Shown here: positions 1 to 64,000 of the stretch, piece after piece
Layout: each line of letters starts with the position of its first letter
How positions within the stretch are numbered: position 1 is the stretch's first letter
NCBI GenBank assembly: GCA_902617825.1
Contig: CACMYE010000001.1
Coordinates: forward strand, 1 to 64,000
Reading direction: 5' to 3'
DNA length: 64,000 bases
From: an uncultured Pelagibacteraceae bacterium
GTDB lineage: Bacteria > Pseudomonadota > Alphaproteobacteria > Pelagibacterales > Pelagibacteraceae
Position numbers and translations under genes: made by a program
Notes under the pieces: model-generated
The model's input: the letters and a program-made list of their open reading frames with translations, nothing else
What the model was told of the DNA's origin: nothing
Databases searched by the model: none

Positions 1-117
1 GAGATAAATTGGAAATTAATTTATGAATTTTGGAATTTGATGATTGATCATTTATATTCCATGAGGAAAGTTTGTCTGTAACAGCAATTCTTTTATTTTG
101 AGAATTCGTAAATTTGA

Positions 118-375
118 GATCTTGGGGCCAACTTACAAATTTTGACAAATTTTTATTTGTTTTCCATAAATTTTGAGGCTGAAGAATTATATTATATTGT
201 ATCAGGGGAAGCTAAATTTGAGGATGAAAAAGGAGAGTATAAAATACTTACTCCTACAGAGACTAGATTTCACAAAAGTTATGAACCACATGCAATTACA
301 ACTTATAAAAAACAAATTTTAAGTTTTGTTATTTGGAAAAACAAATTTCAAAAAGTTTCAAAAATATTTAAATAA
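118..375 (+). pseudogene. Degraded cupin (DMSP-lyase-like/AraC-type cupin fold), 5' end missing
   Basis: ORF contains NFEAEELYYIVSGEAKFEDEKG...FHKSYEPHAI, typical cupin motif spacing; in-frame TGA at 115-117 and no usable start; the usual HxH of cupin motif 1 reads INF. Confidence 0.45.
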
Positions 376-382
376 AATTTTA

Positions 383-1543
383 ATGGAGAGCATAATTACT
401 AGTCAATTAAATCCAAATTTAGTAGTAAAAAAAGATAATAAACCTGAGTGGTATCTGCCAGAAACCAGAAGAGATGGGTATAGAAATTTACATAAAATTA
501 ATAGATACGGTTTACTATATAGATCTGATTATGTTTTAACTTTAAACGAAAACTACAAACCGGAAGTAGAAAAATTATCATCAGTTAAAAAGATGACAAA
601 TCATAAGTATTTTTGCTCACTCATCGTTGGTAAAGGTCAAGATATATTATATGAAAAATACGCTTCAGATTTTAGTAAATCAACTCCTCAAACAATTATG
701 TCTATTACAAAAATGTTAGTAAATTTATTTATAGGAGAACTTGTGGAAAAAAATAAAATTGATTTACAAAAAAATGTTTCTTATTATTTACCAAATATAG
801 GGTCTGGATATGCGACGGCTAAAATTCAAGATGTATTAGATATGAATATTCAAAACTCCTATAGTGAAGATTATACAGATCCTTATACATCCTCTTATTT
901 ACATGAACCAGTCTGTGGATGGAGACTTCCTGAAGATCCAAGTTATAAAATTGGCCAAGAAGAGTTTTTAAATTCAATTCATGCTATTCAAGGTGAAAGT
1001 TTAAAAAATAAAAGTGAATTATCTCAATATAAGTCAGCAAATACTGATGTTTTAGGAGTTGTAATAGAGAAAGTAAGTGGAAAGAAATTAAAAGACTGGT
1101 TATTAGAAACTGTTGAAGCTGCAGGATTTGAAGATGCTATGTATATGGGCACTGATAGAAATAGCATGCCATGGATTTCTGGTGGTGGGTGCCTAATTTC
1201 AAGAGATTTTTTAAGATTTGGACTTTTATTTTCAAGAAAAGGACTTGGTGTTGAAAATAGAAAGGTTGGTTCTGAAAAGTTTTTAACTGAAACCCTTGTG
1301 AATAAAGGCACTAAATACATGGAATTATCTCCAAATAAATTTTTGTACTATTCTAATTCTGCTATGAAATGTGGTGACTGGATTGGACATTCGGGACTAG
1401 GTGGTCAATTTTTAGCAATAAATCTTAAAAATGGAATTGTAGCTTCGTACTTTTCTGTCATTGAAACAGACTCAGGCACTGATGAGAATTATAAAAGAGA
1501 TATGATTAATATGCTGGATGAGATTGTTAATAAAAATTTCTAA
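383..1543 (+). CDS. Serine hydrolase, beta-lactamase/esterase (class C-like) family
   Basis: SITK (SxxK) and YKSANTD (YxN) motifs; ATG at 383 in frame with the ORF listed from 326. Confidence 0.8.
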   Translation: MESIITSQLNPNLVVKKDNKPEWYLPETRRDGYRNLHKINRYGLLYRSDYVLTLNENYKPEVEKLSSVKKMTNHKYFCSLIVGKGQDILYEKYASDFSKSTPQTIMSITKMLVNLFIGELVEKNKIDLQKNVSYYLPNIGSGYATAKIQDVLDMNIQNSYSEDYTDPYTSSYLHEPVCGWRLPEDPSYKIGQEEFLNSIHAIQGESLKNKSELSQYKSANTDVLGVVIEKVSGKKLKDWLLETVEAAGFEDAMYMGTDRNSMPWISGGGCLISRDFLRFGLLFSRKGLGVENRKVGSEKFLTETLVNKGTKYMELSPNKFLYYSNSAMKCGDWIGHSGLGGQFLAINLKNGIVASYFSVIETDSGTDENYKRDMINMLDEIVNKNF

Positions 1544-1546
1544 AAA

Positions 1547-2407
1547 TTAAATTTGGTTAATTTTATCAGCTATTAATATTTTTCTCTGCATTTCACGAAG
1601 TACAGGTTTTTCAATGAGTTTACCATCAATCACTACTAAGCCCGTATCAGACTCATTGAATTGGTCTACAATTTTTTTAGCTTTAATAATTTCTTCTTTA
1701 GATGGTGTAAAAATTTCGTTTAACATATTTATTTGTTTTGGATGAATAGAACCTTTTCCTGTAAATCCTAAATCCCTTACAAGCTCTGCCTCTTTTTTCA
1801 TACCATCCATGTCCTCTAAATCTAAATAAGGTACATCTATAACATCTATCCCAACACTAGCACCAGCATGTACTAATTTGGATCGCGCATATAGCAAATT
1901 TTTATATTCATTTGGAACTCTAAGCTCTGCAGCCATATCAACACCTCCAAAATAAAGTGCTACTATTCTTTTACTTGCATGAGCAATTTCATAAATACTT
2001 TCAAGTGCTTCGTTCGTTTCCATAATAACATGAAGATCAGTGTCTAAAGCACAATCAGTCAGTAAGTCATCAATAAAAGTTATTTCATCAGGAGTTTTGA
2101 CTTTAGGTAACATTATAGCCTTAACTTTTGTTTTAGTTGAAATAAATGCTTCTAAATCTAAAAGACCAAATTTTGTTCGTTGACAATTAACTCTAACAAC
2201 TAACTCTACACCACTTTTGACCTCAAGCGTTTCTAGAGCTTCAATGGTATTTTTTCTTGCTTCATCTTTGTCTTTGATTGCTATTCCATCTTCTAGTTCA
2301 ATACAAACCATATCTGCACCTGATGCGATAGCTTTTGGAAACATTTCTGGTTTAAGACCTGGTGTAAAAATAAAACTGCGTCTTACATTGATTTTATTTG
2401 AATTCAT
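1547..2407 (-). CDS. HpcH/HpaI aldolase / citrate lyase beta-subunit-like (CitE/malyl-CoA lyase family)
   Basis: RRSFIFTPGLKPEMFPKAIASGADMVCIELEDGI and GFTGKGSIHPKQI motifs. Confidence 0.85.
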   Translation of the reverse strand: MNSNKINVRRSFIFTPGLKPEMFPKAIASGADMVCIELEDGIAIKDKDEARKNTIEALETLEVKSGVELVVRVNCQRTKFGLLDLEAFISTKTKVKAIMLPKVKTPDEITFIDDLLTDCALDTDLHVIMETNEALESIYEIAHASKRIVALYFGGVDMAAELRVPNEYKNLLYARSKLVHAGASVGIDVIDVPYLDLEDMDGMKKEAELVRDLGFTGKGSIHPKQINMLNEIFTPSKEEIIKAKKIVDQFNESDTGLVVIDGKLIEKPVLREMQRKILIADKINQI

Positions 2408-2459
2408 CAGATTATTATATCCCATAATTTAAAATATTATAAATTTATTTAAATTGTTA

Positions 2460-3356
2460 TTATTTACTTACATCTTCTTTTGGAGATAAAACCACCGCCA
2501 CTATTCCACCAATAACAATTAAGGAACATCCAGTGATCTGACGCCAGCCAAATGGTTCATCGGTAAGAATACTGGAGCTAATTGCACCAACTATTATTTC
2601 TGATAAAAATAGAATTGAACATATTCCCGCTCCTATTTGGGTTGGTGCCCAAAGAATTACAACACCAGTTGGAATAAAATAAAAAACAGAAATTAAAATA
2701 AGAAATGTCGTCATTGAAATAAATGCTTCAGTAGATGGCGTTGGTCCAAGATAATCGACAAGTAAAAAGCCAGCTACTATATTAAATAGCGTGCCGTAAA
2801 AGAAAAAACCAAAAATTATAGGAAATACTCCGTCAGTTTTAATTACTTCAAGTCTAATCATTCCTCCTGCAAACATAATTCCACCTAAAAGAGCTAACCA
2901 GTCTCCTGCATTTTCTGGTAAAGGAATATTGCCACCTTGGCCAAAAACTACCCATAGTCCACCAAGCGCTAAACCTAGACTTAAAATTCTTTGCCAACCA
3001 TGTTTTTTTTTTAGAAAAATTATTTCAAAAATAGTTGTCCAAACGGGAGTCATGTAAAACATAATTAAAGCTCTAACTACGTCAGTTAATAGAAAGCTTA
3101 ATGCATAACATATAAAACCTCCTCCAATTAATATTCCCATAACAGGTAATTCTAATCCGGTACCTTTTCTTTTACTTATTCTCCAAAGTGCAATTGGTAG
3201 TAATATTAATGTTCCAATTATCATTTGAGAAATTGTACCCCAGCCTCCAGTTAAGCCACCATCCTCAAGAATTCTTTGCGGCAACCAGTATATACCCCAA
3301 GCGCCAGCAGATATCGCAAGTGCAATTGAAATTTTGTAATGATGAGGGTGTTTCAT
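2460..3356 (-). CDS. EamA/DMT-superfamily transporter
   Basis: About 10 hydrophobic segments, two EamA-like repeats. Confidence 0.75.
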   Translation of the reverse strand: MKHPHHYKISIALAISAGAWGIYWLPQRILEDGGLTGGWGTISQMIIGTLILLPIALWRISKRKGTGLELPVMGILIGGGFICYALSFLLTDVVRALIMFYMTPVWTTIFEIIFLKKKHGWQRILSLGLALGGLWVVFGQGGNIPLPENAGDWLALLGGIMFAGGMIRLEVIKTDGVFPIIFGFFFYGTLFNIVAGFLLVDYLGPTPSTEAFISMTTFLILISVFYFIPTGVVILWAPTQIGAGICSILFLSEIIVGAISSSILTDEPFGWRQITGCSLIVIGGIVAVVLSPKEDVSK

Positions 3357-3361
3357 ATTAA

Positions 3362-4777
3362 CTAATTTAATTTAGGTTTAATTTTGCTGAAATTAAAAAT
3401 ATCTTCATATTTACTTGCAAAAGAAAATAATTTCAAATCATCTTTATTTTTTCCCACGATTTGCATACCCATTGGCATACCATCTTTGTTAAAACCAGCC
3501 GGGATTGTAATCGAAGGTAATTCTAAAAGACTAGATAATATAAAAACTTCTAACCAACGATGGTAAGTATCTAGCATTTTATCATTAATATTTTTTGGAA
3601 ATTGCAAGTTTTTATCAAAAGGAAAAATTTGAGCCGATGGTAATACTAAAAAATCAAATTTTTCAAAAATTAAATTTATTTGATTTAAACATTGTTGTTT
3701 ATGATCTAAAGCAAGTTGTAGATCTTCAAATTTAATCTCTTTGCCCTTATTATATTCCCAAATTGCTTGATATGTCATTGAACTAATATTTGAAATATTC
3801 ATTGCTAATGTATCTTCATAAATACTTTTAGCCCTTAAAGTTGTCCAACTCTTCCACAAAATATTCGTATTTATTTTTGGTTTAAGGGCTTCTACTTTAA
3901 GATTTATTTTTTCTAAATCTTTTAATTTAGTTTCACAAATTTCCAATATATCTTTTTCTACAATGTAATCCCCATTCATATTGGAAAGCCATCCAATTTT
4001 AAAGGAAGAAAATTCTTTTTCACTTATATTTTGTTTTTTAAAAGAGCTATCTAAATCAAATGAAAATTTATCTGCTGGATTACCTCCTACAATTTCATCT
4101 AATAATATCGACATATCTTTAGGGTTTCTCGCAAAACATCCTGGTGTTGTAATTATTGGTATATCTAAATTTTGTCCTGAGCGATCTGCAGCTATTAAAC
4201 CTGGTGTGGGTCTAAAACCATAAATATTTGCATATGCTGCAGGTCCACGACATGAACCCATCTGATCTGTTCCGTCAGCAAACGGTAATAATCCAGAAGC
4301 AACAGCTGAGCTTGCACCTCCACTTGATCCTGCTGCAGATTTTGAAAGGTCGTAAGCATTTGAAGTTGGTCCAAAAAGCCTATTAATTGTATGTCCACCT
4401 ACACCAAGCTCTGCGGTGTTTGTTTTTCCAATAATAATTGCTCCTTTGTTAATTAATTGACTTACAAATAATGAATTTTTTTTAGGTTGGTTATTTTTTG
4501 ATCCTGGAAATCCATATGTAGTTTTAAAACCCACAACATCTGTCAGGTCTTTAATTGCAACAGGCAATCCATTTAAAGGTTTATCAATTTCCTTTGCATT
4601 ATCCTTAGTAATTGCCTCCTTTATTATTAATTCTCGATCTTTTTGAAGAACAATTGCGTTTAAATCAGGATTAAATTTATCAATTCTATCTAAATAATAT
4701 TCAATAACTTCTTTAATAGAAATTTCTCGACTTTTTATATTATTTTGTATTTCTTCAACTGATTGATTTTCAAGCAT
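3362..4777 (-). CDS. Amidase (amidase signature family)
   Basis: GLPVAIKDLTDV and GSSGGASSAVASGLLPFADGTDQMGSCRGPA signature. Confidence 0.9.
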   Translation of the reverse strand: MLENQSVEEIQNNIKSREISIKEVIEYYLDRIDKFNPDLNAIVLQKDRELIIKEAITKDNAKEIDKPLNGLPVAIKDLTDVVGFKTTYGFPGSKNNQPKKNSLFVSQLINKGAIIIGKTNTAELGVGGHTINRLFGPTSNAYDLSKSAAGSSGGASSAVASGLLPFADGTDQMGSCRGPAAYANIYGFRPTPGLIAADRSGQNLDIPIITTPGCFARNPKDMSILLDEIVGGNPADKFSFDLDSSFKKQNISEKEFSSFKIGWLSNMNGDYIVEKDILEICETKLKDLEKINLKVEALKPKINTNILWKSWTTLRAKSIYEDTLAMNISNISSMTYQAIWEYNKGKEIKFEDLQLALDHKQQCLNQINLIFEKFDFLVLPSAQIFPFDKNLQFPKNINDKMLDTYHRWLEVFILSSLLELPSITIPAGFNKDGMPMGMQIVGKNKDDLKLFSFASKYEDIFNFSKIKPKLN

Positions 4778-4783
4778 AAAAGC

Positions 4784-5974
4784 TTATCTAGCTTTTTTGA
4801 TACTTTGTAAAACCATATCTTTCATTTCATCCAGTGACGCTACTTTAGGATTAGTTGCATACGCTTGATCTTTCATTGCTTTTTCAGCAATTCTTCCAGC
4901 GCAATCCTCTGGAACATTAATTTCACCCAGACTATTTGGAATTTTAATTCTGTCTAAAAGATTTTCTAAATTTTTTATAAATGCGTCTACAGAGTGATCT
5001 TTGTATTGCATTGCTTCTGACATTCTCTGAACTTTTTCTTCCATTCCTGGCAAATTATATTTCATGACAACTGGTAAAACTATTGCATTAGTTAATCCAT
5101 GATGAGTGTTATATTCAGCTCCTACCATATGAGAAATAGAATGAACATTTCCTAGCCCTTTCAAAAATGATATTCCTGCTAAACATGAACCAACATGCAT
5201 CCCACCTCTTGCTAATATATTATTAGGTTCCTCAACTGCTTTAATTAATGATTTTGAAATTAAGGAAAGTCCTTCTAATGCTGCCCCATCGCACATTGGA
5301 TTAAATCCAGGAACACAATATCCCTCAATAGCATGTATCAAAGCATCAGCACCTGTCCATGCAGTTAAATTAGATGGCAAACCTATAGTCAACTCAGGAT
5401 CAATTAATGCCAAAGACGGTCTTACATCTGGGTGCCACATGCAAAATTTCATTCCCTCCTTTAAGTATGTAACCATAGCTGTAATTTCCGTTTCAGCTCC
5501 TGTACCTGCTGTTGTAGGAATAGTTATAATTTTTGGAAAAGGATTATCTTTACTTATCTTTGGAGGTGTTAGTTCAAATTCAAAATCTCTTAGTGGCACA
5601 TCGTTATTTGCAGTAAGACATATTAATTTACCACCATCCATTGCACTTCCACCACCAATGGCAATAATGGAATCATGGTTTCCGTCATTATATTTTTTAC
5701 AACCGACAGAGACTTCATCTTCGCGGGGATTTGGAGATATGTCAAAAAATAAATCTGATTTTACATTTGAACTAGCTAGATAACTTTGCAAATTTTTGAT
5801 AAATGGTAACTTTGGACTTCCTTTATCAGTAACTATTAATGGGTTCTTGATATCCAAATTATTACAAATTGTACCAATTTCTTTTAGACGTCCTGGACCA
5901 TATGCAATATTAGTTGGGAATGTCCAATCTTGGTTAGACAAGATATCAGACTCATTTAGTTTAAAGTTACTCAT
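4784..5974 (-). CDS. Iron-containing alcohol dehydrogenase
   Basis: IAIGGGSAMDGGKLI, TIPTTAGTGAETEITAM, HHGLTNAIVLP motifs; ATG at 5974 preferred over the 5' extension. Confidence 0.85.
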   Translation of the reverse strand: MSNFKLNESDILSNQDWTFPTNIAYGPGRLKEIGTICNNLDIKNPLIVTDKGSPKLPFIKNLQSYLASSNVKSDLFFDISPNPREDEVSVGCKKYNDGNHDSIIAIGGGSAMDGGKLICLTANNDVPLRDFEFELTPPKISKDNPFPKIITIPTTAGTGAETEITAMVTYLKEGMKFCMWHPDVRPSLALIDPELTIGLPSNLTAWTGADALIHAIEGYCVPGFNPMCDGAALEGLSLISKSLIKAVEEPNNILARGGMHVGSCLAGISFLKGLGNVHSISHMVGAEYNTHHGLTNAIVLPVVMKYNLPGMEEKVQRMSEAMQYKDHSVDAFIKNLENLLDRIKIPNSLGEINVPEDCAGRIAEKAMKDQAYATNPKVASLDEMKDMVLQSIKKAR

Positions 5975-6015
5975 TTTGTTAGTAAAGTTTATACAATTTT
6001 TAAAAAAAACTATAC

Positions 6016-6948
6016 ATGAAAATTTCATCAGAAAAAATTGATATTAAAAAAACTTATCTTGCAGTGACCACTATGTTAATGGCAATTCTATGTGTTGATT
6101 TATATATGGTGGTAATAAAGTTTCTTGGTAATGAATATTCTGTAATCCAATTAGCAGTGTTTAGAAATATTGCAGGTGTTATACCTTTAATTTTATTGAT
6201 TTTATTTACGAAGGAGTATTTTACTATCTTTAAAAATCTTAATAAAAACTTCATTACACTCAGTTTTTTTAGAGGTTTAGGATTTTTGGCAATGAATATT
6301 TTTATATTTATTTCTGTGATCAATCTTGAATTTGCAACTGCAATGACGTTAACTTTTTCTTCCCCTTTTTTTATAGTTATATTTTCAATATTTTTTTTAA
6401 GAGACAAGATTGGAATTTATAGATGGTCAGCAATTTTTATAGGTTTTTTAGGTGTAGTTCTGATTATGAAACCTACCAGCGAAATATTCAACTTCTATTC
6501 AATTTTTCCTATCTTAACTGCCATTGCATGGGCTATGACAGTTATTATTCTTAAATTTATTCCTGCAGGTCACTCCACTGCAAAGATACAACTATTCACT
6601 TTAATTTTTAATGTTTTAGGTGGTATAATTTTATACTTCATTACAACTGGCCATGTTCAGATTAAAAGTATAGAGGATTTCTTTTTAATGACTTTGACAG
6701 GTATATTAGGTGGCACTGCTGCAATTTTATTTATTTATTCTTATAGATTAATCTCAGCAAGTAAAATGGCTTCATTTGAATATTTGGGTATACCCTCTTC
6801 TTTTGTTCTTGGATGGATTTTTTTTAAAGAAGCACCATGGGAACAACTTTTTCCGGGTGTAATAGCTATAGTTTTGGCAGGAATGATAATTATATGGAGA
6901 GATAAAGTAAAACAAAAAAGTATTAAGGGTAACAATCAGTTTAACTAG
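6016..6948 (+). CDS. EamA/DMT-superfamily transporter
   Basis: Two EamA-type repeats of hydrophobic helices. Confidence 0.75.
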   Translation: MKISSEKIDIKKTYLAVTTMLMAILCVDLYMVVIKFLGNEYSVIQLAVFRNIAGVIPLILLILFTKEYFTIFKNLNKNFITLSFFRGLGFLAMNIFIFISVINLEFATAMTLTFSSPFFIVIFSIFFLRDKIGIYRWSAIFIGFLGVVLIMKPTSEIFNFYSIFPILTAIAWAMTVIILKFIPAGHSTAKIQLFTLIFNVLGGIILYFITTGHVQIKSIEDFFLMTLTGILGGTAAILFIYSYRLISASKMASFEYLGIPSSFVLGWIFFKEAPWEQLFPGVIAIVLAGMIIIWRDKVKQKSIKGNNQFN

Positions 6949-7987
6949 CTGACTTCATTGATTTCATAACTATTGATCGATCTATCTCTCCTAGCAGGTC
7001 TCCTGTGTCGCTACAAACTACAGGAAATGATTTTTCAGAATCAACAAGCTTATCTATCAATGTTTCAATTTTAGAATTGTCAGGTATGCAATGTGATTTA
7101 TCTCCATATAACTTTTTAGTATCATCACAACATTCTTTTCTCATTACTTTTCCAGCACTTAAAACTTTATATTTTGGAACATCCTCACAAAAATCTTTTA
7201 CATATTGATCTTTTGGATTAGCAACTATTTCTTCGGGCGTTCCAACTTGTGAAACTTCACCATCTTTCATGATAGCAATATGATCTGCCATTTTTATAGC
7301 TTCTAAAAAGTCATGAGTAATAAACACCATAGTTTTTTTAACTTTTTCTTGAATATTTAAAAGTTCGTCTTGCATTTCTCGTCTTATAAGAGGGTCAAGT
7401 GCTGAAAAAGGTTCGTCAAATATTAAAATTTCTGGATCTACTGCCAAGGCTCTTGCTAAACCTACCCGTTGTTGCATACCACCTGATAATTCTCGAGGAT
7501 AATTATTTTGCCATCCATCTAAACCCACCATTTTTAAAACTTCCATTGATTTTTCAATTCTCTCAATTTTTTTACTTCCCCTTACTTCTAGTCCGTAACC
7601 AATATTTTCTATGACTGTCCTATGTGGAAAAAGTCCAAAATGCTGAAACACCATGCTCATTTTGTTTCTCCTTAAATCAAGCAACTCTCTATTACTCATC
7701 TTTGTTACATCTATGTCATCCATTTTTACTGTTCCTGAAGTTGGCTCTATTAGTCTTGAAATGCATCTTACTAATGTTGATTTTCCACTTCCTGACAAAC
7801 CCATTACAACAAAAGTTTCACCTTTTTGAATTGAAAAACTTACACCCTTCACCGCAACTACATGACCGGTTTTCTCTTGTACTTCCTTAATTGATAATTT
7901 CGGATCTAGTTCCTTCATTATTCTTTTCTCATCAGGTCCAAAAAGTTTCCAAATATTTGAACAAGTTATTTTTGAAGAACTACTCAT
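6941..7987 (-). CDS. proV: Glycine betaine/proline ABC transporter ATP-binding protein
   Basis: Walker A GLSGSGKST, signature ELSGGMQQRVGLARAL, Walker B ILIFDEPFSALDPL; adjacent to proW and proX. Confidence 0.9.
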   Translation of the reverse strand: MSSSSKITCSNIWKLFGPDEKRIMKELDPKLSIKEVQEKTGHVVAVKGVSFSIQKGETFVVMGLSGSGKSTLVRCISRLIEPTSGTVKMDDIDVTKMSNRELLDLRRNKMSMVFQHFGLFPHRTVIENIGYGLEVRGSKKIERIEKSMEVLKMVGLDGWQNNYPRELSGGMQQRVGLARALAVDPEILIFDEPFSALDPLIRREMQDELLNIQEKVKKTMVFITHDFLEAIKMADHIAIMKDGEVSQVGTPEEIVANPKDQYVKDFCEDVPKYKVLSAGKVMRKECCDDTKKLYGDKSHCIPDNSKIETLIDKLVDSEKSFPVVCSDTGDLLGEIDRSIVMKSMKSAS

Positions 7988-8064
7988 TATTTCTATGTAT
8001 TAAAATCAAAATAGACAATATTTTCCTTTAAATGTAAAATAATATATTTTAATTTATAAGTACA

Positions 8065-10188
8065 ATGGATGCAGTTCAAAAAACACTAGAAAATAAAAAT
8101 AATACAAAAAGTATTATAAAATATTCATTGGTATTATTGGTTTTTATTGGAGCCTTATTTCTTTCAACTCAAAATGACGGACCATCAAAATTTCCTAAAG
8201 TTGTAACTGATGAATTTACTTTTACAGCGTGGGTAAATGAGGGGGAAGATTATCTAAAAAAAAATTACAGATGGATTACAAAAATTTTAGCAAACTACAT
8301 TAAAGCTGGTTATTATTTTTTAGAAGATTTTTTACTTGATTCACCTTGGATTTTAGTCGCCGCAATTTTAACTCTTCCTTGTTTTATAGTTGGTGGGCTA
8401 AAATTAGGCTTGTTTTCCTGCTTTGTAATTTATTTTTGGGGAGCTGTTGGATTATGGGAAGCATCTCTACAAACGGTTGCTTTGATGGGATTGTCAGTTT
8501 CCTTATGTGTATTTTTTGGAGTATTACTCGGAATAGCATGCTCTCAGAGTGATAGATTTGAAAATTTTATGAAACCTGTTTTGGATACTATGCAGGTTAT
8601 GCCTGCTTTTGTTTATTTGTTTCCTGCATTATTTTTTTTTGGAATCGGAGGGGCACCTGCAATATTGGCTACAATGATTTATTCAATGCCACCAATAATT
8701 CGACTAACCAACACTGGTATTCGGCAAGTTTCAAAAGAAACTGTAGAGTCTGCAACTTCATTTGGATCAAGTAAGTTGCAATTATTATTAAAAATTAAAA
8801 TTCCTATGTCACTGCCAAGCATTATGATGGGCATTAATCAAGTTATTATGATGGCGTTAGCTCTCGTTGTGTTAGCATGTTTTATTGGTGCAGAGGGGAT
8901 TGGTGGACAAGTTTGGCAAGCAATAAGAAGGCTTGATGTAGGATGGGCAATGGAAGGTGGTCTTTGTATTTTGTTCATGGCAATAATGTTTGATAGATTT
9001 AGTAAAGCTTGCAGTAATAAAGAAGATAAACTTCCATCAAATGTAAAAAAATTTCATTTGATTCCTCAAAATTTAGAAAAATATAAAATTGCAAGAATTT
9101 TGGAAATGCCTTTAGATATTACGAGCAAAATTATAGACTTTATTTGTATTAAAATTACAAATTATATTGCGATCTTCACAAGTATAGTAGTTTCAATTTT
9201 CAATAAAAATACTGCAAATGATATTGGTGAATTTATAAGTAGAAGATTTTATTTGATTCCGTCTTTGATAGCTTTATTTGTTATTTCATTCGTTGACTCG
9301 AATTTATATGAAATAGGAACTTTTCCTAAAGAGTGGAAACTATCTATAAGACAACCTATTTCTAATGCTGTGGAGTCGTTGACAGTCGATCCAGGCTTTA
9401 TTGCGTTTTCTAAAGGATTAAGAGGATTTGTTTATCTAAATTTGTTAAGGCCTTTAGATATATTTTTAACCCATACACCATGGTGGTATACATTAGCAGT
9501 TTTTGCAAGTATTGGTTATTTTACGGTTGGATTAAGATTTGCAATTATTACAATAATACTTTTGTTATTTATTGGAGCTTGTGGAATTTGGCCACAATCA
9601 ATGATTACATTATCCTCTGTTTTAGTTTCAGTATTGTTATGCTTTATAATAGGAGTTCCTCTTGGTATAATAGCTTCATACAGCGAAAGATTTAAAAATA
9701 TTCAAGATGTTGTGCTGGATGCCATGCAAACTCTTCCTTATTTTTGTTATTTAATTCCAGTTTTAATGTTTTTTGGAGGTGGAATAGTTTCTGCAGTTTT
9801 GGCCACAGTAATATATGCAATACCTCCTATAATAAGATTAACTGCGCTTGGATTAACTCAAGTATCTAGCACTTACTCAGAGGTATCAAGATCTTTTGGT
9901 GGATCCCTTTTGCAAACTCTAGGTAAAGTAAAATTTCCTTTAGCTGTGCCAAGTTTAGTAATAGGTTTTAATCAAACTGTAATAATGGCATTTGCAATGC
10001 AAATTGTTACTCCTCTTATAGGCGGAAAAGGACTTGGTCTAGAAGTTTTCAATGGATTAGCTAGATCAGATACTGGAAGAGGATTAGCAGCAGGTGTTGG
10101 AATAGTCCTTCTAGCAATTATAATTGATAGAATAAGTCTTGCTTGGACAAAGAAACAAAGAATAGCATTAGGTTTAGCTAAAAAATAA
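8065..10188 (+). CDS. proW: Glycine betaine/proline ABC permease, two permease domains in one 707-aa polypeptide
   Basis: Two internally similar permease halves (LDTMQVMPAFVYLFPALFFFGIGGAPAILATMIYSMPPIIRLT and LDAMQTLPYFCYLIPVLMFFGGGIVSAVLATVIYAIPPIIRLT). Confidence 0.88.
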   Translation: MDAVQKTLENKNNTKSIIKYSLVLLVFIGALFLSTQNDGPSKFPKVVTDEFTFTAWVNEGEDYLKKNYRWITKILANYIKAGYYFLEDFLLDSPWILVAAILTLPCFIVGGLKLGLFSCFVIYFWGAVGLWEASLQTVALMGLSVSLCVFFGVLLGIACSQSDRFENFMKPVLDTMQVMPAFVYLFPALFFFGIGGAPAILATMIYSMPPIIRLTNTGIRQVSKETVESATSFGSSKLQLLLKIKIPMSLPSIMMGINQVIMMALALVVLACFIGAEGIGGQVWQAIRRLDVGWAMEGGLCILFMAIMFDRFSKACSNKEDKLPSNVKKFHLIPQNLEKYKIARILEMPLDITSKIIDFICIKITNYIAIFTSIVVSIFNKNTANDIGEFISRRFYLIPSLIALFVISFVDSNLYEIGTFPKEWKLSIRQPISNAVESLTVDPGFIAFSKGLRGFVYLNLLRPLDIFLTHTPWWYTLAVFASIGYFTVGLRFAIITIILLLFIGACGIWPQSMITLSSVLVSVLLCFIIGVPLGIIASYSERFKNIQDVVLDAMQTLPYFCYLIPVLMFFGGGIVSAVLATVIYAIPPIIRLTALGLTQVSSTYSEVSRSFGGSLLQTLGKVKFPLAVPSLVIGFNQTVIMAFAMQIVTPLIGGKGLGLEVFNGLARSDTGRGLAAGVGIVLLAIIIDRISLAWTKKQRIALGLAKK

Positions 10189-10365
10189 ATGAACAAAAAA
10201 ATTGTTAAAGGTATTGATCGTATAATCCCAAAAAAACCATAAATATGGTCAATTGATCGCATTTTAGTTATATAAATACTCTAAAATTTGAAATTATATA
10301 GAGTTTACATTCACTCATTTTTTACGTTAAAATAATTTTTTAAATTTAAAAAGAAGGTAAAATAT

Positions 10366-11376
10366 ATGAAGTTATCAAAGACAATATCGGCACTTTGTTT
10401 ATCTTTAGTGCTAATGATAAGTAGTTTTGGAACAGCTAATGCTAAAAGACTACATGCTGCTATTGCTGACTGGACAGGTGGAATAATCACTTGTGAAGTT
10501 GCTGTAGCAATTCTCGAGAGAGAAATGGGTTATAAGGTTAAACAAACCGTATTTCCTTCAGGAACTGGTCTATGGGAAGCAATTGCAGCAGGAGAATTGG
10601 ATTTTGCTTGCGAAAGTTGGCCAAGTTATGCTGAAGCAGATGATGTAATGTTTAATGAAGATTTAATTTATGACGGTAAAGTAGTAAAATCTTATAAGGG
10701 AGATGGAACAGTTGACCTTTTAGGAACTACTGGAATTATTGGTATGTCAGATTACTGGATTCCGAAATATGCTGCAGATGAATTGGGCATTAAAACTTGG
10801 AAAGACCTAAACAAGCACAAAGCTAAATTTGCAACTATTGAGACAGGTGGTAAAGGTAGATTAATTGGTTGTCCAGTAGCTGGTTGGAACTGTCATGACC
10901 AAAAAAGACTTGATCTTTTAGGTATTGATTTTCAAGCAGATGAATTAGGCACAGAAGCTGCTGCAATTGCAGAAGCAAAAGCTGCTTACATGAGAAAAGA
11001 ACCTTTCTTATTATACTTATGGTCACCACATTGGTTTTTTGGAGAGTTTGACATGGTAGGTGTTCAGCTTCCTGAGTATGCAACATGTGAAGGTGATACA
11101 TTTACAGAAGCAAATAACTGGAAAACTTGCGGTACAAAAGGATGGCCAGCAACTGGTTGGGACAAAGACTATACCATGAATTATGGAAATCCTGCTACTT
11201 TTGCTAAAGCGGAACATTCTGAAGCAAAAGCTTTTTTTGAAAAAATGAAATTAGAAAATATTGACCAAGCTAAAATGTTAGTTCAAGTTGATATCAAAAA
11301 AAGAGATGTTAAAGAAGTAGTTAACGAATGGTTAGACAACAATCCTGATAAATGGAAAAGTTGGTTACCTAATTAA
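10366..11376 (+). CDS. proX: Glycine betaine/proline ABC substrate-binding protein
   Basis: Signal peptide followed by OpuAC-like domain (DWTGGIITCEVAVAILEREMGYKV...). Confidence 0.88.
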   Translation: MKLSKTISALCLSLVLMISSFGTANAKRLHAAIADWTGGIITCEVAVAILEREMGYKVKQTVFPSGTGLWEAIAAGELDFACESWPSYAEADDVMFNEDLIYDGKVVKSYKGDGTVDLLGTTGIIGMSDYWIPKYAADELGIKTWKDLNKHKAKFATIETGGKGRLIGCPVAGWNCHDQKRLDLLGIDFQADELGTEAAAIAEAKAAYMRKEPFLLYLWSPHWFFGEFDMVGVQLPEYATCEGDTFTEANNWKTCGTKGWPATGWDKDYTMNYGNPATFAKAEHSEAKAFFEKMKLENIDQAKMLVQVDIKKRDVKEVVNEWLDNNPDKWKSWLPN

Positions 11377-11400
11377 TTATTTCGTATTATATTTAAAATT

Positions 11401-11429
11401 AAGGCCCTGTTCATCAGGGCCTTTTTTTT
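11401..11429 (+). terminator. Rho-independent terminator downstream of proX
   Basis: aaggccctg-ttcat-cagggcctt followed by a T run. Confidence 0.92.
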
Positions 11430-11487
11430 ATCTTTTTTAAACTAATAATTATGATGTTTTTTTTAAATTAAAACATTAAGATAAAAA

Positions 11488-12276
11488 ATGACCAATCAAT
11501 CTTTAAAAAATAGAAAAATCCTTATATCCGCCGGTGCTTCTGGTATTGGTTGGGCTACAACTAAAATTTGTTTATCGAGAGGAGCAACTGTTTTTATTTG
11601 TGACATAAATAAAAAATATTTAACTAAAACTAAAAAACACCCTCTTTATAATAAAAAACTTTTTATTCAAGAGTGTGATGCATCAAATGAAGATCAAGTA
11701 ATAAAATTTTTTAAAATTATTAGAAAGAAAACTAAAAAAATTGATGCTTTAATTAATAATGTTGGTGTAGCAGGACCTACTGGATCTTTTGAAAAATTAA
11801 AATCTAAAGACTGGGAAAATACTTTACATGTGGATGTTAATAGTCATTTTTATTTTACAAAACAGGCTATACCTTTAATTAAAAAGTCTAAAAATGGTTC
11901 GATCGTGAATATCTCCTCGACAGCGGGAATACTTGGTTTTCCGCTACGGTCTCCTTACGCAGCAAGTAAATGGGCAATCATTGGTGTTACAAAAACTTTA
12001 GCAATGGAGCTTGGGAAGTTCAATATTAGAGTTAATGCCGTTTGTCCTGGCACCATAAAAGGTGATCGGATGAGGAGAGTTATAAAAGACAAGGCAAAAT
12101 TTACCAAAGTTTCTTCTAAAGTGATTGAAAAAGATTTTATTTCTATGAGTTCAATGAAGCAATGGATCTTGGAGGAAGATATAGGAAAAATGTGTTCTTT
12201 TTTAATTTCAGATGATTCATTGAGAGTTTCAGGACAAGTGATCTCTGTAGATGGTCACACAGAAAGAAATGATTAA
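11488..12276 (+). CDS. Short-chain dehydrogenase/reductase (SDR)
   Basis: SAGASGIG, NNVG, YAASK motifs. Confidence 0.85.
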   Translation: MTNQSLKNRKILISAGASGIGWATTKICLSRGATVFICDINKKYLTKTKKHPLYNKKLFIQECDASNEDQVIKFFKIIRKKTKKIDALINNVGVAGPTGSFEKLKSKDWENTLHVDVNSHFYFTKQAIPLIKKSKNGSIVNISSTAGILGFPLRSPYAASKWAIIGVTKTLAMELGKFNIRVNAVCPGTIKGDRMRRVIKDKAKFTKVSSKVIEKDFISMSSMKQWILEEDIGKMCSFLISDDSLRVSGQVISVDGHTERND

Positions 12277-12277
12277 A

Positions 12278-13219
12278 TTATCTCAGTTGTTTTTCGTATT
12301 TTTTTCTAAGTTTTTGTAATTCAACTAGATACTCATCTCTTATATTTGAAATTTTTTCAACTGTTTTACCCTTAGACTGTTTTTTTGTTCCCTCAACTAA
12401 TCTATTAATCAATCTTTTTGAAAGTCTGGGAGCTTTCAACTTTGTCCATGGAAGTTTTAATGCTGGACCAAATTGCTCTAACATATGTTTCATTCCAGAT
12501 TTGCCTCCTGCTAAGTGAAAGGTCAGAAAAGTTCCCATTAAAGACCATCTTAATCCAGGTCCATCCTCTATGGCTCTATCAAGATCCTTGGTTGTTGCAA
12601 AGCCTTCATTAATTATATGAAGCCCTTCTCTCCATAGAGCTTCTTGTAATCTATCAGAAAGATATCCTGGCAGTTCATTTTTAACCATTATTGGATTCAT
12701 TGAAATAGATTGGTAAAATTTTTTTGCTTTATTTATAAATTTGTTAGAAGTTTTTTTGCCTGGTACAATTTCAACAGCTGGAAGTAAATATACCGGATTA
12801 AATGGATGACCTATTAATCCTCTTTTAGGGTTTTTGCATTTTGAGTAAATTCTGGTTGGTAATAAACCAGACGAACTGGAGGCAATAATAGAATTTTTTT
12901 TAGAATATTTACCAATTAGACTTATTAAATTAGTTTTTAATGAATAGTTTTCTGAAGCACATTCTTGAATAAAATCTGCATCTTTTAAAGCATCCTCTAT
13001 GGACGTAAAATATTTTAAATTTTTAATATTAAGTTTTTTTTTATTAAAAAGTTTTTTTACATATGGCCATGTTCTTTTAACCTCAGTTACTAAACTTGTT
13101 TTTAATTTAAGATCTTTATCAAATGCATTAACAATTTTGTTATGCGCTAAACATCGAATTATCCACCCTGTTCCGATTACTCCAGTTCCAATGACTGCAA
13201 CCTTTTTTATGTTAGACAT
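12278..13219 (-). CDS. 3-hydroxyacyl-CoA dehydrogenase family, probable L-carnitine 3-dehydrogenase
   Basis: VAVIGTGVIGTGWIIRCLAHN Rossmann motif; GHPFNPVYLLPAVEIVPG; adjacent to BKACE and thioesterase. Confidence 0.75.
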   Translation of the reverse strand: MSNIKKVAVIGTGVIGTGWIIRCLAHNKIVNAFDKDLKLKTSLVTEVKRTWPYVKKLFNKKKLNIKNLKYFTSIEDALKDADFIQECASENYSLKTNLISLIGKYSKKNSIIASSSSGLLPTRIYSKCKNPKRGLIGHPFNPVYLLPAVEIVPGKKTSNKFINKAKKFYQSISMNPIMVKNELPGYLSDRLQEALWREGLHIINEGFATTKDLDRAIEDGPGLRWSLMGTFLTFHLAGGKSGMKHMLEQFGPALKLPWTKLKAPRLSKRLINRLVEGTKKQSKGKTVEKISNIRDEYLVELQKLRKKYEKQLR

Positions 13220-14106
13220 TACTTGTGTTTAACAAGCTTTAATTTATCTCTAGTTTCTGCAGGTGTCATTGGTGAAAAACCAATTTCATCCGCAATTCTA
13301 ATTGCTTTTTCAACAAGCTGGGCATTTGTTGCTAATTTCCCTTTTGATAAATATAAGTTATCTTCAAGGCCAACCCTTGGATTTCCACCCATTAAAATAG
13401 TTTGAGCAACAAATGGCATTTCGTTTTTTGAAATTGCAAAACCAGACCAAATACCCTCTTTCGGCATAATATCTTTCATTGCTTGCATCGCTAAAGTTGT
13501 TGCCGGTGCTCCCCAAGGAATTCCTAAGCACATTTGAAACATTGGCGGGTCACTTAATAATCCTTCTTTATAAAGTTGTGCTCCAAACCACATATTTCCT
13601 AAATCAAATGCCTCTATTTCGGGCTTAACATTTATATCTTTAAGTTTCTTTGCAGCTTTTCTTAAATCATTTGGAGTATTAACTGTAATCACTGAGCTGT
13701 CTCCAAAATTTAGTGTTCCTGCATCTAATGTACATATTTCAGGTAAAAATTGTTCGGCATTTGCAATTCTTTCCATAACATTTGCCATATCTGTCATGGG
13801 ACCAAAATCTAAGGGATTGTCACCTTGTCCAATATCCAGATCTCCGCCCATACCAGTTGTTAGATTTAAAATTACATCAGTATCACTTGATCTTACTCTA
13901 TCTACAACTTCTTTATAAAGTTCCAATCTTCGACTTGGTGTACCATCCTCTTCTCTAACATGAATGTGAGCGATTGCTGCGCCAGCTTTTGCTGCTTCAA
14001 TTGAGGCTATAGCAATTTGTTCAGGTGTTTTAGGTAAATCAGGATGTTTACTTGCTGTATCACCAGATCCTGTGATAGCGCATGATATGAAAACCTTATT
14101 GCTCAT
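13219..14106 (-). CDS. BKACE family (DUF849) beta-keto acid cleavage enzyme, probable dehydrocarnitine cleavage
   Basis: ISCAITGSG...HIHVREEDGTPSR...NLTTG, FGDSSVITV, VGLEDN motifs. Confidence 0.85.
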   Translation of the reverse strand: MSNKVFISCAITGSGDTASKHPDLPKTPEQIAIASIEAAKAGAAIAHIHVREEDGTPSRRLELYKEVVDRVRSSDTDVILNLTTGMGGDLDIGQGDNPLDFGPMTDMANVMERIANAEQFLPEICTLDAGTLNFGDSSVITVNTPNDLRKAAKKLKDINVKPEIEAFDLGNMWFGAQLYKEGLLSDPPMFQMCLGIPWGAPATTLAMQAMKDIMPKEGIWSGFAISKNEMPFVAQTILMGGNPRVGLEDNLYLSKGKLATNAQLVEKAIRIADEIGFSPMTPAETRDKLKLVKHK

Positions 14107-14153
14107 TTAAGTATCAGTATATAATATAATAAAATCTCAAGGGAAATAAAAAA

Positions 14154-14621
14154 ATGTCATTTCATATAACTAACAAAATTATTAAAAAAGAATGGACCGA
14201 TTACAATAATCATATGAATGTGGCTTACTATGTACTGGTATTTGATGAAGCTTGGGAAGTAATGTTACAAAAATTTAAAATGGGAGAAAATTCAGCAAAA
14301 ACCACTGAAATGAGTACGATGGTTGTTGAAACTTACATAACTTATAACAATGAAGTCAAAGAGGGTGAAGCAGTTGATATATTTTTAACTTATTTTGATC
14401 ACGATAAAAAAAGACTACATTATAGATTGGAAATGATCGAAAAATCATCCAAAAAATTATCAGCAACAATAGAATTGTTATCTTTATATGTTAATCTTAA
14501 AGAAAGAAAAGTTTCAGAGTTTGAAAATGAAAAAGTAAATTTAATGAAAAAATTTATTAATGAAAATGAAAATAATTTTAATAAAGAGAATTTAAAATTT
14601 TTATCAAAACTAAAAAAATAA
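14154..14621 (+). CDS. Hotdog-fold thioesterase, possible betainyl-CoA thioesterase
   Basis: EWTDYNNHMNVAYYVLVFDEAWE motif; genomic context. Confidence 0.75.
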   Translation: MSFHITNKIIKKEWTDYNNHMNVAYYVLVFDEAWEVMLQKFKMGENSAKTTEMSTMVVETYITYNNEVKEGEAVDIFLTYFDHDKKRLHYRLEMIEKSSKKLSATIELLSLYVNLKERKVSEFENEKVNLMKKFINENENNFNKENLKFLSKLKK

Positions 14622-14622
14622 T

Positions 14623-14958
14623 TTAATGATTACTATTCATGGTATTTACAATAAAAACACCAATTATAATTAAAGCTAAACCTATAATTGTGGGAATATT
14701 CGGAATTTGTTTATATTTGAAAATTCCTAACAGTGATAGAGCTACAATACCTACACCTGACCAAGTTGCATAAGTAATTCCTATAGGTAAAATTTTCATC
14801 ACATGAGACATTGTGTACATACAAATTATTATTGCTACTACGCATACTAACGAGGGAACAAATTTTGTGAAGCCTTCTGTTGCTTTAAGTGTGCCTGTCG
14901 AAATAATTTCACCAGCTATAGCAATAGCTAATAATACATATGCTTGAGCTAAGGTCAT
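14623..14958 (-). CDS. SMR-family multidrug/osmolyte exporter (EmrE-like)
   Basis: Four-TM 111-aa protein, GEIISTGTLKATEGFT, AYVLLAIAIAGE...YATWSGVGIVALSLLG. Confidence 0.88.
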   Translation of the reverse strand: MTLAQAYVLLAIAIAGEIISTGTLKATEGFTKFVPSLVCVVAIIICMYTMSHVMKILPIGITYATWSGVGIVALSLLGIFKYKQIPNIPTIIGLALIIIGVFIVNTMNSNH

Positions 14959-15009
14959 TGTTGCTTATACATTTTGACAAAATAAAGATCTAGTATTAAG
15001 TTGGTTCTA

Positions 15010-15837
15010 ATGGATATCAAAATGCTATCAGGCGCTCTTGGAGCTGAGGTTTCAGGTATTAATTTAAAAGATTCTTCCTTTGAAAATTGGAATAAAATTA
15101 ATGATCTTTTGTTAGAGCATAAAGCATTATTTTTTAGAGATCAAAATATTACTTCTGAAGAGCAAATAAAACTTGCTAAAAGATTTGGTCCATTAGAAAA
15201 ACATATATATGTAAAAGGAAGAGAAAATTATCCTGAGATTTTAAGAATTATAAAAGAACCAGATGAAAAGCGTCAATGGGGTGAAACTTGGCATACAGAT
15301 GTTAGTTATAACCCAAAACCAACGAAAGTTATTATTTTAAGATCATTAAAAATTCCTCCAGTAGGTGGAGATACAATGTTTTCAAATATGGAAATAGCAT
15401 ATGAAACATTAGATGAAAAAATTAAAAATAAAATAAAAAATAAAAAAGCTGTGCATAGTTCTCTTGGTGCCGCAGCATTTACAGAAGCTTATAAAGCTAT
15501 GGAAGGAAATGGAAATTTAGACGAATATTCAAATGCGCATCCTATGGTAAGGACACATCCAGAAACTGGTAAAAAAATCTTATATGTAAATTCAATGTAT
15601 ACAAAAAAAATTCTAGATACTGATGATCAAGAAAGTGATGAGATATTAAATGAAATATTTATACATCAAGAGAGGTTAGATTTTACATGCAGATTTAAAT
15701 GGTCTGAAAACGCAGTAGCGATATGGGACAATAGAAGTACCTTGCATCAAGGTCTTACAGATTTCTTTCCAGGAAGAGGTTTAGGGCATGAAAGAATAAT
15801 GGATCGTATTGCCGTTGAAGGCGATCATCCCCTTTAG
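15010..15837 (+). CDS. TauD/TfdA-family Fe(II)/2-oxoglutarate dioxygenase
   Basis: HTDVSY and DNRSTLHQ metal-binding motifs; ALFFRDQNIT; ATG at 15010 or TTG at 15001. Confidence 0.88.
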   Translation: MDIKMLSGALGAEVSGINLKDSSFENWNKINDLLLEHKALFFRDQNITSEEQIKLAKRFGPLEKHIYVKGRENYPEILRIIKEPDEKRQWGETWHTDVSYNPKPTKVIILRSLKIPPVGGDTMFSNMEIAYETLDEKIKNKIKNKKAVHSSLGAAAFTEAYKAMEGNGNLDEYSNAHPMVRTHPETGKKILYVNSMYTKKILDTDDQESDEILNEIFIHQERLDFTCRFKWSENAVAIWDNRSTLHQGLTDFFPGRGLGHERIMDRIAVEGDHPL

Positions 15838-15847
15838 GTAAATAGCT

Positions 15848-17428
15848 TTGAATTTTGATTATTTAATTATTGGCGCAGGAACCGCGGGTTGCGTGCTTGC
15901 TAATCGACTTTCAGAGAACCAACAGAATAATGTTGCAATTTTCGAAGCTGGTGGAAATAGTGATATTTGGAAAGTGAACATGCCTCTTGCACTACTTTAT
16001 ACAATGCATGATCCAAAATATAATTTTAAGTATTATTCAGAACCCGAACCACATCTGAACAATCGAAGATTATTTTGCCCTCGGGGAAAAATGATTGGAG
16101 GATGTTCAGCTCATAATGGAATGGTTTATGTCCGAGGAAATAAAGAAGATTACAGAAGATGGGCATCATTTGGTTTAAAAGATTGGAATTATGAAAAAGT
16201 TCTTCCTTATTTTAAAAAAATAGAAACTTGGTCAGGTGGAGAAAATGAGTTTAGAGGTGGAGATGGTATACTTCCTATAAATCAATCTCAAAATAACAAT
16301 CCATTATTTAAAGCATTTTTAGCTTCCGCCAAAGAAGCTGGACATAAAATTAATAAAGATATGAACGGAGAAGATCAAGAAGGATTTGGTATGTATGATG
16401 TTACAATTCACAAAGGCGAAAGAGCGAGTGCCTCAAAATATTATTTAAATCCTGTAAGAAAAAAATCAAATTTGAAAGTATTCACTAAGTCGTTTGTAGA
16501 AAAAATAATATTCAATGGAACAAAAGCTATAGGAATTCAAGTTAATATAAATGGCAAAATTAATAAAATTTATGCGAATAAAGAAATTATATTAAGCAGT
16601 GGATCAATAAATTCACCACAATTGCTTATGGTTTCTGGAGTTGGACCAGCTAATCATATTAAAGAAAAAGGAATAGAAATTATTAAAGATATTCCTGGTG
16701 TAGGTAGAAATCTACAGGATCATCTTGAAACTTATATTCAACAAGAATGTAAAACTTCAGATACTTTATTTAAATATATAAATAAATTTAATATGGTTAA
16801 AGCAGGTATACAATGGTTTTTAAATAAAAGTGGTCCGTGCTCAACATCTTTTTTAGAAGCAGGAGGGTTTTGTAAATCATCACCTGATAAAGAATATCCA
16901 AATATTCAATTTCATTTTTTTCCCTCATTTGTTATCGACCATGGCAAAGTCGATCCTGATAGGCATGGATATCAATTACATGCAAGTTTAAATCAACCAA
17001 AAAGTCGTGGAAGTATTAAGTTAAATAGTTCAAATCCATATGATCATCCTAAAATTCAATTTAATTATTTAGAAGATGAATATGATCTTAATGAAACAGT
17101 TAAATGTATTCATGTTGCAAGAGAGATATTAAAACAAGACTCTATGAAACCGTATGCTAGTAAAGAAATTGGCCCAGGCGATCACGCTCAAAGCAAAGAA
17201 GAAATTAAAGAATATATTAGATCAAAAGCAGAAACAGCTTATCATCCCTCTTGTACTTTAAAAATGGGTATAGATAGTATGTCAGTTGTAGATGAAAAAT
17301 TAAAAGTTCATGGATTACAAAATTTAAGAGTTGCTGATGCTTCAGTGATGCCAGAGATTACGAGTGGGAATCTAAACGCCCCAACATTAATGATAGCTGA
17401 ACGAGCAGCAGATTTTATACTCAATTAA
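15848..17428 (+). CDS. GMC-family oxidoreductase (choline-dehydrogenase-like)
   Basis: DYLIIGAGTAGCVLANRLSE FAD motif, GGCSAHNGMVYVRG, TLKMG...RVADASVMPEITSGNLNAPT; TTG start. Confidence 0.88.
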   Translation: MNFDYLIIGAGTAGCVLANRLSENQQNNVAIFEAGGNSDIWKVNMPLALLYTMHDPKYNFKYYSEPEPHLNNRRLFCPRGKMIGGCSAHNGMVYVRGNKEDYRRWASFGLKDWNYEKVLPYFKKIETWSGGENEFRGGDGILPINQSQNNNPLFKAFLASAKEAGHKINKDMNGEDQEGFGMYDVTIHKGERASASKYYLNPVRKKSNLKVFTKSFVEKIIFNGTKAIGIQVNINGKINKIYANKEIILSSGSINSPQLLMVSGVGPANHIKEKGIEIIKDIPGVGRNLQDHLETYIQQECKTSDTLFKYINKFNMVKAGIQWFLNKSGPCSTSFLEAGGFCKSSPDKEYPNIQFHFFPSFVIDHGKVDPDRHGYQLHASLNQPKSRGSIKLNSSNPYDHPKIQFNYLEDEYDLNETVKCIHVAREILKQDSMKPYASKEIGPGDHAQSKEEIKEYIRSKAETAYHPSCTLKMGIDSMSVVDEKLKVHGLQNLRVADASVMPEITSGNLNAPTLMIAERAADFILN

Positions 17429-18378
17429 TGCTTAAAGCTCAAAATAATCCAAAAGGTATACTCTTTATACTTATAGGAATGGGTTTTTTTTCAGTTCAAG
17501 ATGCTTTAATTAAGTTTGTTTACAATGATGCGGCCCTATATGAGTTATATTTTGGAAGGACTGTAGCTGCATTATTTTTATTAATAAGTTTTTTAAAATT
17601 CTCAAATAAAAAGATTGAATTAAAAACATACTATCCAGTTTTAACTTCTATCAGAGTTATATGTTTTTTTTTTGGTTTTAGTTTTTTTTACATTTCATTA
17701 ACTTATATGTCTTTAGCAATGGCTAATGCCTTATTTTTTTGTTGTCCTTTTTTTGTATCAATCTTAGCAGTAATATTTCTTAAAGAAAAGGTTGGGATCA
17801 GAAGATGGTTGGCTATTGCCACAGGATTTATAGGAGTATTTATCGTACTAGATCCAAATTTTAATAATTTTGATTATATGAAACTTGCTCCGATTGCGTG
17901 TGCATTTTGTTATGCTATATCAATGACAATTACTAAAATAACATCTGATAAAGATAATGTTTATACTCAAATGCTACATCTATACTTTGGGGCAATAATA
18001 ATAAGTATTTTATTTTTTATTTTTACGGGAAAAGGTCAATTCAATACTTTTAGCGATCCAACATTTCAATTTATTTTTAGAGAATGGTTTTCTAATCCAG
18101 GTTATTCTTGGCCTTTTATTGTGGCCATGGGATTCATTAGTGTTTTGGCATTTTATTTTATTTTAAATGCTTATAGCATTGCTTCTCCATCAGTAGTTTC
18201 TTTGTACGAATACTCTTTAATAGTTTGGGCAATACTTACTGGTTATATATTGTTTGATAATATTCCTACTTTAAAAACTTTGATTGGTGTATCTATTATA
18301 ATAAGCGCTGGAATATACATTTATTTAAGAGAAAAAATTAGGGATCAACTAATCGTAAGTGACAATCCAATAAGATAA
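17428..18378 (+). CDS. EamA/DMT-superfamily transporter
   Basis: Two EamA repeats; overlaps the end of the GMC oxidoreductase by one base. Confidence 0.75.
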   Translation: MLKAQNNPKGILFILIGMGFFSVQDALIKFVYNDAALYELYFGRTVAALFLLISFLKFSNKKIELKTYYPVLTSIRVICFFFGFSFFYISLTYMSLAMANALFFCCPFFVSILAVIFLKEKVGIRRWLAIATGFIGVFIVLDPNFNNFDYMKLAPIACAFCYAISMTITKITSDKDNVYTQMLHLYFGAIIISILFFIFTGKGQFNTFSDPTFQFIFREWFSNPGYSWPFIVAMGFISVLAFYFILNAYSIASPSVVSLYEYSLIVWAILTGYILFDNIPTLKTLIGVSIIISAGIYIYLREKIRDQLIVSDNPIR

Positions 18379-18400
18379 TTAGTTTTAAGTTTTTTTAAAT

Positions 18401-18928
18401 TTAAGAATCTTGTTGTTCAGATTCTACATCATTTACTTGATTTTCAGCTTCTGAGACTTCATCTAATGAAACCTCACCTTCTTCATTCATTGTTTCATCA
18501 CTAACTGTTTCATCAATGTCTGGTTTGGCCGTTTCAGACAACTCTGCCAAATCATCCTTTGTTACCTGAATCTTTTCTGGAGTTTTTCTAGCTCTTTTTG
18601 ATGGTAAAATTGGTGTCCCACTTTTTGAAATTTCACCTTTATACAAGTTTTCAAAATCATCACCTATGTCTTCATCATCTTCAGCAGTATCATCTACTTG
18701 CTCAACATGTTTTCTCAATTTATAAACTGCGCTATCCGTTAAGTCAGAAACTTTGATTTTTTCATCTGCGATTTCTCTTAATGAAATAACGGTATTTTTG
18801 TCATTATCTCTGTCAATTGTAGGTTCAATACCAGCATTCAATTGCGTTGCTCGTTCTTTTGCCACTAATACTAATTCATAGGGACTATCTACTTTGTCTA
18901 TACAATCTTCTACGGTTACTCTAGCCAT
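18401..18928 (-). CDS. rpoZ: DNA-directed RNA polymerase omega subunit with acidic C-terminal extension
   Basis: [30 protein letters not shown]. Confidence 0.9.
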
Positions 18929-18970
18929 GCGGAGTATCTATACAGTGAGTCCTAAAAAATCAAGTGTAAA

Positions 18971-20176
18971 TTATAAATATTCAGGTTTGAGCTTATTCTT
19001 TACTAAATAAAGAAGAATTATAGAGGTTAAAATATATGCTCCAGAAACAACAGCTATTTGTTCTATACTTAATCCAAAATCAATCAAAATTCCAAATAAA
19101 GCAGTGCCAAAAGCGGTAGCAAAAACCATTAAGGCTGTGGTTAAAGCTTTAATGGATCCTATAAATCTCACTCCATAGATTTCAGCCCATGTAGAAGAGC
19201 CTAATACATTTGCAAGTCCATTAGTGATACCTAATAATCCAAAGAAAAAAAATGATGAAATTTCGGCATTAAAATAAAAAAGTACAGCAGTTGCAAATAG
19301 CAATGGAATGTTCATATAAATTAATAATTTTCTACTTGAAAATTTATCTATTAAAAAACCTGAAATAAATAATGTAATAACCGAAAGTATCGAATAAACC
19401 ATAAATGATTGTGCAATAATATATGGTCCCCATCCTTTAGAGGTAGTTATAAATGATTGATAAACAAAAGATCCTGTTGCAATCCATGGCATAGCTAACA
19501 TGGTCATAGATATTATGTAAAATCTATAGTCTTTTAAAACCTCAATTCTTTTCCATTGTCTTATTTCTTTAGTATTTTTAATAACACTAGATTTTTCTCT
19601 AGTTTCTAATTTAACATCTTTTACAAGAACATAGGAAATAATAGGTAAAATAATTATTACTAAAATTGATATAGAAATCCATATATCTCTCCATTCTATA
19701 AAAGTTAGTAAAAAAACAATTAAAACTGGAAGAGTAAATTCAGCTAAAGATAACCCAAGCCAGCATGTGCTTAACGCTCTACCCCTATTTCTTTCAAAAA
19801 AACGTGAAATTGTTGTTGTTGCAGTATGACTAGATAATCCTTGACCTGCTAAACGCATTAAAAAAATTCCAATAAATAAAAATATAATTGACGAAATTTT
19901 TGAAAAAATAAAACAAGAGGCAGACAAAAATATAATTACATACGATGCAAATTTTAAAATATTTACGTCATCTATTTTTTTTCCTATCCAAACTAAAACA
20001 ATACTACTTAATAAAGTTGCAGATGCATAAATTGAGCCAAATTGTCCATGGGAAATTGATAAAGCTTCTCTAATGCTAGAGTTAAAGAGCCCAAGAAAAA
20101 AACTCTGTCCAAAGCTTGAAAAAAATGTAAAAATAAACCCAAATACAATTACTTTTAAACTTAAACTTTTAAACAT
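18971..20176 (-). CDS. Major facilitator superfamily transporter
   Basis: 12 hydrophobic segments, MFS motif-A-like region in the TM2-3 loop. Confidence 0.75.
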   Translation of the reverse strand: MFKSLSLKVIVFGFIFTFFSSFGQSFFLGLFNSSIREALSISHGQFGSIYASATLLSSIVLVWIGKKIDDVNILKFASYVIIFLSASCFIFSKISSIIFLFIGIFLMRLAGQGLSSHTATTTISRFFERNRGRALSTCWLGLSLAEFTLPVLIVFLLTFIEWRDIWISISILVIIILPIISYVLVKDVKLETREKSSVIKNTKEIRQWKRIEVLKDYRFYIISMTMLAMPWIATGSFVYQSFITTSKGWGPYIIAQSFMVYSILSVITLFISGFLIDKFSSRKLLIYMNIPLLFATAVLFYFNAEISSFFFFGLLGITNGLANVLGSSTWAEIYGVRFIGSIKALTTALMVFATAFGTALFGILIDFGLSIEQIAVVSGAYILTSIILLYLVKNKLKPEYL

Positions 20177-20187
20177 AGATAAAAATT

Positions 20188-21057
20188 ATGACTTGTAATG
20201 TTGCTTTCATAGGTCTTGGGGTCATGGGCTACCCAATGGCTGGTTATATATCAAAAGCCGGACACAATGTAACTGTTTTTAATAGAACTAAATCCAAAGC
20301 AGAAAAATGGATAAATGAATACAACGGTAAAATGGCAGATACACCAGCTGAAGCTGGAAAAGATGCTGAATATATTTTTACATGTGTTGGAAATGATAAT
20401 GATTTAAGAGAAGTAACATTTGGTGAAAATGGTGTATTTAAAACAATAAAAAAAGGGTCTGTTTACATAGATAACACTACTGCCTCAGCAACAATTGCGA
20501 GAGAAATCCATGAGTATGCAAAAAAAAATGGTTTTGGTTCTTTAGATGCACCAGTATCAGGTGGTCAGGCTGGTGCAGAAAATGGGGCACTCACAGTTAT
20601 GGTTGGTGGTGATAAAGCTGATTTTGATAAAGCTAAAGACAAAATTGATTGTTACAGTAAAAAAATGAAGTTACTTGGTGGAGCTGGTAATGGACAACTT
20701 GCCAAGATGGTTAATCAAATATGTATTGCTGGCTTAGTTCAAGGTTTATCTGAGGCAATTAATTTTGGAATGAAAGCTGGATTGAATATGGAAGACGTCA
20801 TTGAAGTAATTTCAAAAGGAGCAGCTCAGTCATGGCAAATGGAAAACAGATATAAAACTATGATAGATGATAAATTTGAATTTGGATTTGCGGTAGATTG
20901 GATGAGAAAAGATCTTAAAATTGCAATGGAAGAGGCTAAAAGTAATGGTTCTCTTTTACCTGTAACCCAGTTAGTTGATAAATATTATGAAGAAGTACAG
21001 GAAATGGGTGGTAACAGATGGGATACTTCAAGTTTAATTCGAAGATTTAGAAAGTAA
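20188..21057 (+). CDS. NAD(P)-dependent 3-hydroxyisobutyrate dehydrogenase / tartronate semialdehyde reductase family
   Basis: VAFIGLGVMGYPMAGYISKAGH, DAPVSGGQAGAENGALTVMVGG, GQLAKMVNQ. Confidence 0.88.
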   Translation: MTCNVAFIGLGVMGYPMAGYISKAGHNVTVFNRTKSKAEKWINEYNGKMADTPAEAGKDAEYIFTCVGNDNDLREVTFGENGVFKTIKKGSVYIDNTTASATIAREIHEYAKKNGFGSLDAPVSGGQAGAENGALTVMVGGDKADFDKAKDKIDCYSKKMKLLGGAGNGQLAKMVNQICIAGLVQGLSEAINFGMKAGLNMEDVIEVISKGAAQSWQMENRYKTMIDDKFEFGFAVDWMRKDLKIAMEEAKSNGSLLPVTQLVDKYYEEVQEMGGNRWDTSSLIRRFRK

Positions 21058-21062
21058 CAAGT

Positions 21063-21662
21063 ATGCTCCCTGCATACTACGAAGATTTTAGTGAAATAAA
21101 AAAAAAGATTTGGCTAATGTTAGAGGATGCGGTTTCAAACCGTAACTCTCAGTTTAGAATACCAACTTTTATATGTGGTTTTAATTCAGACATAAATGGA
21201 AGAATTATTGTTTTAAGGAAGGTAGATAAGCAGAACAATGTAGTTCAATTTCATAGCGATATTAGATCAGATAAAATCGAAATACTAAAAAAAAATTCTA
21301 ACGCAGCAATGTTATTTTATGACAAAGAAGAAAAAATCCAAGTAAGATTAAAAATTGAATGCTTAATTAATCATCAAAATGAAATTACAAAAGCATCTTG
21401 GGAAAAGACACAACATATAAGTAGGAAGTGTTATTTGGTGGATAATGGGCCAGGAACAGTATCTGATATTCCAACATCTGGTTTAAAGCCTGAATTAGAT
21501 AATTTTGATTATACTAAAGAACAAAGTGAAAAGGGATATAAAAACTTCACAGTAATTCAATGTAAAATTAAATCTATTGAGTGGCTTTATCTTGCAGCAA
21601 AAGGTCATCGAAGAGCAAGGTTTGATTTAGAAAATAATAAGGACAGCTGGTTAATTCCTTAA
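21063..21662 (+). CDS. Pyridoxamine 5'-phosphate oxidase-like FMN-binding protein
   Basis: RIIVLRKVDKQNNVVQFHSDIRSDKIEIL...AMLFYDKEEKIQVRL. Confidence 0.75.
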   Translation: MLPAYYEDFSEIKKKIWLMLEDAVSNRNSQFRIPTFICGFNSDINGRIIVLRKVDKQNNVVQFHSDIRSDKIEILKKNSNAAMLFYDKEEKIQVRLKIECLINHQNEITKASWEKTQHISRKCYLVDNGPGTVSDIPTSGLKPELDNFDYTKEQSEKGYKNFTVIQCKIKSIEWLYLAAKGHRRARFDLENNKDSWLIP

Positions 21663-22441
21663 TTGAATGTAGCTTTCACATCACCAAAAACAGAGTAGGT
21701 AACTTCAATTAATTTCTTTTCTTTTATTGGTACTGGAAATCCATAAGCTCCTGTCAAAATTAAATTTCCTTTTCTTAAAAAATTATTTTTTTTATCTTGT
21801 TCTTTAATCAACCACTCAACTTCAGATAACATGTCAAAAGGCCAAATTTTACCAGTCCATGCATCTATTATCTTTTTATCATAAATTAGCTTAAGATCAG
21901 TTTCTATTTTATTTTTAGGAACTTTATTCTCTGCCCATATAACAACACCTGCATGAATTGCATTATTAGCCAGTAGTTCAGGACCAAATGGTTCTTCTCC
22001 GTAAAAAACAAGGTTATGAATTTCTATAAGTGGATAAATACCTTCAATGGACTCTAAAATATAATCAAATGAAGAAAGTTTGGGATTTATATCTCGGTTT
22101 AATATTACTCCAAATTCAGCTTCCATTGCTGGGTTAGTAAAATCTTTTTTATCAAAGGTCGCTCCACTCTTCCTTAATTCAGTATTCCAAAGATAACCAC
22201 TGGCAGGCTGATTAAAACCCATTTTCTTTTGTGTATCTTTTGAAATACATCCAATTTTATAACCAATAATTTCTTCTCCTCTTTTCTCTCTTAACTTCGC
22301 AACCTTTGACTGAATAAGAAGAGCGTTTTCATTAGTTATTCTTTTTTTTTCTTTAAAAATTGAGCTTGGAACTTTATTGTCGTAATCTTCTAGTATCTTA
22401 TTTGAAAAATTTTCTATTTCCTTTTTTGATAAATCAATCAT
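21659..22441 (-). CDS. 2-keto-4-pentenoate hydratase / fumarylacetoacetate hydrolase-related protein
   Basis: EEIIGYKIGC, MEAEFGVIL motifs. Confidence 0.75.
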   Translation of the reverse strand: MIDLSKKEIENFSNKILEDYDNKVPSSIFKEKKRITNENALLIQSKVAKLREKRGEEIIGYKIGCISKDTQKKMGFNQPASGYLWNTELRKSGATFDKKDFTNPAMEAEFGVILNRDINPKLSSFDYILESIEGIYPLIEIHNLVFYGEEPFGPELLANNAIHAGVVIWAENKVPKNKIETDLKLIYDKKIIDAWTGKIWPFDMLSEVEWLIKEQDKKNNFLRKGNLILTGAYGFPVPIKEKKLIEVTYSVFGDVKATFN

Positions 22442-22464
22442 AATTAAATTAGAAATTATTTATT

Positions 22465-22908
22465 CTATTTACTTTCTAATTTTGAGAGTTTTCTTTTTAA
22501 TTTTTTAGATAATCCAGAAAACCATTCTTTCTCTTTACCAGAATCAGGTAATACTGCTCCAAACTCAATCATTTGTACTGGGGGTAGGTCAAGAATGTAA
22601 ACCCAAACTTGGGTTTCATCTAATTTAGAATTTTTAATTACAACATCCCTTAAATCAGAAATTAATTTATCTTTTGTTTTTTTTGGTCTGCCAGCTCTGA
22701 TTTGGCCTAGTAAAAATATTGAAGGCTCTTTAATTTTTTTTCCTCCCATGAAATGATTATTTTTCTTAGTTTTATTAAATATTACTTGAGCAAAATAAGT
22801 ATTTGCTCCTGTTACAACATTGTGAACTTTTGTAATTCCCTTTGCCAAGTCTTTTTGCTGTTTTGAAGTTAAATTAAAATTTGAATTTGTAACTGTATAG
22901 GTTGGCAT
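22465..22908 (-). CDS. Tautomerase-superfamily protein (cis-CaaD-like) with N-terminal Met-Pro
   Basis: Internal ATG gives MPTYTVTNSNFNL (Pro1 after Met removal) and removes the overlap with the upstream gene. Confidence 0.6.
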   Translation of the reverse strand: MPTYTVTNSNFNLTSKQQKDLAKGITKVHNVVTGANTYFAQVIFNKTKKNNHFMGGKKIKEPSIFLLGQIRAGRPKKTKDKLISDLRDVVIKNSKLDETQVWVYILDLPPVQMIEFGAVLPDSGKEKEWFSGLSKKLKRKLSKLESK

Positions 22909-22912
22909 AAAA

Positions 22913-23425
22913 CTAAAATATAGATTTTGAATATTTTTTCCAGTTATCTTGGTAATGCTTTGTATTTTCAATTACAGCTTTTTTTTCTTCCTCAGTTACT
23001 TCTCTTATAACTTTGCCAGGCGAGCCAACTACTAATGAGTTGTCAGGTATTTCTTTATTTTCTGTAATTAGAGCCTTAGCTCCAATAATACAGTTTTTTC
23101 CAATATTTGCTTTATTTAAGATGACAGCACCTATACCTACCAAGCTATTATCTCCAATTGTACATCCATGTAACATAACCATATGACCTATAGTTACATT
23201 TTTTCCAACTTTTAAAGGGTAACCTGGATCTGTATGTAAGACACTACCATCCTGAACGTTGGATCCTTCACCAATATAAATATTTTCAACATCGCCTCTT
23301 AAAACCGCATTAAACCAAATGCTAGTATTTTTCTCTAAAGTAACATCTCCTATTACGGTTGCATTAGGTGCTACCCAATTTTCGCCAGAGTTTTTTGGTT
23401 TTTTATCTTTTAAATCGTAAAACAT
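22913..23425 (-). CDS. Gamma carbonic anhydrase family protein (left-handed beta-helix hexapeptide repeats)
   Basis: [44 protein letters not shown]...[22 protein letters not shown]. Confidence 0.92.
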
Positions 23426-23445
23426 AATTTATATATTATTACATT

Positions 23446-24000
23446 ATGCCAATACAAACTCCAATATGTGATTTTGGTAAAAAAGCTATTCCATTTGAAC
23501 TAAAATCAACTGATGAAAAAATTTTAAAACTTGAAGATATAAAAGGTAAGAATGGGACTTTAATAATGTTTATCTGTAACCATTGTCCCTACGTAAAAGC
23601 AGTTACAAAAGACATTGTTGAAGACTGTTATAACCTAAAAAAATTGGGAATAAACTCTATTGCAATATGTTCTAACGATGCAGTTAATTATCCAGAGGAC
23701 TCTTTTGAAAATATGATTAAATTTGCAAAAGAAAATAATTTTAATTTTCCATATTTAGCTGATGAAACTCAAGAAGTTGCTAAATCTTATGATGCAGTTT
23801 GTACGCCTGATTTCTTTGGATATAATAAAAATTTAGAACTTCAATACAGAGGCCGAATGAGGGAATTAAGAAAACTTATTCCTATAAGAAGTGGAGAAAG
23901 CGATCTATTTCAAGCAATGAAAAAAATTGCTGAAACAGGTAAAGGACCAACAGAACAAATTCCAAGTGCTGGTTGTGGCATTAAATGGAAATATGATTAA
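23446..24000 (+). CDS. Thioredoxin-like/peroxiredoxin-like redox protein
   Basis: TLIMFICNHCPYVKA; AhpC/TSA-like fold. Confidence 0.85.
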   Translation: MPIQTPICDFGKKAIPFELKSTDEKILKLEDIKGKNGTLIMFICNHCPYVKAVTKDIVEDCYNLKKLGINSIAICSNDAVNYPEDSFENMIKFAKENNFNFPYLADETQEVAKSYDAVCTPDFFGYNKNLELQYRGRMRELRKLIPIRSGESDLFQAMKKIAETGKGPTEQIPSAGCGIKWKYD

Positions 24001-25082
24001 TGCATTTAATCTTGACTAGATCTTTTCCACCTGAACTTGGCGGTATGCAAAGTTTGATGTGGGGTCTTTCTAGAGAATTATCAAAAAACTTTATGATAAA
24101 AGTTTTTGCAGATTATATTGCACATCACAAAGAATTTGATGATCAAGCATCTTTTTCAATTGAGAGAGTTGGAGGAATAAAGCTCTTAAGAAAATATAGA
24201 AAAGCTCAATTGATAAATGAATTTATTAATAATAACAAAATAGAAGGAATAATTGCTGATCACTGGAAAAGTTTAGAGCTTATTAAGTCATCAAAAAAAA
24301 AGTTTTGCTTAATTCATAGTAAAGAAATTAACCACCCAAAAGGCTCAAATTTAAATAAAAGAGTATTAAATGTTTTAAATAATGTTGAAAACGTAGTTGC
24401 TAATTCACAATTTACAAAAAATTTAGCAGTTAGCTGTGGAGTAAATGAGAATAAAATAATTATAATTAACCCGGGAGTAGATCCTGCAAAAAAATTAGAT
24501 AAAAAAACTGTAGACAAAGTTGAGAGTTTACTAAAAGTCAAAACACCAAGGTTAATTACAGTTTCACGATTTGATAAAAGAAAAAATCATGAAAAAGTAA
24601 TTATGGCACTTAGAAATTTAAAGCAAATTTATCCTGATATTGTCTATATATGTGTTGGATATGGTGAAGAGGAAGAAAACATTAAAAATCTTGTCACAGA
24701 ATTAGATTTAGAAGGTCAAGTAATGTTTTTTAAAGACATAACTAATGATTTAAAAAATGCATTAATTACAAAGTCAAATGTATTTGTGATGCCATCAATA
24801 ATACACAAAAAGTCAGTTGAAGGATTTGGAATTGCTTATGTTGAAGCAGCTCAATATGGAATTCCATCTATTGGTGGTATAGACGGTGGTGCAGAAGATG
24901 CAATTGTGCACGAAAAAACTGGTTTAATATGTGATGGAAATAATTTAGATAGAGTTTACTCATCTATAAATTCAATTCTAGAGAATAAAAAATACCTAGA
25001 TTATGGAAAGAATGCAAAAGAATTTGTTACTAAATTCCAATGGTCTAAAATTATTAAAGAATATAAAAAAATTTTAAACTAA
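24000..25082 (+). CDS. Glycosyltransferase family 4 (GT-B)
   Basis: SFPPELGGMQSLMWGL; GVDP; EGFGIAYVEAAQYGIPSIGG. Confidence 0.88.
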   Translation: MHLILTRSFPPELGGMQSLMWGLSRELSKNFMIKVFADYIAHHKEFDDQASFSIERVGGIKLLRKYRKAQLINEFINNNKIEGIIADHWKSLELIKSSKKKFCLIHSKEINHPKGSNLNKRVLNVLNNVENVVANSQFTKNLAVSCGVNENKIIIINPGVDPAKKLDKKTVDKVESLLKVKTPRLITVSRFDKRKNHEKVIMALRNLKQIYPDIVYICVGYGEEEENIKNLVTELDLEGQVMFFKDITNDLKNALITKSNVFVMPSIIHKKSVEGFGIAYVEAAQYGIPSIGGIDGGAEDAIVHEKTGLICDGNNLDRVYSSINSILENKKYLDYGKNAKEFVTKFQWSKIIKEYKKILN

Positions 25083-26578
25083 GTCTTCTTCTTAAAAGTT
25101 TTATATAAATGCCAAATTACAATAAAAGCTGTTGTAAGCAAAATACATAGAGTTAATGTTCTGTCCCATAAAAATTCCCACGAACCATTACTTAACAATA
25201 AAGACCTTCTTAAATTTTCTTCCATTAATCCTCCTAGCACAAAAGCTAAAATAAGAGGTGGCATAGGAAAATCATATAATCGCAAAAATGTTGCAACAAC
25301 TGCAATTCCAATCATTAAATAAATATCAAAATTATTAAATGACATTACGTAAATACCAGTAATTGAGAAAAATAAAATTAATGGAATTAAATAATTTTTT
25401 GGTACAGCAAGAATTCTAGCAATATAGGGAATTAATGGTAAATTTAAAATTAATAAAATAACCATCCCAATATACATTGACATAATGATTGACCAAAAAA
25501 TTTCAGGGTTTGTCAGATAAAGTCTTGGTCCTGGTTGAACACCAAATCCTAAGAGAGCACCTAACATTACTGCTGTTGTTCCACTTCCTGGAATTCCTAA
25601 TGTTAGCATAGGCACAAAAGAACCAGAGCACGCAGCATTATTTGCTGTTTCTGGTGCAGACAATCCATTTACGCTCCCTTTTCCAAATTTTTGCTTTTCA
25701 TCATCTTTGACTAAATTTCTTTCCAGACCGTAAGCTAAAAATGATGCAATTGTTGCTCCAGCTCCTGGCAAAACACCAATTAAAAATCCAATTATTGAAG
25801 ATCGAGGAATTGTTTTATACATTTTTTTTCTATCCTCTTTATCAATTTTTATTGAACCTAGTTCGGTTAAAGAAACTTGCTTTGCAGCAGCTGTGGGATC
25901 ATTTCTTTTTAAAATAATTGTTAAGGCCTCACTCATTGCAAATGTCGCCATTACGACTAAGACAAAACTGATGCCATCTGTTAGATTCATGTTATCAAAA
26001 GTAAATCTAGTGATATCAGATAGGCTATCTTGGCCAACAGAAGCTAACATCAAACCAAGTACAACCATCATCATTGCTTTCAAAAACTGTCCTTTAGATG
26101 AGAATGCAGCTATTGCAGTTAAACCTAATATCATTAAAGCAAAATAATCTGGAGATCTAAAAGATAAACTTACTTTAGATAAACTTGGGGCTAAAAATAA
26201 TAGATAAATTGCTGAAAATGTTCCTCCAGCAAATGAACTCCATGCAGCAATAGCTAATGCTTTTCCAGCTTTACCTTGTTGGGCCATTGGATAACCGTCA
26301 AAAGATGTTGCAACAGTTCCTGGAACACCTGGAGCATTTAACAATATTGATGATGTCGACCCACCAAATACTGCTCCATAATAAACACCTGCCATTAAAA
26401 TTAATCCTGTTGCAGGATCAAAACCATATGTAATAGGTATCATGAGAGCAATTGCAGTCATTGGACCTAAGCCAGGCAGCATTCCTATAATTGTTCCAAA
26501 AAAACAACCAATCATGACCATGAATATATTTTGGAGGGTTAGTGCTGTTGATAGACCGATTAATATTCCTTCAATCAT
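25079..26578 (-). CDS. tctA: Tripartite tricarboxylate transporter large membrane subunit
   Basis: GMLPGLGPMTAIALMIPITYG, YGAVFGGSTSSILLNAPG, LGIPGSGTTAVMLGALL. Confidence 0.92.
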   Translation of the reverse strand: MIEGILIGLSTALTLQNIFMVMIGCFFGTIIGMLPGLGPMTAIALMIPITYGFDPATGLILMAGVYYGAVFGGSTSSILLNAPGVPGTVATSFDGYPMAQQGKAGKALAIAAWSSFAGGTFSAIYLLFLAPSLSKVSLSFRSPDYFALMILGLTAIAAFSSKGQFLKAMMMVVLGLMLASVGQDSLSDITRFTFDNMNLTDGISFVLVVMATFAMSEALTIILKRNDPTAAAKQVSLTELGSIKIDKEDRKKMYKTIPRSSIIGFLIGVLPGAGATIASFLAYGLERNLVKDDEKQKFGKGSVNGLSAPETANNAACSGSFVPMLTLGIPGSGTTAVMLGALLGFGVQPGPRLYLTNPEIFWSIIMSMYIGMVILLILNLPLIPYIARILAVPKNYLIPLILFFSITGIYVMSFNNFDIYLMIGIAVVATFLRLYDFPMPPLILAFVLGGLMEENLRRSLLLSNGSWEFLWDRTLTLCILLTTAFIVIWHLYKTFKKKT

Positions 26579-27045
26579 CCCATTACTCCAATCAATTGTA
26601 AAAATGGATCTCTTAAATAAATCTCAAGGACACCATGTAACAAATACATAAACGCCGCTACAAAAGGGAAAGATAGTAAAAACATCAATATCCAACGTCT
26701 TTCACCTAAAAAATAATAAGAACCAAATAAAAAGAATGAAGTAGTTAAAAAATATCCAATTTTTAAAATTGTTGCTCCATAAATAATTGCAATAATAATT
26801 AATATTGTTGTTTTTTTATATTCTAAATTTTTATGTTCAACTTTAATAGTTTCTGGATCTGGTAAAATTAATTTTAACCCTGAAAAAAATAATCCTGCAT
26901 AACCTAAATAAATTGGAAATGTTTTTGCATTAAATGGTGCATTTTCATCAAATGCGAATACTTGAATTTGGTAAGCTGTATATAAATAGAATACTGAAAA
27001 AATAAAAAAGAGCAGTGATATAATTTTAGTAGTATTTATATTCAC
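26575..27045 (-). CDS. tctB: Tripartite tricarboxylate transporter small membrane subunit
   Basis: Four-TM small protein between tctC and tctA; GTG start. Confidence 0.82.
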   Translation of the reverse strand: MNINTTKIISLLFFIFSVFYLYTAYQIQVFAFDENAPFNAKTFPIYLGYAGLFFSGLKLILPDPETIKVEHKNLEYKKTTILIIIAIIYGATILKIGYFLTTSFFLFGSYYFLGERRWILMFLLSFPFVAAFMYLLHGVLEIYLRDPFLQLIGVMG

Positions 27046-27051
27046 TGCTCT
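27009..27051 (-). promoter_or_regulatory. Terminator/attenuator-like hairpin spanning the tctB start codon
   Basis: Minus-strand RNA AGAGCAGUGA...UCACUGCUCU (10-bp perfect arms plus 5 more pairs across a bulge) followed by UUUUUUAUUUUUU. Confidence 0.6.
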
Positions 27052-27076
27052 AATTTTAATTTACTAATCTAAAAGA

Positions 27077-28057
27077 CTAGATAACTCCTAATTTTTTCAT
27101 AAGAGCTGTCATTTCCTCAGTTTGTTTTTCTAAGAAAGAAACAAATTTACCCTCAGGATTATAAATATTTACCCAAGCGTTTCTTGCTCTAACAGCTTCC
27201 CATTCAGAAGTTTTTTGAACATCACCAAGCATTTTAGCAATTTTAGATTTATCAGAATTGCTCATACCTGGAGGACCAAAAAATCCTCTCCAGTTTACGA
27301 ATTGTACGTCATAACCTTGCTCTTTAAGTGTTGGTGCATCTGGAGCATCTGAAACTCTTGATGGAGCAGTTATACCAATAATTCTTACCTGGTCTCTTGC
27401 ACCCATAAGTTCACCTAAACCTGTTGAGATAATTTGTGTCTCTCCAGATAAAAGTCCAGCTAATGCTTTTCCACCAGCATCATATGGAATATATGCAACA
27501 GCATTTGGATCTGCACCTGCAGCTTGAAAAGCTAATGCACCAATTAAATGGTCCATACTTCCTCTTACTGATCCACCTGCCATTTTAATAGAGTTTGGAT
27601 CTTTTTTATATGCATCGACAACATCTTTAAAGTTTTTGTATGGTGAATTTTTAGCAACAGCTATTGCACCATAATCACCAATTACACCAGCAATTGGGAC
27701 AACATCTTTATAGGATAAAGTTCCTGTACCTTTTATGTAACCTTTATGTCTTGTAATTGATCTTAATACTAATGGAGTAGATTGTACTAATACTGTATTC
27801 GCAGGTTTAGTATTAATCATATAAGCTAGCGCTTTACCACCACCACCACCTGACATATTTTCAAATGATGCGCTTTTTAACATTCCAGCTTTTGTTAAAG
27901 CTTCTCCAGTACCTCGAGCAGTTCCATCCCAACCACCACCAGCACCACCGCCTATCACGAAGTGAATTTTATCAATCGCAAATGAACTAGTTGTAGATGC
28001 TGAGAATAATAGGATTGCCGAGAATAATACTGAAACAATTTTTTTTATATTTTTCAT
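27077..28057 (-). CDS. tctC: Tripartite tricarboxylate transporter substrate-binding protein
   Basis: Signal peptide; IHFVIGGGAGGGWDGTARGTGEALTKAG. Confidence 0.88.
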   Translation of the reverse strand: MKNIKKIVSVLFSAILLFSASTTSSFAIDKIHFVIGGGAGGGWDGTARGTGEALTKAGMLKSASFENMSGGGGGKALAYMINTKPANTVLVQSTPLVLRSITRHKGYIKGTGTLSYKDVVPIAGVIGDYGAIAVAKNSPYKNFKDVVDAYKKDPNSIKMAGGSVRGSMDHLIGALAFQAAGADPNAVAYIPYDAGGKALAGLLSGETQIISTGLGELMGARDQVRIIGITAPSRVSDAPDAPTLKEQGYDVQFVNWRGFFGPPGMSNSDKSKIAKMLGDVQKTSEWEAVRARNAWVNIYNPEGKFVSFLEKQTEEMTALMKKLGVI

Positions 28058-28245
28058 TATATTCCTCTCTTTCTCTCTCTTAATTTAAGGTTAAATTAAA
28101 TTACATTGCCTTAGTTTATGCAACCTATAATTTCTTAGTACAACTGTTAATTGAAATTTTTTTTTAAAAAATTATTGTGGGTAATCAATAGAAAAAAATT
28201 TTTTTAAATTACAAGTTTCTAATTTTAAACTAATTAGAATTATTA

Positions 28246-29325
28246 ATGTTCGATTTTATTAATTACACAACTATTACAAATTATTTTAGTTCGATCATCA
28301 AAAGCTATAAAGCAATAGTTATAGGTCTGATAGGTGGTTATTTAGGAACAGTAATTGGTCTACCTCTCCCATGGTTGTTAGGTTCATTAGGTTTAAATCT
28401 ATGTTTTGCTTTTACAACCTATAAAATAGAGTTTTCCACTAAATTATTAAATCCTGTTTTTTTGATAGTAGGTATCATTTTGGGTGGAACCTTAAATGTG
28501 TCGCTACTTTATAAAATTCATTTGTGGATTTTTTCATCTATTGCCATGATTTTTTGTACAGTTATAAGCACAATTTTGGCAGGATATTATTTTTTTAAAA
28601 TTTGTAAATTTAGTAAATTTATTTCTGTATTAGCTGCGTTACCTGGAGCATTTGTTCCAATTTCTGCAGCATTATTAGAATTTGGTAAAAGTAAAAATGA
28701 TAAAAAAGTTCTAATTCCTCAAGCAACTAGAGTAATTTTTATTGTAAGTTTTTTTCCAATATTTTTTATTAATAATTTAGGCTTTTCAGAAATAGCTGGA
28801 TATAATTTTTCAAATATTTACGATTACAAATATTTCTTAGAAATTTTATTTCTTTTAATAGTTTGTTTTTTATTTGCAAGCTTACTAAAAAAATTAAATA
28901 TTCCATCACCTGCATTAATTGGTGCTATGGTATTGTCAGGTTTATTTTATACTTTCGAAATAATTGACTCTAGATTTCCAGATACATTTATAAATATTGC
29001 ATTTGTATTTTTAGGAACCGCTCTAGGTACTAGATTAAATGGACTTAAATTAAAGGAGTTATTCTACTTTACTTTTCATGGATTGATTGTGAGTGTAATT
29101 TTAGTATCAGTAGCAATGATAACAGCTTATATTTTAACTTATGCAGGCTTTGATTTTATTCCAACATTTTTAAGCTTTTCTCCTGGTGGAATTCATGAAA
29201 TGGTTATGATAAGTGTAGCTTACAATATTGATCCTATTTTTGTAAGCTATCATCACTTTTTAAGAATATTTTTAATTGTAATATTTTTACCTATCCTTTT
29301 GACAAAATTTCATAAAAAAAAATAA
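28246..29325 (+). CDS. AbrB-family membrane protein
   Basis: GLIGGYLGTVIGLPLPWLLGSLGLNL; PSPALIGAMVLSG; FSPGGIHEMVMI. Confidence 0.8.
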   Translation: MFDFINYTTITNYFSSIIKSYKAIVIGLIGGYLGTVIGLPLPWLLGSLGLNLCFAFTTYKIEFSTKLLNPVFLIVGIILGGTLNVSLLYKIHLWIFSSIAMIFCTVISTILAGYYFFKICKFSKFISVLAALPGAFVPISAALLEFGKSKNDKKVLIPQATRVIFIVSFFPIFFINNLGFSEIAGYNFSNIYDYKYFLEILFLLIVCFLFASLLKKLNIPSPALIGAMVLSGLFYTFEIIDSRFPDTFINIAFVFLGTALGTRLNGLKLKELFYFTFHGLIVSVILVSVAMITAYILTYAGFDFIPTFLSFSPGGIHEMVMISVAYNIDPIFVSYHHFLRIFLIVIFLPILLTKFHKKK

Positions 29326-29339
29326 CTTTAATGAAATTT

Positions 29340-30764
29340 TTATTTGCTTAATAGTTTACTGAGTACTTTGATATTTTTGACTTTATCTAAATTTTTAATT
29401 GTACTGATTATTTTTTTTGATTTATTTAAAGGCCATTTTGCAAATTCAGCACACCCCATAAACTTATCAGCTACCTCGCTATAGGTCATTGGTATTGCGG
29501 GACTACCTTTTCCAAAATCACCTCTTCCGGATATTTTTTTTCCATTTTTTAAATAGATATCTATAATTGTGGTCATTTTATCATAACCAGCTGCCTCAGC
29601 TTTTTGGTTTTTGTAAAAATTAATTTTTCTTAACATGGTTTGAACATCTTTTTTAACAATTCTTTTGTCTTGATATTCTGGAATATAGGCCCTTCTTTCT
29701 ATCAACAATATAGCCATTGAATATTCCATGCTAAATTTTGCCTGAAATTCATTTTTTGGTCTATGATGAATTAAAGCATTTTGCATATTATGATTTGTTC
29801 CCACATCTACTTTTAAAACCTGATCTGGTTTGATGTTATATTTGTTAATTAATTCTAACATCTTTGTCATACCTGGGTGGGTTAAAGATCCACACGGATG
29901 AGGTTTAATTGATATTCCTGGTTTACTAAAAGTCCAAGGTCGACCTAATTTTCCTTTAATTGAATTTAAGTCATATCCACCTCCATGAGCTTGAAAAAAG
30001 CCTCTAGGAGATTCTAAAATTTTATCAGTTGCAGACCAACCATAACTCACTAAATCACAAGCAACTACTCCGCTTTCTGCAGCTCTGCCTGCGTGCAAAG
30101 GTTTAGTCATTGTTCCAAAATTTTCTCTTAAACCTGCACTTAATGAAGCAGCTATACCTAGAGAATTTTGAATTTTTTCTACATTAAATTTTCTTATTTT
30201 GGCTGCAGCTGCTGCAGATGCAAGTGTTCCACAAGTTGCTGTAGAGTGAAAACCATGTTGGTAGTGTCTAGGAGACATTGCCTCAGAAACTTTACATTCA
30301 ACATCGACACCAATAAGGTAGGCATTTAGAAAATCTTTTCCACTAATATTGTTTATTTCACCTTCTGCGAAAGCACTTGGTAAGCATGGTGCTGTAGGGT
30401 GAGTTAATAAACCATATACTCTATCTGAACCTACTGCTAATTGTGTATCATCATAATCATCTGAATGAATACCCACACCATTAGCTAGTGCTGCAAATTG
30501 TGTAGGAACTTTCATTTTTGAACCAATCACAGTTGCTCTTCCATTGGCAGAATTTTTCTTTATCTGTTTAAATAAGTATTCACCAGTTCTTGCTACGGAT
30601 CCTGATAAAGCCAAACCAAATCCATCTAAAATATGTTTTTTAGCTAACTCAACTACATTTGAAGGTATATTATTAAATTTTGTTTTGTGAACAAACTTTG
30701 AAACATAATTTGTAAGTTCTTTACCTTTGGAGCTCTTTATATTTGGGGTGTAGGCTTTCTTCAT
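29340..30764 (-). CDS. MmgE/PrpD family protein
   Basis: HILDGFGLALSG, GVGIHSDDYDDT, KPLHAGRAAESGV, KPHPCGSLTHPGM. Confidence 0.9.
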   Translation of the reverse strand: MKKAYTPNIKSSKGKELTNYVSKFVHKTKFNNIPSNVVELAKKHILDGFGLALSGSVARTGEYLFKQIKKNSANGRATVIGSKMKVPTQFAALANGVGIHSDDYDDTQLAVGSDRVYGLLTHPTAPCLPSAFAEGEINNISGKDFLNAYLIGVDVECKVSEAMSPRHYQHGFHSTATCGTLASAAAAAKIRKFNVEKIQNSLGIAASLSAGLRENFGTMTKPLHAGRAAESGVVACDLVSYGWSATDKILESPRGFFQAHGGGYDLNSIKGKLGRPWTFSKPGISIKPHPCGSLTHPGMTKMLELINKYNIKPDQVLKVDVGTNHNMQNALIHHRPKNEFQAKFSMEYSMAILLIERRAYIPEYQDKRIVKKDVQTMLRKINFYKNQKAEAAGYDKMTTIIDIYLKNGKKISGRGDFGKGSPAIPMTYSEVADKFMGCAEFAKWPLNKSKKIISTIKNLDKVKNIKVLSKLLSK

Positions 30765-32239
30765 TTACTTTTCCTTTCAGTTAAAAGATTTTTTATTGGT
30801 TTATAAAATAGACTTAAAAATGTAAGAATAAAAAATGTCATTGCAATTGGTCTTGTAAAAAACATAAATAGATTTTGATCAAAAATAATAATTGATTGTG
30901 CCAATGAATTTTCAACTAGTTGTCCAAGTACTATACCCATTATTATCGGTGCTGGTGAAAATCCAGATCTTCTTAAGAAAAATCCAACAACACCAGAAAT
31001 TAACATAATATAAACATCCACCATCGATTGAGATAATCCATAAGATCCAACCAAACAAAAAACAAATACAGATGGCCATAAAAATCCTCTTGGAATTAAT
31101 GAAATTCTTGAGAAAATCTTTGCACCTAATAAGCCAAATACTAAAAATATAAAGTTAGCTAAAAGCATTCCATAAAAAATAGTGTAAAGAAGATCAGGTT
31201 GTTGCTCGAATAAATAAGGTCCAGCCCTTAAACCATGAATTTGAAAACCTCCTAATATTACCGCAGTTGTTGCAGATCCTGGGATTCCTAAAGCAAGAGT
31301 TGGTATCATTGCTCCACCTGTTGCAGAATTATTAGCTGCCTCAGGCGCCGCTACACCTTCTATCTCTCCTTTACCAAAATTTTCCTTGTTTTTAGACCAC
31401 CTTCTAGCTTCATTGTACCCTATCATTGCGCTAACAGTACCTCCCTCTGCTGGGAGTATTCCTATAAATGTTCCTATACCGGTTGATCTTAATATTGTTT
31501 TTCCACAGTTTTTAAATTCCGTAATGGATGGTAATTTTATTGCTGAAAATTTAATTCTCTCTAATAAAAGCTCACTCTTTGATGCTTGAACAAAAATTTC
31601 AGACATAGCGAACAAACCAATTAGAACTGGTACAAAGCTTACACCTTCAAATAATTCATCAATACTAAATGTAAACCTTGATATTCCTGTAGTTAAATGA
31701 ACACCAATTGTTGCAACAAACAATCCAATCAAACCTCCAATCAAATTTTTAACTGGAGATTTTGAGCTAATAGACGCAAGCATTGATAAACCAAATATTG
31801 CTAGTGCAAAATATTCGGGAGGGCCAAATTTATATGCAATCTTTGCCAAAGTTGGAGCAAAAATAATTAAGACTATTAATGAAATAATACCTCCAATTAC
31901 ACTAGAAACTGCTGCCATTCCTAACGCCTTACCTGCTTGACCATTTTGAGCCATTGGAAATCCATCAAATGCTGTTGCTGCGGCTGGAGGGGCTCCAGGA
32001 GCATTTATTAAAATTGCAGTTATCGAACCGCCAAATGTTCCTCCACAATATAAAGCTGCCATTGCAGCAATTGCCTGATTAGGTTCTAGGTATATAGTAA
32101 ATGGTAATAATAAAGCTATTGCCATTCCTGAGCTTAATCCTGGTAGTGCTCCAATTAAAACTCCCACTATCGTAGAGCCTAAAATTAGAAGAAAAGTAGT
32201 TAAGTCTAATATTAGAGTTATCTTGCTAATTAATTCCAT
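30761..32239 (-). CDS. tctA: Tripartite tricarboxylate transporter large membrane subunit
   Basis: GALPGLSSGMAIALLLPFTIYLEP, YCGGTFGGSITAILINAPGAPPAAATAFDG. Confidence 0.92.
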   Translation of the reverse strand: MELISKITLILDLTTFLLILGSTIVGVLIGALPGLSSGMAIALLLPFTIYLEPNQAIAAMAALYCGGTFGGSITAILINAPGAPPAAATAFDGFPMAQNGQAGKALGMAAVSSVIGGIISLIVLIIFAPTLAKIAYKFGPPEYFALAIFGLSMLASISSKSPVKNLIGGLIGLFVATIGVHLTTGISRFTFSIDELFEGVSFVPVLIGLFAMSEIFVQASKSELLLERIKFSAIKLPSITEFKNCGKTILRSTGIGTFIGILPAEGGTVSAMIGYNEARRWSKNKENFGKGEIEGVAAPEAANNSATGGAMIPTLALGIPGSATTAVILGGFQIHGLRAGPYLFEQQPDLLYTIFYGMLLANFIFLVFGLLGAKIFSRISLIPRGFLWPSVFVFCLVGSYGLSQSMVDVYIMLISGVVGFFLRRSGFSPAPIIMGIVLGQLVENSLAQSIIIFDQNLFMFFTRPIAMTFFILTFLSLFYKPIKNLLTERKSK

Positions 32240-32703
32240 TAATAAAAATTCTTAACTATAAAATTTTCTAATATTCCTTGTGGAAATTTTAGTTGCAATA
32301 CAAGAGTGAAAAACACAAAAACAAATACTGTCATTCCAATCGAATACACAAGAACTAAAAACTTATCCTTTCTTTGCCAAAGTAGTGGAGTTACGAATGT
32401 GAATATTAAAATTGTTAGAAAAAAACCTAATTTATCAGCTATTAGAATTATAAATAATATAAATCCAAATGTTATAAAAGCATTACTCTTTATAATCTCC
32501 TTTTTTTCCTCTATTAAGTTTTTATTTTGATAAATTTGAAATAAGCTTAAAAAAACTATCAGAGTGAATATCAATCTAGGCATCATAGTTGGTTGCATGC
32601 CTTGAGCTAAAATTTCAGGAACTTCGTCAAATGTGAAAGTATAAAAATACAATAATATGGTAATCGAAACTATTGCCGACAAAATTTTTAAATCTTTTAT
32701 CAT
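32239..32703 (-). CDS. tctB: Tripartite tricarboxylate transporter small membrane subunit
   Basis: Four-TM small protein between tctC and tctA. Confidence 0.82.
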   Translation of the reverse strand: MIKDLKILSAIVSITILLYFYTFTFDEVPEILAQGMQPTMMPRLIFTLIVFLSLFQIYQNKNLIEEKKEIIKSNAFITFGFILFIILIADKLGFFLTILIFTFVTPLLWQRKDKFLVLVYSIGMTVFVFVFFTLVLQLKFPQGILENFIVKNFY

Positions 32704-32717
32704 TTAGTGAATTCCCT

Positions 32718-32750
32718 AAAAAAAAGGGGAACAATAAAGTCCCCCTTTTT
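32718..32750 (-). terminator. Terminator-like hairpin between tctC and tctB
   Basis: Minus-strand AAAAAGGGGgactttattgttCCCCTTTTTTTT. Confidence 0.7.
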
Positions 32751-32765
32751 CAGTATTTTAATTTA

Positions 32766-33743
32766 TTATTTTGCTAAACCTAAACTTACAAGAGCAGCTC
32801 TTGCTTCTTTGTAAATTTTCTTGATTTCAGCGTCCCATGCTGCTGAACCAGCAACACTAGATGCATCAAGACCTGCACCAGTTAAATAGTTTTGATAAAC
32901 TGGATGAGCCATTGCTTTCAAAAAGCCTTTTTCAAGTTTTGCAATTGTATCAGCTGGAGTCCCTTTAAGAACAACTACGCCTCTAACAGTTGCAAAAGAT
33001 GCATTAATACCTTTTTCTTTTAAGGTTGGTGTATCTGGTAAAGCAGAAAGTCTTTCATCAGCCATCACAGCTAATACTCTTAATTCTCCACTTTCTAGTT
33101 GATCTTTACCTTCATCCAAATTTAAACCCGCAGCATCAATTTGAGCACCTACTAAGTTAGTCATTATTGCTCCGCCACCTTCGAAAGGAACAAAAGCAAT
33201 TTTAGTTTTTGCCTCTCTTGCAAAAATTAAACCTGAAATATGGTCAACACTTCCAACGTTAGTACCACCGTATTTGATAGGTTTTTTATTTCCCGCTTTG
33301 ATAAGGTCTTCAATAGTTTTATAAGGACTTTTTGCGTTCACAAAAATCACAATCGGATCTACTGTGGTTCTTGCAACTCCTACAAAGTCGTCAATATTTA
33401 ATGCTGCACCACCTCTTGCCATTCTAAATAAATGTGTTGGTGTAATAGCTAATACTGTATGACCATCTCTTGGCTTAGATTTAACATAAGACATGGCTTT
33501 GTTTCCACCATCACCTTTTTTTGGCGTGATATAAGCATTATTTTTTAGATTTTTTCTTGTTCTGATTAATAACATTCTAGCTGTAGTATCAGTTCCACCG
33601 CCTAAACCAGCATGTGTAACTACTTCAATTGGTTTAGAAGGAAATTCATCTGCAACCGCTATTGTTGCGACTTGCCCTAGACCTATAAAAGAAGTGACTA
33701 TTAACGTAAAACTAAGAAATAAACTTTGTATTTTTTTTGTCAT
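32766..33743 (-). CDS. tctC: Tripartite tricarboxylate transporter substrate-binding protein
   Basis: Signal peptide; FPSKPIEVVTHAGLGGGTDTTARMLL. Confidence 0.88.
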   Translation of the reverse strand: MTKKIQSLFLSFTLIVTSFIGLGQVATIAVADEFPSKPIEVVTHAGLGGGTDTTARMLLIRTRKNLKNNAYITPKKGDGGNKAMSYVKSKPRDGHTVLAITPTHLFRMARGGAALNIDDFVGVARTTVDPIVIFVNAKSPYKTIEDLIKAGNKKPIKYGGTNVGSVDHISGLIFAREAKTKIAFVPFEGGGAIMTNLVGAQIDAAGLNLDEGKDQLESGELRVLAVMADERLSALPDTPTLKEKGINASFATVRGVVVLKGTPADTIAKLEKGFLKAMAHPVYQNYLTGAGLDASSVAGSAAWDAEIKKIYKEARAALVSLGLAK

Positions 33744-33829
33744 TGCTATTCCTCTCATTAGTTATTTAAGTCAAAGTTAATCTTAAACTACGATATGTGT
33801 CAAATTTTATTATAATGATGATTATTGTG

Positions 33830-34774
33830 TCACAGTTGTAATGATAATATCATTTTTTCTAACACTTTGTTTGCTGAAAGTTTTTTTAAATCACTTACTT
33901 GAATAGCTCTAAAATTTTCTCTTTCTATACTAGCTTTGTAAGCCGTTGTGTGCGCACCAAATAAAGCAAATCCTTTTGCACCTATATGGGCAGCTATATG
34001 TGCTGGACCCGTATCATTTGAAATAACAAAAGAGCTATCTTTTATAAGTGCAGAAAGTTGTGAAATATCTAAAGCCTTACCATTATCCAAAATGCATAAA
34101 GAATTTATATTTGAAGCATCTTTAATTTCATCAGGTCCAGGTGCTATAATTATTTTAAATTGAGTTGCGAACTTTTCAATTATCAAATTTATTAATTCAT
34201 TATAAAATGGCCATTTCTTAGAAGTTAAATGAGGAGAGCAAAAAGGAAAAAGAACTATGTACTTATCAAGGTTATAATAATTCTTAATTTTAGAGATATC
34301 AGTTATACTCCATGAAAAATCTGGTTTAGTTGTATACAACGTTTTTACTCCAGAACTTTTAAGTTGATAGTCAAATCTTTCTAACACGGAGTCTTTATCA
34401 AAATCCTTTTTGGATGTTCCTTCAGGTAAAGTAGTTTCAGATGACGACCATATTTCCTTACCTGCTTTAGGGAATAAAATTTTTTTATAAAATGATGTTC
34501 TGCTAGAGTTTTGAAGATCAAATACTTTAGAAAAACTATATTTTTTAATTTCTTTCATTAATGAATATAAATAAATTAGATTTAATCTTGATAGTCGCTT
34601 ATCTAAAATAACATTTGAAATATTGGGATTTTTTTTAAAGAGTTCATAATAAGGTTTTGTCGTTAACAAATGAATTTTATCATCTGGATGACTTTCAGAA
34701 ATATCTTGAATTGCTCCACATGCTTGAGCTATATCTCCTAAAGAACCATGTTTAATAATTAAAATATTAGACAT
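33830..34774 (-). CDS. Glycosyltransferase family 9 (heptosyltransferase-like)
   Basis: ILIIKHGSLGDIAQACGAIQDI; FVISNDTGPAHIAAHIG. Confidence 0.85.
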   Translation of the reverse strand: MSNILIIKHGSLGDIAQACGAIQDISESHPDDKIHLLTTKPYYELFKKNPNISNVILDKRLSRLNLIYLYSLMKEIKKYSFSKVFDLQNSSRTSFYKKILFPKAGKEIWSSSETTLPEGTSKKDFDKDSVLERFDYQLKSSGVKTLYTTKPDFSWSITDISKIKNYYNLDKYIVLFPFCSPHLTSKKWPFYNELINLIIEKFATQFKIIIAPGPDEIKDASNINSLCILDNGKALDISQLSALIKDSSFVISNDTGPAHIAAHIGAKGFALFGAHTTAYKASIERENFRAIQVSDLKKLSANKVLEKMILSLQL

Positions 34775-34806
34775 ATTTTAAACAACTTAACATAGTATAT
34801 TTTTTT

Positions 34807-35196
34807 ATGAATAAAATTCTAATAGAAGTATCAGTTGGTGAGCTGCTGGATAAAATTTCCATTTTAGAAATCAAACAAGACAAAATTAAGGATATAGATA
34901 AACTTAAATTTATCAATGAGGAACATTCTATACTTAATGATCAATTAAGCAAAAATGTTAAGTCAGACGAGAAACTTAATTCTCTTTTTTCTTCACTAAA
35001 AAATATAAATTCAAAACTTTGGGTTATTGAAGATGAAAAAAGAAAGTGTGAAAAAAATAAAAATTTTAGTGAAAAATTTATCAAACTTTCAAGAGATGTT
35101 CATATCTTAAATGATGATAGGGCGAAAATTAAGTTGGAAATTAATAACTATACTGGATCGAAAATCAAAGAGATTAAAGAATATACTAACTATTAA
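34807..35196 (+). CDS. DUF6165-like protein
   Basis: VSVGELLDKISILEIKQDKI...LWVIEDEKR pattern; next to a GT9 gene. Confidence 0.7.
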   Translation: MNKILIEVSVGELLDKISILEIKQDKIKDIDKLKFINEEHSILNDQLSKNVKSDEKLNSLFSSLKNINSKLWVIEDEKRKCEKNKNFSEKFIKLSRDVHILNDDRAKIKLEINNYTGSKIKEIKEYTNY

Positions 35197-35863
35197 AAGA
35201 GTATTTCTTTTCTAAAAATTTAATAATATTGTGAATAATAAAGGTCATAAATAAATATATCCCACCTGCAACAATAAATACTTCAATTGGTTTAAATGTT
35301 GTTGAAATAATGTGTTTGGCAACTCCAGTTAGATCCATTAATGTAACTGTGCTTGCCAATGACGTTCCTTTCATCATTAGAATTATTTCATTTCCATATG
35401 CAGGCAATGATTGTCTTATCGCAATAGGTATTTGAATTTTATAAAATATAATTTTGTTTGAAATACCTAGACTTCTTCCAGCTTCGATTATTCCTAATTT
35501 TATGGTTTGAAATGCAGATCTTAATATTTCAGAGGTATAAGCACCAGTATTTAAAGTAAAAGCTATTACAGCACACCAATAAGGTTCTTTAAAAATAACC
35601 CATAAAAAGGTTGTTCTAAAGTATTCTATTTGTCCTAGACCAAAATAAATAATAAATATTTGAACCAATAAAGGTGTTCCTCTAAACACGTACGAATAGC
35701 CATAAGCAAATTTATTAATAAATATATTTTTATTTAATCTTAAAATTGCAAAAAAAAGACCTACGAATAATCCAAAAATAAGTGATGCAGACAATAATTT
35801 TAAAGTAACTACTGTTGCTCCTAAGAGTTTGGGGAAACTGTTAATCATTAAATCAAAATCCAT
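35186..35863 (-). CDS. Polar amino-acid ABC transporter permease
   Basis: FRGTPLLVQIFIIYFGL; GAYTSEILRSAFQTIKLGIIEAGRSLG. Confidence 0.9.
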   Translation of the reverse strand: MDFDLMINSFPKLLGATVVTLKLLSASLIFGLFVGLFFAILRLNKNIFINKFAYGYSYVFRGTPLLVQIFIIYFGLGQIEYFRTTFLWVIFKEPYWCAVIAFTLNTGAYTSEILRSAFQTIKLGIIEAGRSLGISNKIIFYKIQIPIAIRQSLPAYGNEIILMMKGTSLASTVTLMDLTGVAKHIISTTFKPIEVFIVAGGIYLFMTFIIHNIIKFLEKKYSFNS

Positions 35864-36555
35864 TAATATCCCATGCTATATCTTGCTTCTAATTTGTTAA
35901 TTAATTTCATACTCACGTAAGTAAGCAAAAGATATAAAACTGCTGCAAATGAATAGAAGAATAATGGATCTCTAGTAGATCCTGCTGCAATATAAGATTG
36001 CCTCATTATTTCAACTAATCCTGTTACTGAAATAAGAGAAGTATCTTTTAATGTTATTTGCCAAACGTTACTTAGATTTGGAATAGCTAATCTTAACATC
36101 TGGGGTAGTATTATTTTATAAAATTGCCCGAACTTATTTATTCCAAGAACTTTTGCTGCTTCAAACTGCCCTTTATCTATTGATTGAATTGCCCCCCGAA
36201 ATACTTCAGTTGAATATGCGCCAGAAATAATACCAATAGCCATTGAACCGGTTATAAAAGCATTAATTTCTATGTATTCATAATAGCCAAAAATAGAAGC
36301 TACATACATGATGGCCCCACTGCCGCCAAAAAAGAATAGGTAAATAACTAATAGTTCAGGTACTCCACGAATAACTGTGGTGTAAAAATTACCTACTAAA
36401 TTTAAAGTTTTATATTTTGAAAGCTTTAAAGGAGTAAAAATTAAAGCAAAAAAGAAACCAACTAACATTGCTGTAATTGATACAGCGATTGTCATCAAGG
36501 TTGCGTAAAATAACTCATCACCCCAACCTGTTTTACCAAATGCAAGAAGTTCCAT
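35863..36555 (-). CDS. Polar amino-acid ABC transporter permease
   Basis: IRGVPELLVIYLFFFG; GAYSTEVFRGAIQSIDKGQFEAAKVLG. Confidence 0.9.
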   Translation of the reverse strand: MELLAFGKTGWGDELFYATLMTIAVSITAMLVGFFFALIFTPLKLSKYKTLNLVGNFYTTVIRGVPELLVIYLFFFGGSGAIMYVASIFGYYEYIEINAFITGSMAIGIISGAYSTEVFRGAIQSIDKGQFEAAKVLGINKFGQFYKIILPQMLRLAIPNLSNVWQITLKDTSLISVTGLVEIMRQSYIAAGSTRDPLFFYSFAAVLYLLLTYVSMKLINKLEARYSMGY

Positions 36556-36562
36556 ATAGATT

Positions 36563-36589
36563 GGCGACTATATATTATAGTCGCCAAAT
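36563..36589 (-). promoter_or_regulatory. Intercistronic hairpin between SBP and permease genes
   Basis: ttggcgactat-atatt-atagtcgccaa, 11-bp perfect stem, no T tract, ends a few nt before the permease ATG. Confidence 0.7.
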
Positions 36590-36599
36590 CTGAAATATA

Positions 36600-37463
36600 T
36601 TACATAGAAACGTCGTCTTTAAACCATTTGATAGCAAGTTCACTAATTTTTCCTGTTTTTCTTGCTATGTCAATTGCATCATTGAAGTCTTTAAGTAATT
36701 GAGCGTCTCTTTTTCCAAAAGATGAGTCTTCGCCAAATTGGTCAGCTTTTCTTAAACCTACTCCAACACCACCACCAAAGGCTCCACCAGCTAAATTAGG
36801 TCCAACTGTAACAACAGCTTTTCCAGATTTCTCTGCATATTCTATAAATGAAGCTTTAGCAGCTAATGCAACATCACATCTTCCAGACGCAAGATCTAAA
36901 TTAACATCATCTTGAGTTTTGTAAGTTCTAACATTAACACTTCCAACATCACCAGACTCTAAAAAGTTTTGGTGAATTGTTCCTGTTTGAGTACAAACAG
37001 TTTTACCAGCAAGTGCACCTGTAATAGTTTTAAGTGCTTTCTTGACATCAGATCCACCTAATTCTAAATTTATTGATTGAGGTGTGTCCATACCCTCAAG
37101 ACTAGATCCTTTCATGACAGCAAGTGTAGCAGGTTCTGTTGCATACCCTTGTGAAAATGTCATTACTTTTTTTCTTTCCTCAGTAATTGACATTCCAGCC
37201 ATTATAGCGTCATATTTTCTTAGCCTTAAGGCAGGTATCATTCCATCCCAATCCTGTTCTACAATTACACAATCTCTCTTCATGTAAATACAAAGAAAAT
37301 TTGCTAGCTCAACCTCAAATCCAACTAGTTTTCCTTCTTCAGTTTTAGAATTCCACGGAGGGTAAGCGCCCTCTGTTGCTATTCTTATAGTATCAGCATT
37401 AGATGACACTGATAGGAAAAATGAAATTAAAATTCCTAATCCAAATGTTTTAAATTTATTCAT
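36600..37463 (-). CDS. Polar amino-acid ABC transporter substrate-binding protein
   Basis: Signal peptide; IRIATEGAYPPWNSKTEEGKLVGFEVELANFLC. Confidence 0.9.
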   Translation of the reverse strand: MNKFKTFGLGILISFFLSVSSNADTIRIATEGAYPPWNSKTEEGKLVGFEVELANFLCIYMKRDCVIVEQDWDGMIPALRLRKYDAIMAGMSITEERKKVMTFSQGYATEPATLAVMKGSSLEGMDTPQSINLELGGSDVKKALKTITGALAGKTVCTQTGTIHQNFLESGDVGSVNVRTYKTQDDVNLDLASGRCDVALAAKASFIEYAEKSGKAVVTVGPNLAGGAFGGGVGVGLRKADQFGEDSSFGKRDAQLLKDFNDAIDIARKTGKISELAIKWFKDDVSM

Positions 37464-37521
37464 TATTATCTCCTTTAATTAAAGAGAATTATTTCACAAA
37501 TTTAAAAAAGAAAAAAGAAAA

Positions 37522-38562
37522 TTAGTGATTTATTGAAGAAGAAAAATTCCATGAACAATCAAAGCTAGGTATGTAAACTCTTGATAATTTTGCGTTTCCA
37601 AAATTTTGATTAAATACATTTAACCAATTTTCAACCTGCTGTGGTTTTTTATCCTGACTTCCTACTTGAGCAGTAATAACTCCTTTAGGTTTTAAAATTC
37701 TTACTAAGGAATCCATGTTCTTAGAAGCTAAATCTATACAAAATTGATCATCATTAAGATCTACAAATATATGATCGTAAGTATCATCTCTTACTGATTT
37801 AATGCTTTCAAATGCATCGCCCCAAACACATTTTACAGAATTTTTTTCGGTTGCTTTTTTTCCAATATCCCCAAGATGTTTATTACAAACGTCTACCACT
37901 TCAGGATCTAGTTCATACCAATCTATAAAATTAAATTTTTTAGCAATACATTCTCTTGCAATTCCACCATCTCCACCACCAATTATTGCAGCTCTTTCAT
38001 TATCTTTATTCAGATTTAAACCAGAGCCAACAAATGTAGAACTGTATAAATGCTCATCTGTAGCAGCAACTTGTATTTCACCATCAATAAATAAAGATTT
38101 TCCAAACTGTTCTAAATCTAAAATTTCAATGTGCTGACCTACCTTAGATTTAAAGTCCTCTAGAACATCATTTACTACATATGATTTTTGTAATCCTGAT
38201 GAACTATAAATGTCATGATAAAGAGATTTAGTATCTCTATTGAATTCCTTTTTAACTATTCTTGTGTGTTCAAACCCTTTTTTAATAATGTTTATCGCAA
38301 CAGAGGGACTTACTTTTCCACAAGTAAAGAAATCAAAGCTAATAATTCCTTTTTCTGGAAATGTATGAAAGCTAATATGGCTTTCAGCCAATAAAGCAAT
38401 AATAGTAAATCCCTGAGGTTCAAATTTATATTTAGATATATTTAAGATTGTTACTTTTGCAGCTTTTGCAATATCATGAATTACTTTTTCAAATATAGAA
38501 GGGTCATATTCTTTAGTAGTTCCAATTATATCTAGAGTAATATGTTCGCCAACTTTTGTCAT
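37522..38562 (-). CDS. Fusion of S-adenosylmethionine decarboxylase (SpeD) and spermidine synthase (SpeE)
   Basis: N-terminal AESHISFHTFPE pyruvoyl-processing motif and FTCG; C-terminal AAIIGGGDGGIARE and DHIFVDLND aminopropyltransferase motifs. Confidence 0.88.
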   Translation of the reverse strand: MTKVGEHITLDIIGTTKEYDPSIFEKVIHDIAKAAKVTILNISKYKFEPQGFTIIALLAESHISFHTFPEKGIISFDFFTCGKVSPSVAINIIKKGFEHTRIVKKEFNRDTKSLYHDIYSSSGLQKSYVVNDVLEDFKSKVGQHIEILDLEQFGKSLFIDGEIQVAATDEHLYSSTFVGSGLNLNKDNERAAIIGGGDGGIARECIAKKFNFIDWYELDPEVVDVCNKHLGDIGKKATEKNSVKCVWGDAFESIKSVRDDTYDHIFVDLNDDQFCIDLASKNMDSLVRILKPKGVITAQVGSQDKKPQQVENWLNVFNQNFGNAKLSRVYIPSFDCSWNFSSSINH

Positions 38563-38647
38563 AATATGCTTTATGAAACCTTACTAATCAAATTTTTTGC
38601 TTCTTTCAAACAAAAATCTATTATATTACTTCGCTAAGGTTGTAACT

Positions 38648-40681
38648 GTGAAAAACAATTGGTCAAATTTAGAAGCAAAAGAATACATAAAAAAGTATAC
38701 AAAACTTGGTCATTCGAAAGATATGGCTTTAAGAGTTTATACAACCAGACTATTAGGAAAAAATAGTAAACTTGTTCTACATGGAGGTGGAAATACTTCT
38801 GTAAAAACATCAATTAAAGATATAGATGGCAAACATTATGACGTGCTCTGCGTTAAAGGAAGTGGGTGGGACATGGCTGAAATAGAACCAGCTGGTTTAC
38901 CTGCAGTAAAATTAAATCCACTTTTAGCTTTAAAAAATAAAAAATATTTAAGTGATGAAGATATGGTTGCATATCAAAAAAGAAACTTAATTGATATTAA
39001 GTCACCTAACCCATCTGTAGAAACTTTTTTACATGCCTTTTTACCTTTCAAATTTGTTGATCACACTCATTCTGATGCAATTATGGATGTAACAAATAGG
39101 CCAAATGGAAAAGATCTTTGCAAAAAAATTTTTGGACCAAAAGTAAGTATTGTGCCATATGTAATGCCAGGATTTGGTTTGGCTCAGAAGATAAATGAAG
39201 TTTATGATAAAAACCCAAATATTAATTGTTTGATACTTTTAAACCACGGAATATTTACTTTTGATAATGATGCTAAAAAATCTTATGACTTAATGATTAA
39301 ATATGTTTCTATTGCTGAAAAGACTATCAAAAAATTAAAAAGAAAAAAAATAAGACAAATAAAAAACTATAATACTAAATTTGAACCACATGAAATTGCA
39401 CCAATTTTAAGAGGTTTGTTATCAGAAAACCATAATCAAAAATTTATACTTAATTACAGATCAAATAAAAATTTGAATTATTTTATTAACGGAAAAGATG
39501 TAAAAAGATATTCAAGCATTGGAACAGCGACACCAGATCATGTAATAAGAGTTAAACCCTTTCCGTTAGTAATTACACCAAAACAAAATTCAAGTATTGA
39601 AGATTTTAAAAAAATAGCAGAAAAAAATTTTAAAGATTACAGAAAAAAATACGTGAAATATTTCAATACTAATAAAAAAAAAGTTAAAGGTAAAAAAACA
39701 ATGCTAGATACCTCGCCACGAGTAATTATGGTACAAAATGTTGGTTTGTTTAGTATTGGTAGCAGTCTTAGTGCTTCAAAAATAGCTGGGGATTTGACTG
39801 AAACAAATGCAAGAGTAATTTCATCTGTTGAGGAAACTACAAAATATAAATTCATTACTGAAAAAGATTTATTTGATGTTGAATATTGGTCGCTAGAACA
39901 AGCTAAAATTAAAAAAGATAAAAAAATTTTACAAGGTAATATTGTTGTAATAACTGGTGGTTTTGGAGCCATCGGCTCAGCAACTTATAAACTATTTAAA
40001 AATTATGGCGCAGAAATTGTATTGCTTGATTACGATTCTAAAAAAGTCAAAGAAATGCGTGGTAAAATCAAAGATTTATGTTTGCACTGTGATGTAAGAA
40101 ACAAAAATAGTGTAAAAAATGCTTTCAAAAAAATTAGTGAACAATATGGTGGTGTTGATATTTTAATATCAAATGCTGGAACAGCAATTGGTGGATCTAT
40201 TGCTGAAGTTGATGATAAAATTTTAAGAAAAAGTTTCGAAGATAATTTTTTCTCTCATCAAAATTGTGCGTCAGAAACTATCAAAATAATGAAAAAACAA
40301 AATATTCAAGGATGTTTGTTATTTAATATTTCGAAACAATCAGTCAATCCTGGAAAAAACTTTGGACCCTATGGTCTTCCAAAAACAGCTTTATTAAGTT
40401 TATGCAAACAATATGCATTAGATTATGGTGCGCTTGGAATTAGATCAAATGGTGTAAACGCTGATAGAATTAGAAGTGGTTTATTGAATGATGGAATGAT
40501 TAAATCTCGAGCCAAAGCCAGAGAAGTTTCAACGGATGAATATATGAGAGGAAATCTACTTCTAAACGAAGTAAAAGCAGAAGATGTTGCAAAAGCATTT
40601 TTTCATCTTGCTATTTCAAAGAAAACAACTGGTGCAGTATTAACTGTAGATGGTGGAAACATAGCTGCTTCCCTAAGGTAA
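38648..40681 (+). CDS. Bifunctional class II aldolase/adducin-family and short-chain dehydrogenase (RhaD-like)
   Basis: HGGGNTSVK, DHTHSDAIMDV and LLNHGIFTF (metal-site aldolase motifs); GGFGAIGSATYKLF and YGLPK (SDR); likely GTG start at 38648. Confidence 0.85.
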   Translation: MKNNWSNLEAKEYIKKYTKLGHSKDMALRVYTTRLLGKNSKLVLHGGGNTSVKTSIKDIDGKHYDVLCVKGSGWDMAEIEPAGLPAVKLNPLLALKNKKYLSDEDMVAYQKRNLIDIKSPNPSVETFLHAFLPFKFVDHTHSDAIMDVTNRPNGKDLCKKIFGPKVSIVPYVMPGFGLAQKINEVYDKNPNINCLILLNHGIFTFDNDAKKSYDLMIKYVSIAEKTIKKLKRKKIRQIKNYNTKFEPHEIAPILRGLLSENHNQKFILNYRSNKNLNYFINGKDVKRYSSIGTATPDHVIRVKPFPLVITPKQNSSIEDFKKIAEKNFKDYRKKYVKYFNTNKKKVKGKKTMLDTSPRVIMVQNVGLFSIGSSLSASKIAGDLTETNARVISSVEETTKYKFITEKDLFDVEYWSLEQAKIKKDKKILQGNIVVITGGFGAIGSATYKLFKNYGAEIVLLDYDSKKVKEMRGKIKDLCLHCDVRNKNSVKNAFKKISEQYGGVDILISNAGTAIGGSIAEVDDKILRKSFEDNFFSHQNCASETIKIMKKQNIQGCLLFNISKQSVNPGKNFGPYGLPKTALLSLCKQYALDYGALGIRSNGVNADRIRSGLLNDGMIKSRAKAREVSTDEYMRGNLLLNEVKAEDVAKAFFHLAISKKTTGAVLTVDGGNIAASLR

Positions 40682-40682
40682 C

Positions 40683-41753
40683 TTATTTAAATAATTTTTT
40701 TAGACCTTCAGAAGAAGCTTCTGAAATTCCTCTTTCAGTAATTAATCCTGTTACATATTTTGCTGGTGTTACATCAAAAGCTAAATTCATAGCTTTACTT
40801 TTGGCTGGGTATATCAAAACTTTTTTAATTTTATTGTTCTCATCAATGCCTTCAACATGAGATAATTCCTCTGAATTTCTTTCTTCAATAGGAATATCTT
40901 TTGCATCTTTAATATCCCAATCAATTGTTGAGCTTGGAAGTGCTACATAAAAAGGTACATTATTATCATGAGCTGCAAGTGCTTTAAGGTAAGTTCCAAT
41001 TTTATTACAAACATCACCATTAGATAGAGTTCTATCAGTTCCAACAATGCATATATCGACCTCGCCTCTCTGCATTAAAATTCCACCAGTATTATCAGCA
41101 ATGATAGTGTTTGGAACTTCTTCCTCATTTAATTCATAAGAAGTTAAATTTGCACCTTGGTTTCTTGGTCTTGTTTCATCTACCCATACATGAACTGGAA
41201 TCCCTTTTTTATGAGCATGATAAATTGGTGAAGTTGCTGTTCCCCAATTAATTGTTGCTAACCAGCCTGCATTACAATGAGTTAAAATATTAACTATATC
41301 TTTTTTTTTACTATAAATTTCTTCAATTATTTTCAGTCCATTAATACCAATATTTTCACAAAACTTTTCATCTTCATCACATATTTCTTTTGCTTCATTT
41401 AAAGAAACATCTAAAATTTCATCACTATTAATTCCTTGTAATTTTTTCATCATTCGGTTTACAGCCCATTTAAGGTTAATAGCAGTTGGTCTTGATTTAA
41501 TTAATTCCTCGGCACTTTTTTTTATAAATTCAAAACTATTATTTTCATTAACTGCTAAAACTATCCCATAAGCAGCTGTCCCTCCAATTAAAGGTGCACC
41601 TCTAACTTCCATTATTTTAATAGCATTGATAGCATCCTTAACTGTATTTAATTCTTTAATAATAAATTGATGAGGTAGCTTAGTTTGGTCAATTATTCTT
41701 ACAGTTTTTCCCTCATGCCAAATTGTTCGATATTCTTTTCCTTTTATCTTCAT
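40683..41753 (-). CDS. mtnA: S-methyl-5-thioribose-1-phosphate isomerase
   Basis: VRGAPLIGGTAAYG; LTHCNAGWLATINWGTATSPIYHAHKKG; VDETRPRNQGANLT; CIVGTDR. Confidence 0.92.
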   Translation of the reverse strand: MKIKGKEYRTIWHEGKTVRIIDQTKLPHQFIIKELNTVKDAINAIKIMEVRGAPLIGGTAAYGIVLAVNENNSFEFIKKSAEELIKSRPTAINLKWAVNRMMKKLQGINSDEILDVSLNEAKEICDEDEKFCENIGINGLKIIEEIYSKKKDIVNILTHCNAGWLATINWGTATSPIYHAHKKGIPVHVWVDETRPRNQGANLTSYELNEEEVPNTIIADNTGGILMQRGEVDICIVGTDRTLSNGDVCNKIGTYLKALAAHDNNVPFYVALPSSTIDWDIKDAKDIPIEERNSEELSHVEGIDENNKIKKVLIYPAKSKAMNLAFDVTPAKYVTGLITERGISEASSEGLKKLFK

Positions 41754-42622
41754 TTAGATAATGCTCTTCCGGCTATAGTCTTGAGTTTTTTAATTGTTTT
41801 TTGGGTTCTTTTTTCTGGAGATGTTATTATTGCTACATCTAAACAATTATTTGTTGGATCATTTGGATCAATATAATCTTCAAAATTATCAATTAAATTT
41901 TTTATCATTATTTTAGCTTTTTCTGCATTACCTAATAATATCTTAATCACTTGCTGTACATCAACATTTTCATGATCTGGGTGCCAACAATCAAAGTCAG
42001 TTACCATTGAAACAGACGCATATCTAATTTCTGCTTCTCTAGCTAATTTAGCTTCAGGCATGTTAGTCATGCCAATAACATCTGCTTTCCATGATCTATA
42101 TAAATTAGACTCAGCTAATGTTGAAAATTGTGGACCCTCCATTACTACATAAGTTCCATTTCTTTGATAATCTATATTTGATTGTTTTATAGCATCTTCA
42201 CATGCATTCATTAGACCATTAGAAGTTGGATGAGCCATTGAAACATGGGCTACAATTTCATCTTCAAAAAAAGTTTTTATTCTCGCAAAAGTTCTATCAA
42301 TAAATTGATCAACTATTACAAATTTCCCTGGAGGCAAATCTTCCCTTAAAGAACCGACAGCGGAAACTGAGACAATATCTGTGACACCTAATTGCTTAAG
42401 TGCATCTATATTTGCCCTAAAGTTTATATTAGAGGGAGAAATAAAATGTCCTCGTCCATGTCTTGGCAAAAAATATACTTCTTTATTTTTATAATTTGTC
42501 TTTAAAATTTGATCTGAGGGTTTTCCCCATGGAGTATTTATTTCAATTAATTTTCTGTCCTTAAATTCTTCTACATCATAGAGACCGCTTCCACCAATAA
42601 TTGCTAATTTATTTGTTGTCAT
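41750..42622 (-). CDS. mtnP: S-methyl-5'-thioadenosine phosphorylase
   Basis: AIIGGSGLYD; LPRHGRGH; VMEGPQFSTLAES; IGMTNMPEAKLAREAEI. Confidence 0.92.
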   Translation of the reverse strand: MTTNKLAIIGGSGLYDVEEFKDRKLIEINTPWGKPSDQILKTNYKNKEVYFLPRHGRGHFISPSNINFRANIDALKQLGVTDIVSVSAVGSLREDLPPGKFVIVDQFIDRTFARIKTFFEDEIVAHVSMAHPTSNGLMNACEDAIKQSNIDYQRNGTYVVMEGPQFSTLAESNLYRSWKADVIGMTNMPEAKLAREAEIRYASVSMVTDFDCWHPDHENVDVQQVIKILLGNAEKAKIMIKNLIDNFEDYIDPNDPTNNCLDVAIITSPEKRTQKTIKKLKTIAGRALSK

Positions 42623-42664
42623 AATTAAAAAATATATTTATTTATACTTTTATAATTTACTATT

Positions 42665-43192
42665 ATGAATTTAAAAGATTTTATTAGATCTATTCCAAAT
42701 TACCCCAAAAAAGGTATTTTATTTAGAGACATTACTACTCTAATTAAAGATGAAAATGCATTCGCTGAAACAATCAACCAAATAGTTGAAAGATCAAAGA
42801 AATATAATTTTACAAAAATTGCTGGAATAGAGTCTAGGGGATTTGTATTTGCATCTGCACTTTCTTATATTTTAAAAAAACCTTTTATTATGCTAAGAAA
42901 AAAAAATAAACTACCTGCTGATGTTCACTCAGTAGATTTTGAGCTTGAATACGGAACAGCTACTATTGAAGTTCATAAAGACTCATTAAACGAGGATGAT
43001 AGTGTATTGATAATTGATGATTTAATTGCAACTGGAGGAACTGCAGAAGCAGCAGCAAAACTTGTAGAAATTTCAAATGCTAAAGTGACTGCTTTTATAT
43101 TTGTTATAAATTTATTTGATTTAGGCGGCGCAAATAAATTAATTAAAAATAACTACAAAGTTGATAATTTGATTGATTTTCCAGGGCATTAA
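42665..43192 (+). CDS. apt: Adenine phosphoribosyltransferase
   Basis: IPNYPKKGILFRDIT; GIESRGFVFA; VLIIDDLIATGGTAEAA. Confidence 0.92.
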   Translation: MNLKDFIRSIPNYPKKGILFRDITTLIKDENAFAETINQIVERSKKYNFTKIAGIESRGFVFASALSYILKKPFIMLRKKNKLPADVHSVDFELEYGTATIEVHKDSLNEDDSVLIIDDLIATGGTAEAAAKLVEISNAKVTAFIFVINLFDLGGANKLIKNNYKVDNLIDFPGH

Positions 43193-43193
43193 T

Positions 43194-43270
43194 TGGTAGC
43201 GGGAAGTGGGATCGAACCACTGACCTCAGGCTTATGAGTCCTGCGCTCTAACCAACTGAGCTACCCCGCC
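43194..43270 (-). tRNA. tRNA-Met (CAU anticodon), 3' CCA encoded
   Basis: GGCGGGGTAGCTCAGTTGGTTAGAGCGCAGGACTCATAAGCCTGAGGTCAGTGGTTCGATCCCACTTCCCGCTACCA folds as a cloverleaf. Confidence 0.93.
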
Positions 43271-43271
43271 A
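43222..43271 (-). repeat. 50-bp direct repeat, copy 1 (inside tRNA-Met; candidate attachment site)
   Basis: gacctcaggcttatgagtcctgcgctctaaccaactgagctaccccgcca, identical to 45093-45142. Confidence 0.95.
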
Positions 43272-43326
43272 AGTAATTCTCGTTGATTTATAATAGTTTT
43301 ATTTTTTTGTGCAATCAAGTATTTGT

Positions 43327-43363
43327 CTTGTTTTCCTTCTTACTGTGTCAGGAGTGTGTCAGG
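43327..43363 (+). repeat. Degenerate terminal repeat, left copy
   Basis: cttgttttccttcttactgtgtcaggagtgtgtcagg matches 45007-45043 at 26/37 positions by hand alignment. Confidence 0.4.
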
Positions 43364-43406
43364 TATTTATGTATTTTTAGTGTGTCAGGTATTTATGTAT
43401 TTTTAG
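43355..43406 (+). repeat. Two perfect tandem copies of a 26-bp unit plus partial third
   Basis: tgtgtcaggtatttatgtatttttag x2 then tgtgtaagg. Confidence 0.95.
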
Positions 43407-43438
43407 TGTGTAAGGATTTATAGTAACGTTTAGAGATT

Positions 43439-44278
43439 ATGAAAAAACTTTTAGGGATCGTGGTTCTTGGTTTGCTGTTGAGTGGAAACTCTAACGCTTG
43501 TGAAAAAGAGGATTTCATAAAATATGTATCAGCAGGTAAAAACAAATGTATAGCAATTTTAAATTTAGGAAAGATTGAAAAGGGTAAAAAAAACCTAATA
43601 GTATTTCTTCATGGTGATGGTAGTCCTAATTCTCCAAGACCAGGAATACCCAAAAAAAGTCAAATTAGATTTGCAAAAGAATTAATAAACGATAATAACA
43701 ATGTTCTTCTTTTTGCAAGACCTGGTTACTTTATTAGAGAAAGAGGTAGTAGTGAAGAGGATAGATATTCATCAGGACCTCGTAACGCTATAAAGAGTAC
43801 AGTAGTAAATTATGATTGGAAAAATTTTCAAATACTAGCACCTGCATTACAAAATCTTAAAAAATATTATAAACCAAAAAAACTAATTTTAATTGGACAT
43901 TCTGGAGGAGCTTATCAGGGAGGTACTATTCATGGAAAAGTACCAGGATTAGTTGATATAAATATTTTGATCTCTTGCCCGTGTGACTGGGAAATTAGAA
44001 AAAAACTAAGCAACGGTAAAAAATGGGAAACCAAATCTCAATTGAAAGAATTAAAAAAAAACTCACCAAGTTTCAATTATAAAGATATAGATTTAAAATC
44101 TCTCAATATATTAATTGTTGGAAAAGATGATAAAAATACAGCTCCAGGAGTTTCAAAATATTATTATGATTTACTTAAAAAGAAAAAACTACAAGTTAAG
44201 TTGCATATTATTGATGGAGGCCACGGATTAAGGTCTATGCCAACAATTGGATCTATAATTAAAGAATATATAAACTAA
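43439..44278 (+). CDS. Secreted alpha/beta-hydrolase-like protein with islet-type signal leader
   Basis: MKKLLGIVVLGLLLSGNSNA signal peptide; IVFLHGDGS and LILIGHSGGAYQG nucleophile elbow; GGHG. Confidence 0.7.
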   Translation: MKKLLGIVVLGLLLSGNSNACEKEDFIKYVSAGKNKCIAILNLGKIEKGKKNLIVFLHGDGSPNSPRPGIPKKSQIRFAKELINDNNNVLLFARPGYFIRERGSSEEDRYSSGPRNAIKSTVVNYDWKNFQILAPALQNLKKYYKPKKLILIGHSGGAYQGGTIHGKVPGLVDINILISCPCDWEIRKKLSNGKKWETKSQLKELKKNSPSFNYKDIDLKSLNILIVGKDDKNTAPGVSKYYYDLLKKKKLQVKLHIIDGGHGLRSMPTIGSIIKEYIN

Positions 44279-44859
44279 TGAAAAAATTTTTAGGGATCGT
44301 GGTTCTGGGTTTGTTGTGGATTATTCCAGTATCAGCTGATGAAAGATTTATTCCATTAGAATTATTTACTGGTGGAGAAATAAGGAATGATAAAGAAATT
44401 AAATATACACTAGCAGATAAAATTTTTGGTGAGAAGCGAAGAAAAAAAATTATAGGACCTGAGGATTGGAAAAACCCACAAACTGGAGAAACTATAAAAG
44501 TTTATAAAAGAACAAGAAAAGGTCAAAGTGGATTAAAAACACAGTTATTTACTGTTACTAATGATGGGCAGTGTATAGGAAGAGTTTGGGATAGTAGACG
44601 AGGAGGAAAAGTAATAAAAAATGGATGTAAATTTCCTCTAGGAGTTTGGAAAGAAGGTGAGACTAGATCGTTTGAAGGTTCTTCTGGCGGCAAGCCAAGA
44701 AAAATAGAATTAACAATTTTAAAATTAGGAAAAAAGCAGAAAGACAAGGTAAAATTTAATTGGAAACTTTATGATGGCAGTGGAAAATTAATGGATGACA
44801 ATGATTATACTTTTTCCCCTGGAAGAGCTATGACTAAGCTAAATGATAAAAGATTATAA
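44278..44859 (+). CDS. Secreted protein of unknown function with the same leader
   Basis: MKKFLGIVVLGLLWIIPVSADE signal peptide; no recognised mature domain. Confidence 0.65.
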   Translation: MKKFLGIVVLGLLWIIPVSADERFIPLELFTGGEIRNDKEIKYTLADKIFGEKRRKKIIGPEDWKNPQTGETIKVYKRTRKGQSGLKTQLFTVTNDGQCIGRVWDSRRGGKVIKNGCKFPLGVWKEGETRSFEGSSGGKPRKIELTILKLGKKQKDKVKFNWKLYDGSGKLMDDNDYTFSPGRAMTKLNDKRL

Positions 44860-44940
44860 CAACCAAAACGTTAGTATTATAGTCTAACTATAAGTACCTA
44901 ATTTCAAATCTGTTAAGGTGCCCTAAACGTTAATTTTAAA

Positions 44941-45039
44941 ATAAAAAAACTTTTAGGCATCTTGGTTCTGGGTTTGTTAAAAGATATTCTGTTTCCCCTT
45001 GTCACCTTTTTATTCCTCCTAGTTGTGCCAAGAGTGTGA
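44941..45039 (+). pseudogene. Remnant third copy of the signal-peptide leader with ATA in place of ATG
   Basis: ataaaaaaacttttaggcatcttggttctgggtttgtta reads (I)KKLLGILVLGLL then stops after about 32 codons. Confidence 0.6.
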
Positions 45040-45043
45040 CAAG
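45007..45043 (+). repeat. Degenerate terminal repeat, right copy
   Basis: tttttattcctcctagttgtgccaagagtgtgacaag, partner of 43327-43363. Confidence 0.4.
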
Positions 45044-45092
45044 AAAAGATAAGATGTGAATTAACGTATAAAGAACATGGATAATGACTCAA

Positions 45093-45142
45093 GACCTCAG
45101 GCTTATGAGTCCTGCGCTCTAACCAACTGAGCTACCCCGCCA
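45093..45142 (-). repeat. 50-bp direct repeat, copy 2: truncated 5' part of tRNA-Met
   Basis: Exact copy of 43222-43271; lacks T-arm and 3' acceptor strand. Confidence 0.95.
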
Positions 45143-45208
45143 TAATATGACAAGTCTTATAATATAAATTTTTATTGTTTCAATATACTATTAACCAAGA
45201 TTTATGGT

Positions 45209-45409
45209 CTAAATAATTAAATAAAAGGCAATCGAACATATTAAACCAACCAACAGAATTGAAAATATTAAATTTTTTTTAAAAGTTTTTTCTTTATCCA
45301 ATCTAACTCTGTTAAGCAAAATATTAACGTCGGTTGTTTTAATATGATTATTCGATAAATTTTCAGCTAAATTTTTGTTCGTGCTTAAATTTTTATAATT
45401 ACTTGACAT
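45209..45409 (-). CDS. Small single-TM hypothetical protein
   Basis: 66 aa; C-terminal TM LIFSILLVGLICSIAFYLII; resembles 55369-55566. Confidence 0.5.
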   Translation of the reverse strand: MSSNYKNLSTNKNLAENLSNNHIKTTDVNILLNRVRLDKEKTFKKNLIFSILLVGLICSIAFYLII

Positions 45410-45471
45410 TTATAAGTATTAATTAAATCATTAAAGGTTAAATAAAACAATTAATATTTATTAAATTAATA

Positions 45472-47919
45472 TTATATGTTTTTAAAATTACTCTGTTTTA
45501 GTGGTTTTTGTATTATTTGTGCTTGATACTTTTGTTTCTCAACTTCTATAAAAATATCATTTCCTAATAATTCTTCAGTTGTATAGATATTGTTTATATA
45601 TCCATATGCTAAATTCTTCTTAAAATTAAATGAGTAGTTACCAGAAGTTGTTCTACCAATTATTTTATCTTTAAAATAAATAGGTTCATCGTAAAGCAAC
45701 AATGGTGAACCTGGTTTGTTATCTTTAAGAGTGAGCATAATAAATTTTCGATCAATTTTTTTACCTTTAATAACCTGAAGTGCCTTCTTACCAATAAAAT
45801 CAATTTCTTTGTTATTACTTATAGTAAATGTCAGACCTGACTGAAATTGATTTTCTTCTGGAGAAATATCATGACCCCAATGCAAAAAACCACTTTCCAT
45901 TCTCATGATATCTAAAGCATGCATTCCACAATTGGAAAGATTAAATTTCTTTCCTTTTTCAATAATTAGTTCGTAGATTTTTTTAGCTTCCGTTATTTTT
46001 ACATACAACTCGTAACCTAGCTCTCCAACGTATGATAATCTTTGTGTCCAAATTTTTATATTATCAATTTGAATATTTTTAGCATAACCAAATTTAAAAT
46101 TTTTATTTGTAAAATCTTCATTACTTATTTCTTGCATTAAATTTCTACTTTTTGGGCCAAAAATACCAAAAACACAATAATCGTCAGTTACATCTTTAAG
46201 ATCTATTTTATCTGACAAATGTTTTTTAATATGAAATTTATCTCTTTCTCTTGTGGCTGCTGAACTAATAATTCTAAAATAATTATGATCAACACAAACT
46301 ACTGTCAAATCAGTTTCAATACCGCCATCTTCATTTAACATATGAGTATAGGTACACTTTCCAACTTCATTCTTAATATTTGCTGTGCAAATTTTTTGTA
46401 AATTTTCATGAGCTTGATCTGATTTAATTTCGAATTTAGAAAATGGTGTCAGATCGAATAAGCCAACATTGTTTATAGTATTGCTTGTTTCATATTCAAC
46501 AGCTGGATACCAATTTTGATAGTTATAAGAGTATTGATACTCAGTTTTTTCACCATCAAGAGCAAACCACATAGGTCTTTCATATCCAGCTGACTCCCCA
46601 AAACAAGCACCAAAACTTTTTAATAAATCATGATGAGGTAAAATTTTAACATTTCTGGATGTTTTGTGTTGTTTGTAAGGCCAGTGCATTCCATATAGAT
46701 CCCCTAAAGACTCTGTAATTCTGTCTTTGATAAAGTCTACATCTGAATGAAATTTCTGAAATCTTTTTATATCGTAATTAAAAATATCTTCATTGATATG
46801 GCCATTCATTATCCATTCAGCAGTTACTTTTCCAACCCCTCCTCCACTTCCAATTCCAATACTATTTAAACCGCAACTTACAAATAAATTTTTTACTTCA
46901 GGAACTTCTCCTAACAAAGAATTAGTATCAGGAGTAAAAGACTCTGGACCTGAAAAAAATTTTCTAATACCTGTCTTTTCTAATATAGGAAATCTTTCTA
47001 TTGATTTTTCTAAATAAGTTTCAAAATGTTCAAAATTTTCAGGAAACTCTCCAAAAGAAAAATCTTCAGGTACTTTGTTAGTTTTGTTAAATGCAGGTAT
47101 GGATTTGCCTTCAAATATTCCAATTAGTAATTTTCCAGCATCTTCTTTGAAATAAACACTACTATCAAAATCTCTTATTACAGGTAGAGTTGGTGAAAGC
47201 TTTTCTATTGGCTCAGTAATTACATAAAAATGTTCTGCGGGATAAAGAGGAATGCTTACTCCAATCTTTTCACCAATTTGTCTAGACCACATTCCTGTTG
47301 CTAAAACCACATACTCACACTCTATATCTTTACCATTAACTCTAACCCCATTAACTCTTCTGTTTTTAATCAATATAGTTTCGACTGGGGATTGTTCATA
47401 TATTTTTGCTCCGCCATTTTTTGCTGCTTTTGCAAGCATATATGTTACCCCACTTGGATCGGCAGACCCATCTCCTGGGATTAAAATGCCTCCTTTTAAG
47501 TCCTCTGTGTTCATCATTGGGTATTTTTTTTTAATCTCTTCTTTATTAAGTATCCTTAAATCAACATCATAAAGTTGAGCGGTTGTTGCTTGTCTTTTAA
47601 GTTCTTGCCAACGACTATCAGTTTGTGCAATTGAAAGTGCACCGTTAAGTCTTAGTCCTGCTGAGTGATCAACTTCTTTTTCTAAGTTTTTATATAAATC
47701 TAAAGTGTATTTTCTAATTTTAGTTACAGAGGCTGATGGACCTAATTGACTTACTAATCCTGCTGCATGCCATGTTGTTCCTGATGTTAGTTGGTCTCTT
47801 TCTAATAAAACAACGTCTTTCCAACCAAACTTTGTTAAGTGATAAGCAACAGAGCAGCCAATCACTCCACCACCTATTACAACAACTTTTGTGCTTGAAG
47901 GATATTTTTTATCCATCAC
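45472..47919 (-). CDS. FAD-dependent oxidoreductase with GcvT domain (dimethylglycine/sarcosine dehydrogenase-like)
   Basis: VVVIGGGVIGCSVAYHLTKFGWKDVVLLERDQLTSGTTWHAAGL; C-terminal aminomethyltransferase-like region. Confidence 0.88.
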   Translation of the reverse strand: MMDKKYPSSTKVVVIGGGVIGCSVAYHLTKFGWKDVVLLERDQLTSGTTWHAAGLVSQLGPSASVTKIRKYTLDLYKNLEKEVDHSAGLRLNGALSIAQTDSRWQELKRQATTAQLYDVDLRILNKEEIKKKYPMMNTEDLKGGILIPGDGSADPSGVTYMLAKAAKNGGAKIYEQSPVETILIKNRRVNGVRVNGKDIECEYVVLATGMWSRQIGEKIGVSIPLYPAEHFYVITEPIEKLSPTLPVIRDFDSSVYFKEDAGKLLIGIFEGKSIPAFNKTNKVPEDFSFGEFPENFEHFETYLEKSIERFPILEKTGIRKFFSGPESFTPDTNSLLGEVPEVKNLFVSCGLNSIGIGSGGGVGKVTAEWIMNGHINEDIFNYDIKRFQKFHSDVDFIKDRITESLGDLYGMHWPYKQHKTSRNVKILPHHDLLKSFGACFGESAGYERPMWFALDGEKTEYQYSYNYQNWYPAVEYETSNTINNVGLFDLTPFSKFEIKSDQAHENLQKICTANIKNEVGKCTYTHMLNEDGGIETDLTVVCVDHNYFRIISSAATRERDKFHIKKHLSDKIDLKDVTDDYCVFGIFGPKSRNLMQEISNEDFTNKNFKFGYAKNIQIDNIKIWTQRLSYVGELGYELYVKITEAKKIYELIIEKGKKFNLSNCGMHALDIMRMESGFLHWGHDISPEENQFQSGLTFTISNNKEIDFIGKKALQVIKGKKIDRKFIMLTLKDNKPGSPLLLYDEPIYFKDKIIGRTTSGNYSFNFKKNLAYGYINNIYTTEELLGNDIFIEVEKQKYQAQIIQKPLKQSNFKNI

Positions 47920-49037
47920 TAATTTTTGATAGCTTCTCCAGGCTCTACAAAACTATGACCAAATACATCGGCAACAGCTTTATAGGTTACGTGACCTTTG
48001 TGAACATTTAGTCCCGCTAAAAAATGTTTGTCTTCACCTAAGGCTCTTTGATAACCTTTATTTGCGAGTTTTACTAAAAATGGAAGTGTAGCATTATTTA
48101 AGGCCAATGTTGATGTTCTTGGTACACCACCTGGCATATTTGCTACACAATAATGTACAACATCATCAACTATATAAGTTGGATCTCCATGAGTAGTTGG
48201 TTTGCTTGTTTCGACGCATCCACCCTGATCTATCGCAACATCAACAATTACAGATCCTCGTTTCATGAATTTTAACATTTCTTTAGTTACTAATTTTGGT
48301 GCCTCAGCCCCTGGAATTAAAACACCCCCAACTAAAAGATCGGCCTCAGATAATAATTTAGTTAAATCAATTTTATCACTCCGTTCTGGAATAATTTTAT
48401 CACCAAACATTTCTGTTAGTTGTTTCAATCTTTTCTCTGATTTATCAACAATATGAACTTTTGCCTGCATTCCAGTTGCAATAACTGCTGCATTTTCTCC
48501 AACCACACCTCCACCTAAAATAACAACAGTTGCACCAGTCACACCAGGTGCTCCTCCTAATAAAAGACCTCTTCCATTTTGATTTTTCTCAAGACAATGT
48601 GCCCCAGCTTGCACAGACATACGCCCCGCAACCGCACTCATAGGAGCAAGTAAGGGTAATCTTCCGTTATTATCGGTCACAGTTTCATAAGCGATATTTA
48701 TACTTTTTGACTTAATCAACCCTTCAGTTAATTCTTTGGCTGCTGCTAGATGTAAATAAGTATAAACAATTTGATTTTCTCTAATCATTTCTACCTCTGA
48801 TTTTTGTGGCTCTTTAACTTTAACAATTATTTGAGCATCATTAAAAATATCTACAGCATCATTAGTAATTTTTGCACCAGCTTTTATGTATTGTTCATTT
48901 TCAAAACCAGCTTCAAAACCCCCATTATTTTCAACAATAACTTCGTGACCTTCAGAAACTAAAGTTTTTACGCTTTCAGGAGTTAGACCAATTCTGTTCT
49001 CTTGAGGTTTTATCTCTTTAGGCACGCCTATCTTCAT
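47919..49037 (-). CDS. ald: Alanine dehydrogenase
   Basis: MKIGVPKEIKPQENRIGLTP; VVILGGGVVGENAAVIATGM; DVAIDQGGC. Confidence 0.93.
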   Translation of the reverse strand: MKIGVPKEIKPQENRIGLTPESVKTLVSEGHEVIVENNGGFEAGFENEQYIKAGAKITNDAVDIFNDAQIIVKVKEPQKSEVEMIRENQIVYTYLHLAAAKELTEGLIKSKSINIAYETVTDNNGRLPLLAPMSAVAGRMSVQAGAHCLEKNQNGRGLLLGGAPGVTGATVVILGGGVVGENAAVIATGMQAKVHIVDKSEKRLKQLTEMFGDKIIPERSDKIDLTKLLSEADLLVGGVLIPGAEAPKLVTKEMLKFMKRGSVIVDVAIDQGGCVETSKPTTHGDPTYIVDDVVHYCVANMPGGVPRTSTLALNNATLPFLVKLANKGYQRALGEDKHFLAGLNVHKGHVTYKAVADVFGHSFVEPGEAIKN

Positions 49038-49064
49038 AAGCTTTCTTTTATAACTTAAAATTAA

Positions 49065-50411
49065 CTAATTTTTTTGGTTTTTTTGATAATTAGTTATACC
49101 AGTTCTTAGTTTGTCGATAATTTCATCTATATGTTTTTCTTCACAAATAAATTGTGGAGCTATAATTAAACAATCTCCAGTAGCTTTGAAATTAACTCCT
49201 GCTTCATAACAAGCTTTGAAAGTTTCATACCCTGCTTTACCTGGCTTAGTTTTCAATTTCATATCAATTCCACCCATCATTCCATATCCTCTAATATTAT
49301 CTACAGCTTCCAAGTCTTGAAGTGAAAATAAACCTTTTTGGAAATAAGGAGCTAAGTTTTTTGCTCTTTCAAATATATCTTCTTTTTCAAAAATATCTTG
49401 AACTGCTAAAGCTGCAGCTACAGCAACTGGTATTCCTGAGTAAGTATAACCATGAAATAATTCTACCGAACCCATTGGAGAAGCGTCCATCACTGCATCA
49501 TAAATTTCATCTTTACATGCAACAACGCCCATGGGCACAACACCATTGGTTGTTGCTTTAGCCATTGTCATGATATCTGGTGTAACCCCAAACTCCTGAC
49601 TAGCAAATACAGATCCTGTTCTGCCCCATCCCGTTATCACTTCATCAAAAATTAAAAGTATTCCATGTTTATCACACGTATCTCTTAACTTTTGTAAATA
49701 ACCTTTTGGTGGCACTAAAGTTCCAGTTGAACCAGCAATCGGTTCAACGATACATGCTGCAATATTCTCAGGTCCAAAGTTGGTTGCTATTCTTTCTAAG
49801 TCGTCTGCCAAATCTGCACCAGTTTCTGGTTGACCACTTACAAATTTATGTTCTGGTAAGTGCGTGTGTCTCATGTGTTGAACACCAGGCATTAGAATAC
49901 TTGCAAAAGTTTTAACATTATTGATCATTCCTCCAACAGAAACACAACCAATATTCATTCCATGATATCCACGTTCACGACCTACAAATCTAAATCTATG
50001 AGCATTACCTTTTGCTCTATGATATGCGACTGCAATTTTAATCGCTGTCTCCACTGCAGTTGATCCACAAATAGTGTAAAACATTTTATTTAAATCCGCC
50101 GGTGTATGTTTTGAAATTCTTGTAGCTAATTCAAATGACCCACCAAAACCTTGTTGAAAAGGTTGGGCGTAATCTAAAGTTTCTAATTGTTTGGTTACAG
50201 CTTCAGTAATTTCTTTTCTTCCATGACCTAAAGGATTACAAAATAATCCAGAACTTGCATCTATTTGAGTTTTGCCGTGATGAGTTTTTAAATAAACTCC
50301 TTTGGCTTCGGTAATTAATCTTGGATTAGCCTTAAAATCTTTATTAGATGTAAATGGCATCCAATGTTCATTTAAAGAATTTGGTACTGAAGTTCTGTTT
50401 TCTGAGCTCAT
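49065..50411 (-). CDS. Class III omega-aminotransferase (beta-alanine/taurine:pyruvate aminotransferase-like)
   Basis: EHWMPFTSNKDFKANPRL; LLIFDEVITGWGRTGSVFASQEFGVTPDIMTMAKATTNG. Confidence 0.85.
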   Translation of the reverse strand: MSSENRTSVPNSLNEHWMPFTSNKDFKANPRLITEAKGVYLKTHHGKTQIDASSGLFCNPLGHGRKEITEAVTKQLETLDYAQPFQQGFGGSFELATRISKHTPADLNKMFYTICGSTAVETAIKIAVAYHRAKGNAHRFRFVGRERGYHGMNIGCVSVGGMINNVKTFASILMPGVQHMRHTHLPEHKFVSGQPETGADLADDLERIATNFGPENIAACIVEPIAGSTGTLVPPKGYLQKLRDTCDKHGILLIFDEVITGWGRTGSVFASQEFGVTPDIMTMAKATTNGVVPMGVVACKDEIYDAVMDASPMGSVELFHGYTYSGIPVAVAAALAVQDIFEKEDIFERAKNLAPYFQKGLFSLQDLEAVDNIRGYGMMGGIDMKLKTKPGKAGYETFKACYEAGVNFKATGDCLIIAPQFICEEKHIDEIIDKLRTGITNYQKNQKN

Positions 50412-50622
50412 AATTTTTAATATTTAGTTATAACAAAATATGTAGACTATAATGTTTTGTTTACTAGATATATTTTGACCTACATTGGACAAAATTAACA
50501 TACAACTTTTAATTGAACAATTGATTTATTTGCACACCAGCTTTTCGTCATAAAGTGTTTTACTTCTATCTAAAATTGAATTTAAATATGTCCAATTTAA
50601 TTAATTAAACATAGGGGAATAA

Positions 50623-51564
50623 ATGAAAAAATTATTAACTTTTATTCTAGGATCTATACTTGCTCTTAACCTTTCAATTTCAGTTGCTAATTCAGCTGCA
50701 AAAGAGTTAAGAGTAGCATATTTCCTTGAATGGCCAAGTCCAAATTTAGAGGACATGATGAAGAAAAATTACTCAAAAGCTTTGGGTATTCCAGTAAAAT
50801 GGACGAGCTTCAATACTGGTGTAGAAATGACAGAAGCCATGTTAGCAGGAGATATTGATATTTCTTACTCACAAGGGTTAGTACCATTTATCAATGCTGT
50901 AAAATCCAATGCGCCTATAAAACTAATTGATGTTGCAATGGAATATGGAATGGGTGGAACTACATGTGTTACATCAAACGCTTCTGGAATTACAAAAGCA
51001 AACGCTTCTGAACTAGAAGGTAAAAAAGTTGCAGTACCTTTAGGTACTATGGCTGATTATGTTTTTACTGCAAGTATGGAAATTGTTGGTGCTGATCCAA
51101 GTAAAATGACTGTTGTTGATATGGTTCCGGAAGATGGAGCTGCGGCTTTAGTAAGTGGTGATGTTGCAATGGCATGTTTATTTGGTGGTAATTCAATTGC
51201 AGCGGCTACAGAAGTTGGTTCTAGGTTAATTTCAGTTGATGAAGCTAAAGCTGGAGGTATTATGGGTATAGATATTACTTCTGTGACTAATAAGTTTATG
51301 AATGAAAATCCTGGTATGGTAAGAACTTTTGTTGAAGTTACTCATGAAGCCAATGAAAGATATAATTCTGGTAAAAGTGATATGAAGTCTATGTCTAAAG
51401 CATCTGCAATGGACGTAGGAAAGATGAAAGGTACTTTAGATGGATTTAAATTCTTAACTCCAGAAGAGACAAAAAAATCTATGACTAATGGTAATCTAAG
51501 TGGTTTCTTAAATGGAATGGGAACTCCAGAAGGAAACGTAGATACAAGTTTCTTACCTTTATAA
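50623..51564 (+). CDS. tauA: Taurine/nitrate/sulfonate-type ABC substrate-binding protein
   Basis: Signal peptide; LRVAYFLEWPSPN; upstream of tauB- and tauC-like genes. Confidence 0.75.
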   Translation: MKKLLTFILGSILALNLSISVANSAAKELRVAYFLEWPSPNLEDMMKKNYSKALGIPVKWTSFNTGVEMTEAMLAGDIDISYSQGLVPFINAVKSNAPIKLIDVAMEYGMGGTTCVTSNASGITKANASELEGKKVAVPLGTMADYVFTASMEIVGADPSKMTVVDMVPEDGAAALVSGDVAMACLFGGNSIAAATEVGSRLISVDEAKAGGIMGIDITSVTNKFMNENPGMVRTFVEVTHEANERYNSGKSDMKSMSKASAMDVGKMKGTLDGFKFLTPEETKKSMTNGNLSGFLNGMGTPEGNVDTSFLPL

Positions 51565-51589
51565 TTTTAAAGGTTTATAACTTTTTAAG

Positions 51590-51626
51590 TAGGCACTGAT
51601 TTAATAAATTAGTGCCTATTTTTTTT
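51590..51626 (+). terminator. Rho-independent terminator between tauA-like and tauB-like genes
   Basis: taggcactgatttaataaattagtgccta followed by 8 T. Confidence 0.85.
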
Positions 51627-51651
51627 AAAATACTTCTAATAAAAGGGTGTT

Positions 51652-52449
51652 ATGAGTGATCTTGTTTCTCAAAATCTAAATATGATTTTTAAAACTCCAA
51701 AAGGGGAAACAGTTCATGCATTAAAAGATGTAAGTTTTACCTTAAAAAAAGGAGAGCTTCTTACTGTTCTTGGCCCATCCGGTTGTGGAAAGACAACTTT
51801 ACTAAACATTACTGCTGGATTTTTAAGACCTACTTCTGGAAAAATTACTTTAAATAATAATGAAATAGATGGACCTGGTGTTCAAAGAGGAATGGTATTT
51901 CAACAGGGAGCATTATTTGAATGGTTAACTGTCGCTGAAAATGTGAACTTCGGTCTTAGGATGAAAAAAGAAGACTCTGGAGTGACAGCAAAAAAAGTTG
52001 AAGAATGGTTAGATATAGTTGGTTTAAAAGGATTTGGGAACACTCCTACTTACCAATTATCGGGTGGTATGCAGCAGAGAGTGGCGCTTGCAAGGTGTTT
52101 AATAAATGACCCTGAACTAATTTTAATGGATGAGCCGTTAGGTGCATTAGATGCGTTAACTAGAGAGAAAATGCAGTCTTTAGTTTTAAAAATTTGGAAA
52201 GAAACTGGAAAAACTATCATTCTAATTACTCACTCTGTAGAGGAAGCTCTCTTACTTGGAGAACGATTATATGTAATGGCACCTAGACCAGGAAGAATAC
52301 ATAGAGAATACAATCTTCCTTTTGCAGAAATGGGTCTTAAACAAGATTTGAGAGAAATAAAAAAAAATAAAGAATTTTCATCTACTAGAGAAGAAATTTT
52401 ATCCATGATCTGGAACATGGAAGAAGAAATAATGGGTAAAGAAAATTAA
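51652..52449 (+). CDS. tauB: Taurine/nitrate/sulfonate-type ABC ATP-binding protein
   Basis: GPSGCGKTTLLN; LSGGMQQRVALARCL; LILMDEPLGALDALTR. Confidence 0.88.
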   Translation: MSDLVSQNLNMIFKTPKGETVHALKDVSFTLKKGELLTVLGPSGCGKTTLLNITAGFLRPTSGKITLNNNEIDGPGVQRGMVFQQGALFEWLTVAENVNFGLRMKKEDSGVTAKKVEEWLDIVGLKGFGNTPTYQLSGGMQQRVALARCLINDPELILMDEPLGALDALTREKMQSLVLKIWKETGKTIILITHSVEEALLLGERLYVMAPRPGRIHREYNLPFAEMGLKQDLREIKKNKEFSSTREEILSMIWNMEEEIMGKEN

Positions 52450-54374
52450 TGTTAACCCAATTTGTAACAATACTAATTATAGTATCTATTATTGGGTGTA
52501 TACTTTATGGAAGAAAATTAATCAGAACTGAGAAAGTTGATGCTGTTTTTGGGAATCCTGAAAGAGCTAAAGGTGGAACGCACTGGGTAATCGTTGGGAG
52601 TAGTGCAATTCTAATGCTTTGGCTTTATTATTCATGGGACATAGCAAAAGGTTTTTATCCAAAATCCGCAAATGAATTATGTCAAGTTGCTAAAATAAAT
52701 GAATCATTATTAGGATTAAAATATCAGTTCCCTATAGAAGAAAGAGAATTCAAAAGCACATCCATTATTAAAATTGAAAATAAAAATCTTATAAAGATTT
52801 CAAATGAAATAAAAGAATCTCCAGATCTAAATGATCAACAAAAAACAATCCTTGTAAGTTATATTGATAGAACCTCTAAATTAATTCCATTCTTAACTAG
52901 TGAAGAATTAATAGAAATGGATACCAAAATTAAAATTCAAGAAATGACTGAGCAAATAAAGCAGCTTAGTAATAATTTTCAAAAGGAAAATTATCCTTTT
53001 GAGACAGATGCTCAAAAAATAGAAAGACAAAAACTTATTGATGAACAAGGTGGTTGGGGGATTATCACAATAGACTCTGGAAGTGGCTCTATTGAAAATA
53101 CAATTGAAATACCAACAGCACCGCAAACTAAAAAAGGTTTAAAGTTTCATGCAGCGGCAAAAGAATTAAGTTTAATAAATGACAAGTTTTTTAAATTAAG
53201 AAATCATAATCCATTATTCAAAAGTGCAATAAAACAATTAAAAGATGATATTAAAGTTTATAGGAAAGGTTTAGATGATAGTGAGGTGATATCATCTGAC
53301 TATGCAAAAAATATTGTTAAAATTGCAAGACGTATTGAATTTGCAAGTATTTATCCTCCTAATGCATTAAATGAAATGCAAGCAGCCATCATAGAATTTG
53401 ATGGTTTACAAAATAAAGAACAAGGTGGATTAAGACTAATTGATATCCTTTTATTTCCTTCAGGAACAATTGTAGCTAGTGGAGCAACTTGTTCTGAACA
53501 AGGTTCAGGAAGATGGTTGCCGAAACCATCTGATACTTTTAATAAGTTTGTGTTGCTGTCAAAACCAAGTGTTGGTTATAAAAATGTTCCTCTATTATGG
53601 ATTGATATGGTTGATGTAAGTAAAATGATAGGATTTATTTTACCAGATTGGATAGCTGATATCTTACCAGGGGAATATCCAGTTCATACAAAAGATGGAA
53701 TAGTTAAAGAGAATTTTAAAAGTAATGTCTTAAAAGTTGTAAGTGGTGACTTTAAATTATTTAAAGTTCCTGTTCCATACGGACATATCTGGGACTCTTT
53801 TATGAGAGTATTTTTAGGATTAGTGTTTGGAATTATTATTGGTGTTCCATTAGGATTATTTATGGGTCTAAATAGATTTGCAAGAGGTTTCTTTGATCCA
53901 TTAATAGAATTATATAGACCGGTTCCTCCACTTGCTTGGGCACCTTTGATTATTTCTGTACTTGGGATTGATAACTCTGGAAAAGTATTTTTATTATTTA
54001 TGGTTTCCCTATCCATTATGATCATTTCAGCAAGAGCTGGTGCTTCGGGAACTCAGCTTTCAAAAATTCATGCTGCTCACTCATTAGGAGCTTCAAAAAA
54101 ACAAATTTTAAGACATGTAATTTTTCCAAATTCACTCCCAGAAATTTTAACTGGAATTAGAGTTGCAGTTGGAATGTGTTGGGGAACGTTAGTTGCAGCA
54201 GAATTTTTAGCAGGTACTACCGGTATTGGTTTTGTTGAAAACGTTGCAAAAAAATATTTTCAATGGGAGGTTATTTGGATAACGATAATTATTATGGGTC
54301 TTCTCGGATTGTTATTTGATATTACTTTAAGAAAAATTATAGACAAAACTATCCCTTGGCGTGGAAAAGGTTAA
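52449..54374 (+). CDS. tauC: Taurine/nitrate/sulfonate-type ABC permease with large N-terminal extension (641 aa)
   Basis: C-terminal permease RVFLGLVFGIIIGVPLGLFMGLNRFARGFFDPLIELYRPVPPLAWAPLIISVLG; N-terminal about 420 aa mostly non-membrane. Confidence 0.82.
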   Translation: MLTQFVTILIIVSIIGCILYGRKLIRTEKVDAVFGNPERAKGGTHWVIVGSSAILMLWLYYSWDIAKGFYPKSANELCQVAKINESLLGLKYQFPIEEREFKSTSIIKIENKNLIKISNEIKESPDLNDQQKTILVSYIDRTSKLIPFLTSEELIEMDTKIKIQEMTEQIKQLSNNFQKENYPFETDAQKIERQKLIDEQGGWGIITIDSGSGSIENTIEIPTAPQTKKGLKFHAAAKELSLINDKFFKLRNHNPLFKSAIKQLKDDIKVYRKGLDDSEVISSDYAKNIVKIARRIEFASIYPPNALNEMQAAIIEFDGLQNKEQGGLRLIDILLFPSGTIVASGATCSEQGSGRWLPKPSDTFNKFVLLSKPSVGYKNVPLLWIDMVDVSKMIGFILPDWIADILPGEYPVHTKDGIVKENFKSNVLKVVSGDFKLFKVPVPYGHIWDSFMRVFLGLVFGIIIGVPLGLFMGLNRFARGFFDPLIELYRPVPPLAWAPLIISVLGIDNSGKVFLLFMVSLSIMIISARAGASGTQLSKIHAAHSLGASKKQILRHVIFPNSLPEILTGIRVAVGMCWGTLVAAEFLAGTTGIGFVENVAKKYFQWEVIWITIIIMGLLGLLFDITLRKIIDKTIPWRGKG

Positions 54375-54375
54375 A

Positions 54376-55380
54376 GTGAAAACTTCAATCTTAAAAAAAA
54401 AAGTCATAAAAATATTTCAAAAATTTGGGCTAAGTAAAGATCATGCAACAATCTCAGCAAATGCATTAATCAATGCTGAACTGGTTGGTGCCTATGGACA
54501 TGGATTATCAAGACTTAAAATGTATTGCGATAGAATTTCAAAGAAAGTAATTAATCCTAAACCAAAAATTAAAATAAAAAAAATTTCTCAATCTGTGTCG
54601 CATATAGATGCAAATAATAGTATAGGTTTTGTAGCAGCTTATCTTGGCATAAAGACTGCAATTAAACATGCGCAAAAAACTGGTATTGGAATGGTTGCAA
54701 TCAAAGGAAGTGGGCACTATGGATTATCAGGCTATTACGCAGAGCATGCAGTTAAAAAAAATTTGATCACTATGATTTATACTAATGCTCCACCTGCAGT
54801 TGCACCACATGGTGCATTAAAAAGTTTATTTGGAACAAATCCCATATGTTTTGGAACTCCGACGGGCACTAAAATTCCTTTTATATTAGATACTTCAATT
54901 TCTATGATTAATAGGGGAAAAATAAGAGTTGCTGCAAGAAATAATCAAAAAATTCCTGAAGGTGTTGCACTGGATAAGTTTGGTAAACCAACTAATGACG
55001 CCAAGAAAGCATTAGAAGGTGTTCAGCTTCCAATTGCAGGATTTAGAGGATCAGGTCTTGCATGGATGGTAGATATTTTAAGTGGTGTACTTACAGGTGG
55101 CAATCATGCGGGGAGAGTTAAAGATCCATTTGATGATTTTTCTGGTCCACAAAATATTGGGCATTTATTTATAACATTTAAAGCTAATTTATTTCAAAAA
55201 AACTACTACAAAAGAATTAAAGACAATATTCAAACAATTAAGAAACTTCCAAAAATTAAAGGTGTAAGAGAAATAATGTATCCAGGTCAAAATAAGTTTT
55301 ATAGATATAAAAAAAATATAAAAAGAAAAATTTCTATTCCAGATATTATTAAAAAGGACTTGGAAACTTTAATAAGTTAA
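54376..55380 (+). CDS. Malate/L-lactate dehydrogenase (Ldh) family oxidoreductase
   Basis: AYGHGLSRLKMY; GSGHYGLSGYYAEHA; GTNPICFGTP; likely GTG start at 54376 or 54361. Confidence 0.85.
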   Translation: MKTSILKKKVIKIFQKFGLSKDHATISANALINAELVGAYGHGLSRLKMYCDRISKKVINPKPKIKIKKISQSVSHIDANNSIGFVAAYLGIKTAIKHAQKTGIGMVAIKGSGHYGLSGYYAEHAVKKNLITMIYTNAPPAVAPHGALKSLFGTNPICFGTPTGTKIPFILDTSISMINRGKIRVAARNNQKIPEGVALDKFGKPTNDAKKALEGVQLPIAGFRGSGLAWMVDILSGVLTGGNHAGRVKDPFDDFSGPQNIGHLFITFKANLFQKNYYKRIKDNIQTIKKLPKIKGVREIMYPGQNKFYRYKKNIKRKISIPDIIKKDLETLIS

Positions 55381-55566
55381 CACTGTCAAAGCACCTAGAG
55401 ATACTACTACTGTAGATAAAATAATTGTTCTCTTAACTCTGTCTTTTCTTTTTTGAACAATTAATCTTTGTTTAAGAACATCCACGTTTACTCTAGGAGG
55501 AGATTTTAAATCTCGAGTGGGGTCATTAAAAACGTTAGATGTTCTATTTAAACCTTCATTATTCAT
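55369..55566 (-). CDS. Small single-TM hypothetical protein
   Basis: 65 aa; basic juxtamembrane segment then TM TIILSTVVVSLGALTVLTY. Confidence 0.5.
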   Translation of the reverse strand: MNNEGLNRTSNVFNDPTRDLKSPPRVNVDVLKQRLIVQKRKDRVKRTIILSTVVVSLGALTVLTY

Positions 55567-55644
55567 TGATTAATTAAACCACGTTACTATCAGATTTGAT
55601 ATATAAAGAGAGTCCAATTTGGGTTAATATTAATTATAACTACT

Positions 55645-57795
55645 TTACTTACCGATTGAAATTAAGGTCAAGTCATCACTTAGATTTTTGTCACCAGAAG
55701 CTTTAATAACTTTTTTGGTTATCTCAGAGAGTTGTTTTTTAACATCTAAATTGAAATTTTTTTCAATTATATCTATCGAACCTTCAATGCCAATTTCTTC
55801 ACCTTGCTCAGTTTCACTTTCTGATAATCCATCTGTAAAAGCATAAAATCTATGCCCATTAAGTTTCATTTTATTTGTACTATATACAGATTTATTTTTT
55901 TGAGAAATAACTCCCATTGGTGGAGATTTGCTTTCAAATTTTTGATAATTACCCTTTTCATCTCTGATTACAGCTGGCTGATGTCCACCATTTACCCATC
56001 TTATTTCATCTGTATTAATATTATATTCTCCCAGTATACATGTAACAAACATACCACCAGTTTTTGTAAGAAAAAGATCATTATTCATGTGAAACATCAT
56101 TTCATCTGGATCTACTTTGTCCCTAGACATTATTTCAAATAAAGTTGATGCTTTTGCCATTACCATTCCTGCATGGATTCCTTTGCCTGCTACATCAGCA
56201 ATTATAAAATAAACACTCTCATTGTGAGGATAAAAACTAAAGAAATCTCCTGAAACTTCTCTTGCAGCGATATTTATACCATGTACAGGATAGTTTTCTA
56301 AGTTTCTTTTTGGTAAAAAATTTTCCTGAACTTTTACTGCAAGTTTGACTTCGTTAGAAATTCTTTCTCTCCATTTTTTTTTCTCAGTTTCACTGTTTTC
56401 CAATTTATTCATTAATTTATTGTAATAAAGTCCAATAACTCCACCTGAAGTAAAAGGATCTTGTGGACCCCTTATTGTTAAATCTCCGCTATCAGATTGT
56501 TTTTCTAAAATTTTAATCAAATCATGTTCAACTGATGTTGCATTGTGTTCTGCAATATTTAATCCAAGCTCTTCATGTAGTGGACTCACTCTTAAAGGAT
56601 AAAAATTATTTAAAACTTTTAAAATAAAATATGAACCAAAAAAAGCAAAAGCACCAATTGAAATCACTCCTATAAACTGAACTTCAATTTGTTCTAATCT
56701 TGAAAGACCAGTCCCTAGTAATTCTAAGTCACTAAATAAACCAACTGCTAGTGTGCCCCATACTCCTGCAGCTAAATGAACTGGAATAGCCCCTACAACA
56801 TCATCTATTTCAAATTTATTTAAAATCTCATTAACAAAAATTGATATAACAGCTCCAATAATGCCAACAAAAATAGCAGTAACCGATGTCATCGAATTAC
56901 ATCCTGCTGTAATTGCCACTAATCCTGCCAATGGACCTAATATTACGTAATAAGGGTCTGGTTTCTTAAAAAATGCAAATGAAATACCTAGACCAGTTAG
57001 TAAACCAAAAGAAGCAGCTAGGAATGTATTAATTAAAATAAGAGGAACTGTTTCATCCATTGCACCATTACTACCTCCATTAAAACCAAACCAACCAAAC
57101 CATAAAATTAATGTGCCTAAAACTGCTAATGGAAAACTTGAACCAGTAAACTTACCTTTGTTAGCGTCTGAATATTTCCCAATCCTTGGGCCGAGGATTA
57201 ATACAGCTGCTAAAGCAATCCAGCCCCCAACTGAATGAACAATTGTACTGCCCGCAAAATCAACAAAACCAATATCTGTTAACCATCCTGTAGTTTTAAC
57301 CTGACCAGTAACTGCTAATAATTGACGTGTTGAATCTATATTATTTAAATAACTAGATGACCATGACCAATGTCCAACAACTGGATAAATTAGACCAGTT
57401 GCAATTACAGTTATAATTAAATACCCATTAAATTTCATTCTTTCAGCTACAGCACCTGAAACGATTGTAGCTGCTGTTGCAACAAACATGGCCTGAAACA
57501 CAAAATAAGTCATATATTCTGCATTTTTTGTTTTAAAGAAAAATAGATCAGTTCCTATTATGCCATTCCAACTAGTTCCAAACATCAGTCCGAACCCAAA
57601 AATCCAAAAAACTACGACAGATAAACCAAAATCAGCGGCATTTTTAAGAGCAACATTTATACTGTTTTTGTGTCGTGAAAGGCCAGTTTCCATACACATA
57701 AAACCAGCTTGCATGATAAAAACTAAAATAGCACAATCTATAACCCAAAGGGTATCAACAAATGATTTTACTGAGTCCAAGTCTATATTGTCCAT
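55645..57795 (-). CDS. amt: Ammonium transporter (Amt) fused to C-terminal SpoIIE/RsbU-type PP2C phosphatase
   Basis: Amt core with twin-His contexts (FAGSTIVHSVGGW, VGAIPVHLAAGVWG); C-terminal VSGDFFSFYPHNESVYFIIADVAGKGIHAGMVMA, FTDGLSESE and SDDLTLI. Confidence 0.92.
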   Translation of the reverse strand: MDNIDLDSVKSFVDTLWVIDCAILVFIMQAGFMCMETGLSRHKNSINVALKNAADFGLSVVVFWIFGFGLMFGTSWNGIIGTDLFFFKTKNAEYMTYFVFQAMFVATAATIVSGAVAERMKFNGYLIITVIATGLIYPVVGHWSWSSSYLNNIDSTRQLLAVTGQVKTTGWLTDIGFVDFAGSTIVHSVGGWIALAAVLILGPRIGKYSDANKGKFTGSSFPLAVLGTLILWFGWFGFNGGSNGAMDETVPLILINTFLAASFGLLTGLGISFAFFKKPDPYYVILGPLAGLVAITAGCNSMTSVTAIFVGIIGAVISIFVNEILNKFEIDDVVGAIPVHLAAGVWGTLAVGLFSDLELLGTGLSRLEQIEVQFIGVISIGAFAFFGSYFILKVLNNFYPLRVSPLHEELGLNIAEHNATSVEHDLIKILEKQSDSGDLTIRGPQDPFTSGGVIGLYYNKLMNKLENSETEKKKWRERISNEVKLAVKVQENFLPKRNLENYPVHGINIAAREVSGDFFSFYPHNESVYFIIADVAGKGIHAGMVMAKASTLFEIMSRDKVDPDEMMFHMNNDLFLTKTGGMFVTCILGEYNINTDEIRWVNGGHQPAVIRDEKGNYQKFESKSPPMGVISQKNKSVYSTNKMKLNGHRFYAFTDGLSESETEQGEEIGIEGSIDIIEKNFNLDVKKQLSEITKKVIKASGDKNLSDDLTLISIGK

Positions 57796-57798
57796 ATT

Positions 57799-58047
57799 TT
57801 ACTTATCTTTTTTTTTCCAGATAAAGTAAAAAATATAAGGAACTAATGCTGGAACGACGCCAAACCAAAACCATTCATCCCATCTAAAACTTTTATCTAA
57901 AGCAAAGCTTTTAAGACCATTCCACCAAGTAAGATAACCAATAAATATAATCCAACTTAAACTAATGGTTATAAAAATTTTAGTTTTATTTGAAATATCT
58001 ATTTTTGGTATTCTGGAAATATAATTTTTAATCTCTTCAAAATTCAT
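57799..58047 (-). CDS. Small two-TM hypothetical protein between pilins and amt fusion
   Basis: 82 aa, two hydrophobic segments, Trp-rich, tightly spaced with amt. Confidence 0.6.
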   Translation of the reverse strand: MNFEEIKNYISRIPKIDISNKTKIFITISLSWIIFIGYLTWWNGLKSFALDKSFRWDEWFWFGVVPALVPYIFYFIWKKKDK

Positions 58048-58058
58048 GGGAAATTAAT

Positions 58059-58484
58059 TTAACAGTTTTTTCCTTTAGGTGGAGAAAAGCTTCCGCTTGG
58101 TAAAAGAGTTAATTCGCAAGATCCCCCAACTTCTTTTGCAATTATTTTATAACTAGATCCGTCTTGATCAATACAAATATTATAACCAAGCTCATCATTA
58201 ATACTATCCGTGCCACCTAATAAATCTGTTTCAATTGCAGTCGAAGTTGAGTTTGATGCAGGACATGATTTGGTATAATAACTTCCATTGTCTGAATAAT
58301 ATTCAGTTTGTCCTAAAGAAATTTGCTGCATCACATTCTTTGTGGAAGTTTTTTTAGCTGATGCTACATAGCCGTTATAGCTTACAATACCTATAGCAGC
58401 TAAAATTCCTATGATTGCAACAACCACCAAAAGCTCGATAAGGGTAAACCCTGAGCTTTTGGAAGTCATAAAATTTCTTTTCAA
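58059..58484 (-). CDS. Type IV pilin-like protein
   Basis: SSGFTLIELLVVVAIIGILAA prepilin cleavage/methylation motif. Confidence 0.9.
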   Translation of the reverse strand: MKRNFMTSKSSGFTLIELLVVVAIIGILAAIGIVSYNGYVASAKKTSTKNVMQQISLGQTEYYSDNGSYYTKSCPASNSTSTAIETDLLGGTDSINDELGYNICIDQDGSSYKIIAKEVGGSCELTLLPSGSFSPPKGKNC

Positions 58485-58492
58485 ATTAAAGA

Positions 58493-58966
58493 TTATTCAA
58501 TCGTAATATCTTTTGTCAGAACATTTCCTGATGTTCCACAATCTGAGTCTTCTGTGAAGCAAGTAGCTACTGTTAAAATTGTGGTGGACTTCGCGTTAAG
58601 ATTAATATAACCGCCATTTGATGTTGTTGTACCGCTTCTTACAGCCATGTCAGATGTGCTGTATGGATTTTTAAAATCAGCAAAAGGGCCAGTAGATTTC
58701 GTAGCAGCTGATATAACGTTTGCTGCATTTCTAGTAGAGCATTTTAATTCTCCGCCCATAGCGTTTTCCTCACCTAAGTTACATTTTTGTAATTCTGCAG
58801 CAATATATTTAACAACATTTGAATGACTTGATTTAGCTGACTGTTTTTTGGCACCTGATGTGTAACCCGAGTAAGCAACAACTCCAACAGCTGCAAGAAT
58901 TCCTATAATTGCTACAACAACTAGTAGCTCAATTAATGTAAAACCTTTATTGTTTATCTTTTTCAT
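58493..58966 (-). CDS. Type IV pilin-like protein
   Basis: NKGFTLIELLVVVAIIGILAA prepilin motif. Confidence 0.9.
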   Translation of the reverse strand: MKKINNKGFTLIELLVVVAIIGILAAVGVVAYSGYTSGAKKQSAKSSHSNVVKYIAAELQKCNLGEENAMGGELKCSTRNAANVISAATKSTGPFADFKNPYSTSDMAVRSGTTTSNGGYINLNAKSTTILTVATCFTEDSDCGTSGNVLTKDITIE

Positions 58967-59026
58967 AGTTAAAAACCTCTTTATTTTTAATAATTTAAAT
59001 TTTATATAACTAAATATTATTTGTTA

Positions 59027-59055
59027 ATATAATACAATTAATCATTTTGGGTCAA
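59027..59055 (-). promoter_or_regulatory. Candidate sigma70-type promoter for the pilin-amt transcription unit
   Basis: Minus-strand TTGACC-N17-TTATAT upstream of the first pilin. Confidence 0.45.
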
Positions 59056-59109
59056 TCACAGATTGTATTTTTATTGATTTTAATGAAAATTTAATAAATA
59101 AAGGCAATT

Positions 59110-59409
59110 GTGAGTTATAAAGTTACTGAAGAAGGCAATATTTCAACTGTCTATCTAGATGGAGAGATAGATATGGATGTTACTGAAAAAGCAAAAGAGG
59201 TTATCATGCCTCTAATTGAGGCTAAAAAGGAAGTTCACCTAAATTTGAAAGAAGTTCAGTATATGGACTCCTCCGGTATATCAGTGCTCATTGAAAGTCA
59301 TCAAAAAGCTACAGAACTTGGAACTAAAGTTATTTTAAAAGAAATTAGTAAATCAGTTCTAAAAGTAATCATGATGGCTAAACTTGAACAAATCCTAAAT
59401 TTGGATTAA
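59110..59409 (+). CDS. STAS-domain anti-sigma factor antagonist (SpoIIAA/RsbV-like)
   Basis: VQYMDSSGISVLIESHQKA phosphorylatable-Ser motif; GTG start. Confidence 0.88.
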   Translation: MSYKVTEEGNISTVYLDGEIDMDVTEKAKEVIMPLIEAKKEVHLNLKEVQYMDSSGISVLIESHQKATELGTKVILKEISKSVLKVIMMAKLEQILNLD

Positions 59410-59843
59410 TGAGTCAATCACAAATAAATAATTTAGATGAAAAAAGAGACTTTGAAGTTAATTCATCTAATCTAAAACATGTAAGATCTTTTTGTAGAGA
59501 AGTTTTTGAAAAATTAAATATCAACCAAGAGCTAAAGGATGAATTGGTTTTAGCTATTGCTGAGGCAGCACAAAATATCGTCAAACATGCTTACAAAAAT
59601 GAAGAAACTGAAGATAAAATGGAGATCAAAATATCTGTTAGTGATGGATATTTAGAAATAGGTTTTTTTGATAAAGGAAGACCTGTTGAAAAAGATAAAA
59701 TAAGGCATCGAAAAATTGACGATATTAAACCTGGCGGATTGGGAACTTTTTTTATTCAACAAATTATGGATGCAGTGGTTTTTAAAGAAGGTGAAAAACC
59801 ATGGATTAATCACCTAATACTCTCGAAAAATTTAAATAGTTAG
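59409..59843 (+). CDS. Anti-sigma-type serine kinase (RsbW/SpoIIAB-like HATPase)
   Basis: LAIAEAAQNIVKHAYKN (N box) and GGLGTFFIQQIMD (G box); overlaps STAS stop. Confidence 0.88.
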   Translation: MSQSQINNLDEKRDFEVNSSNLKHVRSFCREVFEKLNINQELKDELVLAIAEAAQNIVKHAYKNEETEDKMEIKISVSDGYLEIGFFDKGRPVEKDKIRHRKIDDIKPGGLGTFFIQQIMDAVVFKEGEKPWINHLILSKNLNS

Positions 59844-60136
59844 TTTTTTTTTAAGTAGCAATCTAAATCATTATAATCGTCAAAAAACATCTCCGCTAGT
59901 TCGTTGCTACTTGTTATAGAACAATCTAATGGTTCATTAAAACCTTGTGCCACATGTTCACTTACATTTTTGCCTGTTTGATGCTTGATACCTGCATTTA
60001 CTGTGCCAGATAGTAAAGCTTGATTTACACTCCCTGTAGTAGCAACTGTTACTGCTGGACCAAGAACTGAAACACTCTGGGTGCAACCAGTAAGAAAAAT
60101 AAAAATAAATAATAATTTTAAATTTTTAGTCACCAT
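59840..60136 (-). CDS. Small lipoprotein of unknown function
   Basis: LLFIFIFLTGC lipobox. Confidence 0.6.
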   Translation of the reverse strand: MVTKNLKLLFIFIFLTGCTQSVSVLGPAVTVATTGSVNQALLSGTVNAGIKHQTGKNVSEHVAQGFNEPLDCSITSSNELAEMFFDDYNDLDCYLKKN

Positions 60137-60214
60137 TTTAACTTTTATATAAATTATTTTAAATTTAAAGATTTTTGTAACAGTTAGTTCTTACAATGTG
60201 TTCATTTTGATTTT

Positions 60215-61453
60215 TTAACCACCAATAATTGCTCCAACATTAAATATTGGTGAGTACATTGCAATCATCAGTCCACCAATCATTGCTCCCATAAACACAA
60301 TCATAATTGGTTCAATTAAACTGGACATATTGTCTACTGCTGTATCAAACTCCTCCTCATAATAATTTGATACTGAGGTAAACATTTCATCTAAATTTCC
60401 TGTTTGTTCCCCAACCGAAATTAACTGACTAAAAGTTGGTGGAAAAATAGGTTCTTTTAAAAATAATTTTGTGAGTGTGTCTCCTGAAAAAACACCTTTT
60501 TTCACATTTTCTAAAGCAAGTGTAACTACATCGTTATTACTAACTGATTTTGCAATTTCAATACTTTCAAGTAAGTTTACTCCAGCAGAGCTAAGATTAC
60601 CCATAATCAAGGAAATTCTAGCTATCAAAGATTTTAAAATCATATCTCCGAACACGGGCATTTTTAAAACTCTTTGATGCCACTTATATCGAATAGCTGG
60701 GATTTTAGTTGTGGTATATTTAAATACTAAAAACAATATAACCGACACAATTCCTAGTGTTAGACCTCCTGATCCTCTCATAAAGTTACTTGCTGTCATA
60801 ATGACAGCTGTTGGCGTTGGAAGTGCTACACCCATACCTTCGTACATCTCTGCAAAAACAGGGACAACTTTAACTAACATGAAAACCATTACAGTTATTG
60901 CAACAGTAAACATCACCACAGGATAGGTTAAAGCGCTTTTAATTTTCTTTTTAACTTTTTCTCTTTTTTCCAAAGATTCAACTAATTTCATTAAGAATAC
61001 ATCGAGTTTTCCACTAGCCTCTCCTGCCTTAATAAGATTAATATAAATATTGTCGAATACTTTTGGATATTTTTCAAAACATTTGGAAAGCGTAATTCCA
61101 CCTTCCAAACTTTTTCTGATATCCTCAATAATTTCTTTCATCGTTGGATGTTCAATTTGATCCCTTAACATACTAAGCACATTAAGAATTGGCAGACCTG
61201 CCTTCACCATTGTGGCAAATTGTTTTGAAAAAATTACAACATCTTGTGGTTTTACTGCTTTCTTTCCAAAAGAAAAACCACCACCTTTTTTCTTTTCTTT
61301 GGTCGCTTTCTTCTTTGTTTTTATTAAGTTGGTAATAATTATTTTTTGTTCTTTTAGTTTAAAGGATGCCTCTTCTTGATTTAATGCATCAATAGATCCT
61401 TCAACATATTTTCCTGCTGAAATCCCTTTATATGAAAAAGTTTCTGAAGACAT
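60215..61453 (-). CDS. pilC: Type IV pilus/type II secretion inner-membrane platform protein (PilC/GspF)
   Basis: FSKQFATMVKAGLPILNVL; LIKAGEASGKLD; ISVGEQTGNLDEM. Confidence 0.92.
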   Translation of the reverse strand: MSSETFSYKGISAGKYVEGSIDALNQEEASFKLKEQKIIITNLIKTKKKATKEKKKGGGFSFGKKAVKPQDVVIFSKQFATMVKAGLPILNVLSMLRDQIEHPTMKEIIEDIRKSLEGGITLSKCFEKYPKVFDNIYINLIKAGEASGKLDVFLMKLVESLEKREKVKKKIKSALTYPVVMFTVAITVMVFMLVKVVPVFAEMYEGMGVALPTPTAVIMTASNFMRGSGGLTLGIVSVILFLVFKYTTTKIPAIRYKWHQRVLKMPVFGDMILKSLIARISLIMGNLSSAGVNLLESIEIAKSVSNNDVVTLALENVKKGVFSGDTLTKLFLKEPIFPPTFSQLISVGEQTGNLDEMFTSVSNYYEEEFDTAVDNMSSLIEPIMIVFMGAMIGGLMIAMYSPIFNVGAIIGG

Positions 61454-61458
61454 TTAGA

Positions 61459-63207
61459 TCACTCTCCAGATAAAACACGATCGAATTCTCTGAAATTTAA
61501 ATCTCCAGTTAAAATCATTTCTCGACCCATGTCTTGCATTGTTCTAAAACCTTCTCTAGTGGCTATCTCTTTTAGCTCTGGTGTTGTTGCTTGTCTTAAA
61601 ATTGCTTCTTTAATTGGTTTTGTAACATTTAAAATTTCATAAATACCCATTCTTCCTTTGTAGCCAGTATCTTTACATTTCGGGCAACCTTTGCCTTTTT
61701 GAACTTTGGCTCTTGATGCTTGCTCAACTGTAAATCCAAAATCAGCTAAAGCTTTAGGGGTAATATCATCATCAGGGACTCTACATTCGGTACAAGTTTT
61801 TCTAGCAAGTCTTTGTGCTAATACTAGTGTTACCGCAGCACTAATTAAATAATCTGGTGTTCCCATATTTTGTAGTCTTGTAATTGTGCTTGGCGCATCA
61901 TTAGTGTGCAAAGTACTGAATACTAAGTGACCAGTTAAAGCAGCCTTCAAACCTATGTCCACAGTCTCTTTATCCCTCATCTCTCCTACAAGAATAATTT
62001 CTGGGTCTTGTCGCAAAAAAGATCTTAAAGCAGTTGAAAAGTTAAAACCAATATCGTCTTTAATTTGAACTTGACCTACACCATCTAATTCATATTCAAC
62101 AGGATCTTCCGCGGTTAAAATGTTTAGATGAGGTTTTGATACTTCTTTTAAAATACTGTAAAGCGTTGTTGTTTTTCCAGACCCTGTAGGTCCTGTTACC
62201 AATACTAATCCTTGAGTACCATGTATTGCTTTTCTTAAATTATTTAAATCTGTTTCTTCAAAATTTAATTGTTCCAGACTAATATCACCTGCATCTTTAT
62301 TTAATACCCGCATTACAATTCTTTCATTGTTGGCTGTAGGTAGTATTGAAAGACGTAAATCTACTACTTTGCCATCTATTTTAAATGGAATTGCTCCATC
62401 TTGTGGGAGTCTTCTTTCTGCAATGTCAAGTTTTCCCATGATTTTAAAACGAGTAACTACCGCACCATAGTTAGAATGCAAAAATTTAGAAAACTGTTCT
62501 TGCTCTTGTAAGATACCATCTAATCGATATCTCACTCTTGAGGTAAATCTATATGGCTCAATATGAATATCAGATACACCTGTTTTAATTGCTTCTGCAA
62601 CGACAGCTGTTGAAAATTTAATTACCTCAGACTCATTTTCTAAAGCCTCAATATCTTCATCAGGTTTTTCGTCTAAAATTTCTGTATTTTCATCGATATC
62701 GTAATCAAAAGTCTTAACTTTTTCCATATTTTTCTTTTGAATGCTCTCATATGTTTCCTCACCCTCTGCATGAAGTTTTTTTATAAAATTTGAAATATCT
62801 GAAATTTTAGCTGCATGTAATTCGATATCCATCTTAGTGATAGTTCTTAAATTTCTCATCAAACTTAATTTTGAGCTATCCGGGATTGCTATATGCAAAA
62901 TTTTACCTTCTACCTTGAATGGTGCAATAAAGTTCATATGAATATAATTTGATGGCAGAACTGACTTAATATCATCTGCAATTGGAGTGGAAGATAAATC
63001 AATTACATCTAATGATTGCTCTTTGACCAATAAATCTAAAATTTTATCTTCGTCTGTTAAATTAAGTTCAAAAACTGCGTCTAGTTGAGATTTTTGTGTT
63101 TCGCTTGAAACTTTTTTTATGTTTGCTAAATCTTTTCCTGATATTATATCTTGATCAATCAAGATATTAATAAGGTTTATTTCTGACTCTCTACTTATAT
63201 TAATCAT
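61459..63207 (-). CDS. pilB: Type IV pilus/type II secretion assembly ATPase (PilB/GspE)
   Basis: VTGPTGSGKTTTLYSIL; LRQDPEIILVGEMRDKETVDIGLKAALTGHLVFSTLHTNDAP; CxxC pairs. Confidence 0.94.
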   Translation of the reverse strand: MINISRESEINLINILIDQDIISGKDLANIKKVSSETQKSQLDAVFELNLTDEDKILDLLVKEQSLDVIDLSSTPIADDIKSVLPSNYIHMNFIAPFKVEGKILHIAIPDSSKLSLMRNLRTITKMDIELHAAKISDISNFIKKLHAEGEETYESIQKKNMEKVKTFDYDIDENTEILDEKPDEDIEALENESEVIKFSTAVVAEAIKTGVSDIHIEPYRFTSRVRYRLDGILQEQEQFSKFLHSNYGAVVTRFKIMGKLDIAERRLPQDGAIPFKIDGKVVDLRLSILPTANNERIVMRVLNKDAGDISLEQLNFEETDLNNLRKAIHGTQGLVLVTGPTGSGKTTTLYSILKEVSKPHLNILTAEDPVEYELDGVGQVQIKDDIGFNFSTALRSFLRQDPEIILVGEMRDKETVDIGLKAALTGHLVFSTLHTNDAPSTITRLQNMGTPDYLISAAVTLVLAQRLARKTCTECRVPDDDITPKALADFGFTVEQASRAKVQKGKGCPKCKDTGYKGRMGIYEILNVTKPIKEAILRQATTPELKEIATREGFRTMQDMGREMILTGDLNFREFDRVLSGE

Positions 63208-64000
63208 TACAAAACTCTTGGTGCAATAAACACCAATAATTCATCTAGATTATCAGAATTAGACTTACCTTTAAAGATATTACCTATCACAGGCATATTT
63301 CCTAAACCTGGTAATTGATTTTTACTATTTGATTGTACATTTTTCTTAATTCCACCAATTACTACTATATCTCCATCGGCTACCAATAATTTTGTAACAA
63401 TTTCCATTTTATTAATTGGTGGCTCATCTGATGCAGCAGCTCTATTTGGAGTGTCGTTGTTTACTTTAATAGTCAATAAAACATTCCCGTCACCAATAAT
63501 GCTAGGAGTGACCTCTAACTTTAAAGCTGCCTCTTTAAATGATGTTGATGTAGTTCCATCCGATGTTGTTTGATATGGAATTTCCTCACCTTGAGTTACT
63601 GTAGCTAACTGATTATCTAATGTAAAAACTTTCGGATTTGAGATAGTTTTGGCCATACCCATACTTTCTAGAGCTGTTATTTCAACTTTTAATACTCCAG
63701 TAGTGGTTTTTTTTAATAATCCAATACCACTTGTTGCACCAGTTGCAGGAAAATTTGATATACTATCTGTAGCTGATCCTAAACCAACTGTATCGGATAA
63801 AACAGTTCCATCTGCACTTCCACTACTAGTCCCAGCTACACCACCAATAATTCTGTTATTTTTAGAGTAATATCCCCCAAGTCTTGATCCCAATGCTCTT
63901 TCAAAATCAGAATTTGCCTCAACTATAAATGCTTCAATTAAAACTTGCTTAGTTCTAATATCAATTTCTTTAATAACTTTATCAACTACATCTAAATCTT
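63207..64000 (-). CDS. Secretin (PilQ/MshL/GspD family), 5' part beyond the window edge
   Basis: Frame continues past the listed ATG to the edge (KDLDVVDKVIKEIDIRTKQVLIEAFIVEANSDFERALGSRLGG); VVIGGIKK...LPGLGNMPVIGNIFKG secretin signature. Confidence 0.9.
   Translation of the reverse strand, partial: DLDVVDKVIKEIDIRTKQVLIEAFIVEANSDFERALGSRLGGYYSKNNRIIGGVAGTSSGSADGTVLSDTVGLGSATDSISNFPATGATSGIGLLKKTTTGVLKVEITALESMGMAKTISNPKVFTLDNQLATVTQGEEIPYQTTSDGTTSTSFKEAALKLEVTPSIIGDGNVLLTIKVNNDTPNRAAASDEPPINKMEIVTKLLVADGDIVVIGGIKKNVQSNSKNQLPGLGNMPVIGNIFKGKSNSDNLDELLVFIAPRVL

Follow-up and report, generated by a model that had tools for sequence, protein, structure and literature searches.

The tRNA-Met locus

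The window, a 64,000-nucleotide stretch of DNA from an uncultured Pelagibacteraceae bacterium, contains a single tRNA gene, an elongator tRNA-Met(CAT) for which ARAGORN made one call. The segment 43222–43271, consisting of tRNA positions 1–49 and one base ahead of the gene, recurs over 50 bp with 100% identity at the far boundary of an islet of about 1.82 kb (Table 1). In the 1.13 Mb assembly of the window's own genome, strong matches to this repeat are confined to the copies at 43222 and 45093, the next best being a 28-base piece. The same detector found 24 partial copies for 106 tRNA genes in 100 SAR11 loci, against 0 when the tRNA sequence was reversed, and the repeat is therefore not due to chance. 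An earlier note had described a 50-bp identity bracketing two secreted-protein genes and repeats, with the 5' side of the tRNA duplicated and the 5' end of the intact gene facing the islet. This description is exact; both ORFs carry a signal peptide. The absence of a recombinase, also claimed there, was borne out by the two ORFs, by Pfam, and by a search of the genome for Phage_integrase, which gave no match within the islet.

Table 1. Features of the tRNA-Met islet, with positions in the window
Feature	Position	Strand	Basis
Intact elongator tRNA-Met(CAT)	43194..43270	-	ARAGORN; empty sites in 8 relatives
Islet, about 1.82 kb	43271..45092	.	Missing from 8 empty-site relatives
Promoter-like site for tRNA-Met, islet-borne, TTGATT-17-TATTAT, weak alone	43290..43318	-	Comparison with shuffles, p about 0.12
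Left arm-type repeat pair, TGTGTCAGG-AG-TGTGTCAGG, 11-bp period	43344..43363	+	0/200 shuffles as good
More copies of left arm-type repeat	43381-43389, 43407-43415	+	Repeat scan
ORF1, 279 aa, signal peptide, alpha/beta hydrolase (Peptidase_S9 domain)	43439..44278	+	Pfam PF00326, 1e-6
Leader repeat copy 1, signal peptide MKKLLGIVVLGLLL	43439..43481	+	43-nt repeat family D1
ORF2, 193 aa, signal peptide, no known family	44278..44859	+	89% identical DNA, alongside ORF1, in L217
Leader repeat copy 2, overlaps ORF1 stop	44278..44320	+	43-nt repeat
Leader repeat copy 3, degenerate, starts conserved right end	44941..44983	+	Same arrangement in L215
Conserved right end	44941..45092	.	82.6% identity with L215; homology of the final 69 bp to L160, an element with an integrase
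Right arm-type repeat pair, TGTGCCAAG-AG-TGTGACAAG, 11-bp period	45024..45043	+	p=0.005
Partial tRNA-Met copy, far boundary of islet (attachment-site copy)	45093..45142	-	50-bp identity of 100%; empty sites align with the right flank
Original host region upstream of tRNA-Met, promoter-like TTGAAA-16-TATAAG, cut off from intact gene	45143..45211	-	Aligns with empty sites

Empty sites and the upstream region

For comparison of the junction, 80 apt loci were fetched from SAR11 genomes. Eight of these (L010–L015, L040 and L073) have an empty site, in which apt, the tRNA-Met gene, a 66-aa ORF and DMGDH are uninterrupted. When the flanks of the window are joined at 43271|45143, they align with all eight relatives through the tRNA and its upstream region; this junction had been foretold by the earlier note and was set as a test beforehand. 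The islet, which has no integrase, is inserted precisely within the 5' half of tRNA-Met. Since the joined flanks match the empty sites, the host upstream region now lies on the partial copy and islet DNA lies ahead of the intact tRNA. Judged from these alignments, the 3' part of the present gene is evidently that of the host and its 5' part (positions 1 to about 40–49) is supplied by the islet, the partial copy being the left-over 5' part of the original host gene. The full and partial copies carry the same tRNA variant in nearly all islets, therefore such variants do not narrow the place of the crossover.

It had also been proposed that the insertion replaced the 5' half of the tRNA and presumably its promoter side. 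This agrees with the arrangement seen, with the host upstream region stranded beside the partial copy and the new upstream region coming from the islet. Promoter statistics alone are weak in AT-rich DNA. The insertion probably gives tRNA-Met a new, islet-borne promoter. With every replacement of the 5' half, the promoter of an essential tRNA may thus be changed too.

Islets at tRNA genes across SAR11

Partial copies of tRNA-Met are present in 30 of the 202 Pelagibacter-genus genomes that have this tRNA; the 5' part is copied in 17 and the 3' part in 13. One of the 5' copies (G412) is on another contig and was left out as an islet. The 5' polarity, which the earlier note had called unusual, is thus no rarity in SAR11, and is found at tRNA-Leu also. 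Islets of the 5' type are 0.9–4.4 kb long and those of the 3' type 0.8–5.2 kb, and at this tRNA-Met the two types are alike in the kind of ends and cargo they have. Copies of the 5' part extend at least to tRNA position 40–63 (one decayed copy only to 25), and the 3' copies start at position 24–33 (one decayed copy at 46). From these start and end positions, the two kinds of copy overlap in the anticodon loop and stem. Integrases of the anticodon-loop group cross over in the anticodon arm. The islet architecture recurs at tRNA-Thr, tRNA-Leu and tRNA-Gly. Taken with the cargo comparisons below, the window islet is evidently one of many blocks without an integrase whose cargo is exchanged among genomes and among tRNA sites.

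Islet ends

The tRNA-Met islet in genome G607 (L215) has a left end 96.7% and a right end 82.6% identical to those of the window, with apt at 81.8%. Its cargo differs, with a 478-aa hydrolase within the same ends. The window islet has AGTAATTCTCGTTGATTT at its left end, where there is also a 26-nt tandem repeat (43353–43404), and its right end finishes in GGATAATGACTCAAG. The right arm-type pair reads GTGTGTCAGGAGTGTGTCAAG in L215.

Paired direct repeats with an 11-bp period are present inside both ends of most 5'-type islets. When dinucleotide shuffles serve as the background, p≤0.03 for 24 of the 30 islet ends. A period of 11 fits better than 9, 10 or 12–14 at most ends with paired repeats. 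No such pairs were found at L048 or L124, and L125 and L126 each have one end where they do not reach significance. These repeats resemble the arm-type sites of lambda-like integrases, by analogy with which they may be binding sites. One subclass of 5'-type islets has the repeats CAGTGGACCAC-CAGTGGACCA, which are also found between cargo genes in arrays. The TGGACCA motif was not found in the viral contigs. Nearly all of the 3'-type islets (L165–L176) end in CTAGAA directly before the tRNA 3' end, and their end repeats include TGACGCATGAGAGACGCA and TTGGAGCACCAGTGGAGCA.

Cargo genes and the signal-peptide leader

DNA 97.9–98.6% identical to ORF1 is present at loci L216–L219 of four other genomes, namely G489, G486, G613 and G543, whose core DNA is 79–86% identical to that of the window's genome. 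Both ORF1 and ORF2 are found in G489 (L217) at a second tRNA-Met gene with a 3'-type copy, and ORF1 is found in G486 (L218) at tRNA-Leu(TAA) with a 5'-type copy; no tRNA was found in the 16-kb pieces from G613 and G543. On these identities, ORF1 has evidently moved recently between different tRNA sites. A phage origin of the cargo was considered and rejected, neither ORF having a match in 50,697 phage records.

Cargo across the islets includes hydrolases, a permease, a restriction-type helicase and others, together with secreted trypsin-like peptidases, a frequent kind of cargo that makes up 4 of 53 islet proteins (alignment A1) in a scan that gave their number and not the exact members. The 3'-type tRNA-Met islet at L021 10160–11684 carries a DMSP-demethylase-like gene that scores 388.7 bits, below the family cut-off of 410. 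A defence function for the cargo was rejected, the PADLOC matches being mostly to the shared trypsin domain.

The cargo genes share a near-identical leader, a 43-nt repeat encoding the signal peptide MKKLLGIVVLGLLL, that recurs at gene boundaries. Eight copies are present in 60.3 kb of islets against 0 in 1.18 Mb of apt neighbourhoods, an enrichment based on the unbiased count of islets fetched by tRNA only. Among 71 distinct copies of the leader, 43 start at the stop of a preceding ORF or beside it, and 23 of the 50 copies examined lie between a tRNA and its partial copy. The leader keeps the rare codons GGG, ATC and GTG, in a sample biased by having been gathered mostly through DNA similarity. 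The position of the leader suggests that cargo genes are exchanged at leader boundaries. The SAR11 leader is also present in a contig classed as viral (IMGVR_UViG_3300025425_002733; L227, 286–2273), before a 557-aa protein with no Pfam match.

Cassette arrays were seen by tRNA-Met, as in G093 (L112, 2201–4794) and in L113 and L115, with genes each following TTATCAGTGGACCACCAGTGGACCAATATCTATTTTTT. A 648-bp unit of these arrays occurs in G093, G165 and G231 in different contexts, and a 55-aa gene (MKIIIQSIKNYFKSKKDRGLEPVFFEKIGDQKTSRD...) has varying places in the arrays of L017, L083, L084, L112, L114 and L118.

Integrase-bearing elements

An integrase is encoded inside only three 5'-type islets (G512/L160, G547/L163 and G581/L164) and one of the 3' type (G063). 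L160, which lies at the 5' site of tRNA-Met and is 4.4 kb long, encodes an integrase (PF00589; phrog_1, 4e-40) together with a protein of 529 aa that has a match to phage primase (3e-10). The repeats at its ends (TTGAGTCCTATGTGAGTCC and TTGTGCCCTATGTGTGCCC) recur at the ends of L066, an islet with no integrase, and the right ends of L160 and the window islet are homologous (z=7.8 against shuffles). A putative helper element with related attachment ends therefore exists. The proposal of the earlier note that the islet is cargo-only and mobilised in trans gains indirect support from these integrase elements at the same 5' site and from the homology of the L160 right end.

Integrases of the L160 type are rare, being found in 8 of 200 genomes. 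None was found in the window's own genome, which is 75% complete and has a single Phage_integrase match. Viral contigs as the source of a helper were rejected, as the L160 integrase and primase have no match there. Among viral contigs only L111, part of a contig of 18 kb, contained the tRNA-Met core. It has the complete tRNA-Met as well as GTACGTACC repeats; these are like the repeats of the G124 prophage, and L111 was judged to belong to a different integration system.

At the tRNA-Met of G124, the 5' side has an integrase-less islet and the 3' side a phage-like region (L154, 1–4889) that encodes an integrase of 425 aa. Besides its integrase, the 3'-type tRNA-Met island of G063 (L127, 9012–12209) encodes a protein of 503 aa (phrog_4756), and its attachment end is present again as a second copy in inverted orientation. 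In G468 (L226, 65–8494), 8.3 kb separate the full tRNA-Gly(GCC) gene from a 5'-type copy of it, and an integrase lies beside that copy. An integrase gene directly behind the tmRNA of G225 (L156, 7103–8462) marks another SAR11 integrative element.

Interpretation

The comparisons show that ends are conserved around different cargo, that cargo sits at other tRNAs, and that elements of like design with an integrase also occupy this site. The reading we favour, with a probability of roughly 0.7, is that the islet is a non-autonomous integrative element, a hitchhiker, that is mobilised in trans and replaces the 5' half of the tRNA. A lambda-type tyrosine integrase encoded elsewhere would recombine the attachment site of the element with the anticodon-loop region of tRNA-Met. 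This attachment site would consist of the 5' part of the tRNA and an upstream region, flanked by the paired 11-bp-period arm sites. The 5' half from the element would then be swapped in for that of the host, leaving the tRNA whole but driven from islet DNA, and the host 5' part and promoter would be left as the 50-bp stub at the far end. The cargo would be interchangeable secreted-protein genes bounded by copies of one signal-peptide leader. In a circle, the predicted order at the junction is right end, tRNA 1–49, left end. We infer the action of the integrase in trans, the helper, excision, the place of the crossover, promoter function and present mobility. Weighing against this reading are the scarcity of L160-type integrases, with none in the window's own genome and a single Phage_integrase match there, the islet ends that have no significant repeat pairs, and the weakness of the promoter-like site.

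A tentative extension, which we hold to be possible and well short of even odds, is that SAR11 has an integron-like platform built without integron parts. Small islets at several tRNA genes would capture genes behind the mobile leader, and a gene captured behind a signal peptide would therefore be secreted at once. Rare, satellite-like helpers with an integrase and a primase would move the islets. The leader DNA would itself serve as the junction between cassettes, and its exchange would be by recombination that is site-specific or relies on short homology.

It is unlikely that the islet is a dead remnant, in which an integrase-bearing element integrated once, lost its integrase and became fixed, any later spread being due to ordinary homologous recombination in the flanking DNA. 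Some relatives that have an integrase do share a homologous right end, and partial degeneration relative to L215 is seen in the leader copy at 44941 and in the right arm repeats. However, cargo-only islets are far more numerous than integrase elements and keep both ends, the same ends hold other cargo in L215, and ORF1 appears to have moved recently between tRNA sites. Less probable still is an insertion of the RecA type, by a single homologous crossover of circular or transformed cargo DNA carrying a piece of tRNA-Met, with no integrase. Direct-repeat tRNA identity of 40–60 bp is the trace expected of such a crossover and the leader repeats would give further homology, but the copies end near the anticodon region in both polarities, conserved paired repeats are kept at both ends in many lineages, and sister elements at the same site have integrases. 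A local duplication or assembly artefact, which a single-genome observation taken alone might suggest, is refuted by the empty sites, the 24 against 0 of the reversed control, and the same structure in independent genomes (L215 and about 30 others).

SAR11 bacteria have streamlined genomes and rank with the most abundant known, and their gene trade is little understood. No integron attC sites turned up at SAR11 hypervariable regions in an early survey (PMC2217521). Common islets of 1–4 kb with exchangeable cargo, such as secreted hydrolases, trypsin-like proteases, a DMSP-demethylase-like gene and a restriction-type helicase, would be a concrete vehicle for this trade.

Comparison with known systems

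In classical tRNA islands the 3' end of the tRNA is duplicated and restored; here it is the 5' part that is duplicated, while 3'-type islets occur in other genomes. Phages with tRNA-dependent lysogeny replace the disrupted tRNA gene with a whole phage tRNA gene (PMC10865867). They share with the islet integration inside a tRNA gene and rescue of tRNA function by the element, but the islet makes a hybrid gene from its own 5' half and the host 3' half. CALIN, which are integrase-less arrays of integron cassettes, likewise have repeats between exchangeable genes; IntI, which they lack by definition, is absent from the islet, as is any integrase. The islet differs in its tRNA anchor and in its boundary repeat, which is a signal-peptide coding sequence or a TGGACCA pair and apparently not a known attC.

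Tycheposons, known from Prochlorococcus, have been reported in Methylophilaceae, as elements of 4–200 kb with a tyrosine recombinase (PMC10872708). The islet resembles them in its streamlined marine host, tRNA-Met anchor with a partial tRNA copy, variable cargo, and a tyrosine recombinase in relatives, but has no such recombinase itself and is only 1.82 kb. In an additive flexible island of Methylopumilus at tRNA-Lys, 20-bp copies of ACCAGCTGAGCTAATCCCCC recur (PMC10872708, Fig. 4F). On the other strand we read this sequence as the probable 5' end of a tRNA, as in the islet, although both host and tRNA are different.

Cis-mobilizable elements (CIMEs) and other hitchers, which hitchhike and have no recombinase of their own (hitchers are reviewed in PMC11389934), share with the islet flanking copies of the attachment site (here the 50-bp copy, with empty sites in relatives), a lack of recombinase, a content of cargo only and a presumed helper in trans. 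The islet is distinguished from them by an ICE origin that is at most putative, a size of 1–4 kb, restoration of the tRNA 5' half, leader-bounded cargo units and the occurrence of both tRNA polarities.

Follow-up and report, generated by a model that had tools for sequence, protein, structure and literature searches.

Why should neighbouring genes with unrelated products begin with the same short piece of DNA? The question is raised by a 40-nt sequence (ATGAAAAAACTTTTAGGGATCGTGGTTCTGGGTTTGTTG, MKKLLGIVVLGLL), here termed the leader, which occurs at 43439, 44278 and 44941 of the window, that is, the whole 64,000-nt stretch analysed from an uncultured member of the Pelagibacteraceae. The answer that we regard as reasonably probable is that the leader is the shared joint of a pool of mobile gene cassettes in the Pelagibacteraceae, the cassettes being exchanged by crossover inside the leader. 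We demonstrate below the DNA-level identity of the leaders, the unrelated bodies behind them, the leader-bounded transfer of DNA, the anatomy of the islets and the occurrence of some bodies also with native signal peptides.

The islet in the window

The preliminary description had reported three leader copies with unrelated bodies, and this is confirmed at all three positions: the Pfam assignments differ and copy 3 is bodiless. All three belong to an islet of about 1.9 kb bounded by tRNA-Met(CAT) and a duplicate of its 5' half; the islet is a leader-cassette array within tRNA-Met, with a duplicated tRNA half. Its features are as follows.

43194..43270, minus strand: intact tRNA-Met(CAT) gene at one end of the islet (ARAGORN and Rfam RF00005)
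43344..43365, plus strand: tandem 11-nt direct repeat TGTGTCAGGAG/TGTGTCAGGTA on the tRNA side, arm-type-like by its layout
43439..43478, plus strand: leader copy 1, proposed cassette joint with an ATG start; identity with locus L120 begins exactly at 43439
43439..44278, plus strand: cassette 1, secreted alpha/beta hydrolase (Peptidase_S9-like) of 279 aa, from Pfam; cassette common to other loci
44278..44317, plus strand: leader copy 2, apparently chimeric, from comparison with leaders 2 and 3 of L120
44278..44859, plus strand: cassette 2, secreted protein of unknown family, 193 aa, its start overlapping the upstream stop (TAATG)
44941..44980, plus strand: leader copy 3, a solo leader with an ATA start and no body, which closes the array; many arrays end in a solo leader
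45024..45045, plus strand: tandem 11-nt direct repeat TGTGCCAAGAG/TGTGACAAGAA on the distal side, related to that at 43344-43365, arm-type-like and laid out as in tRNA-Leu islets
45093..45142, minus strand: exact 50-nt duplicate of the tRNA-Met 5' half at the distal end of the islet, from sequence match

Neither the 50-nt tRNA-Met duplicate nor the 11-nt direct repeats near both islet ends had been noted before. The leader copies align in register over 43 nt, copy 2 being 91% and copy 3 77% identical to copy 1. The product of ORF1 (279 aa) matches Peptidase_S9/alpha-beta hydrolase in Pfam (E 1e-6); a Pfam search with that of ORF2 (193 aa) gave no match, and the structure predicted for the 193-aa body, with a pLDDT of 46, was too low in confidence to use. 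The third copy had been taken for a decayed gene and is instead a solo leader of the kind typical of array ends. The second looks chimeric, its 5' part (with the Phe4 variant) resembling leader 2 of L120 and its 3' part leader 3 of the same locus. As the 193- and 197-aa bodies of the window and L120 arrangements are only 81% identical as DNA, the window arrangement is not a simple recent deletion from that of L120.

Two further features of the islet may be recorded. A perfect 26-nt tandem repeat (AGTGTGTCAGGTATTTATGTATTTTT) lies at 43353-43404, between tRNA-Met and the first leader, and positions 45041-45141 receive a marginal Rfam tRNA score of 29.7 bits (gathering cutoff 29). The latter segment reads as a chimeric pseudo-tRNA, in which the duplicated 5' half is joined to unrelated sequence.

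The leader as conserved DNA

The genome-wide leader search that had been proposed in the preliminary description yielded 306 distinct copies. The leader is present in 78 of the 297 sampled genomes of the order, all 78 of them in Pelagibacteraceae; it is missing from all 53 sister-family genomes searched, and a reversed-pattern control gave no matches in the 297 genomes. An assembly artefact is an unlikely source, because the leader is found repeatedly in genomes assembled as a single contig and in numerous single-cell assemblies of independent origin. The highest copy numbers, 6-12 per incomplete genome, were seen in genus g6 (G006, G038, G020, G046), most other genomes having few copies at most.

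That the similarity lies at the DNA level and includes synonymous positions, as had been suggested from the window alone, is borne out by a protein-degenerate search for GIxVLGL with all synonymous codons allowed. In 147 genomes of the family this returned 110 matches, 60 of which have the identical DNA string and 90 of which lie within two mismatches of it, while random codon choice would yield the string with a probability of about 4e-5; chance is therefore excluded as the source of leader identity. The codons that are fixed are rare ones: GGG encodes 267 of 283 glycines (background 7.6%), ATC 282 of 299 isoleucines (background 9%) and CTG 255 of 297 leucines (background 2.8%). This fixation of synonymous sites on rare codons reveals that the leader is conserved as DNA. 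In an alignment of 229 copies, conservation is flat 5' of the ATG, rises abruptly at its A, remains mostly at 94-99% over the next 35 nt and then fades; this set was partly gathered by exact-match search, and the unbiased figure is that of the 147-genome GIxVLGL search. A lineage variant, GCG for GGG, is found in several genomes of genera g2 and g4, and in one g4 locus (L219) it sits on the hydrolase body common to g1.

Bodies, arrays and gene starts

The 188 leader proteins of at least 60 aa fall into 102 body families without detectable mutual homology. Pfam provided names for only a minority of 99 representative proteins, among them alpha/beta hydrolases, polysaccharide and alginate lyases, peptidases, a nuclease, MORN repeats and others. 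The N-termini are alike, as they would be under ordinary paralogy of one secreted family, the finding that would have refuted the preliminary description; with 102 families and no homology running through the bodies, however, paralogy is excluded in that role and is given next to no credence here.

At the join between leader and fused body, sequences such as LLLSGNAYA and LLLSGCADS can be read, by eye and without a predictor, as n, h and c regions with AxA or a lipobox. Some bodies recur with native signal peptides, the match beginning inside the signal-peptide region (L118/L175, 93%; L109/L186, 88%), and these bodies, found both with the leader and with a signal peptide of their own, support the earlier proposal that genes gain a ready-made secretion signal. 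The screen that identified them used a leader-score filter; a pairing of the window with L003 in its output was an artefact. Secretion is not the only use of the leader, since it is also joined, as a short upstream ORF, to ordinary and often non-secreted genes. Among 291 closed copies, 101 are solo leaders without a fused body, and an independent ORF lies within 160 nt 3' of 51 of these; by inspection, many such ORFs look like cytoplasmic or membrane proteins.

Cassette genes are tightly packed, head-to-tail and in the same direction. More than half of the leaders (169/306) abut an upstream ORF, with a gap of -4 to +10, against 13% of control ATGAAA sites, and the absence of internal promoters from the arrays is inferred from these tight gaps. 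The weak TATAAT signal 5' of first leaders (11 vs 6.4 expected) supports no general promoter claim. In the mechanism we propose, the leader would provide a translation start that overlaps the preceding stop codon or directly adjoins it; to a body in frame it would supply a Sec signal peptide or lipoprotein signal, and in front of a gene that is not fused it may act as a short coupled upstream ORF.

Exchange of cassettes at the leader

Cassette shuffling at the leader, as put forward in the preliminary description, is directly supported by the junctions between related loci. The same body is found behind different upstream sequence in 46 pairs and different bodies behind the same upstream sequence in 103, only one pair having both in common; many of these pairs are not independent, and the cluster-weighted analysis comprises 18 and 24 clusters. 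Homology ends either at the ATG or close to nt 40 of the leader. The identity between L120 and the window, 98.2%, begins at the ATG (offset 0) and extends to +39 in the leader that follows; L070 and L222 are 99.05% identical along 1158 bp, a stretch whose end falls exactly on leader nt 40; and L212 and L173 have in common a 539-bp block running from leader to next leader at 99.1% identity, with flanks at 84.8%. L142 and L150 occupy a common tRNA-Leu site and match at their left and right ends, the cassettes between the leaders being different. The hydrolase cassette is present in five genomes (window, L045, L120, L218, L219), in four upstream contexts with the window counted and with four different followers; the leader after it always begins TAATGAAAAAATTTTTAG and then diverges. 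Whole cassettes move from one leader to the next.

Where in the leader the exchange takes place can be read from allele linkage, computed on leaders with bodies: alleles at nt 0-17 are linked with the upstream side, those from about nt 40 with the body, and those at nt 20-33 with neither. The cluster-weighted linkage maps the crossovers to about nt 15-40, and since it shifts gradually across the leader they look spread rather than confined to one base. In same-body pairs the leaders are 89-95% identical, near the value for random pairs (90%), whether the bodies are 77% or 98% identical.

These results bear on the proposal that ordinary horizontal transfer, combined with strong selection for translation or codon use on one favoured signal peptide, could suffice without any role for recombination. 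The abutment of leader starts on upstream stops is in its favour, and the sequence of the initiation region matters in principle. However, copies without a body keep the same rare codons, the replacement of one body by an unrelated one falls exactly at the leader where the flanks are 99% identical, and same-body leaders are hardly closer than random ones, so we hold the proposal to be very improbable. Under cassette exchange, the unit would extend from inside one leader, across the body and into the start of the next leader, and crossover inside the leader, at about nt 15-40, would lead to gain, loss or replacement of cassettes. Leader DNA would stay fixed because only copies still matching others can keep exchanging; that recombination keeps it fixed is our inference.

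Site structure and the search for a recombinase

The exchange enzyme is unidentified. Our preferred mechanism, which is inferred, is short-homology exchange of RecA or annealing type rather than the action of a dedicated recombinase, because no recombinase regularly accompanies the arrays; the spread of the crossovers also fits such exchange, as does the fact that captured genes already had similar AT-rich signal peptides. Against this, a stretch of 40 bp offers RecA little length for efficient exchange, and most cells possess a trans-acting Xer-type recombinase.

PF00589 has 0-2 matches, usually one, in each of 19 genomes, and these are not regularly beside arrays; the test rests on PF00589 and not on an IntI-specific domain. 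The only neighbourhood of this kind that was seen is G126:C45 1250-7212, in which some 5 kb separate two leaders from an integrase gene of the PF00589 family (330 aa). Serine recombinases (PF00239) were absent from the 11 genomes searched. No inverted-repeat core was seen in the leader, the single-strand folding of its two strands was no better than that of shuffles (z -0.22 and -0.70), and no excised single-cassette circle was seen.

A dedicated site-specific recombinase, either resident and Xer-type or supplied by a helper, with the leader as a coding attachment site in an integron-like system, is not excluded. It would account for the exact ATG edge, the hyperconserved G-rich core and the same-orientation arrays with a terminal solo site, and one Xer-sized PF00589 protein is encoded in most genomes, that of G126 close to leaders. 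The lack, in the genomes searched, of any recombinase regularly beside arrays or of the serine family, the lack of an inverted-repeat core or fold, and linkage that decays gradually with no one-base switch nevertheless make it unlikely in our judgement. A dedicated gene-capture system, in which a recombinase that is resident or derived from tRNA-integrating helper elements joins cassettes at the translated gene start, is a little less doubtful; if true, very abundant marine bacteria would have an integron-like platform whose attachment site is coding and bears a signal peptide.

The same structural data weigh on the idea that the leader by itself is a very small mobile element, of palindromic or MITE type, which inserts at gene starts. 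The many solo copies and the non-secreted genes behind leaders would suit such an element, but the transferred blocks consist of leader, body and the start of the next leader, there is no fold, and the expected inverted-repeat structure is not seen. We consider this improbable and retain cassette exchange within the leader as the preferred explanation.

tRNA islets and possible carriers

The association of leaders with tRNA genes, also raised in the preliminary description, holds for about half of the loci. Half of the loci sampled (23 of 46) are within 4 kb of a tRNA, the expected share being assumed, generously, to be 20% (P 5e-6); the other half are not near a tRNA gene, which counts against our explanation, and islets are therefore favoured but not required. 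The 13 distinct tRNA-Leu(TAA) islets (L044, L059, L062, L086 (= L172), L089, L102, L115, L126, L142, L150, L170, L176, L188) follow one common plan, consisting of the first 39 nt of the tRNA, a left arm of about 215 nt, the array, a right arm and the intact tRNA. Eight of the 13 end in a solo leader whose distance to the tRNA is exactly 159 or 170 nt; the other five have none. Paired 11-nt direct repeats are present in each arm. Their sequence is largely constant inside any one islet but varies from islet to islet, which hints at a binding protein specific to the locus. By analogy with known tyrosine-recombinase elements, such pairs may be taken to have the layout of integrase arm sites; the layout at 43344..43365 of the window matches the paired repeats of the tRNA-Leu islets and of the circular element L034.

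This integrative element was the only contig in IMG/VR to contain the leader. It (L034, 1-9737) is a 9,610-bp circle by virtue of a 127-bp terminal repeat, and encodes a tyrosine integrase, an AEP primase-AAA protein, NUMOD3 and T5orf172 proteins and one leader gene; its tRNA-Met attachment core has 11-nt repeat pairs to either side. No tyrosine recombinase was found in the mapped islets, whereas L034 has one, and no leader was found in a search of phages and plasmids. Pelagiphage HTVC105P contains the 42-nt tRNA-Leu core of the islets adjoining its integrase; comparison with the islet arms found no 11-nt repeats in common. Many arrays sit in small tRNA-anchored islets with putative integrase-type arm repeats and no integrase; that these are mobilised in trans is inferred, and autonomous integrase-bearing elements such as L034 may ferry cassettes between cells.

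Two other protein families were observed around the arrays. A conserved 75-aa protein (MNKENASKLWKIIQEAGDYL...), without a match in a Pfam search, is often encoded 3' of the terminal solo leader and 11-nt repeats (L072 6497-6721; also L120, L068, L132, L183, L192, L217). Type IV pilin genes with near-identical N-termini and different bodies lie in tandem beside islets (L171 5827-6915 and others; 19 ORFs in 10 loci), and are possibly another conserved-start, variable-body family.

Relation to known systems and significance

Leader arrays resemble integron arrays in bringing together unrelated whole genes, head-to-tail and in the same direction, at a short common joint, with gain and loss and a terminal empty site. 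They differ in having a translated joint, placed at the 5' end and conserved in its primary sequence, and in lacking an attC fold and a regularly adjoining integrase. An earlier survey of SAR11 that sought integron signatures reported no attC sites with any hypervariable region (PMC2217521). With tycheposons, VEIMEs and small tRNA-integrating marine satellites the islets have in common tRNA attachment sites, duplicated tRNA fragments and variable cargo, and L034 is like them in its integrase and primase-AAA protein; the leader islets, however, are only 1-2 kb, lack an integrase and have cargo organised by a coding joint, and a tRNA gene is nearby at only half of the leader loci.

A conserved start with a replaced body is also known from polymorphic toxin tips and conotoxin signal sequences, in conotoxins including synonymous sites, but the leader shares only about 13 codons across more than 100 unrelated families, non-secreted genes included. 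Rickettsia palindromic elements are repeated DNA inside alphaproteobacterial coding sequences; unlike them, the leader is not palindromic, is always at a gene start and moves with the cassette. No published description of the leader was found in the open-access literature searched, and the arrays look like an undescribed way of building interchangeable gene cassettes. As the exchange enzyme is unresolved, we prefer to class the system with gene cassettes, as a new form, rather than as categorically new, which a dedicated recombinase would make it.

Despite their very small size, SAR11 genomes vary in gene content, in hypervariable regions without a recognised cassette system. A common joint that combines start codon, coupling and an optional export signal would be a concrete mechanism for this variation, and would show synonymous-site DNA being kept fixed by recombination and not by protein function. 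Each swap leaves its junction inside 40 known bases, and the mechanism is therefore directly testable in sequence data.
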